Below, one piece after another: positions 1 through 64,000 of a stretch of DNA of 64,000 bases. This DNA comes from Psychrobacter cibarius (GTDB taxonomy: Bacteria > Pseudomonadota > Gammaproteobacteria > Pseudomonadales > Moraxellaceae): NCBI GenBank assembly GCA_030686115.1, contig CP131612.1:1488001-1552000 (forward strand). Reading direction: 5' to 3'. The position numbers were made by a program, and so were the translations under genes. The notes under the pieces were generated by a model that saw only the letters and a program-made list of their open reading frames with translations, made no database searches and had not been told where the DNA came from. The first letter of the stretch is position 1; each line of letters starts with the position of its first letter.

Positions 1-684
1 GCGATGTATGGTGTGGTGCCAGTCGAAAACTCGTCTGAGGGTGTGGTCAACCATACGTTAGATGGCTTTTTGTCTTCTACCTTAAAGATAATTGGAGAAG
101 TTGAGCTGCCGATTCATCAGAATTTCTTGGTCGCTGAGCATACCAAACTTGATGGTTTAAGCCGTATTTACTCGCATCAGCAGTCACTAGCGCAGTGTCG
201 TCATTGGCTCGATGTAAATTATCCTAATGTCGAGCGCGTGGCGGTATCGAGCAACGGCGAAGCTGCCCGCCGCTTGAAAAATGAATGGCATTCAGCAGCA
301 ATTGCAGGTGATGTGGCTGCTGCTGAATATGGCTTGCATAAGCTATATTCAAATATCGAAGACAACCCGAGTAATACCACGCGATTCCTTATCATCGGTC
401 ACGAAGCGATTGCGCCATCAGGTCAGGATAAAACGTCTATCGTCGTATCAGCACATGACAAAGCGGGCGCATTGATCGAGATTTTGAAGCCTTTGTCTTA
501 TCATGGCGTGTCGATGACCAGTATCGAAACCCGTCCTGAGCGTCCGAATAAGTGGGCTTACGTGTTTTTCATCGACATGAATGGTCATATTGACGAGCCA
601 AACGTCAGCGCTGCTATCGCTGATATCCGTCCGTTGGTAAAAGATGTGCGTGTTCTAGGTTCTTATCCAAAAGCAGTGCTATAG
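1..684 (+). CDS. pheA: Prephenate dehydratase (P-protein), 3' part
   Basis: This is the C-terminal part of the prephenate dehydratase that makes phenylpyruvate for phenylalanine synthesis; the 5' end lies outside the window and the frame is open from base 1. The dehydratase half shows VPVENSSEGVV near its start and the catalytic NTTRF motif (from base 376). It is followed by a C-terminal ACT domain with the sequence SIETRPERPNKWAY, a variant of the ESRP phenylalanine-binding motif, so feedback inhibition by phenylalanine is expected. Whether an N-terminal chorismate mutase domain is present cannot be seen. The hisC and tyrA-aroA genes follow on the same strand, forming an aromatic biosynthesis cluster. 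Confidence 0.95.
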   Translation, partial: AMYGVVPVENSSEGVVNHTLDGFLSSTLKIIGEVELPIHQNFLVAEHTKLDGLSRIYSHQQSLAQCRHWLDVNYPNVERVAVSSNGEAARRLKNEWHSAAIAGDVAAAEYGLHKLYSNIEDNPSNTTRFLIIGHEAIAPSGQDKTSIVVSAHDKAGALIEILKPLSYHGVSMTSIETRPERPNKWAYVFFIDMNGHIDEPNVSAAIADIRPLVKDVRVLGSYPKAVL

Positions 685-838
685 TCCCTCTACTGTAAAA
701 GAGTCATGGCGTTTACCTCGTGTGAAGTATCACATAATCATCTGCACTTGGTTACCCTTGACTCGCTTTGAAATTGAACCAACGATATAACGCCGAATGG
801 GTCACATCACTTGCCAAAATCATATCTAAGGATAAATC

Positions 839-1981
839 ATGCCGTCATCTCATTCAGTAGAGTCAAATTTATCACCGCTTGTACCTGCCTACGATAGTAT
901 TTTAGAGCTGGTGCCTTATCAAACGGGCAAGCCGATTGAAGAGTTGACGCGTGAGTATGGCGTCTCAGATGTGGTAAAACTTGCCAGTAATGAAAACCCA
1001 AGAGGCTGCTCACCGCACGTCACGCTAGCGATTACTGAGCAATTGAGTCAGTTGGCACGTTATCCTGATGGCAACGGTTACTATCTAAAACAAGCACTGG
1101 CTGACTTCAATGATGTCAGTGTGGAGCAGATTACTTTGGGTAATGGCTCTGACGATTTGCTTGATATTTTAGCGCGTAGTTTTGCTGGTGCTGACGATGC
1201 TATCGTTTACAGTCAATATGCCTTTATCGTTTATGCGATGTTGGCTAAAATACAAGGGGCCACAGGTATAGAAGTGCCTGCCCATCGCTTTGGGCATGAT
1301 CTAAAAGCAATGAGTCAAGCGGTTCAAGACAACCCCAATACTAAAATAGTCTTTATCGCCAATCCTAATAATCCAACTGGCACGCAGCTTGAGCCTCAAG
1401 AGTTACGAGCATTTATGGCTAGTATACCAAGCTCGGTATTGGTGGTATTAGATGAAGCGTATATCGAATATAGCCCTGAAAGTAATAATAGGGCGTTGTT
1501 AGATGAATTTGATAATGTCGTCATCGTGCGCACTTTTTCCAAAGCTTATGGACTGGCGGGTTTACGTGTCGGTTATGCGCTTAGCTCAGTGGCTGTCGCG
1601 GACTTACTCAACCGAATCCGTCAGCCATTTAACGTGAGTAGGGTGGCTTTAGCGGCGGCGGCGGCTGCACTTGCTGACTCAGACTTTATCGAAAAAACTC
1701 GTCTGATGAATGATGAGCAAATGCGCTGGTTAGAAAAGCAGTTTGACGCGTTAGGGTTGGGTTTCATTAAGTCTCATGCCAACTTTATTATGGTAGAAAT
1801 AGCCGTTGAGATGGAAGACATCACCGCTGCTTCTATTCATCAAGCATTGCTAGAGCAGGGTGTTATCGTCCGTCCATTAGAGGGCTATGGCTTACCTCAT
1901 TGGCTACGTATCACAGTAGGGGTAGCAGAAGAAAATATGCGCCTGATTGATACACTGCGCTCAATCTTGACTGATAATTGA
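839..1981 (+). CDS. hisC: Histidinol-phosphate aminotransferase
   Basis: A PLP-dependent class I/II aminotransferase of 380 residues, the usual HisC length. The PLP lysine lies in FSKAYGLAGLRVGY (Lys235) and NPNNPTG and DEAYIEY are typical of the family. It interconverts imidazole acetol phosphate and histidinol phosphate. Because it sits between pheA and tyrA-aroA and not with other his genes, it may mainly transaminate phenylpyruvate or 4-hydroxyphenylpyruvate; this is inferred from context and from known side activities of HisC proteins. The ATG at 839 follows AAGGATAAATC, a good ribosome binding site. The gap to pheA is 154 bp. Confidence 0.93.
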   Translation: MPSSHSVESNLSPLVPAYDSILELVPYQTGKPIEELTREYGVSDVVKLASNENPRGCSPHVTLAITEQLSQLARYPDGNGYYLKQALADFNDVSVEQITLGNGSDDLLDILARSFAGADDAIVYSQYAFIVYAMLAKIQGATGIEVPAHRFGHDLKAMSQAVQDNPNTKIVFIANPNNPTGTQLEPQELRAFMASIPSSVLVVLDEAYIEYSPESNNRALLDEFDNVVIVRTFSKAYGLAGLRVGYALSSVAVADLLNRIRQPFNVSRVALAAAAAALADSDFIEKTRLMNDEQMRWLEKQFDALGLGFIKSHANFIMVEIAVEMEDITAASIHQALLEQGVIVRPLEGYGLPHWLRITVGVAEENMRLIDTLRSILTDN

Positions 1982-2039
1982 TCAGAAGTATGTTAGGTCG
2001 TTTTGGATAAGTAAATAATTTATTAATCATTTTTCTGAC

Positions 2040-2082
2040 ACTAGCGTCGGCTTGTTTTAGTCATTCTGACGCTAGTTTGTTT
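2040..2082 (+). terminator. Hairpin with T-rich tail between hisC and tyrA-aroA
   Basis: A perfect 9-bp inverted repeat, ACTAGCGTC at 2040-2048 and GACGCTAGT at 2068-2076, is followed by TTGTTT. It could act as a terminator or partial attenuator behind hisC. The next gene starts only 14 bp later, so read-through is plausible. Confidence 0.5.
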
Positions 2083-2095
2083 AACGAGAAAAGCC

Positions 2096-4474
2096 GTGAG
2101 TCGCCAGCAAAACAATATAAGCAATCAAAACATAAGCAATCAAAACAATAATATGCAGTCTATGAATACTCAGCCGCCGTTATTTAAACAGATTTGTGTG
2201 ATTGGTCTAGGGCTTATCGGTGCGAGCCTTGCCCAAGCCATTAAAGACAATGGTTTAAGTGAGCGCTTGGTGGCGGTTGATAGACATGTACCAAGCATCG
2301 ACGAAGCCATTCAGCACGGCTTATTAGACGCTGGTAGTGCTGTCTTAAGTGAGGTAGTGTTTGGTAGTGATTTAATTGTTATCGCCGTACCAGTACAAGC
2401 GGTGCACGCCGTATTTGTCGATATCAAAGCAGCGATGGATAATGGACAACTTGCTACTGATTGCATCATTACTGATGTTTGTAGCACCAAGGTCAATATT
2501 ATTAATGCGGCTCAAGCGGTGTTTGGTGCGTTGCCGACAGGATTGGTGCCTGCACATCCGATTGCGGGTGCTGAGAATTCAGGATATCATGCCAGACGCG
2601 CGACATTGTTTGTTAATCATAGTGTCATTATCTGCGAGCTACCTACTACAAGCAATGTAGCGATTACCAAGCTGCAGCAGTTATGGGAAGCGGTGGGTGC
2701 AAACGTTATATCAATGGATGCGGAACACCACGATCGTATATTGGCGCACACCAGTCATTTGCCACATCTACTCGCTTTTAATTTGGTCGAGCAGCTGGCA
2801 AGCCATGATGACAATTTAGATATGTTTCGCTACGCAGCGGGCGGCTTTCGTGACTTTAGCCGTATCGCTGCCAGTGACCCTAAAATGTGGCACGATATAT
2901 TTTTTGCCAACGAAAGCGCGATTGTTAGCGCCCTTGATGAGTATGGCGTTTACCTACAGACTATGCGTCAGCTTATCATCGATAAAGATTCAACCGCCCT
3001 GATGGGACTTTTGGGCCGCGCGCAAGCCGCACGGCGACATTTTGGCCATATGTTAGCCAGCACTCCTTATACGGATACTTCTGCCATGTCAGCTTCTTAT
3101 AATATTACTCCTAGCAATACTGTATTGGGCACTATTGCCATTCCTGGTGACAAGTCTATCTCGCATCGCAGCATTATGCTGGGCAGCCTTGCGACAGGCG
3201 TGACCAATGTCACTGGATTTTTAGAAGGGGAAGATGCGCTTGCCACCTTGCAAGCATTCCGTGATATGGGCGTGACCATTGAAGGGCCTGATAACGGAAA
3301 ATTGACCATTCATGGCGTGGGTATGAACGGTCTGAAACCGAGTAAAACACCATTGTATATGGGCAACTCAGGTACTAGCATGCGCCTGCTGGCTGGTATT
3401 TTGGCGGCGCAATCATTTGACAGCGTGTTGACAGGCGATACCAGCCTGAACAAGCGTCCAATGGAGCGTGTAGCCGCACCTTTACGCGAGATGGGTGCAG
3501 TCATTCAAAGTACGGGTCATAGTGGTACGGCGCCACTTAGTATCACTGGTCGAGCGACTATCGGTAAGCCATTACAAGGTATCGATTATGAGATGCCTGT
3601 GGCTTCTGCGCAGATTAAATCTTGCTTATTGTTGGCTGGACTTTGGGCAGAAGGCACCACAACCGTTACCCAACCGGAAGTCAGTCGTGACCATACCGAG
3701 CGTATGCTTTCAGCTTTTGGTTATCCAGTAACGGTCGATGGCAACCGCATCAGTGTAGCAGGTGGCGGGCAACTCACAGGTGGTGATATCGCTGTCCCTG
3801 CTGACATCTCATCTGCGGCATTTTTTATGGTCGCTGCTGCGATCAGCCAAAATAGCGAGCTGACCTTGATGCAAGTAGGTATTAATCCGACACGCACGGG
3901 CATTATCGATATCTTAAAATTAATGCAAGCAGATATCAGCTTAAGTAATGAGACACATGTCGGTGGCGAGCCAGTCGCTGATATCACTATTCGTAGCTCA
4001 AGCCTAAAAGGTATTGAAATCCCAGAGCATTTAGTGCCATTAGCGATTGATGAATTCCCAGTATTGTTCATTGCTGCCAGCTGTGCGCAAGGTCGTACGG
4101 TGTTGACTGGTGCCAAAGAGCTGCGCGTAAAAGAGTCTGATCGTATTGCAGTCATGGCAGAAGGATTACAAACACTGGGTATTGATTGTACGGTGACGGA
4201 AGATGGTTTGATTATTGAAGGTAAGGGCATTGAAGGCGAAGGTATTGAGGGTCAAAATAGCAATATCAATAATAGCCAGCCTGTCTTTGGTGGCGGTCAT
4301 ATTACCTCGCACCATGATCATCGCATTGCCATGAGTTTTGCCATTGCCAGCTTACGTGCATCCAAGCAAATTACTATTGAAGGTGTTGAGACCGTCAATA
4401 CCAGTTTCCCAGGATTTGCAGAGCTTGCCAATCACATTGGAATGTCTATTAAAGTTGATAATGCTGCGGTTTAA
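2096..4474 (+). CDS. tyrA-aroA: Bifunctional prephenate dehydrogenase / EPSP synthase (TyrA-AroA fusion)
   Basis: A 792-residue fusion. The N-terminal part (about residues 25-320) is a prephenate/arogenate dehydrogenase with the Rossmann motif VIGLGLIGASLA and the conserved HPIAGAENSG. The C-terminal part (about 335-792) is 3-phosphoshikimate 1-carboxyvinyltransferase with GDKSISHR, GNSGTSMRLL, RVKESDRI and HHDHRIAMSFAIA. One polypeptide therefore serves two non-consecutive steps of the aromatic pathway. This fusion is known in Acinetobacter and Psychrobacter. The GTG at 2096 opens the frame; the in-frame ATG at 2153 (residue 20) is an alternative start. The stretch between them is low-complexity and holds a 15-bp tandem repeat (ATAAGCAATCAAAAC) encoding Ser-Asn-Gln-Asn. 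A short Gly/Glu/Ile-rich insertion lies just before the HHDHR motif. Confidence 0.95.
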   Translation: MSRQQNNISNQNISNQNNNMQSMNTQPPLFKQICVIGLGLIGASLAQAIKDNGLSERLVAVDRHVPSIDEAIQHGLLDAGSAVLSEVVFGSDLIVIAVPVQAVHAVFVDIKAAMDNGQLATDCIITDVCSTKVNIINAAQAVFGALPTGLVPAHPIAGAENSGYHARRATLFVNHSVIICELPTTSNVAITKLQQLWEAVGANVISMDAEHHDRILAHTSHLPHLLAFNLVEQLASHDDNLDMFRYAAGGFRDFSRIAASDPKMWHDIFFANESAIVSALDEYGVYLQTMRQLIIDKDSTALMGLLGRAQAARRHFGHMLASTPYTDTSAMSASYNITPSNTVLGTIAIPGDKSISHRSIMLGSLATGVTNVTGFLEGEDALATLQAFRDMGVTIEGPDNGKLTIHGVGMNGLKPSKTPLYMGNSGTSMRLLAGILAAQSFDSVLTGDTSLNKRPMERVAAPLREMGAVIQSTGHSGTAPLSITGRATIGKPLQGIDYEMPVASAQIKSCLLLAGLWAEGTTTVTQPEVSRDHTERMLSAFGYPVTVDGNRISVAGGGQLTGGDIAVPADISSAAFFMVAAAISQNSELTLMQVGINPTRTGIIDILKLMQADISLSNETHVGGEPVADITIRSSSLKGIEIPEHLVPLAIDEFPVLFIAASCAQGRTVLTGAKELRVKESDRIAVMAEGLQTLGIDCTVTEDGLIIEGKGIEGEGIEGQNSNINNSQPVFGGGHITSHHDHRIAMSFAIASLRASKQITIEGVETVNTSFPGFAELANHIGMSIKVDNAAV

Positions 4475-4781
4475 TACCACAAACTCTATTAACTTGCTGA
4501 ATAGTATTATTGGCTTTTGCAACACTGAGCTGTAAAATACTGACTTGTAAAATGCTGGCTACAGCATTCAATAAAGTCTAAAAAGTTACTCGTTAGCCTT
4601 GATGTAAATGTTGTTTTTAAAGTTGTTATCGTTAGCAATGTGTTGATGCCTATATTGGCATGAGTGCATTGCTTTTTAACTTGTATCCTATCTGTAGTGA
4701 CCCTGCGCTTTTGCCATTGAATTGATATAGAAATTAATATGGGGCAAGAGTGCGCTTTGCTCTAAAAAGTTGTACTGTACT
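4475..4781. other. Intergenic region, tyrA-aroA to rarD
   Basis: About 307 bp without a gene. It holds a perfect 6-bp hairpin ATGCTG-gcta-CAGCAT (4552-4567), which has no T-run, and a partial direct repeat CTGTAAAATACTGACTTGTAAAATGCTG-like just before it. I see no convincing promoter or RNA gene. The promoter of rarD probably lies in the second half. Confidence 0.5.
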
Positions 4782-5744
4782 ATGACCACCCAAAACGTCA
4801 TCAAAAAACCAGTTACGCCCATTAAAACAACCAGACGTGGCATCATCACCGCTCTCATTGCCTTTTTTATCTGGGGTGGGTTTCCATTATATTTTAAACA
4901 ATTGGCCGCCTACGATGCGACCGAGATTATCGGTCACCGTATTATTTGGACGTTTGCTTGCTTGCTTATTGTGTTGGTAGTCACCAAGCGCTGGCAGTGG
5001 ATCGATACCTTAAAGAAAAACCCGAGATGGATCGCGTTCTCATTTATATCGGGTTTGATTATTGCCACCAACTGGCTCACTTATGTATGGGCCGTCAATC
5101 ACGACCGTATTCTCGAAGCCAGTTTGGGGTATTTTATCGGACCATTGGTGGGCGTTGCGCTATCGATGATTTTATTCAAAGAGCGCTTACGTACGCTGCA
5201 ATGGGTTGCCATCGGTTTCGCCTTATTATCCGTGGTCATTCAAGTAGTTATGATTGGTAGCTTGCCATGGATATCACTGATTTTAGCCTTTAGTTTTAGT
5301 ACTTATGGCACCATTCAACGGCAGACGCCTTTGACAGCTGTCGATGCCATGTTTGTCGAAACAACGATGTTGGTGCCGATTTGCTTATGGTGGTTCTGGC
5401 AAGCAGATGTGGTCAGTAGTCAATTGAGTTTTTGGTTTAGTCCGAATATTTGGCTACTAATGATTGCAGGGCCGATTACCTTGATACCGCTGTTATTGTT
5501 CAATAAATCTACCAAGCTCGTTGCTTATAGCATTTTAAGTTTTATGAATTATCTGACGCCGACCTTTATTTTCTTTTTAGCGGTGTTCTATTATAACGAG
5601 CCATTTGATTTACAGCGTCTTGCAGTGTTTGGTCTGATTTGGTTTGGTCTGTTATTATTCAGCATTGACTTATGGCGTCATCGCCCTAGTAAAGCGCTAA
5701 AAGCTGCGCGTTTATGTGAAGAGGCATTGCAGAAAACCAATTAA
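4782..5744 (+). CDS. rarD: RarD-like EamA/DMT-family transporter
   Basis: A very hydrophobic protein of about 320 residues with some ten predicted membrane segments, matching the RarD branch of the drug/metabolite transporter superfamily (inner membrane permease, substrate unknown; E. coli RarD is linked to chloramphenicol sensitivity only by name). Recognisable family sequences include FIWGGFPLYFK near the N-terminus, IIGHRIIW, and SFMNYLTPTFIFFLAVFYYNEPF near the C-terminus. The frame is open from a TTG at 4770, but the ATG at 4782 places the start closest to the family. The ribosome binding site is weak. It stands alone, 50 bp before folB. Confidence 0.85.
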   Translation: MTTQNVIKKPVTPIKTTRRGIITALIAFFIWGGFPLYFKQLAAYDATEIIGHRIIWTFACLLIVLVVTKRWQWIDTLKKNPRWIAFSFISGLIIATNWLTYVWAVNHDRILEASLGYFIGPLVGVALSMILFKERLRTLQWVAIGFALLSVVIQVVMIGSLPWISLILAFSFSTYGTIQRQTPLTAVDAMFVETTMLVPICLWWFWQADVVSSQLSFWFSPNIWLLMIAGPITLIPLLLFNKSTKLVAYSILSFMNYLTPTFIFFLAVFYYNEPFDLQRLAVFGLIWFGLLLFSIDLWRHRPSKALKAARLCEEALQKTN

Positions 5745-5794
5745 AAAACCTGAGTTCAAAATCTAATTAAAATTTAGCAAACAAGGATGAGAGC

Positions 5795-6205
5795 ATGTTT
5801 CATACCGAATCTGATGTAATATTCGTTAAAGGCTTGACAGTAGAAGCAGTCATCGGTGTTTACGCGTGGGAGCGCGCAATCACGCAACCGCTGCTGATTG
5901 ATATAGCACTTGAAACAGATATCAGCCGTGCGGCTATCTCAGATGATGTCAATGATGCGCTGAATTATAAAGCGGTTTGCGATGATGTGAGCGCGTGGTG
6001 CCAAGCCATTAAAGCGCAGTTGCTAGAGCATTTAGCGGGGCAAATCGCTGATAAGTTGCTTGCCAAATATAGCTGTCATAAAATCACTTTAAGCATTGCT
6101 AAGCCCACTGCTATCAAGCAGGCCGATGCGGTTGGGGTACAGATCACGCGTTATGCAACGGCCATTGAAGATAAGCCAGTTGTAAGCAAGGACGATGATG
6201 CATAA
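5795..6205 (+). CDS. folB: Dihydroneopterin aldolase
   Basis: A 136-residue protein of the FolB/FolX family that converts 7,8-dihydroneopterin to 6-hydroxymethyl-dihydropterin in folate synthesis. It shows the family N-terminus IFVKGLTVEAVIGVYAWER, with the pterin-binding region around ALNYKAVCDDV, and LLEHLAGQIAD, which carries the conserved Glu of the active site. The last 15 residues are an acidic tail beyond the usual 120-residue core. The start ATG follows AAGGATGAGAGC. The 3' end overlaps the following folK-like gene by 11 bp, implying translational coupling. Confidence 0.9.
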   Translation: MFHTESDVIFVKGLTVEAVIGVYAWERAITQPLLIDIALETDISRAAISDDVNDALNYKAVCDDVSAWCQAIKAQLLEHLAGQIADKLLAKYSCHKITLSIAKPTAIKQADAVGVQITRYATAIEDKPVVSKDDDA

Positions 6206-6761
6206 TATGCATAAAAATTTGGCTGATTTGAGTCTTGAAACGCTAAAAAAGCAGACGCCTGAACAGTTGCAAACACAATCTGTGACGGCAGTATTATTGG
6301 CTTTAGGCAGTAATTATCAAGCTGAACATTATCTGCCGCTTGTCCGAAAGGATCTAGCGGCGCTAGGGGGAATACAGTTATCTACTGCATTTGAAAATCC
6401 TGACTTTACATCGACCGAAGCGCAACCAAAGCCCGATTATACCAATCAGTGCGTTTATTTGCGCTTAGTAGAGCCCATGACACTGCAACAGTTACAGCAG
6501 GTTTTTAAAGATCTTGAAGGTGACTGTCATAGGCAGCGTCTAACAGAAGCTCAGACGCCAATAAAAAAAGTTACGATGGATATCGATATTCTATTGATAG
6601 AAACGCTATTAATAGAAGTTGTTTCTGATGAAAATAGCCTAAGCAAAAATAAGGATTTTGAAAAGTCTAATTGGATTGTAATGGCAGACCGTTACCCATT
6701 CAAAGCGCATGAAAGAGCAGGGGTAGAGGAGTTGATTAAAGGTCATTTTTTAAAAGGTTAA
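6195..6761 (+). CDS. Divergent HPPK-like protein (FolK family)
   Basis: A 188-residue protein with the start of a HPPK (6-hydroxymethyl-dihydropterin pyrophosphokinase) fold: VLLALGSNYQAEHYLP, then PDYTNQCVYL and the metal-binding MDIDILLI, so the two catalytic aspartates are retained. The usual arginine-rich GRxRxxxxGPRTLDLDI loop has become HRQRLTEAQTPIKKVTMDIDI, and the C-terminal family block (HPRxxxRxFVLxPL) is missing or unrecognisable. It may be an active but relaxed FolK, a non-catalytic partner of FolB, or a second copy with a canonical folK elsewhere in the genome. The 11-bp overlap with folB supports a role in pterin or folate metabolism. Two ATGs (6195 and 6198) are possible starts. 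Confidence 0.7.
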   Translation: MMHNMHKNLADLSLETLKKQTPEQLQTQSVTAVLLALGSNYQAEHYLPLVRKDLAALGGIQLSTAFENPDFTSTEAQPKPDYTNQCVYLRLVEPMTLQQLQQVFKDLEGDCHRQRLTEAQTPIKKVTMDIDILLIETLLIEVVSDENSLSKNKDFEKSNWIVMADRYPFKAHERAGVEELIKGHFLKG

Positions 6762-6840
6762 ATGAAGCAGCCCAGATGCTATTCTAAATAAATAAAAGTT
6801 ATTGAGGACACGCTCAAGTGTTTTTCTTAAAACCTCTCAA

Positions 6841-6866
6841 AATAAAAGCTGAGCAAAATGCCCAGC
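6841..6866 (-). terminator. Terminator behind the SDR gene
   Basis: Read on the minus strand, GCTGGGC-ATTTT-GCTCAGC (one G-U pair) is followed by TTTTATT. It lies just past the stop of the SDR gene and fits an intrinsic terminator. Confidence 0.6.
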
Positions 6867-6899
6867 CTATATCACATTTAAAAAGTTTAACTATGACGC

Positions 6900-7634
6900 C
6901 TACTGTGCCGTCAAACCACCATCAACGACAAACTCTGAACCCGTCGAGTAGCTTGAGTCATCTGACGCTAAAAATAGCACCATGCCGCTGACTTCTTCGG
7001 GCTGAGCAACACGTCTCATCGGAATAGTTTTAGCAAATGCTTCAACCGCATCTTTGGTATCGCCTTGCATAATCATCGGTGTGGCGATGACGCCTGGATG
7101 AATGGAGTTCACGCGAATGCCATGAGGGGCACACTCTAATGCTGCCGCTTTGGTCATACCGCGTACCGCAAACTTAGAATCGGTATAGCCGATAGCGCCG
7201 CCAACCAAGCCATTAATTGATGAGATATTGATAATAGAACCTTGTTTGGCGGCTTTCATCGTTGGAATGACTGCTTTCATGCCTAAAAAGACCGACACCT
7301 GATTAATCTCTAGAATCTTGCGATACGCTTCTACTGACGTATCTAAAATAGATTTGTGCGTAGTGATACCTGCATTATTAACCAGTACATCAATTCGACC
7401 AAATTTTTCCTGTGTTTCTTTAGCGACTTGCGCCCAATCATCTTCATTGGTGACGTCATGTTTGATAAATAACGCATCAGCGCCAAGCTCTTTTGCTAAT
7501 GCGTCGCCTTTATCAGAATTAATATCGGTCAAGACGACTTTAGCGCCTTCTTGCATACACAAACGTGCATGAGTCTCGCCCATGCCTTGGGCGGCACCTG
7601 TGATAATAATAACTTTATTCTGTAAACGCGCCAT
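6900..7634 (-). CDS. SDR-family NAD(P)-dependent oxidoreductase
   Basis: A classical short-chain dehydrogenase/reductase of 244 residues. The cofactor motif TGAAQGMGETHA (TGxxxGxG) is near the N-terminus, followed by NNAG, then the catalytic Ser in NISSINGLVG and the YTDSK (YxxxK) pair. The C-terminus SEFVVDGGLTAQ is like that of 3-alpha/20-beta-hydroxysteroid, glucose and cyclohexanol-type dehydrogenases. The substrate cannot be told from sequence. The reading frame extends to 7724, but the ATG at 7634 has a clear upstream AGGAAAA and starts the protein at MARLQNKVIIITG, the family N-terminus. It is transcribed divergently from the DUF924 gene. Confidence 0.88.
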   Translation of the reverse strand: MARLQNKVIIITGAAQGMGETHARLCMQEGAKVVLTDINSDKGDALAKELGADALFIKHDVTNEDDWAQVAKETQEKFGRIDVLVNNAGITTHKSILDTSVEAYRKILEINQVSVFLGMKAVIPTMKAAKQGSIINISSINGLVGGAIGYTDSKFAVRGMTKAAALECAPHGIRVNSIHPGVIATPMIMQGDTKDAVEAFAKTIPMRRVAQPEEVSGMVLFLASDDSSYSTGSEFVVDGGLTAQ

Positions 7635-7808
7635 GAGTTTTCCTATTTTTTTAGTTATGAATAATGAAAGAGTATAGGACACAATCGCTAAATGCTCCTT
7701 AGTGATTATGAAACCAAAAGTCAATGCTTGATGCTTTTAAAAGATAGTTTTAAACATAGCTTTGAATAATGCTTTTGGCTGACTTTTTTTAAATAATGTA
7801 GTGAGGAA

Positions 7809-8354
7809 ATGATGTACAACGACATATTAAATTTCTGTTTTGATAAGGTGAGTAGTGAGAAGTTTTTTAAGAAAGACATAGCGTTTGATCAATTATTAAT
7901 AGAGCGGTACAGCGATATACTTGAGCAAGCGACGGATGCAGAGTTTTATACATGGCGAAGCAGCATAAAGGGGCGTTTAGCAGAAATTATTATATTGGAT
8001 CAATTTTCACGCAATATTTACCGTGATACGCCAGCAGCTTTTGCCCAAGATGCGATGAGTCTCGCGCTCGCGCAAAAGGCAGTGGCTGCCGGTGCATTAG
8101 AGACACTTGAAACGATGGATGAACGTAAGTTTTTATTGATGCCTTATATGCACAGCGAATCAAAACTGATTCATCAACAAGCAGAAAAGCTATTTAAGCA
8201 GTATACCAATGCAGATACTGTGGATGCTGAGCTTAGACATAAAGTGATTATGGATCGTTTTGGTCGTTATCCGTATCGTAATGACATCTTAGGGCGGGTT
8301 TCGAGTAGCGAAGAAATAGCGTTTTTGACGCAGCCTGACTCGTCTTTTTTATAA
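7809..8354 (+). CDS. DUF924-family protein
   Basis: A 181-residue member of the DUF924 family, a helical TPR-like fold without a settled function. Recognisable family features are the N-terminal DILNFCFDK, the central LAEIIILDQFSRNIYRDTPAAF and the later FLLMPYMHSE and DRFGRYPYRN. It begins at ATG 7809 or 7812 behind GTGAGGAA. It stands alone and gives no operon clue to its role. Confidence 0.85.
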   Translation: MMYNDILNFCFDKVSSEKFFKKDIAFDQLLIERYSDILEQATDAEFYTWRSSIKGRLAEIIILDQFSRNIYRDTPAAFAQDAMSLALAQKAVAAGALETLETMDERKFLLMPYMHSESKLIHQQAEKLFKQYTNADTVDAELRHKVIMDRFGRYPYRNDILGRVSSSEEIAFLTQPDSSFL

Positions 8355-8412
8355 ATATTGTTTGTCAAATGGCTAGTCAGTAAAGCGCTATTTATCAATT
8401 GGTTAAAATGTA

Positions 8413-8436
8413 AAAAGAAGCCATTTGGCCTCTTTT
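8413..8436. terminator. Bidirectional terminator between the DUF924 gene and cysE
   Basis: AAAAGAAGCC-ATTT-GGCCTCTTTT (one mismatch in ten pairs) has A- and T-rich flanks on both sides. It lies between two convergent genes and can serve both. Confidence 0.65.
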
Positions 8437-8464
8437 GTATTCATCATCGATTATAGCTAGCAGA

Positions 8465-9406
8465 TCATTTCTGTTCAGTACCTGCTACATTCATATCAGC
8501 ACGACCAATCACATCGATATCCTCTAAGCATAATTTATCATACTCTTTTTTACAAAAGTCAGGATCGATTTTGCACATGGCTGTTTGTAGTTGATCGAGG
8601 CGATTTTCTGATTGCTGAATGTGTTCGAGCATTTTAGCAAACGCCTCTGCAACGGGATCTTGTGAGGTTGGATCGATACCATAAGCTTGAAAAGCAGTTT
8701 CGCGTGCTGAGCGGTTGGTGGCTTTTTCATCTATTGATTTTTTATCTACTGCCTTTTTATCTATGCCATTATCTGTAGAAGCAGCTTGCGCTACTTTTTC
8801 TTGCTGCTTGGCATCATCGACTTTTTTGACAATTGGATTGCCTTTTTCGTCGTGATGGTCTGATATCATCCGAGCAGCGCTGCCGACCATGGTCGCACCT
8901 GCTGGTACTGCCTTTACTACGACGGCATTTGAGCCAATTTTAGCGCCTTTACCGACAGTAAATGGCCCCAATACTTTAGCACCAGCACCAACGATAACCC
9001 CATCTTCTAAAGTAGGGTGGCGCTTGCCATTGTTCCAAGAGACGCCGCCAAGCGTGACCCCGTGATAAAGGGTCACATCATTGCCAATCTCTGCCGTTTC
9101 ACCAATAACGATGCCCATACCGTGATCAATAAAAAACCGTCGACCGATTTTGGCAGCAGGGTGTATCTCAATACCTGTGATGATACGTGAGCCATAAGAA
9201 ATCACTCGCGCAGCAAGCTTTTGCTCGTTTTGCCACAGACAATGGGCACCGCGATGTAGTATGAGCGCGTGGATGCCAGGATAAGTCAAGATGACTTCCA
9301 GACTATTACGCGCAGCAGGATCACGGTTAAATACCGCATCGATATCTTCTTTTAGGTCTTTTTTGATGCGTGAAAGTGATTTGAATAAGGCAGTTGGCAA
9401 TGACAT
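8465..9406 (-). CDS. cysE: Serine O-acetyltransferase with C-terminal extension
   Basis: Acetylates L-serine from acetyl-CoA to feed cysteine synthesis. The left-handed beta-helix hexapeptide repeats are clear: [53 protein letters not shown] and [21 protein letters not shown]. The core resembles the short EpsC-type SATs. About 110 extra residues follow: a Lys/Asp/Ala-rich linker ([14 protein letters not shown]) and then a predicted helical tail rich in charged residues ending near the stop. The upstream in-frame ATG at 9421 gives five more residues, but 9406 has AGGACAA at proper spacing. The extension may oligomerise or regulate the enzyme; that is inference. Confidence 0.9.
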
Positions 9407-9555
9407 AAATTGTCCTATCATATTTTTGATTACAATCTATTTAGTTATAGCAGCTTTGCAGCACAAAATATAGCGATGAGCGATAAATAAAAACAGACGA
9501 CTGACAGATAAAATGCCAGTCATTGACAATTTATCTATAGGCAATTATTTATGAT

Positions 9556-10002
9556 TTAGCTATCACTGACAACATATTTTAGCAGTTCAACAACTTGCTC
9601 TGGCGTTTGCGCCCATGCCATTGCCGCAGCATCGACTTCTTTTAGCGGATGGATAATATCTTCAGCATGAAGGGTAATGTACGGCTTGCTTAAAGCCGCG
9701 CAGTAGCCGGCATCGAATGCAGCGTTCCACTGCTTATATTTATCACCAAAACGAATGATAGCAATATCGCACTTTTGAATCATGTTTTTGGTGCGAATCG
9801 CATTTACCTTTGATGACTGATGGTCGCGCCAGAAGCCATTGTCATTTTTACCGAGTACGTCACCGGCGGCATCACTGGCTTCATGTTCAGTGACTGCTGA
9901 GGTAAAGGTAATGTCTAAACCTTGGTCTTTCGCGCCTTGCATGATTTTTTGTCGCCAGTCAGTGTGTATTTCTCCGGACAAATAAACATTCCAATTCATC
10001 AT
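9556..10002 (-). CDS. ytoQ: YtoQ-family protein
   Basis: A 148-residue protein whose N-terminus MNWNVYLSGEIHTDWR is the signature of the YtoQ family, related to the nucleoside 2-deoxyribosyltransferase-like fold. Other conserved stretches are FTSAVTEHEASDAAGD and KCDIAIIRFGDKYKQWNAAFDAGY. No reaction has been established that I know of. The frame runs to 10044, but ATGs at 10002 and 9999 sit behind AGGAATT and match the family start. The gene stands alone between cysE and trmJ. Confidence 0.85.
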   Translation of the reverse strand: MMNWNVYLSGEIHTDWRQKIMQGAKDQGLDITFTSAVTEHEASDAAGDVLGKNDNGFWRDHQSSKVNAIRTKNMIQKCDIAIIRFGDKYKQWNAAFDAGYCAALSKPYITLHAEDIIHPLKEVDAAAMAWAQTPEQVVELLKYVVSDS

Positions 10003-10114
10003 CAATTCCTTTTTATTATTGAATCCTATCATTTTTAAAATCATAGCATTTGTAGATGCTACGGCTGCTAATGCAATAGCAACTCAACGCCAGAAACCTT
10101 GCACATTAAAATCT

Positions 10115-11008
10115 TTAGTCTTTTGCAAGTTTGGCAATCAAAGCACTGAGTAGCTGATACTCTTTTTGATCAAGCTGTAGGCGTGAGCCCAGTCGTGACA
10201 GTCGCGATGGTAATGACTTCAAGTTTTCACTATCGGCTAAACCTCGTTGAACCATCAGTTCGGTCGTGCGATGAGTTAGCTGTTGCAGTTGTTGCTGAGT
10301 AATCGCGGGTTCATCCCATTGCTGACGTAAATGTACATCGAGCATTGGCTGAGTAGTAGTGCTCAAAGCAGTATCTAAACTATCCGCTGTCTGAGTGTGT
10401 GATTGCGCGTAAGCAAAAATAAAGCTAGCGATTACTTGCACGGCTGACGCGACATTGAGTACAGGGTAAGCAGGGTTGGCATCAATTTGGATATGATAAT
10501 CGGCATAAGCCAATTCTTCATTGGTCAATCCACGATCTTCACGCCCAAATAAGATAGCGATATTTGGTTTATTAGTAGTAGCAGCCGATAGGGTATCAGC
10601 GTTGCTATCGTCTTTGCCCGACACCGACTGTTTATCGATAAAATCAAATATAATCTTGGCAGCTTGTGTAGGCGTGACCACAGGACGGGGCAAATGACGA
10701 CTGCGACTGCTGGCAGCAAATACCAACTGGCAATCCGCAATAGCAGATTCTAAAGTAGGTGCAATCAAGGCTGATGATAGCAGCTCGCTGCCACCTGCTG
10801 CATGAGACACACTGGTTTCATCAATTGGTAGCTTGGGATCGACAACTGTCAAACGAGACAAGCCCATTGTGTGCATGGCGCGCGCTGCTGAGCCAATATT
10901 GGCAGGCAAAGTAGTATTAACCATGACAATTTGCACATAAGACAAATAGTCGCTCACCGTATGATTGACAGTAGATGCTGCTAATATAGGGGTAGAATCA
11001 TTACTCAT
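10115..11008 (-). CDS. trmJ: tRNA (Cm32/Um32) 2'-O-methyltransferase, TrmJ/SpoU family
   Basis: A 297-residue SPOUT methyltransferase. Motif 1 is VNTTLPANIGSAARAMHTMG, motif 2 is AILFGREDRGLTNEEL and motif 3 is PVLNVASAVQVIASFIFAY, the three blocks that form the trefoil knot binding S-adenosylmethionine. Similarity is closest to TrmJ, which methylates tRNA position 32, although related RNA methyltransferases share these blocks. A low-complexity Asn/Thr/Ser stretch lies between motifs 1 and 2. Its ATG overlaps the stop of the Hpt-domain gene by one base (TAATG), so the two are probably translationally coupled. Confidence 0.88.
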   Translation of the reverse strand: MSNDSTPILAASTVNHTVSDYLSYVQIVMVNTTLPANIGSAARAMHTMGLSRLTVVDPKLPIDETSVSHAAGGSELLSSALIAPTLESAIADCQLVFAASSRSRHLPRPVVTPTQAAKIIFDFIDKQSVSGKDDSNADTLSAATTNKPNIAILFGREDRGLTNEELAYADYHIQIDANPAYPVLNVASAVQVIASFIFAYAQSHTQTADSLDTALSTTTQPMLDVHLRQQWDEPAITQQQLQQLTHRTTELMVQRGLADSENLKSLPSRLSRLGSRLQLDQKEYQLLSALIAKLAKD

Positions 11009-11385
11009 TACAACCCCAATCTTAGATTGATTTCTTGTTCTGCGCGTTGCAATGCGACGGCGATACTTTCAATCAGTGCCGCTTGCTCGCTGATAAGACG
11101 CTCGCGGCAGCGCTCTTGTAACTGGCTGCTCAAGTTTATTAATTGGGTCGTGCCCAAGTTGGCGCTAGCCCCTTTTAGCGCATGAGCAACCTCAAAACCA
11201 TTGGCATTGTCATTTTCTTGCTGAGCGACTCGCAGCGCACTTACTCGCTGCTGACTGTCAGTGATATACACTTGTATCAAATCAGCAAAGTCTTCTTCTA
11301 ACAAATCACGCATGTCTTCAAATTGCTCATGATTAATGATTTCTTCAGCTTGGTGAGCCATATTTTTATTTGGGGTTTCATCCAT
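11008..11385 (-). CDS. Hpt-domain phosphotransfer protein
   Basis: A 125-residue single-domain histidine phosphotransfer protein. The phosphoacceptor is His68 in HALKGASANLG, embedded in an acidic helical bundle as in ArcB/BarA-type Hpt domains. It would relay phosphate between a hybrid sensor kinase and a response regulator, neither of which is next to it. Coupling to trmJ by a one-base overlap is probably not functional. The start ATG at 11385 lies close to a repeat element (11458-11631), which occupies its upstream region. Confidence 0.8.
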   Translation of the reverse strand: MDETPNKNMAHQAEEIINHEQFEDMRDLLEEDFADLIQVYITDSQQRVSALRVAQQENDNANGFEVAHALKGASANLGTTQLINLSSQLQERCRERLISEQAALIESIAVALQRAEQEINLRLGL

Positions 11386-11457
11386 GGTTTTATGTCCAAT
11401 TCTAAAAGTTAAAACGGTAAAGGGTTTGTAATAAATACGTCAATGTTCTTCAGGTAT

Positions 11458-11631
11458 TAGGGCGTGTCCTCAATTCAATCAATTACTCTCTAAATGGGCT
11501 AAACATGGCTAAATTTTGTTAAACATCGTCAAATAGCTTATCAATATCTCGATATTAACGTCGCTATCTTCCTTGTTTGACGGCAATTTATCTCATTTTT
11601 ATCACCATTTTTAAAATGAGGATACGCCCTA
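11458..11631. repeat. MITE-like repeat, copy A (174 bp)
   Basis: Begins TAGGGCGTGTCCTCAAT and ends AAAATGAGGATACGCCCTA; the ends are imperfect inverted repeats. It shares both ends with copies at 36460-36522 and 60432-60522, and shares internal sequence (GGCTAAA...TAAATTTT and ATTTTTATNACC) with the latter. It is the longest copy and contains no open frame of note. Its right end supplies the TAG stop codon of dnaE, and its left end lies upstream of the Hpt-domain gene. No transposase is encoded. Confidence 0.8.
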
Positions 11632-14600
11632 GCTATAATGGAAATGCAAATTGTCTTCACTAACCATATTCTTTAATTGCTGTAAGTTATCATCGTTGGG
11701 GTAGATGCGCCAGTGCTCAGATAGCCCTACGTTAGCGATGCCAAATTCCTCATAAATGCTCAGTCCGAGTGGCAGGCAGTTATCATTGATGGAGGCGTCG
11801 GTATTGCTTAGAGCATTATTGGCGTAGCTTTGACTAGCACTATTTTGATTCATGTCATTTTCTAGCGCCAATAAATCATTGCCATTTTCATCATATAGAC
11901 TGCCACCCATCGCAGCATCGTAGCCATTATTGCCATTAAAGCTGCCACTTTCCTCGTCTTGCTCGTTGTCATGAGACAGTTTTGGTGCCGGAATAATGCT
12001 GGCTTGTGCAGACTTGAGTAACGGTTGCAGTCGCGTCAGCAGATTGATGTCGCTGCCATGAATTTTAATACTGATTTTTTTCATCCATCTTAGGCGCGCA
12101 TCGACCATGCTCATGGCACTATCAAGACGGGCAAATAAACGCCCATCACGCTCACGAATGCTGCCTTTGATGATGACGACTTCATCAATTTTCAACTGTT
12201 CTTTGACACGATTGAAACGCTCGGCATAGCAGCTTACTTCCAGCCTTGAAGTGCCGTCATCTAAGATAATGACATTGCGATTACCAAAGTTGGCAATATC
12301 AATAATCAATCCGGCGAAATAACAGCTACCGTTATAGCCCGTGTCAGTCAGTTTATCGAGACGAGTGCCTGAGGTATAGCGTTTTAACTCATCCAAGTAT
12401 TCATTGATTGGATGACCCGTCAAATACAATCCTAACGTGTTCTTTTCTGCTTTTAAACGATGTTTATCACCCCAAATCAGCTCTGGCGTCATAACCAGCA
12501 GCGGCGCGGCGACGACACCATCCATTTCACCAAACAAATCCATCATGCCGATTTCACGGTTCTGACGGTCTTGTTCAGCAGCTTGTACGGCACTTGGCAG
12601 CTGGCTCATTAATGCGCCGCGAATCTCGTACGCTTCATCGGCTGGTAAATCTGGTCGTAGGGTGGCTGCAAAGTCATCAAAACAACCAGCGTTTATCAGT
12701 CCCTCTAAAGTGCGTTTATTAACCTTTTTGATATCAACGCGGCGGCAAAAATCATATAGATCTTTAAACGGACCTTCACGGCGTCGTGCATCAACGATAG
12801 ACTCAACCGCACCTTCACCAACGCCTTTAATCGCACCCAAGCCATAAATGATATTGGTTGGGGTATCGGCAACGAAATGCCATTCACTGCGATTTACTGA
12901 CGGATTAACGACGGTCAAATCAAAGTTTTCACGGCAATCATTGATAAAGAACACCACGTTATCGGTATTGTTCATATCGGAAGTTAATACCGCCGCCATA
13001 AATTCAGCAGGGTAATACTGTTTTAGATACGCGGTCTGATAAGCGAGCACGCCATATGCGGCAGAATGTGAGCGGTTAAAACCGTAACCGGCGAACTTCT
13101 CCATCAAATCAAACACACCGCCTGATGTCGCCTCATCAATACCTTGCTCTGTTGCACCAGTAATGAAAATATCGCGCTGTTTTGCCATTTCTTCAGGTTT
13201 CTTTTTACCCATAGCACGGCGAAGCATATCCGCGCCGCCTAAGCTATAGCCCGCCATGACCTGCGAGATTTGCATGACCTGTTCTTGATAGACAATAACG
13301 CCATTGGTATTTTCTAAAATCGGCTCAAGATTGGGATGATCATAAATAACTTCTTCGCGACCGTGCTTACGGTCGATATACATCTCTACCATGCCAGCGT
13401 CCAGTGGGCCTGGGCGATAAAGCGCACACATGGCGATCACATCTTCGATGTTGGTCGGTTGTAATTTCGCCAGATATTTTTTCATACCCATACTTTCTAG
13501 CTGAAAGACGGCAGTGGTCTTGGCATCTTGCAAGAGCTTGTAGGCTTTTTTATCATCTAATGGTAGGTCTTCTAACACCAACGCATCTTTGCCTTCTTTT
13601 GCACGGCGCAGGTTGATATTTCTGACAGCAGCATCAATCACGGTCAAGTTACGTAGACCCAAAAAGTCAAATTTTACTAGCCCAACGGCTTCAACGTCAT
13701 CTTTATCAAACTGGCTGACACGGTGACCTTCGTCATCACAATAAATCGCGCTAAAATCTGTGATTCTGTGCGGCGCAATCAATACGCCACCAGCATGTTT
13801 ACCCACGTTCCGGCAAATGCCTTCGAGCTTAATCGCCATTTCCCACACTTCAGTGGCATCTTCGTAATCCATATTGTCAGGATTGGAGATTAAGTCTTTG
13901 AGCTGCGGCTCTTGTTCAAGCGCTTGACTGAGGGTAATCCCCGGTGTTTTGGGAATAAGTTTCGACATTTTGCTGGCAAGGAAGTAGGATTTACTTTGCG
14001 CGCGTGCGACATCTCGTACAACCGCTTTTGCTGCCATCGTACCAAAGGTAATGATTTGCGAGACTGCTTCACGACCATAGGTTTGCGCCACATAATCAAT
14101 AACGCGGTCGCGACCTTCGATACAGAAGTCAATATCGAAATCGGGCATGGACACACGCTCGGGATTCAAAAAGCGCTCAAATAATAAGTCGTAATGAATA
14201 GGGTCGAGGTCGGTAATATTGAGCGAATAAGCAACGAGTGAGCCTGCACCAGAACCACGACCAGGACCGACTGGTACGCCATTGGCTTTTGCCCAACGGA
14301 TAAAATCCATGACGATGAGGAAGTAACCAGGAAAGCCCATTGAAAGAATAACTTTTAGCTCATACTCTAAGCGGTCATCATATCTTTGGCGAAAGTCGCT
14401 CCAATTATCGCTACGTTTCTCGATGGGGAATAGTTTATCTAGTCGATTATTCAGACCCCGTATTGACTCTGCGCGGAAAAACGATTCAATGGTCTCACCT
14501 TCAGGCACAGGAAAATCGGGTAGTACGTTGATACCAAGCGTCAACGTCACATTACAGCGGCTTGCTAAGCGCAAAGTATTATCAATAACTTGCGGAATAT

Positions 14601-15339
14601 CAGCAAATAGCTGCTGCATTTGTGCTTGGGTTTTAAGATATTGCGCATCGGAATAAGTTTGCGGGCGATTTTGGTCGGCAAGTACGTAGGAGCCTGCGAT
14701 ACAAACCCGCGCTTCGTGAGCATCGAAATCATCCTGCTCTAAGAAACGCACGTCATTATGAGCAATGATAGGAATATGATGCTTAGCACCAGAGTGAATA
14801 GCCGCTTTAATAAAGGCGTCTTCACCTGAGCGATTGGTACGCTTAATCGCAAAATATAAGCGATCAGCAAATTGCGCTTGCCATTCTATTAGCAGCTCAT
14901 CGGCTTTTTCTGGCATCGAGCCGACCAGTGCCTGACCGACATCTGATTTTTCAGTAAATAAGACAATCACGCCTGCCGCATGCGCTAGAATATGACTGCG
15001 CTTGACCACTGGTACACCATGATTGGCATCGTCGGCGCGCCCTTCGGTAAAGCCGAGCGATACGATACGAGTGATGTTTTGATAGCCCTCGTTGTCCATC
15101 GCGAGTAGGGTGAGCCGTGTGTCTTCATTTTCCATGATGACTTCACTGCCGATAATGGGCTTGATACCCGCACCTAGGCAGGCACGATAAAACTTCACTG
15201 TGGCATACAAATTGGACAAATCGGTCAATGCCAGCGCGCGCTGATGGTCAGCCGCCGCAGCTTTCACTAGCGGCTTGATACGCACGATAGAATCAGTGAT
15301 TGAATATTCGCTGTGGATGCCAAGGTGTACAAATGCCAT
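11629..15339 (-). CDS. dnaE: DNA polymerase III alpha subunit
   Basis: The replicative polymerase catalytic subunit, 1,236 residues. The N-terminal PHP domain starts FVHLGIHSEYSITDSI. The polymerase core contains GPGRGSGAGSLVAY and the PDFDIDFC motif with catalytic aspartates, then YQEQVMQISQVMAGYSLG and GFNRSHSAAYGVLAYQTAYL. An OB-fold region follows around residues 990-1080. The C-terminal tail of about 100 residues is low-complexity, rich in Asn, Ser, Asp and Glu, and ends NLHFHYS. The stop codon TAG is the first three bases of a repeated element, suggesting the present end may have been set by an insertion. ATG at 15339. Confidence 0.97.
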   Translation of the reverse strand: MAFVHLGIHSEYSITDSIVRIKPLVKAAAADHQRALALTDLSNLYATVKFYRACLGAGIKPIIGSEVIMENEDTRLTLLAMDNEGYQNITRIVSLGFTEGRADDANHGVPVVKRSHILAHAAGVIVLFTEKSDVGQALVGSMPEKADELLIEWQAQFADRLYFAIKRTNRSGEDAFIKAAIHSGAKHHIPIIAHNDVRFLEQDDFDAHEARVCIAGSYVLADQNRPQTYSDAQYLKTQAQMQQLFADIPQVIDNTLRLASRCNVTLTLGINVLPDFPVPEGETIESFFRAESIRGLNNRLDKLFPIEKRSDNWSDFRQRYDDRLEYELKVILSMGFPGYFLIVMDFIRWAKANGVPVGPGRGSGAGSLVAYSLNITDLDPIHYDLLFERFLNPERVSMPDFDIDFCIEGRDRVIDYVAQTYGREAVSQIITFGTMAAKAVVRDVARAQSKSYFLASKMSKLIPKTPGITLSQALEQEPQLKDLISNPDNMDYEDATEVWEMAIKLEGICRNVGKHAGGVLIAPHRITDFSAIYCDDEGHRVSQFDKDDVEAVGLVKFDFLGLRNLTVIDAAVRNINLRRAKEGKDALVLEDLPLDDKKAYKLLQDAKTTAVFQLESMGMKKYLAKLQPTNIEDVIAMCALYRPGPLDAGMVEMYIDRKHGREEVIYDHPNLEPILENTNGVIVYQEQVMQISQVMAGYSLGGADMLRRAMGKKKPEEMAKQRDIFITGATEQGIDEATSGGVFDLMEKFAGYGFNRSHSAAYGVLAYQTAYLKQYYPAEFMAAVLTSDMNNTDNVVFFINDCRENFDLTVVNPSVNRSEWHFVADTPTNIIYGLGAIKGVGEGAVESIVDARRREGPFKDLYDFCRRVDIKKVNKRTLEGLINAGCFDDFAATLRPDLPADEAYEIRGALMSQLPSAVQAAEQDRQNREIGMMDLFGEMDGVVAAPLLVMTPELIWGDKHRLKAEKNTLGLYLTGHPINEYLDELKRYTSGTRLDKLTDTGYNGSCYFAGLIIDIANFGNRNVIILDDGTSRLEVSCYAERFNRVKEQLKIDEVVIIKGSIRERDGRLFARLDSAMSMVDARLRWMKKISIKIHGSDINLLTRLQPLLKSAQASIIPAPKLSHDNEQDEESGSFNGNNGYDAAMGGSLYDENGNDLLALENDMNQNSASQSYANNALSNTDASINDNCLPLGLSIYEEFGIANVGLSEHWRIYPNDDNLQQLKNMVSEDNLHFHYS

Positions 15340-15692
15340 AGAAGACTCTTACTAGTACGATCAAAAGCAATAAGCTATCGATAAAATAAAGGATGTGTAT
15401 CCGTTATTTATATTGATGTTCAAAGGTAAGTAAGACCTCGATAGCCATGTTGATACGTTTAAAATGGGGTCGTCAATAATAGCATTATTTGCCGTAGACA
15501 GCCACTGATTCAAAGGGTTTAATCTGAGTGAGAGGATTTGTTTTTCTTATTTATAAAGGTAAAATTTTGCTGTGTTTTGTCTTAATAGTTGGTAGCATAA
15601 ACATTTGTCCTTAAATTATTGCGAAACAAAGCCTATTTGACGCCTTATTTCACACAATAATGTTCATGTAATAAAACAAAGACGATAATATT
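15340..15692. other. Intergenic region, dnaE to the Mrr-like gene
   Basis: 353 bp between divergent genes; AT-rich, especially in the 150 bp before the nuclease gene. The promoters of both genes should lie here, but I cannot assign them with confidence. There is no RNA gene or hairpin of note. Confidence 0.5.
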
Positions 15693-16823
15693 ATGAGTAA
15701 CATTACGAAGCTGCCCGCATTTGGTGACATGTTAAATGCGGGTATACAAACCATAAAAAATTTGAGTACGCGGAATACCGTTGGTCGCACGGTATTTTAT
15801 AGAGAGTTTGAAAAGTTAGCACAAATTGTCAATGATCATAAAGAAATCAATTACATGAGTAATTATGATATACGCCATGAGTGTCATAACGGCTCACCTT
15901 GTTATGATGACATCGTTGATCTAATTTTATTGTGCTTGTCCGCAATGGGGCTGGTCAAAGAAGACAAGTTCAGCTTGGTACCCAATTTAAATCAAAATTT
16001 TGCTAATTTTATTACTTTTGATGAAAAAGTAACGCCTAAAAACATCATACGTTTAGACCCGTTTGGCAAAGTCTATTTTTGGTTAGCAGGAAATAATTTT
16101 ACTCAATACATTAACGAAGGCATTCCAAATAGTGATTATATTGCTAACTTGACCCGTTTTGATAATAAAGCCTTTGCTGATCTGCAAAAAGTCAATATTT
16201 CGGCTTATGGTAAAAACGGCGATGCACTTATTAATCATTTGATAGAAGAAACTCAGCGCCGAACGTCTATGTTTATGAACAATTATGCAGATGCTACTGT
16301 GGGCAATGATTTTGTCAAAGTAACGCCTGATATGATTATGGCGCAGCTTGAAAGCTTGTCACCTCTGCAGTTTGAGTGGTTTTGTCTAAAAATGATTGAA
16401 CGATCTTTAGAGATTGAAAGTCCTGAGAGTAATTTGACCTCGCGTCATACTGGACGCTCGAATGATAATGGCATTGATGGGCTGATTATTCAGGATTTCC
16501 CAGATGGTGAGGTGCATAACTATTATATTCAAGCCAAATTATATAGTGCCGGTAATAATATATCTAATGGCGATTTGAGAAACTTCATAGGGGCTTATCC
16601 ACCCCAAAAAACCAATCATCATGGCTTGTTCATTACTACAACAAGCTTTACCAAGCCTGCACAGGAATATGCCAATGCAACGGATTCGCACAGTCTGATA
16701 CTCATCGATCAAATGAATCTCATAGAGCTTATGATGCAACATAAGGTGGGTCTAAAAGAGGTCAATGCCAGACCGAAATTATTATTAGACAATGACTTCT
16801 TTAACAAGATCAAGTTGTATTGA
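15693..16823 (+). CDS. Mrr-like restriction endonuclease-fold protein
   Basis: A 376-residue protein. Residues about 210-355 form an Mrr-type catalytic domain: LSPLQFEWFCLKMIERSLEI, then the nuclease core with Asp in NDNGIDGLII and the QAK motif in YYIQAKLYS, followed by GLFITTTSFTKPAQEYA and LILIDQMNLIELMMQHKVGL. The N-terminal 200 residues are not recognised and may bind DNA. Mrr proteins cleave modified DNA without a partner methyltransferase, and none is adjacent here, so a type IV restriction (phage defence) role is likely but unproven. No clear ribosome binding site precedes ATG 15693. Base composition is more AT-rich than dnaE, consistent with transfer. Confidence 0.8.
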   Translation: MSNITKLPAFGDMLNAGIQTIKNLSTRNTVGRTVFYREFEKLAQIVNDHKEINYMSNYDIRHECHNGSPCYDDIVDLILLCLSAMGLVKEDKFSLVPNLNQNFANFITFDEKVTPKNIIRLDPFGKVYFWLAGNNFTQYINEGIPNSDYIANLTRFDNKAFADLQKVNISAYGKNGDALINHLIEETQRRTSMFMNNYADATVGNDFVKVTPDMIMAQLESLSPLQFEWFCLKMIERSLEIESPESNLTSRHTGRSNDNGIDGLIIQDFPDGEVHNYYIQAKLYSAGNNISNGDLRNFIGAYPPQKTNHHGLFITTTSFTKPAQEYANATDSHSLILIDQMNLIELMMQHKVGLKEVNARPKLLLDNDFFNKIKLY

Positions 16824-16853
16824 TAGTATCTTTCAATACTTTTCATATCTATT

Positions 16854-16889
16854 AAAAAACGCTCTTTATTATGATAGAGAGCGTTTTTT
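16854..16889. terminator. Bidirectional terminator
   Basis: AAAAAACGCTCT (16854-16865) pairs perfectly with AGAGCGTTTTTT (16878-16889). It lies between the converging Mrr-like gene and ggt and has T-runs in both directions. Confidence 0.85.
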
Positions 16890-16916
16890 ATTTATACATA
16901 TCAAGTAAAAGTTAAA

Positions 16917-18863
16917 TCAATAACCAACGACTGCCGCATCAACGATACGCGGATCAGACGAGCCGTAGACACCATTTGGCGTAATCATAATCGACTGGGT
17001 TGAGCCCATGGCTGATTTTGGACTGACCGTATGACCCATTGATTCAAGCTTTTTAACCGTATCAATATTCAGTGCTTTTTCGACCCGAATCTCATCAGGC
17101 AGCCATTGGTCATGAATACGCGGTGCGTGAGTGGCTTCAGCGATATTCATATCATGATCGATGACGTTCGAGATTATTTGGGTGACAGTAGTAATGATAC
17201 GGCTACCACCAGGGCTACCCGTGACGATATATGGTTTACTGTCTTTAAAGACCAGTGTTGGACTCATAGAAGACAATGGGCGTTTATTGGCTTCAACGGC
17301 ATTGGCATCACCGCCGATTAAGCCATAACCATTTGGCACACCCGGTTTGGCAGAAAAATCGTCCATCTCATTATTGAGCAATATCCCCGTACCTTCAGCG
17401 ACAAGACCTGTGCCATAAGAGAAGTTTAGCGTATAAGTATTGGCTATTGCATTGCCATCTTTATCAACGATAGAGAAATGCGTGGTCTGATCACTTTCAT
17501 ACGGTAGAGGGTTGTTGGCTTTAATGGTAGACGCTGGCGTGGCTTTGTCTGGATTGATTAAGGTGCGTAGTTTATCCGCATAAGCCTGAGAAGCTAAACC
17601 GCTGGCAGGCACATCGATAAAGTCAGAATCACCTAAGTACTCTGCGCGATCCGCATAAGCCAACTGCATCGCCTCAGCCATTAAATGAATGGTTTGCGCG
17701 CTGTTTTGACCGTAGTCTTTTAGCGGATAACCTTCTAAAATATTTAAAATCTGCACGATATGAATGCCACCAGAAGACGGTGGTGGCATGGAGACAATCT
17801 CATAACCACGATAATCGCCTTTGACGGGCTCGCGAGCGATAGCTTCATAATTTGCTAAATCTTGTAAGCTCATGCTACCACCAGCCTCATTGACCGCTTT
17901 GACCAACTTACTTGCGGTTTCTCCTTTATAGAATCCATCCGCCCCTTTTGCGGCAATGAGCTTAAGCGATTTTGCCAATTCAGGCTGTTTTAAACGTTCG
18001 CCCGGTTGATAGGCGCTACCATCAGGTTTAAAAAATATCTTTTTCGTGCTTGGCCATTTTTGCATGCGATCGCTTAATGCTGTGAGTGACTCAGACAGAC
18101 CTGCTGTGACTTCTATACCGTCCTCAGCCAGTGCAATCGCTGGTGCCATCACTTGTCCGCGGCTCATGGTGCCATGATCTTCTAATGCTTTAAGTAATCC
18201 TGCGACCGTTCCCGGTACACCAACTGCTAGACCGTGATAACGAGACAAGTCGCTGACCGCATTGCCATCCTCATCGAGATACATATCACGCGAGGCGCTA
18301 CTCGGTGCTTTTTCACGGTAATCGAGTGCCACCGTTTTGCCTTGCTTGGCATCATAAATCATCATAAATCCACCACCGCCAATGTTACCTGCGCGCGGCA
18401 AAGTTACTGCTAAGGCAAAGCCAACGGCGACGCCAGCATCAACCGCATTACCACCGTCTTTTAAAATCTTGAGTCCAATATCAGAGGCGAGGGCTTCTTG
18501 GGTGGCGACCATACCGTTCTTTGCCCAAACAGGGTGGTGAATCGCATCTTCAGAATAGATGGCTTGATCGGTCTTGGCATTGTTAATCGTGGAAGTGAGG
18601 GCATTGATTTTGGCTCTTGTCACACGCTGAGTTTCAGATATTACAGTAGGATTATCAGCCATAATCGCGAGATTGATGGCGCTAGTGTTAATCGATGTTG
18701 GGTTGATAGTAGTTGATTGATTGGTTGTCGGCTCAAGCGCGTGAGCAGACAGTGATACTAAAAATGTGCTACTGATTAACAAAATAGCCGCTTTAATATT
18801 TGCTCTACCTTGAGGATTATTGTCAGCAGTGCGTATGTTGTTTTTTGATATAGAGGTTGGCAT
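16917..18863 (-). CDS. ggt: Gamma-glutamyltransferase precursor
   Basis: A periplasmic enzyme that cleaves or transfers the gamma-glutamyl group of glutathione. It is made as one 648-residue precursor: a signal peptide (about residues 20-42, hydrophobic run ending SAHA), a large subunit containing NIGGGGFMMIYD and DYREKAP, and a small subunit beginning at the autoprocessing nucleophile Thr460 in SDQTTHFSIVDKDGNA. Downstream, LLNNEMDDF and TGSPGGSRIITT match substrate-binding and oxyanion segments. The long N-terminus between signal and core is rich in Asn and Thr. Start ATG 18863 follows AAAGGAC. It stands alone behind a bidirectional terminator. Confidence 0.95.
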   Translation of the reverse strand: MPTSISKNNIRTADNNPQGRANIKAAILLISSTFLVSLSAHALEPTTNQSTTINPTSINTSAINLAIMADNPTVISETQRVTRAKINALTSTINNAKTDQAIYSEDAIHHPVWAKNGMVATQEALASDIGLKILKDGGNAVDAGVAVGFALAVTLPRAGNIGGGGFMMIYDAKQGKTVALDYREKAPSSASRDMYLDEDGNAVSDLSRYHGLAVGVPGTVAGLLKALEDHGTMSRGQVMAPAIALAEDGIEVTAGLSESLTALSDRMQKWPSTKKIFFKPDGSAYQPGERLKQPELAKSLKLIAAKGADGFYKGETASKLVKAVNEAGGSMSLQDLANYEAIAREPVKGDYRGYEIVSMPPPSSGGIHIVQILNILEGYPLKDYGQNSAQTIHLMAEAMQLAYADRAEYLGDSDFIDVPASGLASQAYADKLRTLINPDKATPASTIKANNPLPYESDQTTHFSIVDKDGNAIANTYTLNFSYGTGLVAEGTGILLNNEMDDFSAKPGVPNGYGLIGGDANAVEANKRPLSSMSPTLVFKDSKPYIVTGSPGGSRIITTVTQIISNVIDHDMNIAEATHAPRIHDQWLPDEIRVEKALNIDTVKKLESMGHTVSPKSAMGSTQSIMITPNGVYGSSDPRIVDAAVVGY

Positions 18864-19043
18864 TGTAAAGTCCTTTTTACTTGGGCGAGAAAGCAGTAGT
18901 GAGAAAGTTATTTTGTATAAAAAAATCTAAGTATTTTCTTAATAAATAGGTTCTAATATTACTAAATTGTAACGCATTGTGATATAAATAACGGTACTAA
19001 TGTACACTAATTATAGACTGGCTATTTATACAAAGAGATTACT

Positions 19044-21125
19044 ATGTCATCAAATCATATTAATAATCATAATCGACAGCGCTACTCTGAGATGACGAGT
19101 CATCATTCGTCTATCAATAATAACGATCATGTATATCAGGTAGGTAAATTGACGTCTATCGCCTTGCTGGTTGGCACTACGTCTCTGGCTCTTTTGGGCT
19201 GTCAATCAAGCCCAGCGGTATCGTCGACTGCTGTATCAAAAAGTATGATCGATTTTAGTACCGCCGATAGTGCACAGAGCCAAGCACAAGGACGCGCATT
19301 TAATGCTAGCCTCACAGCCAAATCTGAGCGTTATCAGCAATTATTTGACCAAGAAAAATACCCCAATACTGACAATCAAGCCAAATCACATTTACTGGCG
19401 GCTATTCGTCAGCATCTTGCAACAGAACACGTAGCAGTCTCGCAAGCCAATTATCAAGCCGTTCCTTTTATTGATCCAGATAGCATTGATGCAGGCTCTA
19501 GTAGCTTGCTTAGAACAATTATAGAAGCCTATGCTTATGAGCCTGAGGATTTAGACAATGATTATTTAGACGGCGATTCTTTATATAACGATGATAACGA
19601 AAGTGGGTCGAATGATAATGATGGCAGTTATGACTATGATGACTCCGATCTAGCAGAAGCTAGTGAGGAAACAGCTGTAGACGAGGCAGAAGTAGACGAG
19701 GTTAGTGAATATGGTGATTATGATGTCATCGATGCCGATGAGACCGTTGATGATGAGTATAACTACGATGAAGACGGCTACAATCCAGACGGTTACAATG
19801 AATATGGCTACAATCGAGAGGGTTACGACAGCGATGGCTATAATGAATATGGCAATGCAGAGGGCGGCATTCTCTCAGGGGTTTCGAACTTAAAGCCCAA
19901 AACTCTGTTAAAAAGCTATGAAGCCGTACAAATGGCAAAACAACAATCAGAGGATGTAGAACAAGGTAGCCAATCATCAACGCCATCTACGGGCGTCATT
20001 GGTCAAATGCTGAGTATGTTCCATCGCACGCCGGAACAGATAGCTGCGTCAAATGCTTATCAATATCAAAATTTAACGTTTAATAGTGTCAGTCAGTACA
20101 AACCCAAACAGCGACAACTGCAAAGCGTCTATAGCTATGACTATGTGACGCCGACGATTGCCTCATCCATACAGATACCGTTAGCGTTCGATTTTAACCA
20201 TAGTAAAGTCACGGTAGACCCATCGGCAATCATGCCTATTGTGGCGCTTGTTAATCCTGAAAATACCCCTTTACCTAACCAGATGGCCTCGCATATCGTT
20301 AGTTTTGGGTTGCCCGAGAGTATTACCGCGCAGCTGCCGCCAGCAGTGCTTTACGATGCCGCCATTGCTGCCATACAGAGCAGCATGGCAGAACTTGCGC
20401 CTGAGCATTTTAGCGCGGTAGATATTCGCAGTGATGCTTTTGCCAAAGAAGTCGGTGCGAGCCAAGCGGTAAAAGTCTATTTTGGCAGTAAGCAAAGTGG
20501 TGAGATGATCGGCAAAACCCTAAAATACATGACAAAGTCGCTACAGGATTATGTCGATGCCAATCCACAGAAATATCCTGATGGCGCTATGCTAAGAACT
20601 GCGCTTGCGAAAGTGCAGCTATACAATAAAGGCTACCAAAGTACGGATGTAGGTTCGCTTTTGCAGCTAATTGAAGCCATCGGTCCGATATCTTTTAATC
20701 AGATAAATTACTATTATTTAGACCGCTCAGATCGCCTGCTTGGTAAGCAGCAACGGGTAAATATCGGTGGCGATTTGATGGGTTCGACAACCAGCGTGCT
20801 CAATCAAGTACGCTATGATAAAAGCAGTTTTAATAAACATGTACTAACGCCTTTGTTGACCGAGTCTTTTGGCGCAAATGCTAAAGCCGCTATTGATGGC
20901 AATGCATGGATGGCAGAGCAACGCCAACAAAAAGACAGACTGCAAGCGGCACGTGATGCCCGCTATGACTATAGTGGGAGCAGTGATGATTACAATGATG
21001 ATGACTATAGTAGCGATTATGCAGATGGTGATAGCGGCTATGATGCAGCAGAATATGACAGTTTTGATAGTCAAGATGACACTGATATCGAAGACGATGC
21101 TGACAACAGGGTAGACGGTCAATAA
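19044..21125 (+). CDS. Unrecognised acidic lipoprotein with Gly-Tyr-Asn/Asp repeats
   Basis: I do not recognise this 693-residue protein. A 34-residue polar N-terminus precedes a hydrophobic segment ending in the lipobox LLGC (Cys53), so it is probably a lipoprotein. Residues about 170-275 are very acidic and include short repeats of the form DGYNxxGYN (19756-19860). A folded-looking part of about 330 residues follows (IQIPLAFDFNHSKVTVDP, PPAVLYDAAIAAIQSSM), and the last 50 residues are again Asp/Tyr/Ser-rich. The alternative start at residue 17 would shorten the polar leader. A second lipoprotein gene follows 44 bp downstream. The acidic Tyr-rich segments could bind cations or cell-wall material, but this is a guess. 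Confidence 0.75.
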   Translation: MSSNHINNHNRQRYSEMTSHHSSINNNDHVYQVGKLTSIALLVGTTSLALLGCQSSPAVSSTAVSKSMIDFSTADSAQSQAQGRAFNASLTAKSERYQQLFDQEKYPNTDNQAKSHLLAAIRQHLATEHVAVSQANYQAVPFIDPDSIDAGSSSLLRTIIEAYAYEPEDLDNDYLDGDSLYNDDNESGSNDNDGSYDYDDSDLAEASEETAVDEAEVDEVSEYGDYDVIDADETVDDEYNYDEDGYNPDGYNEYGYNREGYDSDGYNEYGNAEGGILSGVSNLKPKTLLKSYEAVQMAKQQSEDVEQGSQSSTPSTGVIGQMLSMFHRTPEQIAASNAYQYQNLTFNSVSQYKPKQRQLQSVYSYDYVTPTIASSIQIPLAFDFNHSKVTVDPSAIMPIVALVNPENTPLPNQMASHIVSFGLPESITAQLPPAVLYDAAIAAIQSSMAELAPEHFSAVDIRSDAFAKEVGASQAVKVYFGSKQSGEMIGKTLKYMTKSLQDYVDANPQKYPDGAMLRTALAKVQLYNKGYQSTDVGSLLQLIEAIGPISFNQINYYYLDRSDRLLGKQQRVNIGGDLMGSTTSVLNQVRYDKSSFNKHVLTPLLTESFGANAKAAIDGNAWMAEQRQQKDRLQAARDARYDYSGSSDDYNDDDYSSDYADGDSGYDAAEYDSFDSQDDTDIEDDADNRVDGQ

Positions 21126-21169
21126 CGCTATCTTGTCATGTTCAAGCACACATCTATTAAGGATAAAAA

Positions 21170-22807
21170 ATGAAAAAAGTACATAAAATCATTGCAAGTC
21201 ACCTTCCGTCAGCGAGCCTTGCATCAGTTCTTAATGGCAATCGCCTATTTGCTGGTGCATTAGTCACAGGGGCATTGTTATTAACGGGCTGCCAATCTAC
21301 CAGTCTTGACCACTCTAATGCTACGACTGCCAAGCAAACGCCAGTAGCAGCCAAAACAGCATTGGCGACTGCGTTACAGAAACAGCGCCGACAGTCTTTT
21401 AGTTACCATAGCAATCTGGAGATCAGTAACGAGCAGCAGTTTAGCGATATAAATATTGAAATAGATGCTAAAGCGCCAGTCGCCTCAGGCTATATCGATG
21501 AATACTGCGAAGACACACATGATCAAGCATATGCCGCCTTGCTTTCTCAAGCAGAAGCGCAAAATAAAGATATTTTAGTGGCAGATTATGATGCTCAGCG
21601 AACGGTGCTCAAAGACACTTATCTTGAGTGTACGGATGCCTATGAGGCATGGGTAGAGAGTAAATATGATAGTGAAATCACTGTGCCAGCATTTTACCAA
21701 CAGTTATTTGACAATTACGACGACCGAGCAACAGCGCAAGATATCAAAAAAGCAAAGTTGCTAGATGCTTATGTGCTAAAGCCGCTGTCTATCAATGCAC
21801 AAGGCGTCTATCAGCCAATGGCTGGTAAGGCGACGATGCTGGCGAGCGTGCAGTATCAAGCGCGTAATCATCAAAGCAGCATGAATCAGCCAATTTATCT
21901 GGATTTGAAAAACGGTAATATTTATCTATGGGCAGATAATTTTGCGATGTTTAATTCAGAACTGTTAGATGACAAGCTCGGCACAAAGTGGCGCAACAAA
22001 TGGTTAAAGCTAGCCATTGATGATGGCACCTTACCCAAAGGCTTTGGTAGTGAGTTGATAAAAAGCCACTTTGCCGCGTTAGATGCCACATTTGATGCCG
22101 CACCTATTAGCCAGTTTGATTATGTCGCCCCTAATACGCTAGCCTCGCTCTCTCCCAAGTTACCCGCGCATCAGCTACCAGCAATGCTAGCAAGCAACCA
22201 AGTCATTCGCCGTGTACAAAGTGCTGAGAGTTATGAGCAGTTTTATCAAGATTATATGCGCATCGTTTACGAGCGGATGAGTCAGCGATATCCAGAACTG
22301 GTCAAAGAAAGCGCGGCTTACGAGGTAGGCAACACAGATGCTGATACATTTACCAGTAAAGCGTTAGTGCAGCAGATGCTAGCAATGATAAAAAGTGGTA
22401 TGGATAGTGGCAGTGAGGCAAGAGAGGAAACAATGGCAGAGGCAAAAGAAAAGACGGCAGAAAGTGCAATGCTATCAAATTCAGAGACGCAAGAGTTGTA
22501 TGGATTTGATAAGCGTGGTCAGCTCAAATGGCAGCATATGCGCAGTGAGCTTCCGAGCGAAACCGCCGCTAGTAAGAACATGGTCATAGATGTTTTGCAA
22601 CAGTATTCCGCTATAAGCGCCAAAAACATGGTATTTCCCAATTTACCAAACGATGTACAAGTGCCTAATGCCAGTAATAGTATTGATATGCGCGAGTATG
22701 GTAGCGAGCTGATGCAGTATTATCGTGATGGCAATGGTACTGCGATGGGTAAGATGATGTTTAGTGTCATGCCACTGGCTAAAGAGAAGTTTGGAGCGAT
22801 TGAATAA
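21170..22807 (+). CDS. Unrecognised lipoprotein, partner of the preceding gene
   Basis: A 545-residue protein of unknown family. The signal region ends in the lipobox LLTGC (Cys41). The mature protein has a dispersed-helix N-terminal part, a beta-looking central part (QPIYLDLKNGNIYLWADNF) and a C-terminal helical part with a Glu/Ala/Lys-rich stretch around residues 410-440. Two cysteines (near residues 105 and 149) could form a disulfide in the periplasm. The ATG at 21170 follows TAAGGATAAAAA. It is 44 bp behind the previous lipoprotein gene, so co-expression is likely, and the two share a layout of lipobox plus central beta region, suggesting distant paralogy. Confidence 0.75.
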   Translation: MKKVHKIIASHLPSASLASVLNGNRLFAGALVTGALLLTGCQSTSLDHSNATTAKQTPVAAKTALATALQKQRRQSFSYHSNLEISNEQQFSDINIEIDAKAPVASGYIDEYCEDTHDQAYAALLSQAEAQNKDILVADYDAQRTVLKDTYLECTDAYEAWVESKYDSEITVPAFYQQLFDNYDDRATAQDIKKAKLLDAYVLKPLSINAQGVYQPMAGKATMLASVQYQARNHQSSMNQPIYLDLKNGNIYLWADNFAMFNSELLDDKLGTKWRNKWLKLAIDDGTLPKGFGSELIKSHFAALDATFDAAPISQFDYVAPNTLASLSPKLPAHQLPAMLASNQVIRRVQSAESYEQFYQDYMRIVYERMSQRYPELVKESAAYEVGNTDADTFTSKALVQQMLAMIKSGMDSGSEAREETMAEAKEKTAESAMLSNSETQELYGFDKRGQLKWQHMRSELPSETAASKNMVIDVLQQYSAISAKNMVFPNLPNDVQVPNASNSIDMREYGSELMQYYRDGNGTAMGKMMFSVMPLAKEKFGAIE

Positions 22808-22871
22808 TTCAGTACGGCGCCAGAAAGATCTTTAAAATGACAGGTTTATTTGAATCTAAATATCTTGAACC

Positions 22872-22904
22872 AAAAAGCGCACCGTTTATACGATGCGCTT
22901 TTTT
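22872..22904. terminator. Bidirectional terminator
   Basis: AAAAAGCGCA (22872-22881) pairs with TGCGCTTTTT (22894-22903). It ends the lipoprotein pair on the plus strand and the Spy-like gene on the minus strand. Confidence 0.85.
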
Positions 22905-22968
22905 ATGTGTTCATAATCAGTCTTATAGGACATTCAGTATGAATGCAAAATAGCCTATTAATGACGAA

Positions 22969-23511
22969 TTACATGCCTTGATGTGGTTTGCCATGCATTT
23001 TACCGTGCTCTGAGCCTTTATGACCTTTCGCCATTTTTTCAGCTTTTAATTTAGCAAGTTTTGCTCGTTGCTCAGCAGTCAATACTTGAGAGATAGCATG
23101 TTGAGTCTGTACTCGCTCAATGAAGCGCTGCTTGGTTTTAGCCGCTTGCTGATCAGCTAAGCGATTGACTGCCGCTGTATTTAGAGTGCTACTATTAGTC
23201 AATGCTTGCATCTGTTGCTGCATTTGCGCCCGTTCCAATTTGTTTTTTGTACGGTCAGCTTTACGATCGCCGTGTTGTGCTTGCATGATGGCTTTGATTT
23301 GCGCTTGTTGCGTTGCTGTTAGATCTAGTTGCGACATTGGACCTCTCATGCCGCCTTTTTTCATACCACCTTTTTTCATGCCATCTTTATGCTGCATTTT
23401 ACTGGTCGTTGGTGTGGTATCAGTGGTTGCATTAACACTGGTACAAGCCGTTACGGTGAAAATGCTAGACATTGCTAATACTGAGCCCATTAATAATTTT
23501 TTCATCATCAT
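22969..23511 (-). CDS. Spy/CpxP-like periplasmic protein
   Basis: A 180-residue exported protein. The signal sequence is MMMKKLLMGSVLAMSSIFTV and a Cys follows in VTACTS, so it may be a lipoprotein. The mature part is basic and helical, with two LTxxQ motifs (DLTATQQAQI and VLTAEQRAKL), the mark of the Spy/CpxP superfamily of periplasmic chaperones and envelope-stress sensors. The C-terminus is Lys/His/Gly-rich (KGHKGSEHGKMHGKPHQGM), which may bind metal. It diverges from a CpxR/CpxA-like pair, just as cpxP diverges from cpxRA in enterobacteria. ATG triplet at 23511-23503 follows AAGGTA. Confidence 0.82.
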   Translation of the reverse strand: MMMKKLLMGSVLAMSSIFTVTACTSVNATTDTTPTTSKMQHKDGMKKGGMKKGGMRGPMSQLDLTATQQAQIKAIMQAQHGDRKADRTKNKLERAQMQQQMQALTNSSTLNTAAVNRLADQQAAKTKQRFIERVQTQHAISQVLTAEQRAKLAKLKAEKMAKGHKGSEHGKMHGKPHQGM

Positions 23512-23772
23512 TACCTTAATTTATGGTGCATACGTTATTGGTTGCGAAAAAATCAGTTTTTATCTGATCAGCTTATGAACAGTAAGTGCCCCGGATAGCC
23601 ACTATCCATCATAGCTTGTTATCAGTATTTGTCGCTGATAGACGCTATATTACGACAGTTAGAGGTTACGAACATTTATGAAGTATTAAGAAAGGTAACG
23701 TTTATAGCGAATCGATAAGCAATTGACTGATAATATGGCTCATAAAGCGATTTAACGCTTAAGGAGAAAGAT

Positions 23773-24471
23773 GTGCCACACATACTACTAGGCGATGATG
23801 ACGAAGAGTTGACCCAATTGTTACAAGAATACTTGCACAATCATGGGGTGACATGCGACTGCGTTCACGATGGTGAGGCTGTCATACAGAAACTCAAAAA
23901 CGCGAGCAATAATGTGCTGAATGGCGCTGCTGCTTACGATTTGCTGGTGCTAGATATTATGATGCCAAAAATCGATGGATTGAGTGTCTTGCGTCAATTG
24001 CCCAATATCAGTGATATCCCTGTCATCATGCTGACCGCAAAAGGGGAGGAGATTGATCGTATCATTGGGCTTGAACTTGGTGCTGATGATTATATTACCA
24101 AACCCTGCAATCCTAGAGAACTGCTGGCACGTATCAATGCCGTCATCAAACGCACCAGCGCAGCGATATCAGAGCATACGCCGCTACCAGAGAGCCGTTT
24201 GCATCTGAATCAAAACCAGCGGCTTTGTCAGATAGATGGCATAGAACTACAAGTGACGGGGACAGAATTTGATTTGTTGGTTGCTCTACTGAAGCAAAAA
24301 GGTGAGGTGGTGAGCAAAGCGTGGCTGTCAGAGCATGTTTTACAACGTGAATTACAGCCGTTCGACCGTAGCCTTGATGTGCATGTCTCGCGACTCCGCA
24401 AAAAACTCCAACCTTTTCATGATGAGCCTATCAAGGCGGTTCGTGGTAAAGGCTATCAGCTGGTATTGTAA
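23773..24471 (+). CDS. cpxR: CpxR-like response regulator (OmpR family)
   Basis: A 232-residue OmpR/PhoB-type regulator. The receiver domain has the acidic pocket GDDDEE, phosphoacceptor Asp61 in LLVLDIMMPKIDG, and the conserved Lys in ADDYITKP. The C-terminal winged helix contains LHLNQNQRLCQIDGIELQVTGTE-like strands and SLDVHVSRLRKKL. It starts at GTG 23773 with a strong AAGGAG seven bases upstream. Its stop overlaps the kinase start by one base (TAATG). The divergent Spy/CpxP-like gene supports an envelope-stress function; the name cpxR is by analogy. Confidence 0.87.
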   Translation: MPHILLGDDDEELTQLLQEYLHNHGVTCDCVHDGEAVIQKLKNASNNVLNGAAAYDLLVLDIMMPKIDGLSVLRQLPNISDIPVIMLTAKGEEIDRIIGLELGADDYITKPCNPRELLARINAVIKRTSAAISEHTPLPESRLHLNQNQRLCQIDGIELQVTGTEFDLLVALLKQKGEVVSKAWLSEHVLQRELQPFDRSLDVHVSRLRKKLQPFHDEPIKAVRGKGYQLVL

Positions 24472-26141
24472 TGACGGACTTATCGATGAACGCTTCCAAG
24501 AAAGCTATTAACCATAAAACGCTTAAGCAAACCCCAAAGTTTAAAGTGCGAATCACACTGTTTTGGCGTTTGTTTCTAAGTCTATTATTAACAATTATAA
24601 TCACCTCTATTTTATCGATCATGGTGGAGCGTTGGCTGGTCGAAAAAGCACTAACGGCTCGCATGAACGTACAAACTGATAGTTTATTGATTAAGCGTCA
24701 AGAAATGGTTGAGGCATTAAGAGCGGGTGATTTAAGTACAGTTAAGCAGATGTATCGTCAGGACCGTCAACTCATGAATCAGATAAGTGTTTACGATGAA
24801 GAAGGGGCAATTATATTTCCGCGTTATCGCAATAGAGATGAGCGTAGGCAAAAAGGTATGCAGGGTAGTCGGCGTGAAGTAGGGCAACTATCAATGCAGC
24901 CATCAGTGCAATCAATGGCAGATCAGCCCAGTGTAGACAATAACAGGACTAACCGTCACGATGATAATAATAAAATGTCGAATAATAAGTCGTCATTCTT
25001 AAACCATATTCTGCAACCGATGATGCCAAATAGCGCTACGCTAGCTGATTTCGACACTCGCCCTGAGCTGGCTGATGTGACGGTCGTCTTACCAGATGAG
25101 CAGTCTGTCATTATACAGTTACGTCCGCATTTGCGTTTTGCTGATGTTATGGCGTTGCAACGTGGCAATTTTCCCATACGTTTGCTATTTATTCTCGTTT
25201 TTAGCGTCTTGGTTTGTATTTGGCTGAGCCGTACAATGACTCAGCGTATCCGCCGTGTACAAAATACCGTACACCGTCTGATTGATGGCGATTATCAGAC
25301 CCACCCAGACCTATCAAAAATGGGAGATGATGAGCTTGGTTTACTCGCGAAAGATGTGGCTAAGCTATCAAAACGGTTGGCTGAGAGTGAGCTGGCACGC
25401 AAACAGATGCTCAGTGATATCTCGCACGAGCTACGATCGCCACTGGCACGTCTAGACGTTGCGACTGAGCTGACTCGCGACTTTGCACCGAATGCCAGTC
25501 GTTATCTCGACCGTATCGATAAAGAGTCGGCGCGGATGAATGAGTTGATTGAGCAAATCATTCATATTCAATCTCTACAAATGCAGCAATATACGATCGA
25601 CAATATAGAAAACGAAGTGGTTGATATTTCTGACATTATTAGTGAAATTGGACAAGACGTTTGTTTTGAGTTTCAGCATAAAAACGTGCGCTGGCAATGG
25701 CAGCCGAGTCATGCATTGGTGGCAGACGTTTCATCTACCACTGATTCAACAACGCCTTGGACAGTGCTTGGCAATCAAGAACAGCTGCATAGTGCGCTTG
25801 AAAATGTCATTCGTAATGCTTTTATGCATACGGCCTCTGATTCAACAGTCATTGCTGACATTAAAAAAGTGGAGATGGAAGGCAATAAGCCTGCACTTCA
25901 AATCAGCATCACAGACGAGGGTGGTGGCATCGCGGATAAGGACTTGGAGCGTATTTTTCAGCCCTTTGTACGGCTTGACTCGGCTCGCCATCGTGAAACG
26001 GGGGGTTATGGTTTGGGGCTGGCAATCGTTCATGCCGTGGTAATGGCACACAAGGGTCAGATTCATGTCTATAATCGCCAAGATGATATCCAAGGGCTGG
26101 TGATGCAAATAACATTGCCTGTTAACTCTGAAGGGGACTAA
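24471..26141 (+). CDS. cpxA: CpxA-like sensor histidine kinase
   Basis: A 556-residue inner-membrane kinase. One membrane segment lies near residues 26-48 and a second near 235-255. They bracket a periplasmic sensor of about 185 residues, with a polar insertion rich in Gln, Asn and Asp around residues 130-175. A HAMP region follows (RTMTQRIRRVQNTVHRL), then the DHp domain with phospho-His319 in SDISHELRSPLARL, the N box in ENVIRNAFMHT, and G boxes DEGGGI and GGYGLGLAIV. The SHELRSPLARL motif is typical of CpxA-type kinases. It is translationally coupled to the regulator. Confidence 0.87.
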   Translation: MTDLSMNASKKAINHKTLKQTPKFKVRITLFWRLFLSLLLTIIITSILSIMVERWLVEKALTARMNVQTDSLLIKRQEMVEALRAGDLSTVKQMYRQDRQLMNQISVYDEEGAIIFPRYRNRDERRQKGMQGSRREVGQLSMQPSVQSMADQPSVDNNRTNRHDDNNKMSNNKSSFLNHILQPMMPNSATLADFDTRPELADVTVVLPDEQSVIIQLRPHLRFADVMALQRGNFPIRLLFILVFSVLVCIWLSRTMTQRIRRVQNTVHRLIDGDYQTHPDLSKMGDDELGLLAKDVAKLSKRLAESELARKQMLSDISHELRSPLARLDVATELTRDFAPNASRYLDRIDKESARMNELIEQIIHIQSLQMQQYTIDNIENEVVDISDIISEIGQDVCFEFQHKNVRWQWQPSHALVADVSSTTDSTTPWTVLGNQEQLHSALENVIRNAFMHTASDSTVIADIKKVEMEGNKPALQISITDEGGGIADKDLERIFQPFVRLDSARHRETGGYGLGLAIVHAVVMAHKGQIHVYNRQDDIQGLVMQITLPVNSEGD

Positions 26142-26558
26142 GAGCAGCAGAAAGTGGCGAACACGCGCTGAAAACATCTCTAAAGTGTGTGTATAAGCGT
26201 GTGTTTTATTAAGTTCCAAAGCGGATTATTTCAAAAAAGTGGGAGCATTCAATATAAGCAAGGAGCAAAAAACATCTATATATTCATTTTTTGTTATATA
26301 ATTGGATGAACGGTAATAAATGCCCGATGAGCGGCATTGTCTCTCTCTATATATTCGGTAATACTAATATATAGAGAGAGCGATTAGGGCTTTTCAAGAT
26401 AAAAAGTGTTAGTTGTTGGTTAACAAGATAAATGATGAACAAAAAACATTTACTCATTGCCAGCCGATAACGTGTTTTATTTTGTGATATCGACTCTCTG
26501 CAAGATGGATATTATCTCTGATTTTTAAATCTGACCAGTCTGTAAGGGAGTGCACACT
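26142..26558. other. Intergenic region upstream of the adhesin gene
   Basis: 417 bp, AT-rich. The notable feature is the perfect 15-bp hairpin at 26341-26380, listed separately. The adhesin ribosome binding site AAGGGAG lies at 26544-26550. The adhesin promoter cannot be placed with confidence. Confidence 0.5.
26341..26380. promoter_or_regulatory. Perfect 15-bp inverted repeat upstream of the adhesin
   Basis: CTCTCTCTATATATT (26341-26355) and its exact complement AATATATAGAGAGAG (26366-26380) flank a 10-base loop. There is no T-run, so it is not a standard terminator. It lies about 180 bp before the adhesin start and could be a regulator site, a leader RNA structure or a recombination site. 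Confidence 0.55.
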
Positions 26559-29500
26559 ATGAACCGCATCTATAAAGTAATATGGAATGAAGCCTTGAGC
26601 TGTTTTACCGCAGTTGGTGAATATGCAAAGGGGCGCGGCAAATCTTCCAAATCTAGCGTGAGCGCAAACGCGACCATCAATACGACTTCTAATCTTTCTT
26701 CTACCCAATTTTTCCGACTATCCACGATCGCCATAGGGATGCTGGCGGCTGGATTTACAATGTCACCGCAAGCTTTTGCGCAAGTGAATGTCGGCGGTGG
26801 TACGGGATCTGGTACAGCAATTTCTTCTTGTAATACAAACAGTACTGAAGCGAATGCTGAAGGCAGCTATTCGGTTGCCATTGGCTGTGAAGCGGACGCT
26901 GGGCAAAACTTCAATCTGGTCGATAGAGGCAATCCGTCATTTACTTGGACGGGTGGTTCACAAAACAATTCTGGTAGTACCGCCATTGGCACTGGGACAG
27001 AAGCCGGTGACGTCGCTACTGCTCTAGGCACTCAAGCAAAAGCTATTGGTCGGTCATCTGTGGCAATTGGGGCGGCAGCGTATTCTAATGGAAATACCTC
27101 GTTAGCGCTTGGACGTCAATCGGCAGCGACTGCTGACTTTGCTCAGGCTATTGGTAATGTCTCCTCAGCAACGGGTCAAGGCTCTCTTGCTGTTGGTCAT
27201 TCAGCACTTGCCTCAGGCAAACGTGGTATCGCGATTGGTTCAACTGATTTTGAAAATGCAGGTACAGTGGCTGATCAAGCAAATGTAGGTTATAGAGCGA
27301 ATGGACAGACTCAAGCAGTTGGCAGTGATACGATTGCCTTTGGTAGTAATGCAAAAGCGACTGCTGATAACAGTCTTGCTTTTGGTGTCGGCTCTCGATC
27401 TAACGCAGTAAATGGCATCGCATTAGGTTCAAACTCTATTGCAAATCGTGCTGGTGGTGCCAGTGGTTTTGTGCCAGTAGGAGCAGATAGTTCAGTCATC
27501 CAAGCAACGGATAGCGTTACACTTGGCGCGGTCTCTGTAGGAACAGGAGCAGCGGGTGGCAACCGTCAGATTGTAAACGTCGCAGCAGGTAGCAGTGACA
27601 GTGATGCTGTCAATGTGGCTCAGCTAACGGGGCTGTCGAATACTGTCGCTAATAATAAAACCAAGTATTATAGCGTGGACTCAGCTGCTATCGGTAATGC
27701 TAATAACGACGGAGCGACAGGTTATAACGCCATGGCGCTGGGCGGAAATGCAAAAGCCACAGGCAGCCAAACCATTGCGATTGGCAGCTCAGAATTTGGG
27801 CAACAGACGATGGCAAGTGGTGAGCAATCGATTGCTATCGGTGCTAACGTCGTGTCTAGAGGGGCATCGTCTATCGCAATAGGCGGTGATGACCTAAATT
27901 TTGCATCGAAAACTAATATCGATGGTAGTCCGCTGTCACCACTAAATAATGGCACAGTTAACGATGTTTTCAAATCCTACGTAGGTAAAGATTTGGTAGA
28001 AAACAATCAGTACGATGTTAATACCGAAGCTGGAGGTGCTGCGTCGATAGCCATTGGTGCAAAATCGCTGTCTAAAGGTGATCTGTCTACAGCCGTTGGT
28101 GTTCATTCCAATACCTCGGGAACTGCTTCTTCAGCGTTCGGTGTTGGTGCGTCAGCTAGCAAAGATGGTTCAGTCTCTTTAGGTGCAGGCTCTACAACAG
28201 CAACAAGTGCAAGCTCTGAAAAGACAATGACAGTTGGTGGCGTGGTATATGATATCGCCGGTAATGTCATTGATGATAAGGGCATGCTACGAGAGGGTGC
28301 GCAAGTATCCGTGGGCGTAGTAGGATCTGAGCGTCAGATCAAAAACGTCGCTGGTGGAGCTGTCACTGCGGCTAGTACGGATGCAGTGAATGGTAGTCAA
28401 TTATATGCGACCAATGAAGCGGTCGGAAATAATACCACGACTATTAACAAAGGCTTTGCATTAAAAGCCGCTGATGGTAATACAGTACAGAAACCATTGG
28501 GACAAGCCGTTGAAGTGGTTGGTTCTAACAGCAACATCGATACCCGAGTAAAAAATGGCAAAATCGAAGTTGAGCTTAATGACAACTTAAACCTAGGTAC
28601 TACAGGCAGCGTTAGCACAGGTAACTTATTAAACGGTACAACGGTCAATGGTCTAGGTATTGTCACTGGCGGCGTACTTACTGGCGTCACTACCGTTAGT
28701 GGTGCAGGTGTTACAGTAACGGGTGGAAGCATATTTAACCCTACCAATGCCACGTTAACCAGCAATGGTCTGACCATTTTAAATGGTCCAAGCATCACCA
28801 AAAGCGGGGTCAATGCGGGTAATAAGAAGGTCGTCAATGTTTCTAATGGTACGGTCAGTCTAAATAGCAAAGACGCCATCAATGGTGGTCAGTTATTTAA
28901 TACCAACCAACAAGTCACGACCAATACTAGCAACATCTCAACCAATACCACCAATATTGGTACCAACACTGACAATATTGCTAAAGGCATCAAGTTTAAC
29001 GTGAATGATGCAAGTAGCGGCGGCACTCTTAAAAAAACCTTCGCCTTAGGTGAAGAAATTAAGTTTGATACGGATAGCAATTTAACCACCACTGGCTTAT
29101 CAATGGGTGATGGAATTGCTCTCGGTCTGTCTCCAACTTTAACAGGCCTCACTAGTGCAGATTTTGGTGGTGTTAGTATCTCTACTACTGGTATCAATGC
29201 CAACGACACCCAGATCAAGGGAGTAAAAAGCGGTGGTAATACAGTAACCAATGCAGCAAACATCGGTGATGTACAGATGGCAGCCGCAGGAGCGAGAACC
29301 AAAGTAGTTAAAGGTACGAATGTTGCCAGTGTTGACTTTTCAACCGATAGCGATACTGGACAGGATGTCTATACTGTCAATGCCAATGGCGCCAGTGTTT
29401 CTACTGCAGATGCTAATGCACTAACAGTTAGCACTAGTGTCAAAGATCCTGATACCAATATCACCGACTATCAAGTTGATCTAAGCGAAGGTAGTAAGGC

Positions 29501-31802
29501 AAGCTTGGCAAAAGCTGATAGTGCGATGCAAACGGTAGTGACACAAATCAACGGTAATGATGTCAAGACTTTGGATAAAGACAATAATACAGCCAACTTT
29601 ATCACTGGTGACAATATTGTCTTGACCGCTGATAATGGCGGTATCAAAGTTGCTACTGCTGCCGACTTAGTCTCAACCAGCTTGACCACAGGAACTACAG
29701 TCGTCAACGCTGATGGTGTCACATTTATGGGTGGGACTAATCAAACGGTCAGACTCAGTAATAGTGGGCTAGACAATGGTGGCAATCAAATTACCAATGT
29801 CGCTAACGGTACAATAGCCAGCGATGCCGTAAACTTTGGTCAACTACAAGCCACGACCACGACCATCGATAAAGGTTTTGATTTCGATGGTGATACAGGT
29901 ACTACCGTTAATCGTCAGCTTGGTGACAAGCTGACAGTCAAAGGTGGCGCGACCGTGGAAAGTGACTTGTCAAATGGCAACAACATTGGCGTCGTTGCTG
30001 ACGGTACCAGCACATTGACCGTGAAACTTGCGAAAGATTTAACTGGTCTTAACAGCGCAAACTTTGGTAGCGGTGTCAGCATCTCAGCCAATGGTCTGAA
30101 CAATGGTGGCAATAAAATTACTAACGTTGCAGAAGCGACCACAGGTAAGGATGCGGTAAACTTCGACCAATTGTCAGCAACCAATAGTCTCGTGGCTAAA
30201 GGCATCAAAATCGGTGATGGCAATAGTGCCAACGATCAGCAGTTTGCTTTAGGTGATACCATCAACGTCACTGGTGATAGCAACATTACGACGACAGCCT
30301 CGGCAACGGGTGTTCAGGTGAAACTGAATAACCAGTTAAATTTAGGCAATGAGGGTAGCATGCAGATTGGTAATAGCATTATGAATAGTAATGGCTTTAC
30401 CTTTACCGATAATGGTCCCGGTAGAACGGTTAGACTGAGCAGTAGCGGTCTTGACAATGGTTTTAACAGAATCACCAATGTAGCTGCTGGTATTGCAGAT
30501 ACAGATGCGGCGACTGTCGGACAGTTGAACGCCACGACGTTTGCCCTTGATCAAGGTTGGGGACTAACGGCTCAGGGTGATGTTGCCACTATGATCAAAC
30601 AAGGCAGCGCCATCGATTTGAACAGTACAGATGGTAATATTAAAGTGTCTAGATCAGCGGACAATAATGTTAGCCCTGACCTACGTGCTGCTGCACCATT
30701 GGCGGGCGTCAATGACATTAGCTTCGATTTAAATCCAGACCTGAATTTAGATAGCGTAACGACGGGTGATACCATTATGAATAATAATGGGCTGACTATT
30801 ACAGGTGGACCTAGTGTCACCAAAGCGGGTATCAATGCTGCTGACACTAAGATTACAAACGTTGTGAACGGCGATGTCTCTGAAGGTAGCAAAGATGCTA
30901 TCAATGGTGGTCAGCTCTATGCACAAGGTAGTGGCATCAGTAGTATCATTGGCGGTGAGACAGTCTACAATCCTGTAGATGGCACCTTTACCAATAGTAA
31001 TATTGGTGGTACTGGTCAAAATAGTATCGATGGTGCGATTGCTTCTATTAAGCAAGGAGAAGTCGTTATCAATGAAAACATCCAAGCCAACACTACCAAT
31101 ATCCAAACCAATACCACGAATATTGCCACGAATAAAACAAACATCAACACCAATACGACCAATATCAAAGTGAACAAGGATAAAATAGATGCGGGTCTCA
31201 ATTTTGGTGCTGATAGCGGTGCTACCATCAACAAACCAGTAGGCGATGGCAGTGTCCTCACCTTCACAGGTGGTAATAACATCACCACAACAGCAGCAGG
31301 CAGTAGTATTAAGTTTGATCTAAACGGTGATATTAATATCGATAGCGTCAAAACTGGCAATACGACAATTAATAATAATGGCGTCAGCATTGTCGGTGGT
31401 CCTAGTATGACTGCAAGCGGTATCAACGCCGCTGGCAACAAGATCACTGATGTGGCTGATGGCATGGCACCCAGAGACGCTGTGAATATGGGTCAATTGG
31501 ATGCTGTTAGTCAAAGACTTGGCAACAACATGAATGAGCTAGGTTATAAGATTGGTGAAGTCGAAGACGATGCAAATGCTGGTATTTCAGCCGCCATGGC
31601 AATGTCTTCACTACCGCAAGCTTACATCGCTGGTAAATCCTTAATCGGTGGCGGTATAGGAACGTACAATGGGGAAAGTGCAGTTGCTATTGGCTTCTCG
31701 AAGTTATCCAATGATGGTCGTTGGGTCATGAAGGTAAACGGCACCGCTGATACCCAAGGTAATGCTGGCGGCTCGATTGGTGCAGGCTTCCATTTTGATT
31801 AA
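26559..31802 (+). CDS. Trimeric autotransporter adhesin (YadA/Hia type)
   Basis: A surface adhesin of 1,747 residues. The N-terminus MNRIYKVIWNEALSCFTAV is an extended signal peptide region (ESPR), followed by a hydrophobic signal ending SPQAFA. The head (about 30-620) consists of YadA-like repeats of the type AIGxxAxAxGxxSxAxG. Neck motifs such as NVAAGSSDSDAVNVAQL and NVADGMAPRDAVNMGQL recur through the stalk. The stalk includes Asn/Thr heptad runs (NTTNIxTN) at 28909-28986 and 31069-31190. The C-terminal anchor (SAAMAMSSLPQAYIAGKSL to GAGFHFD) is the trimeric beta-barrel with terminal aromatic-acid residues. The frame begins at GTG 26550, but ATG 26559 has AAGGGAG at ideal spacing and begins the ESPR. 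Confidence 0.95.
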   Translation: MNRIYKVIWNEALSCFTAVGEYAKGRGKSSKSSVSANATINTTSNLSSTQFFRLSTIAIGMLAAGFTMSPQAFAQVNVGGGTGSGTAISSCNTNSTEANAEGSYSVAIGCEADAGQNFNLVDRGNPSFTWTGGSQNNSGSTAIGTGTEAGDVATALGTQAKAIGRSSVAIGAAAYSNGNTSLALGRQSAATADFAQAIGNVSSATGQGSLAVGHSALASGKRGIAIGSTDFENAGTVADQANVGYRANGQTQAVGSDTIAFGSNAKATADNSLAFGVGSRSNAVNGIALGSNSIANRAGGASGFVPVGADSSVIQATDSVTLGAVSVGTGAAGGNRQIVNVAAGSSDSDAVNVAQLTGLSNTVANNKTKYYSVDSAAIGNANNDGATGYNAMALGGNAKATGSQTIAIGSSEFGQQTMASGEQSIAIGANVVSRGASSIAIGGDDLNFASKTNIDGSPLSPLNNGTVNDVFKSYVGKDLVENNQYDVNTEAGGAASIAIGAKSLSKGDLSTAVGVHSNTSGTASSAFGVGASASKDGSVSLGAGSTTATSASSEKTMTVGGVVYDIAGNVIDDKGMLREGAQVSVGVVGSERQIKNVAGGAVTAASTDAVNGSQLYATNEAVGNNTTTINKGFALKAADGNTVQKPLGQAVEVVGSNSNIDTRVKNGKIEVELNDNLNLGTTGSVSTGNLLNGTTVNGLGIVTGGVLTGVTTVSGAGVTVTGGSIFNPTNATLTSNGLTILNGPSITKSGVNAGNKKVVNVSNGTVSLNSKDAINGGQLFNTNQQVTTNTSNISTNTTNIGTNTDNIAKGIKFNVNDASSGGTLKKTFALGEEIKFDTDSNLTTTGLSMGDGIALGLSPTLTGLTSADFGGVSISTTGINANDTQIKGVKSGGNTVTNAANIGDVQMAAAGARTKVVKGTNVASVDFSTDSDTGQDVYTVNANGASVSTADANALTVSTSVKDPDTNITDYQVDLSEGSKASLAKADSAMQTVVTQINGNDVKTLDKDNNTANFITGDNIVLTADNGGIKVATAADLVSTSLTTGTTVVNADGVTFMGGTNQTVRLSNSGLDNGGNQITNVANGTIASDAVNFGQLQATTTTIDKGFDFDGDTGTTVNRQLGDKLTVKGGATVESDLSNGNNIGVVADGTSTLTVKLAKDLTGLNSANFGSGVSISANGLNNGGNKITNVAEATTGKDAVNFDQLSATNSLVAKGIKIGDGNSANDQQFALGDTINVTGDSNITTTASATGVQVKLNNQLNLGNEGSMQIGNSIMNSNGFTFTDNGPGRTVRLSSSGLDNGFNRITNVAAGIADTDAATVGQLNATTFALDQGWGLTAQGDVATMIKQGSAIDLNSTDGNIKVSRSADNNVSPDLRAAAPLAGVNDISFDLNPDLNLDSVTTGDTIMNNNGLTITGGPSVTKAGINAADTKITNVVNGDVSEGSKDAINGGQLYAQGSGISSIIGGETVYNPVDGTFTNSNIGGTGQNSIDGAIASIKQGEVVINENIQANTTNIQTNTTNIATNKTNINTNTTNIKVNKDKIDAGLNFGADSGATINKPVGDGSVLTFTGGNNITTTAAGSSIKFDLNGDINIDSVKTGNTTINNNGVSIVGGPSMTASGINAAGNKITDVADGMAPRDAVNMGQLDAVSQRLGNNMNELGYKIGEVEDDANAGISAAMAMSSLPQAYIAGKSLIGGGIGTYNGESAVAIGFSKLSNDGRWVMKVNGTADTQGNAGGSIGAGFHFD

Positions 31803-31857
31803 AGCAATCAAGCCTACTATCAAGTAAAGTGATTTGTTAGTTATAAAAATTAGTCAT

Positions 31858-31890
31858 AAAAAAGCAAGGCATCAGATGTCTTGCTTTTTT
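31858..31890 (+). terminator. Terminator behind the adhesin
   Basis: AAAAAAGCAAG (31858-31868) pairs with CTTGCTTTTTT (31880-31890), a strong intrinsic terminator usable in both directions. Confidence 0.85.
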
Positions 31891-32051
31891 GCGACATGAG
31901 CATGAAGACGTTTTCAGCGTGATGATTGGGTGATTACTAAATAGTAATCACTATATGATTTTTACCAATGATTTGTTTTTCTTTGGCTCAATAGCCAAGC
32001 GATAAAAAGCCCTCATTATATGAAGGCCTATTTATTTTTATAAAAGCAATT

Positions 32052-33233
32052 CTATACTCTGAACATGGCTGCATTTGGGGTCAATCCGACATAAGCCATG
32101 CCAGCTTGCTCCATCCAATGTGGCTGCACGATACCATGTTGTAAAATAGCATGAATGTCTCGATGCGCTCTTTCTATTCTATGTTTTTTATATAGTGAGA
32201 CCGTACCAGCGACCGCATAAATTTCCGATACCATGGCTCTGGCTTCTCTCGCTGCCTCACAGGCTGCTGCCCACACATCAGCCAGCTGTATATCGGTAAA
32301 GGCATTCTGTTGCTGTGCTTCGTTCCATAATACCTCGACACTATTGTGTAATTGTGCGCGCCTAGACGCTAATAGTGTTTTGCTTTTAGCGATAGTCGCT
32401 TGTACTGCTGCACGATCACGCAAATCTGGGCTTTTACCGGGCGTTACTTTCTCAAGGCAAATTTGGATTAACTCATCTGTCGCTGCTTTTAAGACACCCA
32501 GCGCCATCGCTGCACAGCCAGCGGCATTAATACAGCCGATTGGTAGGCGGCTATACGCATTATCGATGGTGACAGGGCTATCAAAATCGACCGCATAACG
32601 CTCCTGCACAAACGCGTCTTTGATGACGATGTCGTGACTGCCTGTACCATTTAGTCCACCAACATGCCAAGTATCAATCACTTCCACATCTTTTTTTGGA
32701 ATAAAGAACAGCTTTAAATTTGCACCCGGTCCAAGGGTCGTAGGCGAGCCTTCGGATATTACCAAGCAGCGCAGCACAAACCAGTCTGCCAACTCACAAC
32801 CTGATACTAATGTCCATTGACCTGAGATCATATATCCTTCAGCGGTTTGTTTAGCAATCCCTTCAGGGCGTGCAGAGTTGGCATAGACATGAGAGGGGTC
32901 ACTGTATATCTCCTGCATACTAGGCTTGTCTAAAAATCGTCCAAATGTGCAAGCCAAATGGTTGTTCCAAACGATCCAAGCAACTGAGGCTTCAGCACTG
33001 GCTAGCGTCTCATAAACTTTTAATGTTTCTAAAGGGTTGCCTTGCCATCCTCCCAACGATTTTGGCAGTCCCATCCTAAATAGCGACAACTCTGACAGCT
33101 TTTTGACCACTATCGGTGCAATTTTTCTACAGGTTTCTGTTTCTTCTCTAGCCGATAGGGCTAAATCATAAATATCTTGAGCGGCCTGGGATGGTAGAGC
33201 GTCTTTGTTATTTGATAAAGGTGTATAACTCAT
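32052..33233 (-). CDS. Acyl-CoA dehydrogenase-fold flavin monooxygenase-like protein
   Basis: A 393-residue protein of the acyl-CoA dehydrogenase superfamily, in the branch of two-component flavin hydroxylases (group D, such as DszC and HsaA). Seen are FRMGLPKSLGGWQGNPLE, ASAEASVAWIVWNNHLAC, the flavin-binding block ISGQWTLVSGCELADWFV and, near the C-terminus, HRIERAHRDIHAILQHG. No catalytic Glu of true acyl-CoA dehydrogenases is obvious. No partner flavin reductase lies nearby. It sits on the edge of the tyrosine catabolic region, so an aromatic or sulfur substrate is possible. The frame opens at TTG 33242, but ATG 33233 with AAGG nine bases upstream is preferred. Confidence 0.75.
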   Translation of the reverse strand: MSYTPLSNNKDALPSQAAQDIYDLALSAREETETCRKIAPIVVKKLSELSLFRMGLPKSLGGWQGNPLETLKVYETLASAEASVAWIVWNNHLACTFGRFLDKPSMQEIYSDPSHVYANSARPEGIAKQTAEGYMISGQWTLVSGCELADWFVLRCLVISEGSPTTLGPGANLKLFFIPKKDVEVIDTWHVGGLNGTGSHDIVIKDAFVQERYAVDFDSPVTIDNAYSRLPIGCINAAGCAAMALGVLKAATDELIQICLEKVTPGKSPDLRDRAAVQATIAKSKTLLASRRAQLHNSVEVLWNEAQQQNAFTDIQLADVWAAACEAAREARAMVSEIYAVAGTVSLYKKHRIERAHRDIHAILQHGIVQPHWMEQAGMAYVGLTPNAAMFRV

Positions 33234-33602
33234 AATATCCAACCTTATTTTAATGAATAAAACAGTATGTTTATCTAAAATTAATTCTAAATTTGAGATA
33301 TAACAACGCCTATACCAAGAATAGCCAACAGTTGACTGCTATACAACCAATAATTTGCATATATGAAATATTATATTGAGATGAAAAGTAGAAGTGATGA
33401 TTCGATGAAATATTAAATACTATGTTTGGCTTAAGAGTATCAATGCTTTGCCTGTTTTCAGGCAGTCATTCGCTTTGATTGCTTTGTCTGAGCCCTGAGC
33501 CCAGCAATTATAAGGGCGTTTTGTTATTAAATTCTCTAATCATTTAATTTTCTAGTCATTTAATAGCAAAACACCCTTACTGAAAGCACTCTGTTTGATT
33601 GT
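33234..33602. other. Intergenic region with long hairpin
   Basis: 369 bp between two minus-strand genes. The half next to maiA holds the 22-bp inverted repeat described separately. The rest is AT-rich, probably contains the promoter of the flavin monooxygenase-like gene, and shows nothing else clear. Confidence 0.5.
33511..33579. repeat. 69-bp inverted repeat, possible terminator of maiA
   Basis: Arms of 22 bases begin TAAGGGCGTTTTGTTATTAA on the left and end AGCAAAACACCCTTA on the right, with only two mismatches, both G-U compatible in RNA. The 25-base middle contains a near-repeat of TCATTTAAT. It lies 24 bp past the maiA stop and could terminate its transcript; the size also fits a small palindromic element. 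Confidence 0.6.
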
Positions 33603-34253
33603 TTATTGAGACTTGGGCGCATCAGGCTGCATGCTAGGATCAGCGTCAGCAAAGGCTTTGAGCGTACGGCAATGCGTGTCAATTTCGACGATATTGGGAT
33701 AAGCACTTAAATCCACGTTAAAACGTCGCGCCGAAGAGACCTGAGGAATCAAATAGCAATCTGCAAAAGTAGGGCTGTCACCGTAGCAAAATTTTCCACG
33801 GCTTTTGTCTTTTGCTAGTATTTTTTCTAACGCCGCAAAGCCCTCACTCATCCAACGGTTGCACCACGCCATGACTTTTTCTTCGTCTACCGCCAGCTCA
33901 TTGCGTAGATATTGTAAGATACGGCGGTTATTAATCGGATGAATATCACAACCAATCATAGCGCTAATGGCACGTACTTGCATACGTCCAGCCGCGTCTT
34001 TAGGCAATAGCGGATTTTCAGAATGAACCTCTTCTAACCATTCTAAGATGGCTGGGCTTTGATATAGTAATAAATCATCGGTCTGTAAAACAGGCACCAA
34101 TCCTTGTGGGTTGAGTGATTTAAACGCATCTGCTAACTGCTCATCTTTTGCTAAATTGACCGAAATATAGTCATAGTCTAAGCCTTTGAGATTCATCGCT
34201 ATGCGAGTACGATACGAGGTGCTGCTGCGAAAGTAGCCATAAAGTGTCATCAT
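33603..34253 (-). CDS. maiA: Maleylacetoacetate isomerase (zeta-class GST)
   Basis: A 216-residue zeta-class glutathione transferase converting 4-maleylacetoacetate to 4-fumarylacetoacetate, using glutathione as cofactor. The active-site loop is FRSSTSYRTRIAMNLKG, with the SSxSxR serine-rich signature. NPQGLVPVLQTDD and YQSPAILEWLEE form the glutathione site, and FCYGDSPTFADCYLIPQV is the conserved C-terminal segment. ATG 34253 (or 34250) follows AAAGGAATTCACA. It diverges from the IclR gene across 139 bp, which suggests it is an IclR target. Confidence 0.92.
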   Translation of the reverse strand: MMTLYGYFRSSTSYRTRIAMNLKGLDYDYISVNLAKDEQLADAFKSLNPQGLVPVLQTDDLLLYQSPAILEWLEEVHSENPLLPKDAAGRMQVRAISAMIGCDIHPINNRRILQYLRNELAVDEEKVMAWCNRWMSEGFAALEKILAKDKSRGKFCYGDSPTFADCYLIPQVSSARRFNVDLSAYPNIVEIDTHCRTLKAFADADPSMQPDAPKSQ

Positions 34254-34392
34254 TGTGAATTCCTTTTATTATGGTAGGTTGTGAATGAGATAAGCGGTTA
34301 TAATTAGTGATACCAAAGGTATCTTATACAATTAAAAAACTCTTATGACGTTACTTCTTCATTTCAGTCTTTCATGAATATATTAGATTAAT

Positions 34393-35280
34393 ATGCCAAG
34401 TAAATTACCCATTGAGCAAAACATGCCAGCAGCTGAAAGCCCTTTAGAAAATCCCGTGACAACCAATAAAAGTCAAAGTGGCGTCCAGTCATTGGAGATT
34501 GGATTGTCGGTGTTAGACGTTCTTATTGATCATAACGAGCCGATGATGCTAAAAGATATTGCGCAAGTGATGCAAATGCATCCAGCAAAGTGTCACCGCT
34601 ATTTGGTCAGTCTCATTCGTAAAAACTATGCACGTAAGCTTGATGATGGTCGCTACGGGCTAGGCGATAGGGTTAACACATTGGCAGCATTGGGGCGCTC
34701 TGGATTTAGTCAAAACAATATTTTAGAGCGGCTTACGCACATCGCTAATGAAATCAAAGACACCCTGAATTGCGGTGTGCAGATTGCCAAATGGTTTAGC
34801 GAAGGTCCTATTATTATTCAGTCCGTTGAACCAGATAGCCCGATTAGTATTATCACTCGTATCGGTTCACGTATGCCGCTGACGACATCGGCGACGGGGC
34901 AATTATTTGCCAGTTATCAGCCAGATGCCGTCATTCAGCCATTGGTCACAGCTGAATGGCAGACAGACAATGAAGCAATAATCACAGAAAAATGGCAGAA
35001 TTTCAGTCACTTGCAAGCCAAGATTCGTACCCAAGGCTATGCGACAGTGACGGGTGATATGCTCATGGGGATTAATGCCATTACGATTCCTGTCATAGTG
35101 CCGCCGTTTGTTAATAGCGCTGTTAATATATCTACTGTTAGTGGCAAAACTGCTAGCAAAGGACTACCACTAGAATACGCCATCACTATCATCGGAACGA
35201 CAGAGCAATTGCCCATGAGTGAGCAACACAACGTGGTTGAGCAAATACTAGCAATCGCGCAGCGTTATCAAATTGCGTAG
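34393..35280 (+). CDS. IclR-family transcriptional regulator
   Basis: A 295-residue regulator. The winged helix-turn-helix is at about residues 35-95 (LEIGLSVLDVLIDHNEPMML, DIAQVMQMHPAKCHRYLVSL). The C-terminal ligand-binding domain includes TRIGSRMPLTTSATGQLFAS, a typical IclR effector-site block. It diverges from maiA and probably controls the tyrosine/homogentisate genes around it; the effector is unknown. The polar N-terminal 25 residues are an extension. ATG 34393 has no strong ribosome binding site. Confidence 0.9.
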   Translation: MPSKLPIEQNMPAAESPLENPVTTNKSQSGVQSLEIGLSVLDVLIDHNEPMMLKDIAQVMQMHPAKCHRYLVSLIRKNYARKLDDGRYGLGDRVNTLAALGRSGFSQNNILERLTHIANEIKDTLNCGVQIAKWFSEGPIIIQSVEPDSPISIITRIGSRMPLTTSATGQLFASYQPDAVIQPLVTAEWQTDNEAIITEKWQNFSHLQAKIRTQGYATVTGDMLMGINAITIPVIVPPFVNSAVNISTVSGKTASKGLPLEYAITIIGTTEQLPMSEQHNVVEQILAIAQRYQIA

Positions 35281-35332
35281 CTGGTATTTTTACTATATAA
35301 GTTTTAATCATATAAAGTGACCGGCTATCGCG

Positions 35333-35369
35333 TAAAGGTTGAATATCATTTAATGATATTCAACCTTTA
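35333..35369. terminator. 37-bp palindrome between iclR and the TRAP gene
   Basis: A TAAAGGTTGAATATCATT arm (18 bp) and its exact complement flank a single T. The right end includes the stop codon of the TRAP binding protein. It lies between converging genes and probably acts as a bidirectional terminator. Confidence 0.65.
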
Positions 35370-36422
35370 GACCATGCAGGCGCTACTTGCTGCTTTTGCT
35401 TTTTCGTATACATTATTAGCATCTAGACCAGTGGCATTCACTTCGTCAAGGTAATGCTGCGAGCCTTCCATTAATGGACCCTTCCAGTCTGGGTCATTGA
35501 GTGGGTTAGGAATATCGATCATGATATCGCCTTTTTCTTTAGCGGCAGCCATTGCTTTGGCATTACTGACGTCAAATACTTTGGAGACACGTGCTGCCAT
35601 CTCCGCCCCTGAATTGTCATCAATTACTTTCTTGAGATCATCGGGCAAATTGTCGTATTTCTCTTTATTCATACTGATAACAAAAGTAGAGTTATAAAAA
35701 GGAATGTTGGTGTGCGTATTGATTAACTCATCAAGACGAAATGCTTGAATGGGCTGCCAAGTAAAACTAAGTCCGTCAATGACACCGCGTTGAAGGGAAG
35801 TATAAGTATCACTGGCAGGCATGCCAACGGGCGCAGCGCCCGTCGCTTCGATAATGTGACTGGCAACCGCAGAAGGTTGGCGAATACGCAAACCTTTCAT
35901 ATCAGCTGGCGTGCGAATAGGCTTATCTACGGTATGCAGCGCACCTTGTCCAGTGCCTATCAGCGCTAGCAGGTGAGTATCTTCGTACTCATTTTTAATG
36001 ACACCATCATCATACAGTTTATGAAGTATGCAGCTCTGCTGCGGTGCAGTATTTGTGATACCTGGCAGCTCTACAATCTGCGTTAAAGGAAATCGCCCTG
36101 CTGTATATCCTTGCGCTTGCATACCAATATCAACAATACCTTTCGCGGTAGCATCATAGGTAGCACCCGGTTTGCTAAGAGTAGCAGAAGGGTAGATCTC
36201 AATCTTTAAGCGGCCTTTTGATTCTTCTTCAATTTTCTTTGCCCATGGCTGCAATGCTTCGGTGTTTATGTTGTCATTGGCAGTCATAAAGTGTGAGAAT
36301 CTTAGAGTAGTCACATCGCCTGTATCTACATCAGCGTTTACTGCTGGGTTGTTATTAGAGCAACCAGTCATTGCGATCGAGGTCGCTAAGAGTATTCCTA
36401 AAGGGGTTTTTATTTTCATCAT
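35367..36422 (-). CDS. TRAP transporter solute-binding protein, DctP family
   Basis: A 351-residue lipoprotein with lipobox AMTGC near residue 21. The mature sequence matches DctP-type periplasmic receptors for TRAP transporters: LRFSHFMTANDNINTEALQPW, GRLKIEIYPSATL, KPIRTPADMKGLRIRQP (with the carboxylate-binding Arg) and QRGVIDGLSFTWQPIQAF. Such receptors usually bind organic acids. The DctQ and DctM membrane subunits are not in the window, so this is an orphan here. Its place in the aromatic region suggests an aromatic or related organic acid, but that is inference. ATG 36422 or 36419 follows AAAGGATTCA. Repeat copy B lies 38 bp upstream. Confidence 0.88.
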   Translation of the reverse strand: MMKIKTPLGILLATSIAMTGCSNNNPAVNADVDTGDVTTLRFSHFMTANDNINTEALQPWAKKIEEESKGRLKIEIYPSATLSKPGATYDATAKGIVDIGMQAQGYTAGRFPLTQIVELPGITNTAPQQSCILHKLYDDGVIKNEYEDTHLLALIGTGQGALHTVDKPIRTPADMKGLRIRQPSAVASHIIEATGAAPVGMPASDTYTSLQRGVIDGLSFTWQPIQAFRLDELINTHTNIPFYNSTFVISMNKEKYDNLPDDLKKVIDDNSGAEMAARVSKVFDVSNAKAMAAAKEKGDIMIDIPNPLNDPDWKGPLMEGSQHYLDEVNATGLDANNVYEKAKAASSACMV

Positions 36423-36459
36423 TGAATCCTTTCATGATGGTTAGATATTGTTCGCTACC

Positions 36460-36522
36460 TAGGGCGTATCATCAATTAGTATATTGATACATTTAGTGGT
36501 CTTAAAATGATGGTACGCCCTA
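36460..36522. repeat. MITE-like repeat, copy B (63 bp)
   Basis: The shortest of the three copies. It begins TAGGGCGTATCATCAAT and ends TTAAAATGATGGTACGCCCTA. The ends are inverted repeats of about 15 bp with one internal mismatch. It sits in the promoter region of the TRAP binding-protein gene, 43 bp past the VOC-protein gene. Confidence 0.8.
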
Positions 36523-36565
36523 ATTAGTCATATAAAAAGAGATAGCAAACAGAATAGCAGGTCAA

Positions 36566-37141
36566 TTACTCACCGACAGGCGCGACTTCTCTTGCTTCAG
36601 CCAGTTCTTCTGCATGTAAAAACTGGGTATGAGCTGGTGCGCGTTTGGTACGTGACCATTCTTCTAACATCTCATACTTCATGGCTTCAGTAATCATCGA
36701 GACTTTTTCTTCTGAGGTAATATCATCGTAGGTGAGTTCCATACGATGGCCATTAGGATCAAAGAAATAGATAGAATGGAAAATACCATGATTGGTCACG
36801 CCGACTACATCAATACCATTTTCTTCTAAATGCTTTTTTGCTGCTATTAAGGCATCACGGTCTTTTACCTTCATGGCTAAGTGTTGCACCCAATTTGGGG
36901 TATTCGGATCAAAACCCATTTCAGGCTGATTGGGCACTTCAAAAAACGCCAATACGTTGCCATTACCGGCATCTAAAAACACATGCATATAAGGATCAAA
37001 GGCTTTGGTCGAAGGCACGTGGTCTTCAGCGAATGCAAGGATGAAATCCATGTTTAGGTATTTTTGATACCATTCAACGGTTTCTTTGGCGTCTTTGCAG
37101 CGATAGGCCACATGATGGATTTTTTCAATTTTAAAGCTCAT
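36566..37141 (-). CDS. VOC-fold protein, candidate homogentisate ring-cleavage dioxygenase
   Basis: A 191-residue vicinal-oxygen-chelate protein with two beta-alpha-beta modules (about 5-70 and 83-140). A metal triad is visible: His10 in KIHHVAYRC, His87 in NWVQHLAMKV and Glu135 in GHRMELTYD, with Glu68 a possible fourth ligand. His122 in GIFHSIYFFDPNG is placed like catalytic residues of type I extradiol dioxygenases. The gene follows fahA on the same strand after 113 bp. All other genes of phenylalanine-to-fumarate breakdown are in the window but hmgA is not, so this protein may open the homogentisate ring. Alternatives are a glyoxalase-like or isomerase-type helper. The C-terminal 50 residues are charged and helical. 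Confidence 0.75.
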   Translation of the reverse strand: MSFKIEKIHHVAYRCKDAKETVEWYQKYLNMDFILAFAEDHVPSTKAFDPYMHVFLDAGNGNVLAFFEVPNQPEMGFDPNTPNWVQHLAMKVKDRDALIAAKKHLEENGIDVVGVTNHGIFHSIYFFDPNGHRMELTYDDITSEEKVSMITEAMKYEMLEEWSRTKRAPAHTQFLHAEELAEAREVAPVGE

Positions 37142-37254
37142 ATCAAACTCCTTTTGATAGGGAATGCAGTGAGTAATAGGCTGCCAGTACCGATTGACTA
37201 TAGGTCGATGGTTGCTTGGCAGCTCAAAACAACTGTGCTCACATTTTTTCTAGA

Positions 37255-38556
37255 CTATTTGTCAAAATCAAAGCTAAGCGCGGGCAGTACTTTGCCGCGT
37301 ACTTCACCAAACCCGACACGAATGCCGTCTTTTTCGCTATAGCCTTTCATGATTACTGTGTCACCATCTTCAATAAAACTGCGGGTCTCGCCGCCTTTTA
37401 AAGTGACAGGTTTGGTCGCATTCCAAGCAATCTCTAACATTGAGCCATAAGAATCTGGCGTTGGTCCTGAAATCGTCCCTGAGCCCATCATATCGCCAAC
37501 TTCCACTTTACAGCCAGTGATGGTGTGGTGGGTTAGCTGCTGCGACATTGACCAATACATATGCTTGAAGTTGGTCTCACAAACCACAGTGGCGCTATCT
37601 GAGTTTTCAGGCAATAACTCAACTGATAGATGGATGTCATAGCTATTATTGCTGTCTTTTTCGTTTAGATATGCCAATGGTTTTGGCTCTTGAATCGGGC
37701 ATGCTGTTTTAAAAGGTGCCAACGCATCCATAGTCACAATCCAAGGTGAGACTTCAGAAGCAAAGGTTTTGGCATTAAATGGCCCTAAAGGCACGTATTC
37801 CCATTTTTGAATGTCACGGGCTGACCAGTCGTTGAGTAAAACCATGCCAAAAATATGCTCAAAGGCACTGTCTACTGCAATTGGTTGACCAATGCTATTA
37901 CCTTTACCAACTACAAAAGCAGTCTCAAGCTCAAAATCTAAACGCTTGCAGGCTGAGAAAATAGGGCGGTCGTCAGCGTTTGGCTTTAATTGACCAGAGG
38001 GGCGTATCACATCAGTGCCACTGACGATGACGGTGCTGGCGCGTCCGTTATAGCCGACTGGCATTTCAGTCCAGTTAGGTAGTAGCGCGTTGTTTGGATC
38101 ACGGAACATAGTGCCGACGTTGGTCGCATGTTCTTTAGACGAATAGAAATCGGTAAAACCTGGGACGTGAACAGGCAGATGCATGGTGACGTCTGCTTGA
38201 TTAAATAGCGCTTTTTTCTGCAAGTCTTGATTATCACGCAAGGCATCGCTAGCACTAGATAGTAGGGTTTGGATGGTTGAGCGTGCCTGCGTCCAATTGT
38301 CTCGACCAGAATCAATAAAAGCATTGAGCGTTGGTTGATCAAAATATGGACCGCCCTCTAAGCTCAGTAAACCTTCTGCTTCGAGCACAGCCAAATCCAA
38401 TACGTACTTACCGATAGCCACACCAGCGCGGCGCTTGTTATTACCAGCAGCGTCTTTGGCATTACTAAAAATACCGTAAGGTAGGTTGTGAATGGAGAAG
38501 TCAGAATCAGCGGCGATATCGATAAAGGATGTGAGGGTGTTGTCAATCTTTGACAT
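37255..38556 (-). CDS. fahA: Fumarylacetoacetase
   Basis: A 433-residue hydrolase that splits fumarylacetoacetate to fumarate and acetoacetate, the last step of tyrosine breakdown. The family N-terminus FSIHNLPYGIFS is followed by the catalytic segment FTDFYSSKEHATNVG and the metal-binding block LDFELETAFVVGKGN. Further conserved parts are WSARDIQKWEYVPLGPF and MMGSGTISGPTPDSYGSMLE. Its length matches bacterial and animal FAH. ATG 38556 follows AAGGAGCACC on the minus strand. The VOC gene lies directly downstream, so the two are probably one transcript. Confidence 0.96.
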   Translation of the reverse strand: MSKIDNTLTSFIDIAADSDFSIHNLPYGIFSNAKDAAGNNKRRAGVAIGKYVLDLAVLEAEGLLSLEGGPYFDQPTLNAFIDSGRDNWTQARSTIQTLLSSASDALRDNQDLQKKALFNQADVTMHLPVHVPGFTDFYSSKEHATNVGTMFRDPNNALLPNWTEMPVGYNGRASTVIVSGTDVIRPSGQLKPNADDRPIFSACKRLDFELETAFVVGKGNSIGQPIAVDSAFEHIFGMVLLNDWSARDIQKWEYVPLGPFNAKTFASEVSPWIVTMDALAPFKTACPIQEPKPLAYLNEKDSNNSYDIHLSVELLPENSDSATVVCETNFKHMYWSMSQQLTHHTITGCKVEVGDMMGSGTISGPTPDSYGSMLEIAWNATKPVTLKGGETRSFIEDGDTVIMKGYSEKDGIRVGFGEVRGKVLPALSFDFDK

Positions 38557-38733
38557 AGGGTGCTCCTTGCTAAAGCATATAATGAATTACGTTATAATTA
38601 ACTACTTACGCATAATGTAATTTATCAAAGTGGAGATTGCAAGGGTTTTTGTGCAGTGTTTTCTTAAAAGAGATGTGATACTAGGGACATTGATGTTCTT
38701 TGGTAAAATAAATAGGAAAAACGCAGGACATAA

Positions 38734-38763
38734 AAAAAGGCTGAGCACTCGCTCAACCTTTTT
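38734..38763 (-). terminator. Terminator behind the aminotransferase gene
   Basis: AAAAAGGCTGAGC (38734-38746) pairs with GCTCAACCTTTTT (38751-38763) with one G-U pair. It ends the tyrB-like gene and may work in both directions. Confidence 0.8.
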
Positions 38764-38809
38764 ATGAATCGCTATTACTGACTATCGCACCGTTTTAATG
38801 CGTGCTCAC

Positions 38810-40006
38810 TCAGTCTTTTAAGACGTCTGCCATGGCATTGGCAACATAGTCGATGTTGCTGGTGTTCAGTCCAGCCACACACATACGTGAGTTGGAAACC
38901 ATGTAAATGCCAAACTCGCTTTGTAAGCGTTCGACTTGCTCAGGCGTCAGACCAGTAAAGCTAAACATGCCGTTTTGACGAGTAATATAGTCAAAGTTGC
39001 GGTTCGGGATTTTGGCTTCTAATACTGATTTTAGCTGTAAACGCATGGCTTTGATACGGTCACGCATCGCATAAACTTCGCCAACCCATTGCTTATGTAG
39101 TGCTTCGTCGTTCATAACGATATCGACCACACGACCACCATGTGATGGCGGGCTTGAGTAAATACGGCGTACGGTAGCATTTAGCTGACCGAAGACGCGC
39201 TCTGTCTCGTCAACCGTTGGACAAACAACTGATAGACCGCCGACACGCTCACCATATAGCGATAAGTTTTTAGAGAATGAGTTGCTGACAAACAATGGCA
39301 AGCCCATATCGACAGCTTTACGAATCGCATAAGCATCGCTGTCCATGTCTTCGCCAAAGCCTTGGTAGGCAATGTCCATAAATGGAATCAATTCGCGCGC
39401 TTGAATGACGTTCAGCACGGTATCCCATTGCTCACGGGTCAAATCTAGACCTGTTGGATTGTGGCAACAAGGATGCAGCAAGATCACATCATTTTTGTTC
39501 AACGTCTCAAAAAACGCAATCATTTCATCGAACTTGATGCTGCTGTTGGCTTTGTCGTAGTACGGGTATTTACCCACTTCGACATCAGAGCCTTCAAAAA
39601 TAGCAATGTGGTTGCCCCATGTTGGATCACTCACATAGCATTTAGATTGTGGGAACCATTCATGGATGAACTCAGCGCCGACTTTTAACGCGCCAGAACC
39701 GCCAATCGTAGCGATAGTGGCGACCAAACCATCTTTTAAAATCTGTGCGTCTTTACCGAACAGTAATTCCTGACAGCCTTTACGATGTCCTGGTAAGCCT
39801 GCCATCGGCAGATATGGACGCGGCGCAATAGGATCGGCAATGCGTTCTTCGGCTATTTTTACACAGTCAAGTACAGGCAATACACCATTTTCATCATAAT
39901 AAATACCAATGCCTAAATTGACCTTTTTAGGATTGTTATCTGCTGTATATTTTTCCATCAGCCCTAAGATTGGATCACCAGCGTAATAGTCGATACGTTC
40001 AAACAT
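38810..40006 (-). CDS. tyrB: Aromatic amino acid (or aspartate) aminotransferase
   Basis: A 398-residue class I aminotransferase of the AspC/TyrB group. The N-terminus MFERIDYYAGDPILGLMEKY and HPCCHNPTGLDLTREQW are typical; the PLP lysine is Lys246 in SNSFSKNLSLYGERVG. The neighbouring phhA, hpd and fahA suggest it converts tyrosine to 4-hydroxyphenylpyruvate at the top of the catabolic route. Separation from aspartate aminotransferase by sequence alone is uncertain. ATG 40006 follows AAGGAAAC. Confidence 0.9.
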   Translation of the reverse strand: MFERIDYYAGDPILGLMEKYTADNNPKKVNLGIGIYYDENGVLPVLDCVKIAEERIADPIAPRPYLPMAGLPGHRKGCQELLFGKDAQILKDGLVATIATIGGSGALKVGAEFIHEWFPQSKCYVSDPTWGNHIAIFEGSDVEVGKYPYYDKANSSIKFDEMIAFFETLNKNDVILLHPCCHNPTGLDLTREQWDTVLNVIQARELIPFMDIAYQGFGEDMDSDAYAIRKAVDMGLPLFVSNSFSKNLSLYGERVGGLSVVCPTVDETERVFGQLNATVRRIYSSPPSHGGRVVDIVMNDEALHKQWVGEVYAMRDRIKAMRLQLKSVLEAKIPNRNFDYITRQNGMFSFTGLTPEQVERLQSEFGIYMVSNSRMCVAGLNTSNIDYVANAMADVLKD

Positions 40007-40171
40007 GTTGTTTCCTTATGAAATATAAATCAAGCCGCCAAAAATCATAGAGCAAATTGACGGTTAACTCAATATGAGATTCAATTATCTTGCATAATTA
40101 ATAAAATAGTTGATTGAAACCATTGTGTTTCAAAGCTTTTTAAGCATCAACCATGCCTGTGTCAGGGATAC

Positions 40172-41101
40172 TTAAGTATGCTGTAAGTCATTAAAATGAC
40201 TGGAAAAATAGCTCTGCAAGAAGTCTTTGAAAGCAATGGTAGCAGGCGATAACGCACGAGAAGAACGCTGATAGATAAAAAACTGCCGCATTTTAACGGG
40301 TTGTGCCAGCGGCCTCATTTGCAAGCCATTGGCGCTAACCCAGTCGATGACTTCGGGCATATAGGGCAAACATAAGGTAATGCCGAAGCCTTGACGGGTC
40401 ATCTCAAGGGCGGTGGACATAAAATTGACCTTGTAACGCGCCTGTTGAATATGACTGGCGATACGGTCGTCCAACTCGGCTGTCACTTGTTCAATGAAAG
40501 GGCCTTGCAGCGTGATGAGCGGAATGTCTAATAAATCCTGCCACGTTATTTCATATTTTTGTGCCAGCGCATGGTTGTCAGGCATCACCACACAAAATGG
40601 TAGCTGATATAACAAATCAGCATTGATGTCGTCCTCAGCCTCCATAAATCCAAGCTCAGTACCGACACCCAAATCTACTTCAATGTCCTGAATATGTCTG
40701 AGTAAGTTTTCTGCCGAACAATCTAATAACGACACGCCAATCTCGGGGTGTTGTTTGGAGAATTGGGCGATGACCGCTGGCATCGAAGAGGCGGCAAACT
40801 GCGAAACAGCAAGCCGGACTTGACCTTGCGCCAAGCTTGTTAGGCTGCTTGCCTCATTTTCAAAAAGCTGCATCTCATTCAAGATACGCCGTGCTTGCGG
40901 CAATAAATGCCGTCCTACTACCGACAACGACAACTGGCGGGTAGTACGGTCGAACAGCACAATACCGAGGCTGGACTCTAGCTCCTTAATCAAGCCGCTA
41001 ACGGCAGATTGGGTCAAATGCATCTGATCGCTGGCACGAGTAAAGCTGCCATTGTCAGCGACTTGGATAAAAGCGGTTAATTGGCGAATGCTGATATTCA
41101 T
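40172..41101 (-). CDS. LysR-family transcriptional regulator
   Basis: A 309-residue LysR regulator. The N-terminal helix-turn-helix is ISIRQLTAFIQVADNGSFTR and LTQSAVSGLIKELESSLG; the co-inducer domain follows. It diverges from hpd over 145 bp, so it likely controls hpd and perhaps the phhAB genes, possibly with a tyrosine-derived effector. The frame runs back to 41134, but ATG 41101 with CAGG upstream gives the standard LysR N-terminus. Confidence 0.9.
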   Translation of the reverse strand: MNISIRQLTAFIQVADNGSFTRASDQMHLTQSAVSGLIKELESSLGIVLFDRTTRQLSLSVVGRHLLPQARRILNEMQLFENEASSLTSLAQGQVRLAVSQFAASSMPAVIAQFSKQHPEIGVSLLDCSAENLLRHIQDIEVDLGVGTELGFMEAEDDINADLLYQLPFCVVMPDNHALAQKYEITWQDLLDIPLITLQGPFIEQVTAELDDRIASHIQQARYKVNFMSTALEMTRQGFGITLCLPYMPEVIDWVSANGLQMRPLAQPVKMRQFFIYQRSSRALSPATIAFKDFLQSYFSSHFNDLQHT

Positions 41102-41246
41102 AAGTAAACCTGATAAATAAATCATAAAAAACAATTAGTCTTATAAATAAACCTAATCTAATATAAATACATCGTCAATAAGAATTATTGATTGAAGACA
41201 TTTTTTATTGCATTTTTACCACCAATTGAAATTAAGGATGATTACA

Positions 41247-42347
41247 ATGGCAGATTTATTTGACAACCCAATGAGCCTAAATGGGTTTGATTTTGTTGAA
41301 TTCGCCTCACCTCAACCGGATGCGGTCGACGCATTGTTCAAACAGCTTGGCTTTGCCCATATCGCAAACCATCGCTCAAAAGATGTGGCGCTATACCGTC
41401 AAGGTGATATCAATCTCATTCTAAATCGTGAACCAAAAAGCGCAGCCAGCTATTTCGTTGAAGAGCATGGTGCTGGTGCTTGTAGCATGGGTTTTCGTGT
41501 GCAGAATTCCAAAAAAGCTTATGAGCGTGCCATCGAAATGGGCGCGCAGCCAGTAGACGTACCAACTGGTGTGATGGAGCTGCGCCTGCCTGCTATCAAG
41601 GGTATCGGTGGCTCACTGATTTATCTCATCGATCGTTATAAAGATGGTGAGTCTATTTATGACGTCGATTTCGAGTTTTTTGCTGATGTAGACCGTCGTC
41701 CTGTCGGGCATGGTTTTAAAGTTATCGACCATTTAACCCATAACGTTTACCGTGGTCGTATGGCTTATTGGGCAAACTTTTATGAGCGCATCTTTAATTT
41801 CCGCGAAATCCGCTTTTTTGACATCAAAGGTGAATATACGGGTTTGACCAGTAAAGCCATGACAGCGCCTGATGGCAAAATCCGTATTCCATTGAACGAA
41901 GAGTCAAAGCAGGGCGGCGGTCAAATTGAAGAATACTTGATGCATTTCAACGGTGAAGGTATTCAGCATATTGCTTTAGCCAGCAATGATTTGTTTGCCA
42001 GCATCGATAAATTAAAAGCAGCGGGTATCCCGCTCATGACTGCTCCAACCGCGACTTACTATGAAATGCTGAGTGAGCGTCTACCAAATCATGGCGAAAA
42101 TGTCTCTGAGCTACAGATGCGCGGTATCTTGTTAGATGGCACCACTGAAGGCGGCACACCGCGTCTGCTGCTACAAATTTTCTCTGAAACTATCTTAGGT
42201 AGCCCTGTTTTCTTCGAGTTTATCCAGCGTAAAGGTGATTACGAAGATGGCTTTGGCGAAGGTAATTTCAAAGCCCTATTTGAATCCATCGAGCGCGATC
42301 AAGTCCGTCGTGGCACGGTTGGTCAGCCAGAAACTGAAACACCGTAA
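41247..42347 (+). CDS. hpd: 4-Hydroxyphenylpyruvate dioxygenase
   Basis: A 366-residue non-heme iron enzyme of the VOC superfamily, making homogentisate from 4-hydroxyphenylpyruvate. The three iron ligands are visible: His in [13 protein letters not shown], His in [11 protein letters not shown] and Glu in [28 protein letters not shown] is a typical N-terminus, and [15 protein letters not shown] is the conserved C-terminal helix that closes the site. The frame opens at TTG 41208, but ATG 41247 follows AAGGATGATTACA at good spacing. It heads a plus-strand group with phhA, phhB and an antiporter gene. Confidence 0.97.
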
Positions 42348-42547
42348 GCGCCTCTACATTTAGGGAAAAATCCATAAAATAACCGGGCAGGGCAAAAGGA
42401 GTTTGTCTTGTCCCTAATAATCACTGCGCTCTGTAATGCCATGTGTTCAATGCGATGACTGGGCTATGGTTCAGTCATGATTGCGAACGAATAGCAAAAA
42501 CTCAGAGCGCTATTCAGAGTGCCAATGGCAATAAAAGGAATACAGGC

Positions 42548-43504
42548 ATGGAACGCCTACCACATACGAATTCTGTTAATAAAGCTATCGGTGCCAACAG
42601 CGTTGCTTGCAAAACGCTAGGCACTGATGCTGCCAGTCACGATGATTCTGCTCATAAAAAGCAGGATTCTATGCCTAAAAAACAACCTTACGTGTCGCAT
42701 CAGCCAGATAGCCATGGTCATATTCACTATAGTGATGATGAAAATGGTATGTGGCAGGCATTGCTTGAGCGTCAAGCCGAGCAAATACCCAATCGCGCCT
42801 GCCCAGCCTATCTAGACGGTTTAAAAAAACTGAATTTGCCCGCTATGCGTATTCCGCAATTGCATGATATCGATGCAGTATTGCAAGCCACGACTGGTTG
42901 GCAAACTGCCGCTGTCCCTGCATTAATCAGTTTTGGTAAGTTTTTTAAATTGCTTGCCAATAAATCCTTTCCAGTGGCAACTTTTATCCGTCGATTTGAT
43001 GATATGGACTATATCGAAGAGCCTGATATTTTTCATGAAATCGTTGGACATTGTCCGCTTTTGACCCATCCTGCCTTTGCGACGTTCAATGAAACTTATG
43101 GCAAGCTGGGTCTTAATGCCACTAAAGAAGAACGGTGGTTTTTGGCACGGCTCTATTGGTTTACCATCGAGTTTGGTTTGGTGGGACAAAATCAGAGCAG
43201 TCGCCGAATCTATGGCGGTGGCATTTTAAGCTCACCGTCTGAGACGGTTTATGCACTCAATGCTGGTTCTGAGCAGCAAGCAGAACCTCAGCATCAACCG
43301 CAAAATCAACCAGAGCACCGAGCGTTTGACTTGCTTGATGTGTTACGTACCCCTTATCGTATCGATCATATCCAGCCGATTTATTATGTCATTGATGATT
43401 TGGATACATTATTTGATATCGTCAATAGCGATATCATGGGAATGGTCAAACAAGCCATGTCGCTAGGATTGTTCGAGCCTAGTTATGCGGTGAAAAACGC
43501 CTAA
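42548..43504 (+). CDS. phhA: Phenylalanine 4-hydroxylase
   Basis: A 318-residue pterin-dependent, iron-containing monooxygenase that converts phenylalanine to tyrosine. The iron ligands are His163 and His168 in FHEIVGHCPLL and Glu208 in WFTIEFGLVGQ. RIYGGGILSSPSET is the pterin/substrate segment. The 55 residues before the catalytic domain are low-complexity and poorly conserved. The frame extends to GTG 42443, but ATG 42548 with AAAAGGAATACAGG is likelier. A Gln-rich insertion (QHQPQNQPEH) lies near residue 250. The phhB gene follows after 126 bp. Confidence 0.93.
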   Translation: MERLPHTNSVNKAIGANSVACKTLGTDAASHDDSAHKKQDSMPKKQPYVSHQPDSHGHIHYSDDENGMWQALLERQAEQIPNRACPAYLDGLKKLNLPAMRIPQLHDIDAVLQATTGWQTAAVPALISFGKFFKLLANKSFPVATFIRRFDDMDYIEEPDIFHEIVGHCPLLTHPAFATFNETYGKLGLNATKEERWFLARLYWFTIEFGLVGQNQSSRRIYGGGILSSPSETVYALNAGSEQQAEPQHQPQNQPEHRAFDLLDVLRTPYRIDHIQPIYYVIDDLDTLFDIVNSDIMGMVKQAMSLGLFEPSYAVKNA

Positions 43505-43630
43505 CGTATGGTTGAGAAACACGGCATCATTTGAATGATGTAGCCGTAAATGACAGCGTCAACATGGACGTAACTGTATTAAACATAACAGTATTAAAAA
43601 AATGAATAGTTAACATAAAAGGACATTATA

Positions 43631-43972
43631 ATGACGACATTATCACAAGCCAGCTGTGAGGCCTGCCGCATTGGCGCGCCAACGGTCAGCGACATCGAAA
43701 CACAAGAGCTATTACAGCAAATTCCAGATTGGTCATTGATCGAGGTTGATGGCATCAAGCAATTACAACGTCAATATAAATTCAAAAACTTCGTCAAGGC
43801 GATGGAGTTTGCCAACCAATTAGCAGACATCGCCGAAGCAGAAGGGCATCATCCTGGCATATTGGTAGAGTGGGGTAAAGCCACCGTAACGTGGTGGTCA
43901 CACAGCATTAAAGGTCTGCATCGCAATGATTTTGTCATGGCAGCTAAGACCGATAGTCTGCTGGATCAATAA
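43631..43972 (+). CDS. phhB: Pterin-4a-carbinolamine dehydratase
   Basis: A 113-residue enzyme that dehydrates the 4a-hydroxy-tetrahydropterin left by PhhA so that the cofactor can be recycled. The active-site pattern is [27 protein letters not shown], shown here in parts as EAEGHHPGI and [12 protein letters not shown]. The length fits the PCD/DCoH family. ATG 43631 follows AAAAGGACATTATA. Its position directly behind phhA matches the phhAB order of pseudomonads. Confidence 0.95.
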
Positions 43973-44064
43973 TGAGGGTAGCAATCGCTATTGCAACTCA
44001 TTAAACTTGTCCGACTCAAAGCCAACCCTAACGCCAGATTTGACTGGCAAGCTAAGGATGTGTG

Positions 44065-45453
44065 ATGCCTCCAAAAATATTAACCCAAATTTCACCTCAA
44101 CTGGCATTTATGATTTCTGCCATTGTCATCGCTATTATGGGCGTTACCATGATAGGTTTTGGCTGGGTACCGCATTTATCATTGATACTCGCTATTTGTG
44201 TCTTGCTGGGCATTGGTCTGTTTAAAGGCTTGACCTTTGATGACATGCAAGCGCAAATGGCATCGGGTGTCATGCGTGGTATCGGTGCGATCTATCTATT
44301 CTTCTTTATTGGTTTGATGGTCGCCGCTTTAATGATGTCTGGTGCTATTCCAACGCTGATGTATTTTGGTTTTCAGTTGATTTCACCAGAGTATTATTAC
44401 ATTTCAGCCTTTGTATTGACCTCCATTATTGGTATTGCCTTGGGCAGTAGTTTGACCACCGCGGCGACATTGGGCGTGGCTTTTATTGGTATGAGTAATG
44501 CCTTTGATGCCAACGTGGCGATTGCGGCTGGTGCTGTGGTCTCAGGGGCGTTTTTCGGTGATAAAATGTCGCCGTTATCAGACACCTGTACCATTGCTTC
44601 ATCGGTGGTGGGTATTGATTTGTTTGAGCATATTCGCAATATGATGTATACCACGGTACCAGCGTGGATACTCACGGTCATTATTTTTTGGTTTTTCTCT
44701 GGGCAGACCGCAGGCTCTGACTTGAGTCAAGTAACCATATTGCAAGGTCAGTTGATTGAAAGTGGCTTGGTACATGGTTATGCGGTATTGCCATTTGTGG
44801 TACTGGTTGGGTTGGCGGTTTTTCGTGTCAATGCCATCTATACGATTATCTGTACCATTGTGGCAGCATTGATTATTACTTATTTGCACAGCTCGCCGAG
44901 TTTTGGACAATTAGGCGGCTATTTATTTGCAGGCTATGCACCAGCTGAATCGTTAGAGCTGGGTGAAGTCGGTGGTATGCTATCGCGCGGCGGTGTGCAG
45001 AGTATGTTCTTCACTCAAGCGATTGTGATATTGGCACTCAGTCTGGGTGGCTTGCTCACAGCATTGGGTATTTTGCCAGCACTGTTATCAGGGATTAAAG
45101 ACACATTAACCACATCAGGGCGCGCCATATTTGCCGCTGCCATGTCTGCTCTGAGTATTAACGTGCTTATTGGCGAGCAGTATTTGAGTATTTTATTATC
45201 TGGTACTGCCTTTCGTCCGACGTTTGAGCGTTTGAATTTACATCCTAAGAATCTGTCTCGTACCATTGAAGATGCAGGTACGGTCATCAATCCTCTAGTG
45301 CCTTGGAGTGTGTGCGGCGTGTTTATCAGCCAAGCATTAGGCGTGCCCGTGCTTGATTATCTGCCTTATGCGTTCTTCTGTTATTTATCGCTGTTACTAA
45401 CGATATTGTTTGGTTTTACGGGAATTACCATCAGCCGACTCAAGAGTCAGTGA
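44065..45453 (+). CDS. NhaC-family Na+/H+ antiporter-like permease
   Basis: A hydrophobic 462-residue inner-membrane protein with about eleven membrane segments. It matches the NhaC family (Na+/H+ and related exchangers such as malate/lactate antiporters) by GIALGSSLTTAATLGVAF, GAFFGDKMSPLSDT and ISINVLIGEQYLSI-like segments. It follows phhB by 92 bp, so it could move an aromatic substrate or balance ions in tyrosine catabolism; nhaC genes also neighbour tyrosine decarboxylase genes in enterococci. GTG 44062 precedes the preferred ATG 44065, which has AAGGA six bases upstream. Confidence 0.85.
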   Translation: MPPKILTQISPQLAFMISAIVIAIMGVTMIGFGWVPHLSLILAICVLLGIGLFKGLTFDDMQAQMASGVMRGIGAIYLFFFIGLMVAALMMSGAIPTLMYFGFQLISPEYYYISAFVLTSIIGIALGSSLTTAATLGVAFIGMSNAFDANVAIAAGAVVSGAFFGDKMSPLSDTCTIASSVVGIDLFEHIRNMMYTTVPAWILTVIIFWFFSGQTAGSDLSQVTILQGQLIESGLVHGYAVLPFVVLVGLAVFRVNAIYTIICTIVAALIITYLHSSPSFGQLGGYLFAGYAPAESLELGEVGGMLSRGGVQSMFFTQAIVILALSLGGLLTALGILPALLSGIKDTLTTSGRAIFAAAMSALSINVLIGEQYLSILLSGTAFRPTFERLNLHPKNLSRTIEDAGTVINPLVPWSVCGVFISQALGVPVLDYLPYAFFCYLSLLLTILFGFTGITISRLKSQ

Positions 45454-45491
45454 CCCGAAAAACTTTTGTCTCTAAACTCTGCATTAAAATG

Positions 45492-45536
45492 CTAGGGCTT
45501 GTGCCTTCTAAGACAACACAACAAGCCCTAGTTTTT
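45492..45536. terminator. Bidirectional terminator
   Basis: CTAGGGCTTGT (45492-45502) and ACAAGCCCTAG (45521-45531) form a perfect 11-bp stem with TTTTT after it. It lies between the converging antiporter gene and nirD. Confidence 0.85.
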
Positions 45537-45538
45537 AT

Positions 45539-45889
45539 TTATACCCTTGCAATCATGACATTGTTGTCATTTAAGACAACCTGATAGGCATCCAGCATCA
45601 CGCTCTCATCATCTAAACACTGGCCAGTAGCAAGATTAAAGCGTTGCTTATAGATGGGTGAAGCCACATAAAGCACTTCTTCTGCTGTCCCTGTGTCATC
45701 TGTAACTGTGGTACCACCAATTAAACCTCGAGATAGCACATTGGCCTGACTGAATGGATCGTAATTATCAAGAGCAAATAAATCGTTCTGTCTGGTACGA
45801 AAAATAGCAATTTGTTTGCCATCTACCAGTGCGCACACACCAGTGTCAGGAATGATATCGTCAAGTGCACAAATAGTATGTTGGTTCAT
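45539..45889 (-). CDS. nirD: Nitrite reductase small subunit
   Basis: A 116-residue Rieske-fold protein of the NirD family, partner of NirB in NADH-dependent reduction of nitrite to ammonia in the cytoplasm. Typical sequences are IPDTGVCALVDGKQIAIFR and DNYDPFSQANVLSRGLIGG. It lacks the CxH...CxxH iron-sulfur ligands, as NirD proteins usually do. It starts at ATG 45889 behind AAGGATAACACCCC and follows nirB after 149 bp on the same strand. Confidence 0.93.
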   Translation of the reverse strand: MNQHTICALDDIIPDTGVCALVDGKQIAIFRTRQNDLFALDNYDPFSQANVLSRGLIGGTTVTDDTGTAEEVLYVASPIYKQRFNLATGQCLDDESVMLDAYQVVLNDNNVMIARV

Positions 45890-46038
45890 GGGGTGTTATC
45901 CTTAGTGATGATAATATTGCTCTGTATGAGTGATAAATCGTGAGCGACAAGTTGTGAGTTGCAAAGCGTGAGTCGAGAAACTCATCGAAAAAACAGCACC
46001 TTGCTTGTTGTAATAACTAACAAGGCACTCATCATTGG

Positions 46039-48639
46039 CTAAGCCAAGTCAACCAGATTAATGGTTGCTTTTTCCGCATCAGTCGCTGGGCGAATCTGTT
46101 CACGGTCGGTCACGAATACGACATTCTCATCGCCTTGCTCACTGTTTACAAAATGACGAAAACGTTTGAGTTTTTCGGTGTCGTTAATCGTCGCCGCCCA
46201 CTCACACACGTAATTGTCGACCAATAATTGCATTTGTGCTTCCAGCTCATCTGCTATGCCTAAACTGTCTTCGATAATGACAGCTTTCAAATAATCCAGC
46301 CCACCATCTAAGCTTTCACGCCACTTTGAGGTGCGTTGTAGCTTGTCCGCTGTTTTGATATAGAACATAATGATGCGGTCGATATATTTAACCATGGTTT
46401 CGGTATCCAGATCAGTGGCGAACAGCTCGCCATGACGTGGAGTGATACCACCATTACCGCAGACAAATAAATTCCAGCCATTTTCAGTCGCAATCATGCC
46501 AAAGTCTTTACTTTGCGCCTCAGCACATTCGCGCATACAGCCTGACACACCCATCTTGATTTTGTGCGGTGAGCGTACACCTTTATAACGATCTTCTAAT
46601 CTTAAGGCGAGGCCAATGCTGTCATCGACTCCGTAACGGCACCAGTTATTGCCAATACAAGATTTCACGGTACGTAAAGATTTACCATAGGCATGGCCAG
46701 TCTCAAAGCCTGCTTGCACCAGTTGCGTCCAAATATCAGGCAATTGCTCCATTCGCGCGCCAAACAGATCGACCCGCATCCCACCAGTGATTTTGGTGTA
46801 CAAATTAAACTGCTTCGCTACTTGACCCAGTACGATGAGCTTGTCTGCAGTAATTTCACCGCCCGGCACACGAGGTACGACGGAATAAGTGCCGTCTTTT
46901 TGGATGTTACCTAAGTAGTAATCGTTACTGTCTTGTAGTGGTGTCAGTTCGGTTTTGAGTACGTAGTCATTCCAGCACGATGCCAAAATAGAGGCGACCG
47001 TTGGTTTACATATCTCACAACCATGACCACTACCATGTTCAGTCAGTAACTCATCAAAGGTTTTGATACCGTGCACGCGAATCAGACTATATAAATCTTG
47101 ACGAGAGTAAGCAAAGTGCTCACACAAGTCATTGTTTACTTCAAAGCCCATGGCGGTAAGTTGATAGCTGACCGTATCTTTGACCATAGGTGCACAGCCA
47201 CCACAGCCACTACCAGCACTGGTCATGGTTTTTACATCGCTGACGGAGTATGCGCCGTTCTCAACTGCCGAGCAGATAGCGCTTTTGGTCACGTTATAAC
47301 AAGAGCAAATCGTGGCGGTATCTGGCAGGTTGTCGATGCCCATCACGGGTTTTTCGACATTGGGTAGTATCAGACTTTCGGGATGTGCGGGTAGGTCAAT
47401 GTCATTTAAATACAGTTGCAGTAAGTTGTTATAGTCTTCGGTGTCGCCTACCAATACGGCACCAAGCAAGCGCTTATTATCTGGCGTAGTAACCAGTTTT
47501 TTATAGATGCCCTCCGCAGGGTTTTGATACAGATAGCTTAAGCTACCGTCACTCGTACCATGTGCATCGCCAATACTGCCTACATCCACACCCATCAGTT
47601 TTAACTTGGTGCTCATGTCGGCACCCGTAAATATCTGTTTGCTATCACCAGCAATTTGCGCGGCACAGATACTGGCCATATTGTAGCCGGGAGCCACTAG
47701 GCCAAATACTTTGTTGTCCCATACTGCGCACTCTCCAACGGCATAAACATGATCAGCATTGGTACGACATTGCTCATTGATCAAGATACCACCGCGCCCG
47801 CCCATTTCGATACCGCACTCGGGGTTGTTTTTAATGAGACCGTCTTGCGGTCTAATACCGGCGCTAAACACAATCATATCGGTCGTTAGAGAAGTGCCAT
47901 CTGTAAACTGCATGGTTAAATGTTGATCATCACTGCTGGTGTCATCAGGGTTGGGCGCAGTGTTAGACAGAATCTCTTTGGTGTTTTTCCCCGTCAGCAC
48001 TTTGACACCCAGTGCTTCTATTTTTCGCTTTAAAATCTCACCGCCAGCGGCATCAAGCTGAACGCCCATCAATTGCGGTGCGAACTCGACCACATAGGTG
48101 TCAAGGCCTAGCGTCACGAGCGCTTTGGCTGCTTCAAGCCCCAGTAAGCCACCACCAACCACCACGCCTTTTTTGACAGTGGGCAGCTCAGCAATCGCTA
48201 AAATCTCATCTAAATCTGTAATGGTACGGTAAACATGGCAATGCGGATGCTCGCGGCCCGGAATGGGCGGCACAAAAGGATATGAGCCAGTCGCCAGTAC
48301 CAACTCAGAGTACTCAATAACCTCACCTGCCTCGGTGGTAATACGCTGACTGGTCGAATCGATATCTACAATGCACTGATTCAAATGTAAGTTAACTTTT
48401 GATAACTCATAAGCCGTTAAATCTACTAGGTTCAGCTTACTGGCATCTTTATGTTCAAAGTAGCTCGACAAATAAACACGGTCATAAGCAGGGCGGTCTT
48501 CTTCAGCAAACACATGAATGTCAAATTGCTGGTGTAGTCCTTGCTCAATTGCTCGTTCAATAAAGTGATGACCGACCATACCATTGCCAATCACCACCAA
48601 ATTGCCTTTACTTTCTGTGCTCAATGCAGTGTTACTCAT
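46039..48639 (-). CDS. nirB: Nitrite reductase large subunit (siroheme, FAD, Fe-S)
   Basis: An 866-residue NAD(P)H nitrite reductase. Order of parts: FAD/NAD-binding oxidoreductase (VVIGNGMVGHHFIERA at the N-terminus, VVVGGGLLGLEAAKALV for the second nucleotide site), BFD-like [2Fe-2S] segment with CSCYNVTKSAIC and GCGGCAP, a further GHGCEICKPTVAS segment, the ferredoxin-like repeat, then the siroheme/[4Fe-4S] site with CIGNNWCRYG and GVSGCMRECAEAQSKD. It needs siroheme made through CobA, encoded at the far end of the region. The promoter region is shared with the rightward narK operon. ATG 48639 follows AAGGACAGACGC. Confidence 0.96.
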   Translation of the reverse strand: MSNTALSTESKGNLVVIGNGMVGHHFIERAIEQGLHQQFDIHVFAEEDRPAYDRVYLSSYFEHKDASKLNLVDLTAYELSKVNLHLNQCIVDIDSTSQRITTEAGEVIEYSELVLATGSYPFVPPIPGREHPHCHVYRTITDLDEILAIAELPTVKKGVVVGGGLLGLEAAKALVTLGLDTYVVEFAPQLMGVQLDAAGGEILKRKIEALGVKVLTGKNTKEILSNTAPNPDDTSSDDQHLTMQFTDGTSLTTDMIVFSAGIRPQDGLIKNNPECGIEMGGRGGILINEQCRTNADHVYAVGECAVWDNKVFGLVAPGYNMASICAAQIAGDSKQIFTGADMSTKLKLMGVDVGSIGDAHGTSDGSLSYLYQNPAEGIYKKLVTTPDNKRLLGAVLVGDTEDYNNLLQLYLNDIDLPAHPESLILPNVEKPVMGIDNLPDTATICSCYNVTKSAICSAVENGAYSVSDVKTMTSAGSGCGGCAPMVKDTVSYQLTAMGFEVNNDLCEHFAYSRQDLYSLIRVHGIKTFDELLTEHGSGHGCEICKPTVASILASCWNDYVLKTELTPLQDSNDYYLGNIQKDGTYSVVPRVPGGEITADKLIVLGQVAKQFNLYTKITGGMRVDLFGARMEQLPDIWTQLVQAGFETGHAYGKSLRTVKSCIGNNWCRYGVDDSIGLALRLEDRYKGVRSPHKIKMGVSGCMRECAEAQSKDFGMIATENGWNLFVCGNGGITPRHGELFATDLDTETMVKYIDRIIMFYIKTADKLQRTSKWRESLDGGLDYLKAVIIEDSLGIADELEAQMQLLVDNYVCEWAATINDTEKLKRFRHFVNSEQGDENVVFVTDREQIRPATDAEKATINLVDLA

Positions 48640-49279
48640 GCGTCTGTCCTTAGTAATGGGGCTGGTTGGGCACAGTCATCGTTTATTTTTTATCACGCTA
48701 TAAACAGCTCCGTCCCTCAACAACAGCTGATAAACAGCATTTAATACCTACTATTACAGAGCATTCAATAATCATGCCATGGCACTTTGATTAGCTGGGT
48801 TTTTGCGCGTTGCTATTAGACATAAAGGTATGTCGTATCGGGAGCAGTCGCTTATGTACAAAGGTTTTTACGTGAGCAGGATTAGTGCCACTATTTGCCA
48901 AAAACTAGGGTGAGCACGATTATTAACGATAGTGATAGCAAAAATTAATGCACCAAAATAGATACTGCAGTGCCCCACGTTGGATGTTATTGCTGTTTAT
49001 AAGGGAGGTTGATTGAGTGTTTTAAACCTGCTGTGTTAATGCTTTATTAGCATAAGCGTCAGGTGTGGCCGTGGTTATAGACCCACCAGTAAAGGCGCTT
49101 GGATAATTAACGAGTGCTGATCTTTATACAGATTTGGCAGCGTACACAAATAACTGGCATAACCATTGCACCGCCTGAAACATTGCTACTTATCATATTT
49201 GAACACTGCGTTTTTTGAACACTTAGTACCTTTAGTACGTTGTCAGAACCCTGAAGTTAATCATTTGAGGAAGTTGCCT
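48640..49279. other. Divergent control region, nirB to narK
   Basis: 640 bp between divergent nitrogen-assimilation genes. It holds a sigma-54 promoter match at 49155-49170 (listed separately) and, in the narK leader, a 10-bp direct repeat TTTGAACACT at 49198-49207 and 49214-49223. No complete NtrC site was found; TGCACC at 48949-48954 is a possible half-site. No sigma-54 match for nirB was found. No gene is evident. Confidence 0.6.
49155..49170 (+). promoter_or_regulatory. Sigma-54 promoter of narK operon
   Basis: TGGCATAACCATTGCA matches the sigma-54 consensus TGGCAC-N5-TTGCA, with the invariant GG and GC dinucleotides exactly 10 bases apart. Transcription would start near 49180, leaving a leader of about 100 bases before the narK ATG. 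It indicates activation by an NtrC-type protein. Confidence 0.75.
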
Positions 49280-50788
49280 ATGTCATCATCAGCCCCCGTT
49301 GCGCCTAGTAAAGACAAGCTTAATGTTTTGTCATTTACGGGTAAAAATAAAATCCTTCATTTAGGTTGGATGGCATTTTTCCTTACCTTTTTTGTATGGT
49401 TCAACCATGCACCATTTCTATCAGCGATTGGGGAAACACTCAATCTGAGTAAAGATCAAATCAAAACGCTACTCATTTTAAATGTGGCATTGACCATTCC
49501 TGCTCGCGTGATTATCGGGATGCTGACAGATCGCTTTGGCCCTCGTATTGTTTATACCGCCATTTTAGCCATTGGTGCGATTCCTTGTTTTACCTTTGCA
49601 TTCGCTCAGGATTACAATACCTTGGCGCTGTCTCGGTTTTTACTGGGCTTTGTAGGTGCAGGTTTTGTGGTGGGTATTCGTTTGATGAGTGATTGGTTTC
49701 CAACCAATGAATTGGGGACGGCTGAGGGTATTTATGGAGGGTGGGGTAATTTTGGCTCGGCAGCAGCGGCACTGTTACTACCAACTATAGCGATTGGTGC
49801 AGCAGCAGTGTTCGGTGGTGATGAAGGGTGGCGTTATGCAACAGCCACATCAGGGGTCGTGATGGCGCTTTATAGCATCATTTTTTATAAGATGGCGCGT
49901 AATACACCCAAAGGGGCTACTTATTTTAAACCCAAAAAATCAGGTGCCATGATGGTGACGTCATCAGGTGATTTTTGGTTAATGATGGTTTTTAAACTGC
50001 CTATGTATTTGGCATTGGCATTATTGGCATGGAAACTATCACCTGATGGTGTGAGCTTATTGAGCCAGTCTAGTGTCACCATGGTCTATATTGGCCTTGC
50101 GATACTTTATGTTTACGAGTTCATCAGTAGCTACCGCTTTAATAAAGAGGTTTTCACCACGCCTGTACCAGTGGCGCATCGTTATGATTTTAAGCAAGTA
50201 GGTATCTTAAATATTTTGTATTTTGCCACGTTTGGATCAGAGCTCGCTGTTGTGTCGATGCTACCTCTGTTTTACCAAGAAACTTTTAGTTTATCGATTG
50301 TGATGGCAGGGGTATTGGCATCGAGCTATGCCTTTATGAACCTTATGTCACGCCCAGGCGGCGGTTGGCTCAGTGATAAGTTTGGTCGCAAAATAACTTT
50401 ATTGATTTTGACAGCTGGTTTGGCCATCGGGTATCTGTTGATGGGCTTCCTTGACTCAACGTGGCCACTGGCATTGGCATTGTTAATCACAATGTTTTGC
50501 TCATTCTTTGTACAAGCAGGTGAGGGTGCTGTTTTTGCGGTGATTCCTCTGATCAAACGCAGCATGACAGGGCAGTTTGCAGGGATGACAGGCGCGTATG
50601 GCAATGTTGGATCAGTGGTGTATTTAACGGTGCTGAGTCTGGTGTCTTATCAGGTGTTTTTCTTTGTGATTGCCGCGACAGCAGTGGCTGGATTCTTTGC
50701 CTTGTTTTTCTTAAAAGAGCCAGAAGGCATCATTATTGAAGAAATGCCAGATGGTACATTTGCGGAAATACAAGTGAGTCATAGATAG
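49280..50788 (+). CDS. narK: Nitrate/nitrite transporter, NarK/NasA family
   Basis: A 502-residue MFS permease with about twelve membrane segments for nitrate uptake or nitrate/nitrite exchange. Nitrate signature motifs are seen twice: GGWGNFGSAAAALLLPT and GAYGNVGSVVYLTV. GMLTDRFGPRIVY is the MFS loop 2-3 motif. The frame opens at 49166 but ATG 49280 follows GAGGAAGTTGCC. It heads the operon with the phosphatase-kinase, oxidoreductase and nasA genes; the next gene begins 17 bp after its stop. Confidence 0.92.
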   Translation: MSSSAPVAPSKDKLNVLSFTGKNKILHLGWMAFFLTFFVWFNHAPFLSAIGETLNLSKDQIKTLLILNVALTIPARVIIGMLTDRFGPRIVYTAILAIGAIPCFTFAFAQDYNTLALSRFLLGFVGAGFVVGIRLMSDWFPTNELGTAEGIYGGWGNFGSAAAALLLPTIAIGAAAVFGGDEGWRYATATSGVVMALYSIIFYKMARNTPKGATYFKPKKSGAMMVTSSGDFWLMMVFKLPMYLALALLAWKLSPDGVSLLSQSSVTMVYIGLAILYVYEFISSYRFNKEVFTTPVPVAHRYDFKQVGILNILYFATFGSELAVVSMLPLFYQETFSLSIVMAGVLASSYAFMNLMSRPGGGWLSDKFGRKITLLILTAGLAIGYLLMGFLDSTWPLALALLITMFCSFFVQAGEGAVFAVIPLIKRSMTGQFAGMTGAYGNVGSVVYLTVLSLVSYQVFFFVIAATAVAGFFALFFLKEPEGIIIEEMPDGTFAEIQVSHR

Positions 50789-50804
50789 TACGGGGTGAAG
50801 ACAG

Positions 50805-52994
50805 ATGACGATAGCACACGCCAATAGAAACAATAGTCAAAATGCGGATGGTGATATGTACCAAAACGCTGATGAGATGGCGGTTCATTTTAATACAGGC
50901 AATCCGTCATCTCCAATAGGCTCAGGTCAGTTTGTTGCCAATGATGTCAGCCAGAGCATTGATAGCCACGCTATTGATGAGACTGGTGACAGTAAGGATA
51001 TTGATGATGCTAGTACTGCATTATGGTGGCTTGATTTTTTCACTATGGCAGGTCGCAAGACGGAAAATCAAGACAGTTTACTTATTACCACCTGCTTGCC
51101 CTATCAATGTTCAGGTGAAGAATCATCTAGTGCCAATCGCTCAATATCTCAAGCAAGATCTCACCCGTCCTCATCAGCGCCATTATTGGTGTTGATGGCA
51201 GATGGGGTCAGTGCTTGCCAGTTTCCAAAACAGGCAAGTCGACTAGTGGTCAATACTATTGCCCACAAAATCACATTGGGGTTGACCGAGTTGGCACACT
51301 CACAAGATGAGTCGCCATCCATCAGTTTTGACGATGATCAAGTCGCTAGCATCATCAAAACAGCAGTCAACAAAGCCAACGACATCTTATATTTTCCTCA
51401 AGCGTATCAACGGGTGCCGCCGTTGTTATCTACGTTATCAGGCTTGCTCTGTATTGGTGACCGTATTCACCTGTTCCATACAGGCGACTCTCGAATATAC
51501 CGCGTTGGGGTAGATTGTCTGACAGTATTGAGCAAAGATCACCGCGTGCACCGCGGCCAAGACAAAGGAGCGCTTGCCGCAGCTATCGGCGCAGATAGCC
51601 AGTTAGAGCTACAACAATCGGTATTTACCCTTCATCAAAACGAGTGTTTGGCCATTATGACGGATGGGGTGTATGAGCATATAGAGCCCACAGAGTTGCA
51701 ATTTGAGCTGTGCAGCAGTGCGACTGATATATTTCAGTTGATGGCCACCACACACAAATTACCGCTAGGGTTTAACACCAGTCAAGCCGTGTGCGAGCAA
51801 GCCTTTAGTGCAGGTAGTCATGACAATCTAAGCATGGTCATGCTGAGTATGAACACACGGTCAACCCATTTTACTTCTATAAATGGTTCTAAAGGTATTG
51901 GTCATTTTGATGGTATTGACTTTGATAATCTGGATACAGTCATACGTGATGTGAATCGCTACCAGCTGCCAACCGATTTACAGATAGGCGATCATATTGA
52001 TGGCTTTACTGTGATTGGTATCATTGCCCGCACAGCTCGCAGTCACGTGTACTGGGTACAAGATGAATACAACCGCGACTTTGTTTTAAAATCGCCCAGT
52101 TTAGACTCTGTTGCCGATGGTCACTATCTGCGTGATTTCTTAAAAGAACGCAAAATTGGTTTGAGCCTATCAAAACATCGCCGCGCAGGCGAGTCGGCTT
52201 ACAATCAAGCTGACCCCAATCGATTACCTATCAATCCTGCATCCAACAATATCGGTCATAGTGTGGGTTCTGGCCTCAGTGAGTCGGGGCTGCTGCGATA
52301 CTATCCGGTGCCAGCAAGTACCACATACTTATATCATTTGACTGAATATATCGCTGGTGAGAGTTTACGGGACTTTATGGATCGTCATGCGCCTTGTGAT
52401 GTGTGGCAAACCTTTGATTTACTCACCAAAATTGGCATGGCGGTTCGAGTCATGCATCGCAACTATCTGTTGCATCAAGACATCAAACCCGAAAACATCC
52501 TTTTAACCAAATCTGGCGCCGTTAAACTGATTGATTTTGGTTCCGCCAGCTCCTCTATCTTAAAAGACAGCACCCGACCACCAAATGGTGATTTGCACTA
52601 TGCTGCACCAGAATATTACACCGATGCACCAAAAGGCGTGCATTCTGACTTGTTCTCGATTGCAGTGATTGGCTATGAATTGCTGACGGGGCAATTGCCA
52701 TTTAATACCCAAACACTAATGATGCCAAACCAAACACTAATGATGCCCGCGCAGCCGCTACGGCAACAGAACGTACCTGATGCCAGCCAACAGGCACTCA
52801 TGCGTGCGCTGCATGTCAATACTAACGCGCGCTATCAAGCCATTGGCGAGTTTTTACAAGATTTTAACCCCGATAATAAGGCACACAGCCGCGACCCAGA
52901 ACCACTCATTAAGCGTAACCCTCTACTGGTATGGCATGGCATTTGCTTCATAGAGTTTGTCATCATTTTATTATTGTTGGCATACTTTTCATGA
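50805..52994 (+). CDS. PP2C phosphatase / Ser-Thr kinase fusion
   Basis: A 729-residue bifunctional signalling protein. The N-terminal half (about 75-350) is a PP2C-type phosphatase: AGRKTENQDSLL, LMADGVSACQ, FHTGDSRIYRV, IMTDGVYEHI and GSHDNLSMVML. The C-terminal half (about 395-700) is a Hanks-type kinase: VLKSP carries the ATP-binding Lys, HQDIKPENILL holds catalytic Asp559, LIDFGSA has Asp577, and APEYY is the APE motif. One membrane helix ends the protein (FIEFVIILLLLAYF), anchoring it to the inner membrane. The glycine loop is degenerate. Similar fusions occur in the nitrate clusters of pseudomonads. It probably tunes nitrate uptake or reductase activity by reversible phosphorylation; targets are unknown. 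Confidence 0.9.
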   Translation: MTIAHANRNNSQNADGDMYQNADEMAVHFNTGNPSSPIGSGQFVANDVSQSIDSHAIDETGDSKDIDDASTALWWLDFFTMAGRKTENQDSLLITTCLPYQCSGEESSSANRSISQARSHPSSSAPLLVLMADGVSACQFPKQASRLVVNTIAHKITLGLTELAHSQDESPSISFDDDQVASIIKTAVNKANDILYFPQAYQRVPPLLSTLSGLLCIGDRIHLFHTGDSRIYRVGVDCLTVLSKDHRVHRGQDKGALAAAIGADSQLELQQSVFTLHQNECLAIMTDGVYEHIEPTELQFELCSSATDIFQLMATTHKLPLGFNTSQAVCEQAFSAGSHDNLSMVMLSMNTRSTHFTSINGSKGIGHFDGIDFDNLDTVIRDVNRYQLPTDLQIGDHIDGFTVIGIIARTARSHVYWVQDEYNRDFVLKSPSLDSVADGHYLRDFLKERKIGLSLSKHRRAGESAYNQADPNRLPINPASNNIGHSVGSGLSESGLLRYYPVPASTTYLYHLTEYIAGESLRDFMDRHAPCDVWQTFDLLTKIGMAVRVMHRNYLLHQDIKPENILLTKSGAVKLIDFGSASSSILKDSTRPPNGDLHYAAPEYYTDAPKGVHSDLFSIAVIGYELLTGQLPFNTQTLMMPNQTLMMPAQPLRQQNVPDASQQALMRALHVNTNARYQAIGEFLQDFNPDNKAHSRDPEPLIKRNPLLVWHGICFIEFVIILLLLAYFS

Positions 52995-53046
52995 CACGTT
53001 GTTTTGCATTCAATGCTGCTCCGCGCGGCTAAGGGACTTACTGTTT

Positions 53047-54525
53047 ATGTCGTTATCTATATCGCAAGCCGCCACTACGGTAGATACTCATACCAACAAT
53101 CACGCCTTAGCATCAGGTCATCAAAAAAACGCTGGCATCGTTATTATCGGGGCGGGCATGGCAGGCAGTCGCTTTGCCATTGAGCTTGCCCGTACGCAAT
53201 CAAATGATGACACCGCCCGTTTGCCAATTACGTTAATCAGTAAAGAGCCGCACGTGGGCTATAACCGAATTATGTTATCACCCGTATTGGCTGGCGACAC
53301 AGCATTTGAAGATACTTATTTATATGACAACTCAGAGTATGAGCAGCTAGGTATCACCGTACTGGCTGGGGTTGCGGTAGAGACAATAGATACCAAGTGC
53401 CAGTGTATTGAGCTAGATGATGGGCAAACATTCAACTATGCCAAGTTAGTAATGGCCACAGGGTCAACTGCCCGAGTCATTCCGTTCCCCAATTACACGG
53501 CTAAGGGCGTGCATGTGTTTCGAGACCTTGCCGATGTGACCGCTCTGATGGACTATGCCCGTCAAGGAAAAACGGGGTTGGTGATTGGTGGTGGCGTACT
53601 GGGATTGGAAGCTGCCTGCGCGTTGGCGGCACAGGGCGCGAGTATGACGGTCATTCATATGGATGGTTATGTACTCAATCGTCAGCTAGACCTGCCAGCC
53701 GCCGAGCTTTTGCAAGCTGAGCTCAGTCGCCGAGGGGTTGGTCTCGCGGTTTCTGCCCATACTGAGGCCATTGAGATGAATGATGCAGGAGAAGTATGCG
53801 GATTGTCTTTAAAGGACGGGCGCATGCTAGCGGCTGATTTTATCGTGATGGCAGTAGGCGTGATACCCAATACAGCGCTTGCTAAGCAAAGCGGGCTTGA
53901 GGTTAATCGCGGTATTGTGGTCGATGGTTTTATGCACACCAGTTGTCCCAATGTTTATGCCATTGGTGAGTGTATAGAGCGAGAGGGCGAGCTATTTGGA
54001 ATGGTGGCTCCGGTCAATCAGCAAGTAGATACGTTGGTCACGGTTTTAAAAGAGGCTTTGATAGAAAACGATACAAATATGGCAGATAGTAAAGCCACCG
54101 TGCCAGACCACTGGGTTCCTTTTGTAAGTAAACCATTGTCATTAAAATTGAAAGTATCTGGTATGTCGGCATTTTCTGCAGGGCAAATCGCTTTTGATGA
54201 CGAAGCCGCTGATACTGTTGAGACCCTGGTATACCGTCAGCCTGCCTTAAACCATTATCATTGTCTGTACCTCAAAGAAAACAAACTCATTGGCGCTGTG
54301 CTTTATGGCGATACAAGCGATGGCAGCTTTTATAGTCAGTTAATTATAGATAACGTTGATATTACGTCCATCAAAGACACACTCATATTTGGCGAAGCAT
54401 ATTGTCATTTGGATGAAATAATGCCAAGCAATTCGCCAACTACGGAAGTAGATATAGAATTTAATGAGACAGACAGGAACGTCGATCATCATAAAGCGGC
54501 TGAACTGTTAGAGGATGCATTATGA
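53047..54525 (+). CDS. FAD/NAD(P)-dependent oxidoreductase of nitrate reductase (NasB/NasC-like)
   Basis: A 492-residue flavoprotein resembling the N-terminal electron-input half of NirB. The first dinucleotide site is VIIGAGMAGSRFAIELAR, the second is GLVIGGGVLGLEAACALAAQG, and PNVYAIGECIEREGELFGMVAP is the FAD-binding C block. No Fe-S cluster segment follows, so it probably passes electrons from NAD(P)H to the nitrate reductase encoded next. The frame opens at 52957 inside the kinase gene, but ATG 53047 behind AAGGGA fits better. Its stop overlaps the nasA ATG by four bases (ATGA). Confidence 0.87.
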   Translation: MSLSISQAATTVDTHTNNHALASGHQKNAGIVIIGAGMAGSRFAIELARTQSNDDTARLPITLISKEPHVGYNRIMLSPVLAGDTAFEDTYLYDNSEYEQLGITVLAGVAVETIDTKCQCIELDDGQTFNYAKLVMATGSTARVIPFPNYTAKGVHVFRDLADVTALMDYARQGKTGLVIGGGVLGLEAACALAAQGASMTVIHMDGYVLNRQLDLPAAELLQAELSRRGVGLAVSAHTEAIEMNDAGEVCGLSLKDGRMLAADFIVMAVGVIPNTALAKQSGLEVNRGIVVDGFMHTSCPNVYAIGECIEREGELFGMVAPVNQQVDTLVTVLKEALIENDTNMADSKATVPDHWVPFVSKPLSLKLKVSGMSAFSAGQIAFDDEAADTVETLVYRQPALNHYHCLYLKENKLIGAVLYGDTSDGSFYSQLIIDNVDITSIKDTLIFGEAYCHLDEIMPSNSPTTEVDIEFNETDRNVDHHKAAELLEDAL

Positions 54526-57500
54526 ATGACGCTATTGCCAATCAATCTGTTGCAAGCAAAGTAGTATCAACTAATAAGTCAAACAATCTACCTAATAGCA
54601 CGCAAAAAACAACAGACCGCGTCATTGAAACACATGATGTAAGTGCTGCCAAAAATATCAAAAAAGCACCGTTGTTATCTAATTGTGATTTGATTGATAG
54701 CTCTATCACTACTATCCGCACGACGTGCCCTTATTGCGGCGTGGGGTGTGGTGTTTTAGCGAGCGTGAATGCAACAGAGGTGCTGAGCGTCAAAGGAGAT
54801 CCTGAGCATCCGGCTAACTTTGGTAAATTGTGCTCCAAAGGGAGTGCATTGGCGCAAACACTGGGCACTGCGCGCCGCTTGACCGAGCCATATTATCAAA
54901 ATAAGCACGCAGTCATGCAACAGCATCAGCCTATGCAATTGGGTAATGATTTCAATGCCAAACGTAAATCTGACAAGCCACTTATAGAGCAGACAGACTG
55001 GGACACCGTTTTAGATGACGTGGCCAGTCGTTTAAATGACACTATCGCCAAACACGGGCGAGACAGTATTATGTTTTATGTCTCAGGCCAGTTACTGACT
55101 GAAGACTATTACGTCGCTAACAAATTTATAAAAGGGTTTATCGGTAATAACAACATCGATTCGAACTCTCGGCTGTGTATGTCATCTGCAGTAGCCGGGC
55201 ACAAACGCGCGTTTGGCGCAGATCTTGTGCCGGGTAATTACGAGGATTTAGAGGTTTGTGATTTATTGGTACTGGTAGGCTCCAATATGGCGTGGTGCCA
55301 TCCTATTTTGTTTGGTCGATTTTTAGCAGCCAAAAAATCCAATCCCAATAAAAAACTTATTGTGATAGACCCGCGCCGTACCGACTCTTGTGAGTTTGCT
55401 GACCTACATTTACCGATTGCTGCAGGCACGGATACACATTTATATAATGGGTTGCTGCACTACCTAGATCAGCAAGGTTGCCAAAATGATGAATATATTA
55501 GCCAAAGCTTGGGCGTTGATGATGCGGTGAATGCGGCTAAAGCTTGGAGTGTTGATAAAGTCGCCAGTGCTTGTCAAGTGTCTGCGTATAGTATCCGCCA
55601 GTTCTATAAATGCGTTGCCGCCACTGATAAAACAGTCACTGCCTTTAGTATGGGGGTCAATCAGTCAAAAAGTGGGACTGATAAGGTCAATGCCATTATT
55701 AATACCCATCTGTTCACAGGGCGTGTAGGCAAAGTAGGGGCCAGTCCGTTTTCACTCACTGGACAGCCTAATGCGATGGGCGGACGAGAAGTAGGCGCTC
55801 TTGCTAATCTGTTGGCGGCTCATTTAGAATTAGAAAATGCCGATCATCGTCAGCTTGTGGCAGACTTTTGGCAGTCGCCTCAACCTATCTCCCCAAACGT
55901 GGGTGTCAAAGCCTGCGATGCTGCCGCTGCCATATTAGATGGTCGTATCAAGGCCATTTGGATTATGGCCACCAACCCTGTGGTCAGTTTGCCAGATGCG
56001 GATAATTTTCGCCAAGCGCTTGCTGAATGTGATTTAGTGATTGTCTCTGATTGCTCGGTAGATAGTGACACGGTGAAGTGTGCCGATATTGTACTGCCTG
56101 CCCAGGGGTGGGGTGAAAAATCTGGAACGGTTACCAATTCTGAACGGCGTATCTCTCGGCAGCGGACATTAACACCTGCAGCAGGGATTGCCAAACCAGA
56201 TTGGTGGATACTGTCTCAAGTTGCCACACGCATGGGATTAACAGGGTTTGATTACCAACATCCAAGCGAGATATTCAATGAGCATGTGGCATTGACCGCT
56301 TATGGTAATACGCATAACCAAAGCCCATCTCACTCTAATAAAAATTACCCTCGCTACCTGAATCTTAGCGAATACTTGTCTGCTTTAATGACAGATGAGG
56401 TACCAGCCGATAAACCTGCTCAACAACTTCAACAACATATTAGCCAGCATATTAATCAGAACGGCAATCCAATACATACCCCAATCGCACTCAGTCAACA
56501 AGCATACGAAGAGCTGTTGCCATTTCAATGGGGTGGTACGCGTATCTCCATGATTAATAATATAAAATATTTAGAAAATGAGGTCAATAATCCCGCTGCT
56601 ACTGTTACTAAGTCACAGTTAATCGCTATTACGCCCTCTAGTGAAGCGAGCATAGCCAATGTGCATCGACGTCAAAGAAGGCAAAAAAGGCAAAAACCTC
56701 AACTGATTGGTGAGAATCGAGCATCCTTTGAACATAAATCTGATCATCATACTCAACTTGAGAGCCAAGCGATCCATTTACGCCTGATTACGGGCAGGCT
56801 TCGCGATCAGTGGCATACCATGACTCGTACTGGCCTTGCACCGCAATTAAATCAACATCAGCCACTACCCACACTGACCATACACGCTAATGATGCACGG
56901 CAGCTTGGCGTTCAAGATAATGATTTTGTGCAACTGCATCGCAGGTATGAAAACCATGGAAAGCATGAAAGTTATGAGAACGGCGTGACCAGTGATGGCA
57001 TAGTCAGTGATACCGCGATGAGTACGGCTAAGGATAATAACAAGCCAGCGAGTACCGTAATGGCGCAAGTTGTCATTAGCGATACGTTGCGCGTTGGTGA
57101 TGCATTTATGCCCATGCATTGGAGCAATGCTTTTGCTAGCTTTGCCCGAGTTGGCCCACTTATTCCAACAGTGGTCGATCCATATTCAGGGCAGCCAGAG
57201 CTCAAAAATTCAGCCATTAGCGTCACGCCTGTTCCTATGCAATCATTTGGCAAGATTTTGGTGCATCCTGAGTGGCAAGACGCTGTTATAGTGCAATTAC
57301 GTACTATTTTGGCCAATTTTTCTGCCAAAGTATCAGAGAAAGAATTATCTGAAACAAAATGCGAAGCACGTTCAAATAATATTGTGCCAGAGGCATTACC
57401 TGCACTTACTTGGAGCTTGAGTCATCAAAGTAACAGCGTCTTGATTACTCTCGCTAGCCCGATGATGGAGTCTAGCAGTACCTTAGCGTGCCCCGAGTTT

Positions 57501-58031
57501 TGGCAGCAGTTTATGACCTCTATGCAATCATTATCACCGCCCAGCTCTCAAGAGGGTGTCATGCATACGGCGTTTACTGTCGATAATGTGCAGAATCAAT
57601 TGCGTTTTATTGTGACCCAAACTGAGTCTAAGGTAGGAGCAGATAGCCCTGTTATCAACCGTCAAGTGTCCGATGGTAAAAGCTCTAGCGCACAACTGAT
57701 AATGGCAGTCTATATTGCCCCAATGCAAAACCAATTACCGAGTGTACGCTGGCTCGATAGCTGCTTTACGGATACTAGCCAGATACCTGCCAAGCAACGA
57801 TACAAATGGTTGTTAGCGGGGCGACCTGCCAGTGGTTATGTTGATCCAGGAGCATTGGTGTGCTCTTGCATGTCGGTTGGAAAAAATGCCATTCTTAACG
57901 CTATCACGGAGCATGGTTGTACTAGTGCAACGGCAGTGGGTAAGCAGTGCCGCGCAGGTACTAATTGTGGGTCTTGCGTGGGGCAAATCAACGCATTAAT
58001 CGCAGAATACGCCTCATTGGCGCAAGCTTAA
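54522..58031 (+). CDS. nasA: Assimilatory nitrate reductase catalytic subunit with C-terminal BFD domain
   Basis: A 1,169-residue molybdopterin enzyme reducing nitrate to nitrite in the cytoplasm. After a polar 50-residue leader, TTCPYCGVGCGVLASVN and KLCSKGSAL supply the [4Fe-4S] cysteines; the Mo-bis-MGD domain includes GSNMAWCHPILFGRFL and GQPNAMGGREVG. The C-terminal about 60 residues form a BFD-like [2Fe-2S] domain (LVCSCMSVGKNAIL, CRAGTNCGSCVGQI). About 250 residues more than usual are present, mainly low-conservation insertions near residues 595-760 and 800-870 and in the 940-1080 part. The oxidoreductase gene is four-base coupled upstream; cobA follows. Confidence 0.94.
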   Translation: MNDAIANQSVASKVVSTNKSNNLPNSTQKTTDRVIETHDVSAAKNIKKAPLLSNCDLIDSSITTIRTTCPYCGVGCGVLASVNATEVLSVKGDPEHPANFGKLCSKGSALAQTLGTARRLTEPYYQNKHAVMQQHQPMQLGNDFNAKRKSDKPLIEQTDWDTVLDDVASRLNDTIAKHGRDSIMFYVSGQLLTEDYYVANKFIKGFIGNNNIDSNSRLCMSSAVAGHKRAFGADLVPGNYEDLEVCDLLVLVGSNMAWCHPILFGRFLAAKKSNPNKKLIVIDPRRTDSCEFADLHLPIAAGTDTHLYNGLLHYLDQQGCQNDEYISQSLGVDDAVNAAKAWSVDKVASACQVSAYSIRQFYKCVAATDKTVTAFSMGVNQSKSGTDKVNAIINTHLFTGRVGKVGASPFSLTGQPNAMGGREVGALANLLAAHLELENADHRQLVADFWQSPQPISPNVGVKACDAAAAILDGRIKAIWIMATNPVVSLPDADNFRQALAECDLVIVSDCSVDSDTVKCADIVLPAQGWGEKSGTVTNSERRISRQRTLTPAAGIAKPDWWILSQVATRMGLTGFDYQHPSEIFNEHVALTAYGNTHNQSPSHSNKNYPRYLNLSEYLSALMTDEVPADKPAQQLQQHISQHINQNGNPIHTPIALSQQAYEELLPFQWGGTRISMINNIKYLENEVNNPAATVTKSQLIAITPSSEASIANVHRRQRRQKRQKPQLIGENRASFEHKSDHHTQLESQAIHLRLITGRLRDQWHTMTRTGLAPQLNQHQPLPTLTIHANDARQLGVQDNDFVQLHRRYENHGKHESYENGVTSDGIVSDTAMSTAKDNNKPASTVMAQVVISDTLRVGDAFMPMHWSNAFASFARVGPLIPTVVDPYSGQPELKNSAISVTPVPMQSFGKILVHPEWQDAVIVQLRTILANFSAKVSEKELSETKCEARSNNIVPEALPALTWSLSHQSNSVLITLASPMMESSSTLACPEFWQQFMTSMQSLSPPSSQEGVMHTAFTVDNVQNQLRFIVTQTESKVGADSPVINRQVSDGKSSSAQLIMAVYIAPMQNQLPSVRWLDSCFTDTSQIPAKQRYKWLLAGRPASGYVDPGALVCSCMSVGKNAILNAITEHGCTSATAVGKQCRAGTNCGSCVGQINALIAEYASLAQA

Positions 58032-58040
58032 ATGATGGGA

Positions 58041-58056
58041 TGGCACGTCGCTTGCA
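58041..58056 (+). promoter_or_regulatory. Sigma-54 promoter of cobA
   Basis: TGGCACGTCGCTTGCA is a full match to the sigma-54 consensus TGGCACG-N4-TTGCA, with GG and GC 10 bases apart. It lies just past the nasA stop codon and about 140 bp before cobA, so siroheme synthesis can be switched on under nitrogen limitation apart from the main operon. Confidence 0.8.
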
Positions 58057-58198
58057 ACTTGTTATGTAGAATTAGTTGCACTGTGTTAACACAGGTTAGC
58101 CGAGCCTGAGCGCTTATCTGGTCGGTCGATTTCTATCGAATAACCTTATTTTTATTACATGGTTTTCTGTATTTATACTGTCATTAGGAACTATCGTC

Positions 58199-59122
58199 AT
58201 GATTGATTTATCTGTCCTTATTGCAAACAGCCCAACATCTGACTTGGCAGGGCAAAACTGTATAGAAAATGCTAAAAATTCTCATAAAAAAGGCATGGTA
58301 TATTTGGTCGGCGCAGGCTCTGGTGATCCTGAGTTATTAACCTTAAAAGCATGGCGAGTGATGCAGCGCGCAGAAGTAGTGTTATATGACAGTTTAGTAT
58401 CCGAAGATGTTTTGGATATGTGCGCGAGCACGGCCGAAAAAATATTCGTCGGTAAGCGCCGCGCCAATCATGCCTTATCACAACAGAGCATTAACGAGCT
58501 ATTGGTCAAACACGCGCTGGCAGGTAAAACGGTGGTGAGGCTAAAAGGTGGTGACCCTTTTATTTTTGGACGCGGTGGTGAAGAGCTGCAAGAGGTGGTA
58601 CGTCATGGTATTTATTTTGAATCTATTCCGGGTATTACGGCTGCCAGCGCTGCTGCAAGCCGCGCAGCGATTCCACTAACGCACCGTGATCATGCGCAAT
58701 CGGTTAAGTTCATCACTGCTTGCAAAAAATCTGGCGCGCCGAATAACGATTATAAAGAATTGCTTGATACTACCCAAACGGTTGTTTTTTATATGGGCTT
58801 ACACCGTCTACATGAGATGACGAAAGGCTTGATAGAGGCTGGTCGAGACAGTGAAACTCCTTTTGCTATTATCAGTCATACCAGTCTACCTACGCAGCAA
58901 TTGCTTATCGGTACGCTTGCCAGCATCGCTGAATTGCAAGCCACCGCCAAGCTACCGACACCTGCTTTACTTATCATGGGTGATGTGGTCACTCTGCATG
59001 CCGAGCTTGCCGATTACAATATAAATGCTATCAAACAAAAGGCGCTTCACTTCATCAATCATCGCAATATCACGCCCAGTGACGAGCCAGACAGTGCTTT
59101 GCCCGCTGTGAGTGTTGCTTAA
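58199..59122 (+). CDS. cobA: Uroporphyrinogen-III C-methyltransferase (SUMT)
   Basis: A 307-residue SAM-dependent methyltransferase making precorrin-2 for siroheme (nitrite reductase cofactor). It shows VYLVGAGSGDPELLTLKAW, LYDSLVSEDVL, VRLKGGDPFIFGRGGEE and GITAASAAASRAAIPLTHR, all SUMT blocks. There is a 30-residue N-terminal extension before the core and no fused CysG dehydrogenase/chelatase, so those steps must be encoded elsewhere. Its own sigma-54 promoter and position behind nasA tie it to nitrite reduction. ATG 58199; the ribosome binding site TAGGAAC is moderate. Confidence 0.93.
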   Translation: MIDLSVLIANSPTSDLAGQNCIENAKNSHKKGMVYLVGAGSGDPELLTLKAWRVMQRAEVVLYDSLVSEDVLDMCASTAEKIFVGKRRANHALSQQSINELLVKHALAGKTVVRLKGGDPFIFGRGGEELQEVVRHGIYFESIPGITAASAAASRAAIPLTHRDHAQSVKFITACKKSGAPNNDYKELLDTTQTVVFYMGLHRLHEMTKGLIEAGRDSETPFAIISHTSLPTQQLLIGTLASIAELQATAKLPTPALLIMGDVVTLHAELADYNINAIKQKALHFINHRNITPSDEPDSALPAVSVA

Positions 59123-59243
59123 AGACTGGATTTGTCTCTCAGCTTGCGCTTTCAACGCAAACTTTTTATATGCTTGCTGTTTGAGAAAAACTTATCGGGT
59201 TTGCAGCTCGCTAAGTTGTGTAGTAGGCGCTGTACATGAGATT

Positions 59244-59283
59244 AAAAACGTTTGTTCAAGAGATTGAGCAGACGTTTTTTTGT
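59244..59283 (+). terminator. Terminator behind cobA
   Basis: AAAAACGTTTGTTCAA (59244-59259) pairs with TTGAGCAGACGTTTTT (59264-59279) around the loop GAGA. Two positions pair as G-U. A T-run follows. Confidence 0.85.
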
Positions 59284-59573
59284 GTCTTTCAATAATACTT
59301 GTACAGCCATTGCTTCGACATAGATAGTCGTTACTGACGTCGGTATTCGACAGCTCTTCGGTGGTTAAAGAAATAAAAGCGACTAAAAACCCAATCAGCT
59401 TATCTCAACTCATTAATATGAGTAATGGTTTGTGCGAGTTCAAAAATGATTAAGGTGATAAAGAATTAGGCTTGTATTTAAGGGTTACTTGTCACAGATA
59501 AAAGAAAATCGGTCGTATATATACTTACAAGCAACAGCGAACGGGAATGAAAAGAATGGTATTTTAAGTTAAT

Positions 59574-59592
59574 GATAATTGTTTTTATTATC
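59574..59592. promoter_or_regulatory. Fur-box-like site before the iron ABC transporter
   Basis: GATAATTGTTTTTATTATC matches the 19-bp Fur consensus at 14 positions, with both outer hexamers (GATAAT and ATTATC) exact. It lies about 60 bp upstream of the ABC ATPase gene, a position suited to repression by iron-loaded Fur. Confidence 0.65.
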
Positions 59593-59651
59593 GTTTACGA
59601 GTAAAATCGGTTTTTATTGGCTGTCCAATATATACACAACGATTTAAATTA

Positions 59652-60431
59652 ATGATGAGTACCGATATGTTACGTGCAAACCAATTGACCATCAGTCGCC
59701 AAGGAAATACCTTACTAGACAATGTAAGCTGTGAGATTGATAGCAACCAATTAGTCGCTTTGGTTGGACATAATGGTTCAGGAAAATCGACTTTAATCAA
59801 AGCGTTGGCAGGCGAGATGATGAGTAGTGGCGGTAGCATCAGCTTGGATGAGCGCCGTATCAGTGATTACAGTAGCAAAGCGCTGGCGCGACAAATGGCA
59901 TATTTGCCACAGCAACTACCAGAAGCCGCTGGGTTTTCAGTACGTGAGCTGGTCATGCTAGGACGTTATCCACATCAAAAATGGCTGCAAAAGCCCAACC
60001 AAATGGACAAAGATAAAGTAATAGAAGCCATGCGCATCACCCAAACAGAGGCGTTCGCTGACCGCATTACGGCCACGCTTTCAGGTGGTGAGCGTGCTCG
60101 CGTTTGGCTTGCTATGTGTCTGGCACAAGACACCAGATATTTATTACTTGATGAGCCATTAGCTGCGCTTGATATGCACTATCAGCTTGAAGTTATCCAG
60201 CTTATCCGTCGTTTGGTGGATGAGCAGGGCTTGAGTGTGGTGATTATTTTGCATGATATTAATTTGGCCGCGCAGTATGCGGATCGAGTTATCGCCTTAA
60301 AAAACGGTCGTATTTGCCATAATGGTGATATCGGCAGCACCATGCAACCGACAGTATTGCACAAGATTTTTAACGTCGATATGCAGCTGCTTAGTCATCC
60401 TATAACGGGGCAGCCAGTCGCCGTTGCCTAG
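59652..60431 (+). CDS. Iron-siderophore ABC transporter ATP-binding protein (FhuC-like)
   Basis: A 259-residue ATPase of the iron/B12 importer class. Walker A is GHNGSGKST, the Q loop is around YLPQQLPEAAGFSVRELV, the signature is LSGGERARVWLAM and Walker B is YLLLDEPLAALD; the switch His is in VIILHDINLAAQYADR. VRELVMLGRYPHQ is typical of FhuC/FepC. It would power uptake of a ferric siderophore. ATGs at 59652, 59655 and 59667 are all possible starts. Repeat copy C begins directly after its stop codon, separating it by 151 bp from the binding-protein gene. Confidence 0.9.
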   Translation: MMSTDMLRANQLTISRQGNTLLDNVSCEIDSNQLVALVGHNGSGKSTLIKALAGEMMSSGGSISLDERRISDYSSKALARQMAYLPQQLPEAAGFSVRELVMLGRYPHQKWLQKPNQMDKDKVIEAMRITQTEAFADRITATLSGGERARVWLAMCLAQDTRYLLLDEPLAALDMHYQLEVIQLIRRLVDEQGLSVVIILHDINLAAQYADRVIALKNGRICHNGDIGSTMQPTVLHKIFNVDMQLLSHPITGQPVAVA

Positions 60432-60522
60432 TAGGGCATATCATCAATCTGAACGAAAATGAATAAGTAGGCTAAAAAGGGTTAAATTTTTATGACCGTT
60501 TTTAAAATGAGGGCATGCCCTA
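60432..60522. repeat. MITE-like repeat, copy C (91 bp)
   Basis: Begins TAGGGCATATCATCAAT immediately after the TAG stop of the ATPase gene and ends TTTTAAAATGAGGGCATGCCCTA. The last 37 bases closely match the right end of copy A, and internal GGCTAAA and TAAATTTT blocks are shared, so it looks like a deletion derivative of an A-like element. It lies within the iron-uptake operon. Confidence 0.8.
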
Positions 60523-60582
60523 GTATTTGCCTCATCTTTTTCATTTCTTATTTTCTCTTATTCGCGCAAAAGATAGGCCGCT

Positions 60583-61608
60583 ATGTTTCCTGTTCTTTAT
60601 AAATCTCTGTTCTCTTTAATAGCCATAAAACCTTTCATAAAACCTTGTATAAAAGCTGGCTCAAATATCACTATCACTATCAGTAAATATAAGTGGTTGG
60701 CGCTTATAGCAAGCTTAACACTGACCACCGTGCTGACGGCCTGTCACCAACCAATAACGTCACAAAAAGACGCTCAAGTGGGCAATGCAGATAACGCTAA
60801 CATCAATATAGTCTCACCTGATTGGGGCAATGCGGCAACCTTGACCGCCATGGGTTACCCCCCGATAGCGACGGGTGATGTGAGGGTGTGGGACAGATGG
60901 GTAGGTACGCCTGAATTACCAACCTCAATCATTGATTTGGGCATTCGCTATCAGCCTAATGCGGAATTGGTTGCCCAATTGCCTGTCGATTTGGTCGTCG
61001 ATAACTTCTTTTATGAGCATGCCCGCAATCTCTATGGAGATGTGCCTTCTGAGTCGGTCATGTTCGCCGCTAAAGGTGATACTGCAACTTGGGCAGATTA
61101 TACTGAGCCGACTCGTCAGTTGGGACAGCTAATTGATGAACCAGCTTTGGCTGAAAGCTATATTAAAAAAAGTCAGACAGATATCAAACTGGCAAGTGAG
61201 CGTCTGCAGCAGCGCTATCCAAAAGTAAAGAGATTTGCCATTGTGCAGTTTGCTGATGCTAATAACATGCGTATGTATGTTGAAAATAGTTTGTTTCAGC
61301 CCGTGCTAAAAGAGATGGGCAGAGAGCTGGATGTATTAGGCAAAGGCAATCAATGGGGGTTTGTCCCTATTCGAATGGGCGACTTGGCTCAATTGGATAA
61401 TGAGACCTGCCTATTAATCATCGATCCTTTAAGCCCGATAACCCGAGCTGAGATTAAAGACAGTTTGGTTTGGCAGCGTCTAGGCTATGGCGACGAGCGC
61501 TGCGTGGGTGAGCTGCCAACCATATGGATTTATGGTGGCATGTCGTCACTGGTCGGCTTGGCAAATAATTTATCAACAGTGACATTAAAAGGTGGGGCAG
61601 CATCATGA
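60583..61608 (+). CDS. Iron-siderophore ABC transporter substrate-binding protein (FhuD-like)
   Basis: A 341-residue periplasmic receptor. A hydrophobic signal (about residues 33-52) ends in VLTAC, a lipobox, after a polar and partly hydrophobic leader, so it is probably a lipoprotein. The mature part matches the PF01497 iron-siderophore binding fold: DWGNAATLTAMGYPPIATGD, DLGIRYQPNAELVAQLPVDLVVD and the long inter-domain helix SYIKKSQTDIKLASERL. It is likely a hydroxamate or catecholate receptor. Its stop overlaps the permease ATG by four bases (ATGA). Confidence 0.88.
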   Translation: MFPVLYKSLFSLIAIKPFIKPCIKAGSNITITISKYKWLALIASLTLTTVLTACHQPITSQKDAQVGNADNANINIVSPDWGNAATLTAMGYPPIATGDVRVWDRWVGTPELPTSIIDLGIRYQPNAELVAQLPVDLVVDNFFYEHARNLYGDVPSESVMFAAKGDTATWADYTEPTRQLGQLIDEPALAESYIKKSQTDIKLASERLQQRYPKVKRFAIVQFADANNMRMYVENSLFQPVLKEMGRELDVLGKGNQWGFVPIRMGDLAQLDNETCLLIIDPLSPITRAEIKDSLVWQRLGYGDERCVGELPTIWIYGGMSSLVGLANNLSTVTLKGGAAS

Positions 61609-63773
61609 CTATCAATACTGCCGCACAGACTCATCACTCTCATACCAATAATACTACTGATTATGTCAAACCTATGACTTCACTTGCAGCGTCTCAGTCG
61701 CCCACATTGAAAACACCATCAGAGCAACACTCCAAGCTCATGCAAAAACCTCCCAATCCAGCACCAAAATTACCTCGGAAATCACCTTCGGTATTTGCAG
61801 ATACATGGCGCATCTGGGCAGTAATGATTATCCTTGTGGTGTTGTCAGTATGGAGCACGTGGGCATTAATCGCTCAGGAGTGGACACGCCCGATCAGTGA
61901 TTTGTTTATTCCAAGCTCACAATTGGATATTATCAGTCTTGCGACGCAGCTGCATATAGTGGCGACCAGCATAGTGGCGCTATTGGCAGGTGGTCTGCTT
62001 GGGGTTGTCAGTATTTTGCTACAGCAATTGGTCAAAAACCCATTAGCGTCAGACACCACATTGGGCGTCGGCGTTGGTGCACAATTGGCCATGCTCATTG
62101 TGACCTTGTTTTTGCCAAGCTTAGCGATTTATGGCGGACTTTATGTGGCCTTTGTCGGTGCGCTTATTAGTATGGGACTGGTCTTTGTATTGTCAGCACC
62201 CAGTCGTTTTAATCCGCTCATTTTAATATTGGCGGGCTTAGTGGTAAACATTCTACTTGCCGCCATTGCCAATGTTTTGGTGTTGTTTTTTGCTGAACGT
62301 AGTAATGGTATGCTGTCGTGGGCGGCGGGATTTTTGGCACAGAATAGCTGGCATACCAGTACGATGCTAGCGATAACGGCCGTCGTGATGGCGGTTGTCT
62401 GTCTACCCTTGTTAAAACCATTAACCTTGATGAGTCTCGATGACTCACAAGCCAAACGCTTGGGCGTGCCGATTAACGGTATTCGTGCATTGGTGGTGCT
62501 TATTGTGGCGGTCGTTACCGCTTTGGTGGTTAGCGAAGTTGGTCTAATCGGTTTTATCGGTCTTGGCGCTGCCAGTCTGGTCAATGCGTTGGGAGTCGCT
62601 TCTATTAGCAAACGTCTGCTTGCAGCCTTTGTCTTAGGGGCGCTGCTTTTATGGCTGACTAGCAATGTTGCTTTATTACTCGAACCCATACTAAATATGC
62701 AAATTCCAGCAGGGGCGATGACGGGTATTCTCGGTGCACCACTGATTATTTGGCTGATTTTGCGTCAGCGCCGTGAGCGGATAGAAACAGTAACCCCGAT
62801 GCTAACGGGCAAGCATGCACCTGTGTCATGGTGGCGCTGGGGTCTTGGCGTGGTAATGATAATTATAGTTGCCTGTGTTTTTGTCCAAGACGTCAGTGGC
62901 TGGGGACTAAGTACCGATTGGGCGATCACCCAGCAGTATCGGCTACCGCGCAGTTTGAGCGCAGCGGCAACGGGTCTGATGTTGGCCATCGCTGGTGTGT
63001 TATTGCAAACGCTCACCCGCAATCCGATGGCAAGTCCAGAAGTATTGGGTGTGAGCTCGGGCGCGGCGCTTGGGGTTATCTTAGGGTTTTTACTGCTACC
63101 AAGCTTAGGGCTATCTGCCGGAGCTGGTACTTTATTAATCTCAGGATTATCAGGAGCGATGGCTGTGTTATTGCTTGTTATTTGGCTAGCACGTAAGGTA
63201 AGTTCTGGCTATCTATTACTGGTCGGTATCGGTATTGCCGCGATGATGGATGGGGTGATGCACATGGTCAAGCTGTCTGGTGATCCTCGTTTAGAGGCGA
63301 TGCTTAGCTGGTTGTCTGGAACCACTTATAGCGCTCAGCCTAGCACGGTGTGGTATCTTATCGGCATTGCCCTCATTTTATTTGCCCTCAGCTTACTGCT
63401 TATCAAACCCTTAAGAGTGCTTGGTTTGGGTACGGGAGTCGCTCGTAATTTAGGGGTGGCAGTGACACCAGTGACACTCGCGTTATTGGTGTTGGTGGCG
63501 GCGCTAAGTACTGCCAGTACGCTTGCGGTTGGGCCATTGAGTTTCATTGGTCTAATGGTGCCACATTTGGCGACGTCACTCGGTGCGGTAAGGCTTGAGC
63601 GCCAATTGCCATTAGCGGCTTTGTTAGGCGCAGGGGTGATGGTAATAGCAGACTGGATTGGGCGTTATGTCATTTTCCCTTATGAGCTGCCTGCGGGTAC
63701 GATTGCGGCTATCATTGGCGGTGCGTACTTTTTATGGCTGATTCGTAAAGTGCCAGTCGCAGTGAGTGGATAG
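61605..63773 (+). CDS. Fused iron-siderophore ABC permease (FhuB-like)
   Basis: A 722-residue protein holding two FecCD-type permease halves, as in FhuB. After a polar leader of about 70 residues, half one (about 75-385) has VVSILLQQLVKNPLASDTTLGVGVGAQL; half two (about 405-722) has the paralogous block VLLQTLTRNPMASPEVLGVSSGAALG, given here in parts. Each half has about ten membrane segments, with SEVGLIGFIGLGAASLVNAL and GPLSFIGLMVPHLATSL as the conserved cytoplasmic loops contacting the ATPase. It is coupled to the binding-protein gene by a four-base overlap. No TonB-dependent receptor is in the window. Confidence 0.92.
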   Translation: MTINTAAQTHHSHTNNTTDYVKPMTSLAASQSPTLKTPSEQHSKLMQKPPNPAPKLPRKSPSVFADTWRIWAVMIILVVLSVWSTWALIAQEWTRPISDLFIPSSQLDIISLATQLHIVATSIVALLAGGLLGVVSILLQQLVKNPLASDTTLGVGVGAQLAMLIVTLFLPSLAIYGGLYVAFVGALISMGLVFVLSAPSRFNPLILILAGLVVNILLAAIANVLVLFFAERSNGMLSWAAGFLAQNSWHTSTMLAITAVVMAVVCLPLLKPLTLMSLDDSQAKRLGVPINGIRALVVLIVAVVTALVVSEVGLIGFIGLGAASLVNALGVASISKRLLAAFVLGALLLWLTSNVALLLEPILNMQIPAGAMTGILGAPLIIWLILRQRRERIETVTPMLTGKHAPVSWWRWGLGVVMIIIVACVFVQDVSGWGLSTDWAITQQYRLPRSLSAAATGLMLAIAGVLLQTLTRNPMASPEVLGVSSGAALGVILGFLLLPSLGLSAGAGTLLISGLSGAMAVLLLVIWLARKVSSGYLLLVGIGIAAMMDGVMHMVKLSGDPRLEAMLSWLSGTTYSAQPSTVWYLIGIALILFALSLLLIKPLRVLGLGTGVARNLGVAVTPVTLALLVLVAALSTASTLAVGPLSFIGLMVPHLATSLGAVRLERQLPLAALLGAGVMVIADWIGRYVIFPYELPAGTIAAIIGGAYFLWLIRKVPVAVSG

Positions 63774-63787
63774 TTTTTATGGGAAAT

Positions 63788-63833
63788 TAATGACTGACGA
63801 ATAACTATAATCAGCCATCATGATCAGTCATTA
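63788..63833. terminator. Inverted repeat behind the permease gene
   Basis: TAATGACTGA (63788-63797) and TCAGTCATTA (63824-63833) are exact complements with a 26-base loop. There is no clear T-run, so it is only a weak terminator candidate. The remaining sequence to 64000 shows no gene. Confidence 0.4.
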
Positions 63834-64000
63834 ATACATACCGTCCAGCGCTTAAATAGCGCTATATCTTAAAATCACCAATGTTCGTCATATTCAGTAA
63901 GTCATTTGACATTGCTTTGAAGGGGTTTTAAACTTTTTATTCAAGCTCTTTTTTAATAAATGATCGAATATAAACGGACCAAGGGGCAAAAAGGATCCGA

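Follow-up and report, generated by a model that had tools for sequence, protein, structure and literature searches.

Cupin-type HmgA and the VOC proteins have unrelated folds. Among enzymes with a VOC fold, PcpA and LinE cleave para-hydroquinones, comprise about 320 residues and use chlorinated substrates, while catechol 2,3-dioxygenase and L-DOPA dioxygenase act on ortho-diols. The closest described system is PDB entry 9U42, released on 2025-07-23 under the title 'Crystal Structure of Homogentisate 1,2-Dioxygenase from Acinetobacter in Complex with Zn ion', which was solved with Zn and in which the molecule is named 'Glyoxalase'. A publication describing this entry was not found in the open-licence literature. 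For A. baumannii, a type I ring-cleaving dioxygenase gene was placed between hmgC and hmgR in a 2020 report that, in the passages available, identified no hmgA homologue (PMC7646211). These passages also state that pigmented A. baumannii strains carry the VOC counterpart, and guess that its product has no dioxygenase activity; the position given there fits the VOC gene of our loci L020 and L021. The gene of the stretch studied here was accordingly not unnoticed, its A. baumannii counterpart, judged probably inactive, having been in print since 2020.

Two later papers on A. baumannii bear on the same genes. In strain DETAB-R21, insertion of Tn2006 in 'hmgA' goes with pyomelanin production, and a plasmid-borne copy abolishes the pigment (PMC9431530, 2022). 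The duplication printed there, CATTTTTTT, is termed 11 bp but consists of nine letters. Scanning all 19 Acinetobacter-like genomes of our sample with a VOC gene, we found that 12 carry CATTTTTTT in the VOC gene, starting from its nucleotide 76, as compared to four with it in fahA and one in maiA, the site itself being A/T-rich. Because this occurrence favours the VOC gene over fahA and maiA, the 'hmgA' in the available passages of that paper is most likely the VOC gene. In the second paper, the hmgA reference is a stretch of 633 bp whose sequence overlaps with the end of a 1308-bp hmgB (PMC11945678, 2025); this stretch by size and place would be maiA; as far as the accessible parts of these papers go, the name 'hmgA' appears to be used for more than one gene. 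A word search returned no homogentis- words in PMC9007349 and PMC3219624, and in PMC12718150 homogentisate occurs in a reference only.

We refer to the whole 64,000-nucleotide stretch of Psychrobacter cibarius DNA under analysis as the window. As the preliminary description had proposed, profile matches to phhA, phhB, a tyrB-like gene, hpd, maiA and fahA delineate a cluster leading from phenylalanine to fumarate and acetoacetate without HmgA (Table 1). Coordinates, ATG start and PF00903 match likewise agree with the 191-residue VOC reading frame that it had located behind fahA on the same strand; this frame starts 113 bp past the end of fahA. With the VOC gene taken for the ring-cleavage step, the phenylalanine/tyrosine route in the window is complete.

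Table 1. Genes of the phenylalanine/tyrosine cluster and flanking features, in window coordinates.
Feature	Coordinates	Strand	Basis
Trimeric autotransporter adhesin, ~1750 residues	26550-31802	+	YadA head, stalk and anchor; extended signal peptide
Acyl-CoA-dehydrogenase-fold protein, beside maiA	32052-33242	-	HsaA / p-hydroxyphenylacetate 3-hydroxylase oxygenase-subunit likeness, far under cut-offs
maiA, maleylacetoacetate isomerase	33603-34253	-	TIGR01262, 281.1 bits, cut-off 171.05
IclR-type regulator	34393-35280	+	PF01614/PF09339; between maiA and solute-binding gene
TRAP solute-binding protein (DctP), adjoins VOC gene	35367-36422	-	PF03480
VOC-fold protein, putative homogentisate 1,2-dioxygenase, not homologous to HmgA	36566-37141	-	PF00903; 80% identity to 9U42; six invariant residues
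fahA, fumarylacetoacetase	37255-38556	-	TIGR01266, 585.5 bits, cut-off 375.3
tyrB-like aromatic amino acid aminotransferase	38810-40006	-	NF006719, 559.1 bits, cut-off 377
LysR-type regulator, divergent from hpd	40172-41134	-	PF03466/PF00126
hpd, 4-hydroxyphenylpyruvate dioxygenase	41208-42347 (as listed; true start may be ATG at 41247)	+	TIGR01263, 389.3 bits, cut-off 277
phhA, phenylalanine 4-monooxygenase	42443-43504 (as listed; true start may lie further inside)	+	TIGR01267, 319.7 bits, cut-off 264.75
phhB, pterin-4a-carbinolamine dehydratase	43631-43972	+	PF01329
Na+/H+ antiporter-family transporter	44062-45453	+	PF03553
Rieske_2 domain protein, 116 residues, adjoins antiporter gene	45539-45889	-	

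The genes accompanying the pathway vary among relatives. Homologues of the IclR-type regulator (39-48% identical) occur within the cluster in six of eight Acinetobacter-like loci (L019-L022, L029, L030), and some relatives have the antiporter gene together with the cluster (L013, L014, L017, L023, L024, L028). The DctP gene is missing between iclR and the VOC gene in L004, L005, L010 and L011; being present in some relatives only, it is probably not essential to the pathway.

The cluster without HmgA could reflect a gene located elsewhere, an outcome that the preliminary description had named as speaking against its reading. Neither PF04209 nor PF20510 gave a match in the 3.43-Mb assembly of the organism itself (99.99% complete), and such a displaced HmgA was rejected; as a control for this search, of 14 control genomes Caulobacter alone gave a match. 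At 191 residues, and with Pfam matches that include no HmgA domain, the VOC protein itself lies outside the cupin HmgA class (PF20510/PF04209, about 430 residues). We extended the search to 149 genomes sampled within the family of the organism, which we take to be Moraxellaceae, and none had a PF04209 match. A gentisate-dioxygenase-like cupin was likewise considered as general ring cleaver and rejected: it was not found in the organism's own genome, no genome of the 149 has a match over the model cut-off, and full-length matches, all under the cut-off, occur in eight of them only, seven of these being VOC genomes.

These data and those below make it very probable that the VOC protein cleaves the homogentisate ring in the phenylalanine/tyrosine pathway, replacing the cupin HmgA. 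Its membership in the VOC superfamily follows from the Pfam Glyoxalase model PF00903 (57.1 bits, cut-off 20.6), and its AlphaFold model (pLDDT 82) is VOC-like, with 9U42 as best solved match. Among the NCBIfam models (June 2026), none exceeded its cut-off for the VOC proteins tried, and the matches obtained were weak and scattered across models for glyoxalase, Fos and catechol dioxygenase proteins. Equivalogs rejected on this basis were YaeR (36.4 vs 140 bits), glyox_I (21.5 vs 120), Fos (at most 29.9 vs at least 171) and methylmalonyl-CoA epimerase (20.3 vs 114.95), as well as catechol 2,3-dioxygenase (32.2 vs 320.2) and HpaD (25.3 vs 321.4).

The active-site residues point to type I extradiol chemistry. 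The His10, His87 and Glu135 triad of the preliminary description is found at the positions given there and, together with His53, His118 and Tyr125, is invariant in all 125 distinct close sequences (at least 55% identity, that of the window included); the same six residues are kept in nine of nine distant homologues. His87, His118, Tyr125 and Glu135 align with the H, H, Y and E of catechol 2,3-dioxygenase 1MPY, whereas His10 and His53 fall outside this alignment and were paired with H153 and H199 from their positions alone. For the full type I extradiol set (2-His-1-Glu plus His, His, Tyr), four residues are therefore placed by alignment and two by position. In assigning them, we assume that H153, H214 and E265 are the metal residues of 1MPY and H199, H246 and Y255 its second-sphere counterparts. 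Of note, His122, which had been suggested as catalytic base, does occupy the position named, but is a histidine in only 43 of the 125 close sequences and otherwise mostly K, Q or R; the invariant His118 is the better candidate for this role.

For the window's VOC protein, we infer which reaction it catalyses, which metal it binds and what part each of these residues plays. A divalent metal, probably Fe(II), would be held by His10, His87 and Glu135, with His53, His118 and Tyr125 as putative second-sphere and acid-base residues. Using metal and O2 in the manner of type I extradiol enzymes, the protein would open homogentisate between C1 and C2, yielding 4-maleylacetoacetate, which MaiA would isomerise and FahA then hydrolyse. 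Asp49, Asn62, Gln86, His132 and Arg133 never change within the close group and are present in 0 to 3 of nine paralogues, and in the C-terminal tail Pro169, His171 and His176 are each found in 123-124 of the 125 close sequences; these eight residues are candidates for homogentisate binding.

The invariance of the six catalytic residues also bears on the suggestion that the protein is a degenerate, inactive dioxygenase and that the pathway halts at homogentisate. Pigmented A. baumannii strains carry the gene, and the passages available of the 2020 report favour a product lacking activity (PMC7646211). However, conservation in 125 of 125 sequences fits purifying selection, maiA and fahA are retained in the cluster, and the plasmid complementation in the accessible part of PMC9431530 fits an active enzyme, provided that its hmgA is the VOC gene. 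We regard an inactive protein as extremely improbable.

Distant paralogues (31-38% identical) that keep the six extradiol residues were seen in L025, L026, L027, L043, L044, L045 and L053 (genome G254, 6740-9158), the last adjoining a gene for a FAD aromatic hydroxylase. They are possibly other ring-cleavage enzymes.

We next compared the occurrence of the genes within the family. A VOC protein at 59% identity or more is present in 55 of the 149 genomes, with a single match in each: 26 genomes of the window's own genus (Psychrobacter-like), 19 of group g15 and 10 of group g10; two further genomes (g13) contain distant VOC homologues only (32-40%). Group g15 is termed Acinetobacter-like because the 9U42 chain is 100% identical (rounded) against its genome G069. 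FahA exceeds the TIGR01266 cut-off in 45 genomes, which are exactly the 26 own-genus and 19 g15 genomes with a VOC gene, and by the printed coordinates fahA lies less than 1 kb from the VOC gene on the same contig in all 45. The Fisher p-value is 3e-39 for this 45/104 split, 2e-11 inside the window's genus alone (26 with both, 15 with neither) and 9e-29 when all 55 VOC genomes are set against FahA, values that are overstated because related genomes are not independent owing to shared descent. With this reservation of kinship, the association of FahA and VOC protein is far beyond chance.

HPPD exceeds its cut-off in 55 genomes of the family. Of these, 53 belong to the 55 VOC genomes; the other two, G099 and G108, lack both the VOC gene and FahA. 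The two VOC genomes outside this set are G103, whose HPPD is split over two contigs, and G112, which is 63% complete. Genome G099, from the same genus (L168, 9161-11613), has kept phhA, phhB and hpd and lost fahA and the VOC gene, and its tyrB is reduced to a 25-residue piece beside lysR; if 4-hydroxyphenylpyruvate is still made, this organism should build up homogentisate.

In group g10, no protein of the ten genomes scores above the TIGR01266 cut-off. Loci were examined for seven of these genomes (L013-L017, L028, L032), and each encodes, near the VOC gene, a protein of about 333 residues combining PF18288 and PF01557, here called FAH2. This shorter form, which no NCBIfam model names over its cut-off, stands instead of TIGR01266 FahA beside either VOC or HmgA genes (examples are L013:8428-9429, L059:7544-8545 and L139:7993-9126). 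The gene order hpd-VOC-FAH2-maiA is common in marine Gammaproteobacteria, e.g. in L059, L060, L062 and L064-L067. Among HmgA loci, the order is hpd-HmgA-FAH2-maiA in L139 and L153, hpd-HmgA-FAH2 in L141 and HmgA-FAH2-maiA in L140, and an FAH of either form adjoins HmgA in 9 of 13. As hpd-HmgA-FAH2-maiA and hpd-VOC-FAH2-maiA differ in this one position, HmgA and VOC share one operon slot, and the VOC gene fills the slot held elsewhere by HmgA.

This exchange is difficult to reconcile with the VOC protein being an accessory of the pathway, such as a lyase or an isomerase for a by-product (benzoquinone acetate or a glutathione adduct, for example), with the ring being cleaved by an unrecognised enzyme. 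The functional diversity of VOC proteins and the weak, scattered NCBIfam matches would accommodate such a role. An accessory should, however, occur beside HmgA as well, yet a close VOC gene was present in none of the 13 HmgA loci examined, and the two proteins rarely share a genome. The invariant extradiol residue set and the cupin search, which left no gentisate-dioxygenase-like enzyme in the organism's own genome and none over the cut-off in the family, also argue against it, and we consider an accessory function very unlikely.

The reading as ring-cleavage enzyme was followed beyond the family in a sample of 274 genomes of the class. In 13 of them, a VOC match reaches E 1e-15 or better; the identity is at least 57% in eight genomes, all of which lack HmgA. 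FahA exceeds its cut-off in 14 class genomes, of which eight have HmgA, four a close VOC protein, none both and two neither (Fisher p 0.015 for the HmgA/close-VOC split, the significance of which is overstated by shared descent). G361, with HmgA and FahA, also encodes a 36% identical VOC paralogue. The two genomes with neither, G254 and G371, contain a 38-41% VOC paralogue only; no pathway gene of the reference set lies near this paralogue, nor near fahA besides FahA itself.

In a scan with one genome per species, at least 591 of the 597 matched stretches listed encode a VOC relative. For the best 80 loci of the matches listed, which belong mostly to Gamma- and Alphaproteobacteria plus a few MAGs with other names, we counted neighbours within a 3-kb window: hpd is the commonest (61 loci), followed by FAH (37) and maiA (29), with any of these in 67 and none in 13. 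A wider tally over 8 kb takes in short loci as well, some of them duplicates of longer ones (L033-L045 of L046-L058), which is why the 3-kb figures are given for neighbours. Some of the 13 neighbourless loci end at contig ends (e.g. L099, L122); HPPD exceeds its cut-off elsewhere in the genome for ten of them, lies just under it for L119 and is lacking for L087 and L122. HmgA and HPPD were tested in 50 of the best 80 genomes, a selection made up of the named isolates, a range of MAGs and each of the 13 neighbourless loci; HmgA was found in one and HPPD over the cut-off in 46. The sole double is the Parvularcula MAG G426 (L079, L170), in which one contig carries HmgA next to FAH2 and another hpd-VOC; this is either a true double set or MAG contamination. 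In sum, the VOC protein takes HmgA's place in genomes with hpd and FAH, the exceptions being this MAG and the two FahA genomes with neither. In G286, the VOC gene is isolated and adjoins an M61 peptidase gene.

The predominance of hpd among the neighbours helps to weigh whether the VOC protein might be a dioxygenase for another para- or ortho-diol, such as gentisate, homoprotocatechuate or chlorohydroquinone, its place in the cluster being secondary. This idea draws on the 57% identical relative in G296 (L051, 5335-9571), which lies beside genes for a FAD aromatic hydroxylase and methylamine-dehydrogenase-like proteins, not beside hpd. Some FAD aromatic hydroxylases also yield homogentisate, and the G296 arrangement is perhaps a different feeder route into homogentisate, with FAH2 and maiA encoded about 15 kb from the VOC gene (L150). 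Given these genes as well as the hpd neighbours and HPPD counts above, another diol as the main substrate is extremely improbable.

Homogentisate thus remains the favoured substrate, and the VOC protein would fill the one missing step of a textbook pathway. Taking all data together, we think it likely that one single-domain VOC family is the standing homogentisate dioxygenase across much of the Gamma- and Alphaproteobacteria, swapping with HmgA in an otherwise unchanged operon while no Pfam or NCBIfam model names it, and that a central step of catabolism, with a para-diol as substrate, has come to employ the chemistry of type I extradiol enzymes. The family spans relatives of Psychrobacter and Acinetobacter, sphingomonads, relatives of Maricaulis, Woeseiaceae, Alteromonas, Colwellia, Oceanospirillum and others, and seems wider than annotation shows; a search of viral contigs found no close relatives. 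If this holds, the distant paralogues with the six catalytic residues would represent further, as yet unassigned ring-cleavage enzymes. Genomes with hpd and fahA and without hmgA need not be broken or pigment-forming, but probably use a different enzyme, and their annotation should be corrected. The system would offer a clear example of non-orthologous gene displacement within an operon that otherwise stays fixed and in which FAH also comes in two forms, and for studies of Acinetobacter pyomelanin it points to a gene worth examining.

Regarding known systems, the VOC-type enzyme has a precedent in one deposited structure, 9U42, and the breadth of the displacement is the new part; neither this breadth nor the operon-slot exchange was found in print in the open-licence literature. 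The Acinetobacter counterpart named in the preliminary description is indeed present in Acinetobacter-like loci, and its main proposal, a non-orthologous replacement of HmgA, gains support from the genomic test, the co-occurrence, the slot exchange and the 9U42 title. The 9U42 chain is 80% identical to the window's protein and 100% identical (rounded) to the L157 product, which falls in the same clade (clade support 0.958). This identity, the one match in each of 55 genomes, the common cluster and the clade argue for orthology to the 9U42 enzyme, and conversion of homogentisate to maleylacetoacetate would be the reaction of proteins of this type. The two settings differ in gene order, which is fahA-maiA-VOC in Acinetobacter-like loci and fahA-VOC with a separate maiA in the window. 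PcpA and LinE, VOC-fold enzymes for para-hydroquinones, were not among the matches listed, which excludes nothing. The L-DOPA dioxygenase of Streptomyces sclerotialus (6ON1/6ON3) provides the next best Foldseek matches at about 18% identity. Catechol 2,3-dioxygenase 1MPY shares the C-terminal H, H, Y and E with His87, His118, Tyr125 and Glu135, but comprises 307 residues as compared to 191, and the VOC substrate would be a para-diol. HmgA (PF20510/PF04209), by contrast about twice the size of the VOC protein, would carry out the same reaction from the same slot between hpd and FAH.
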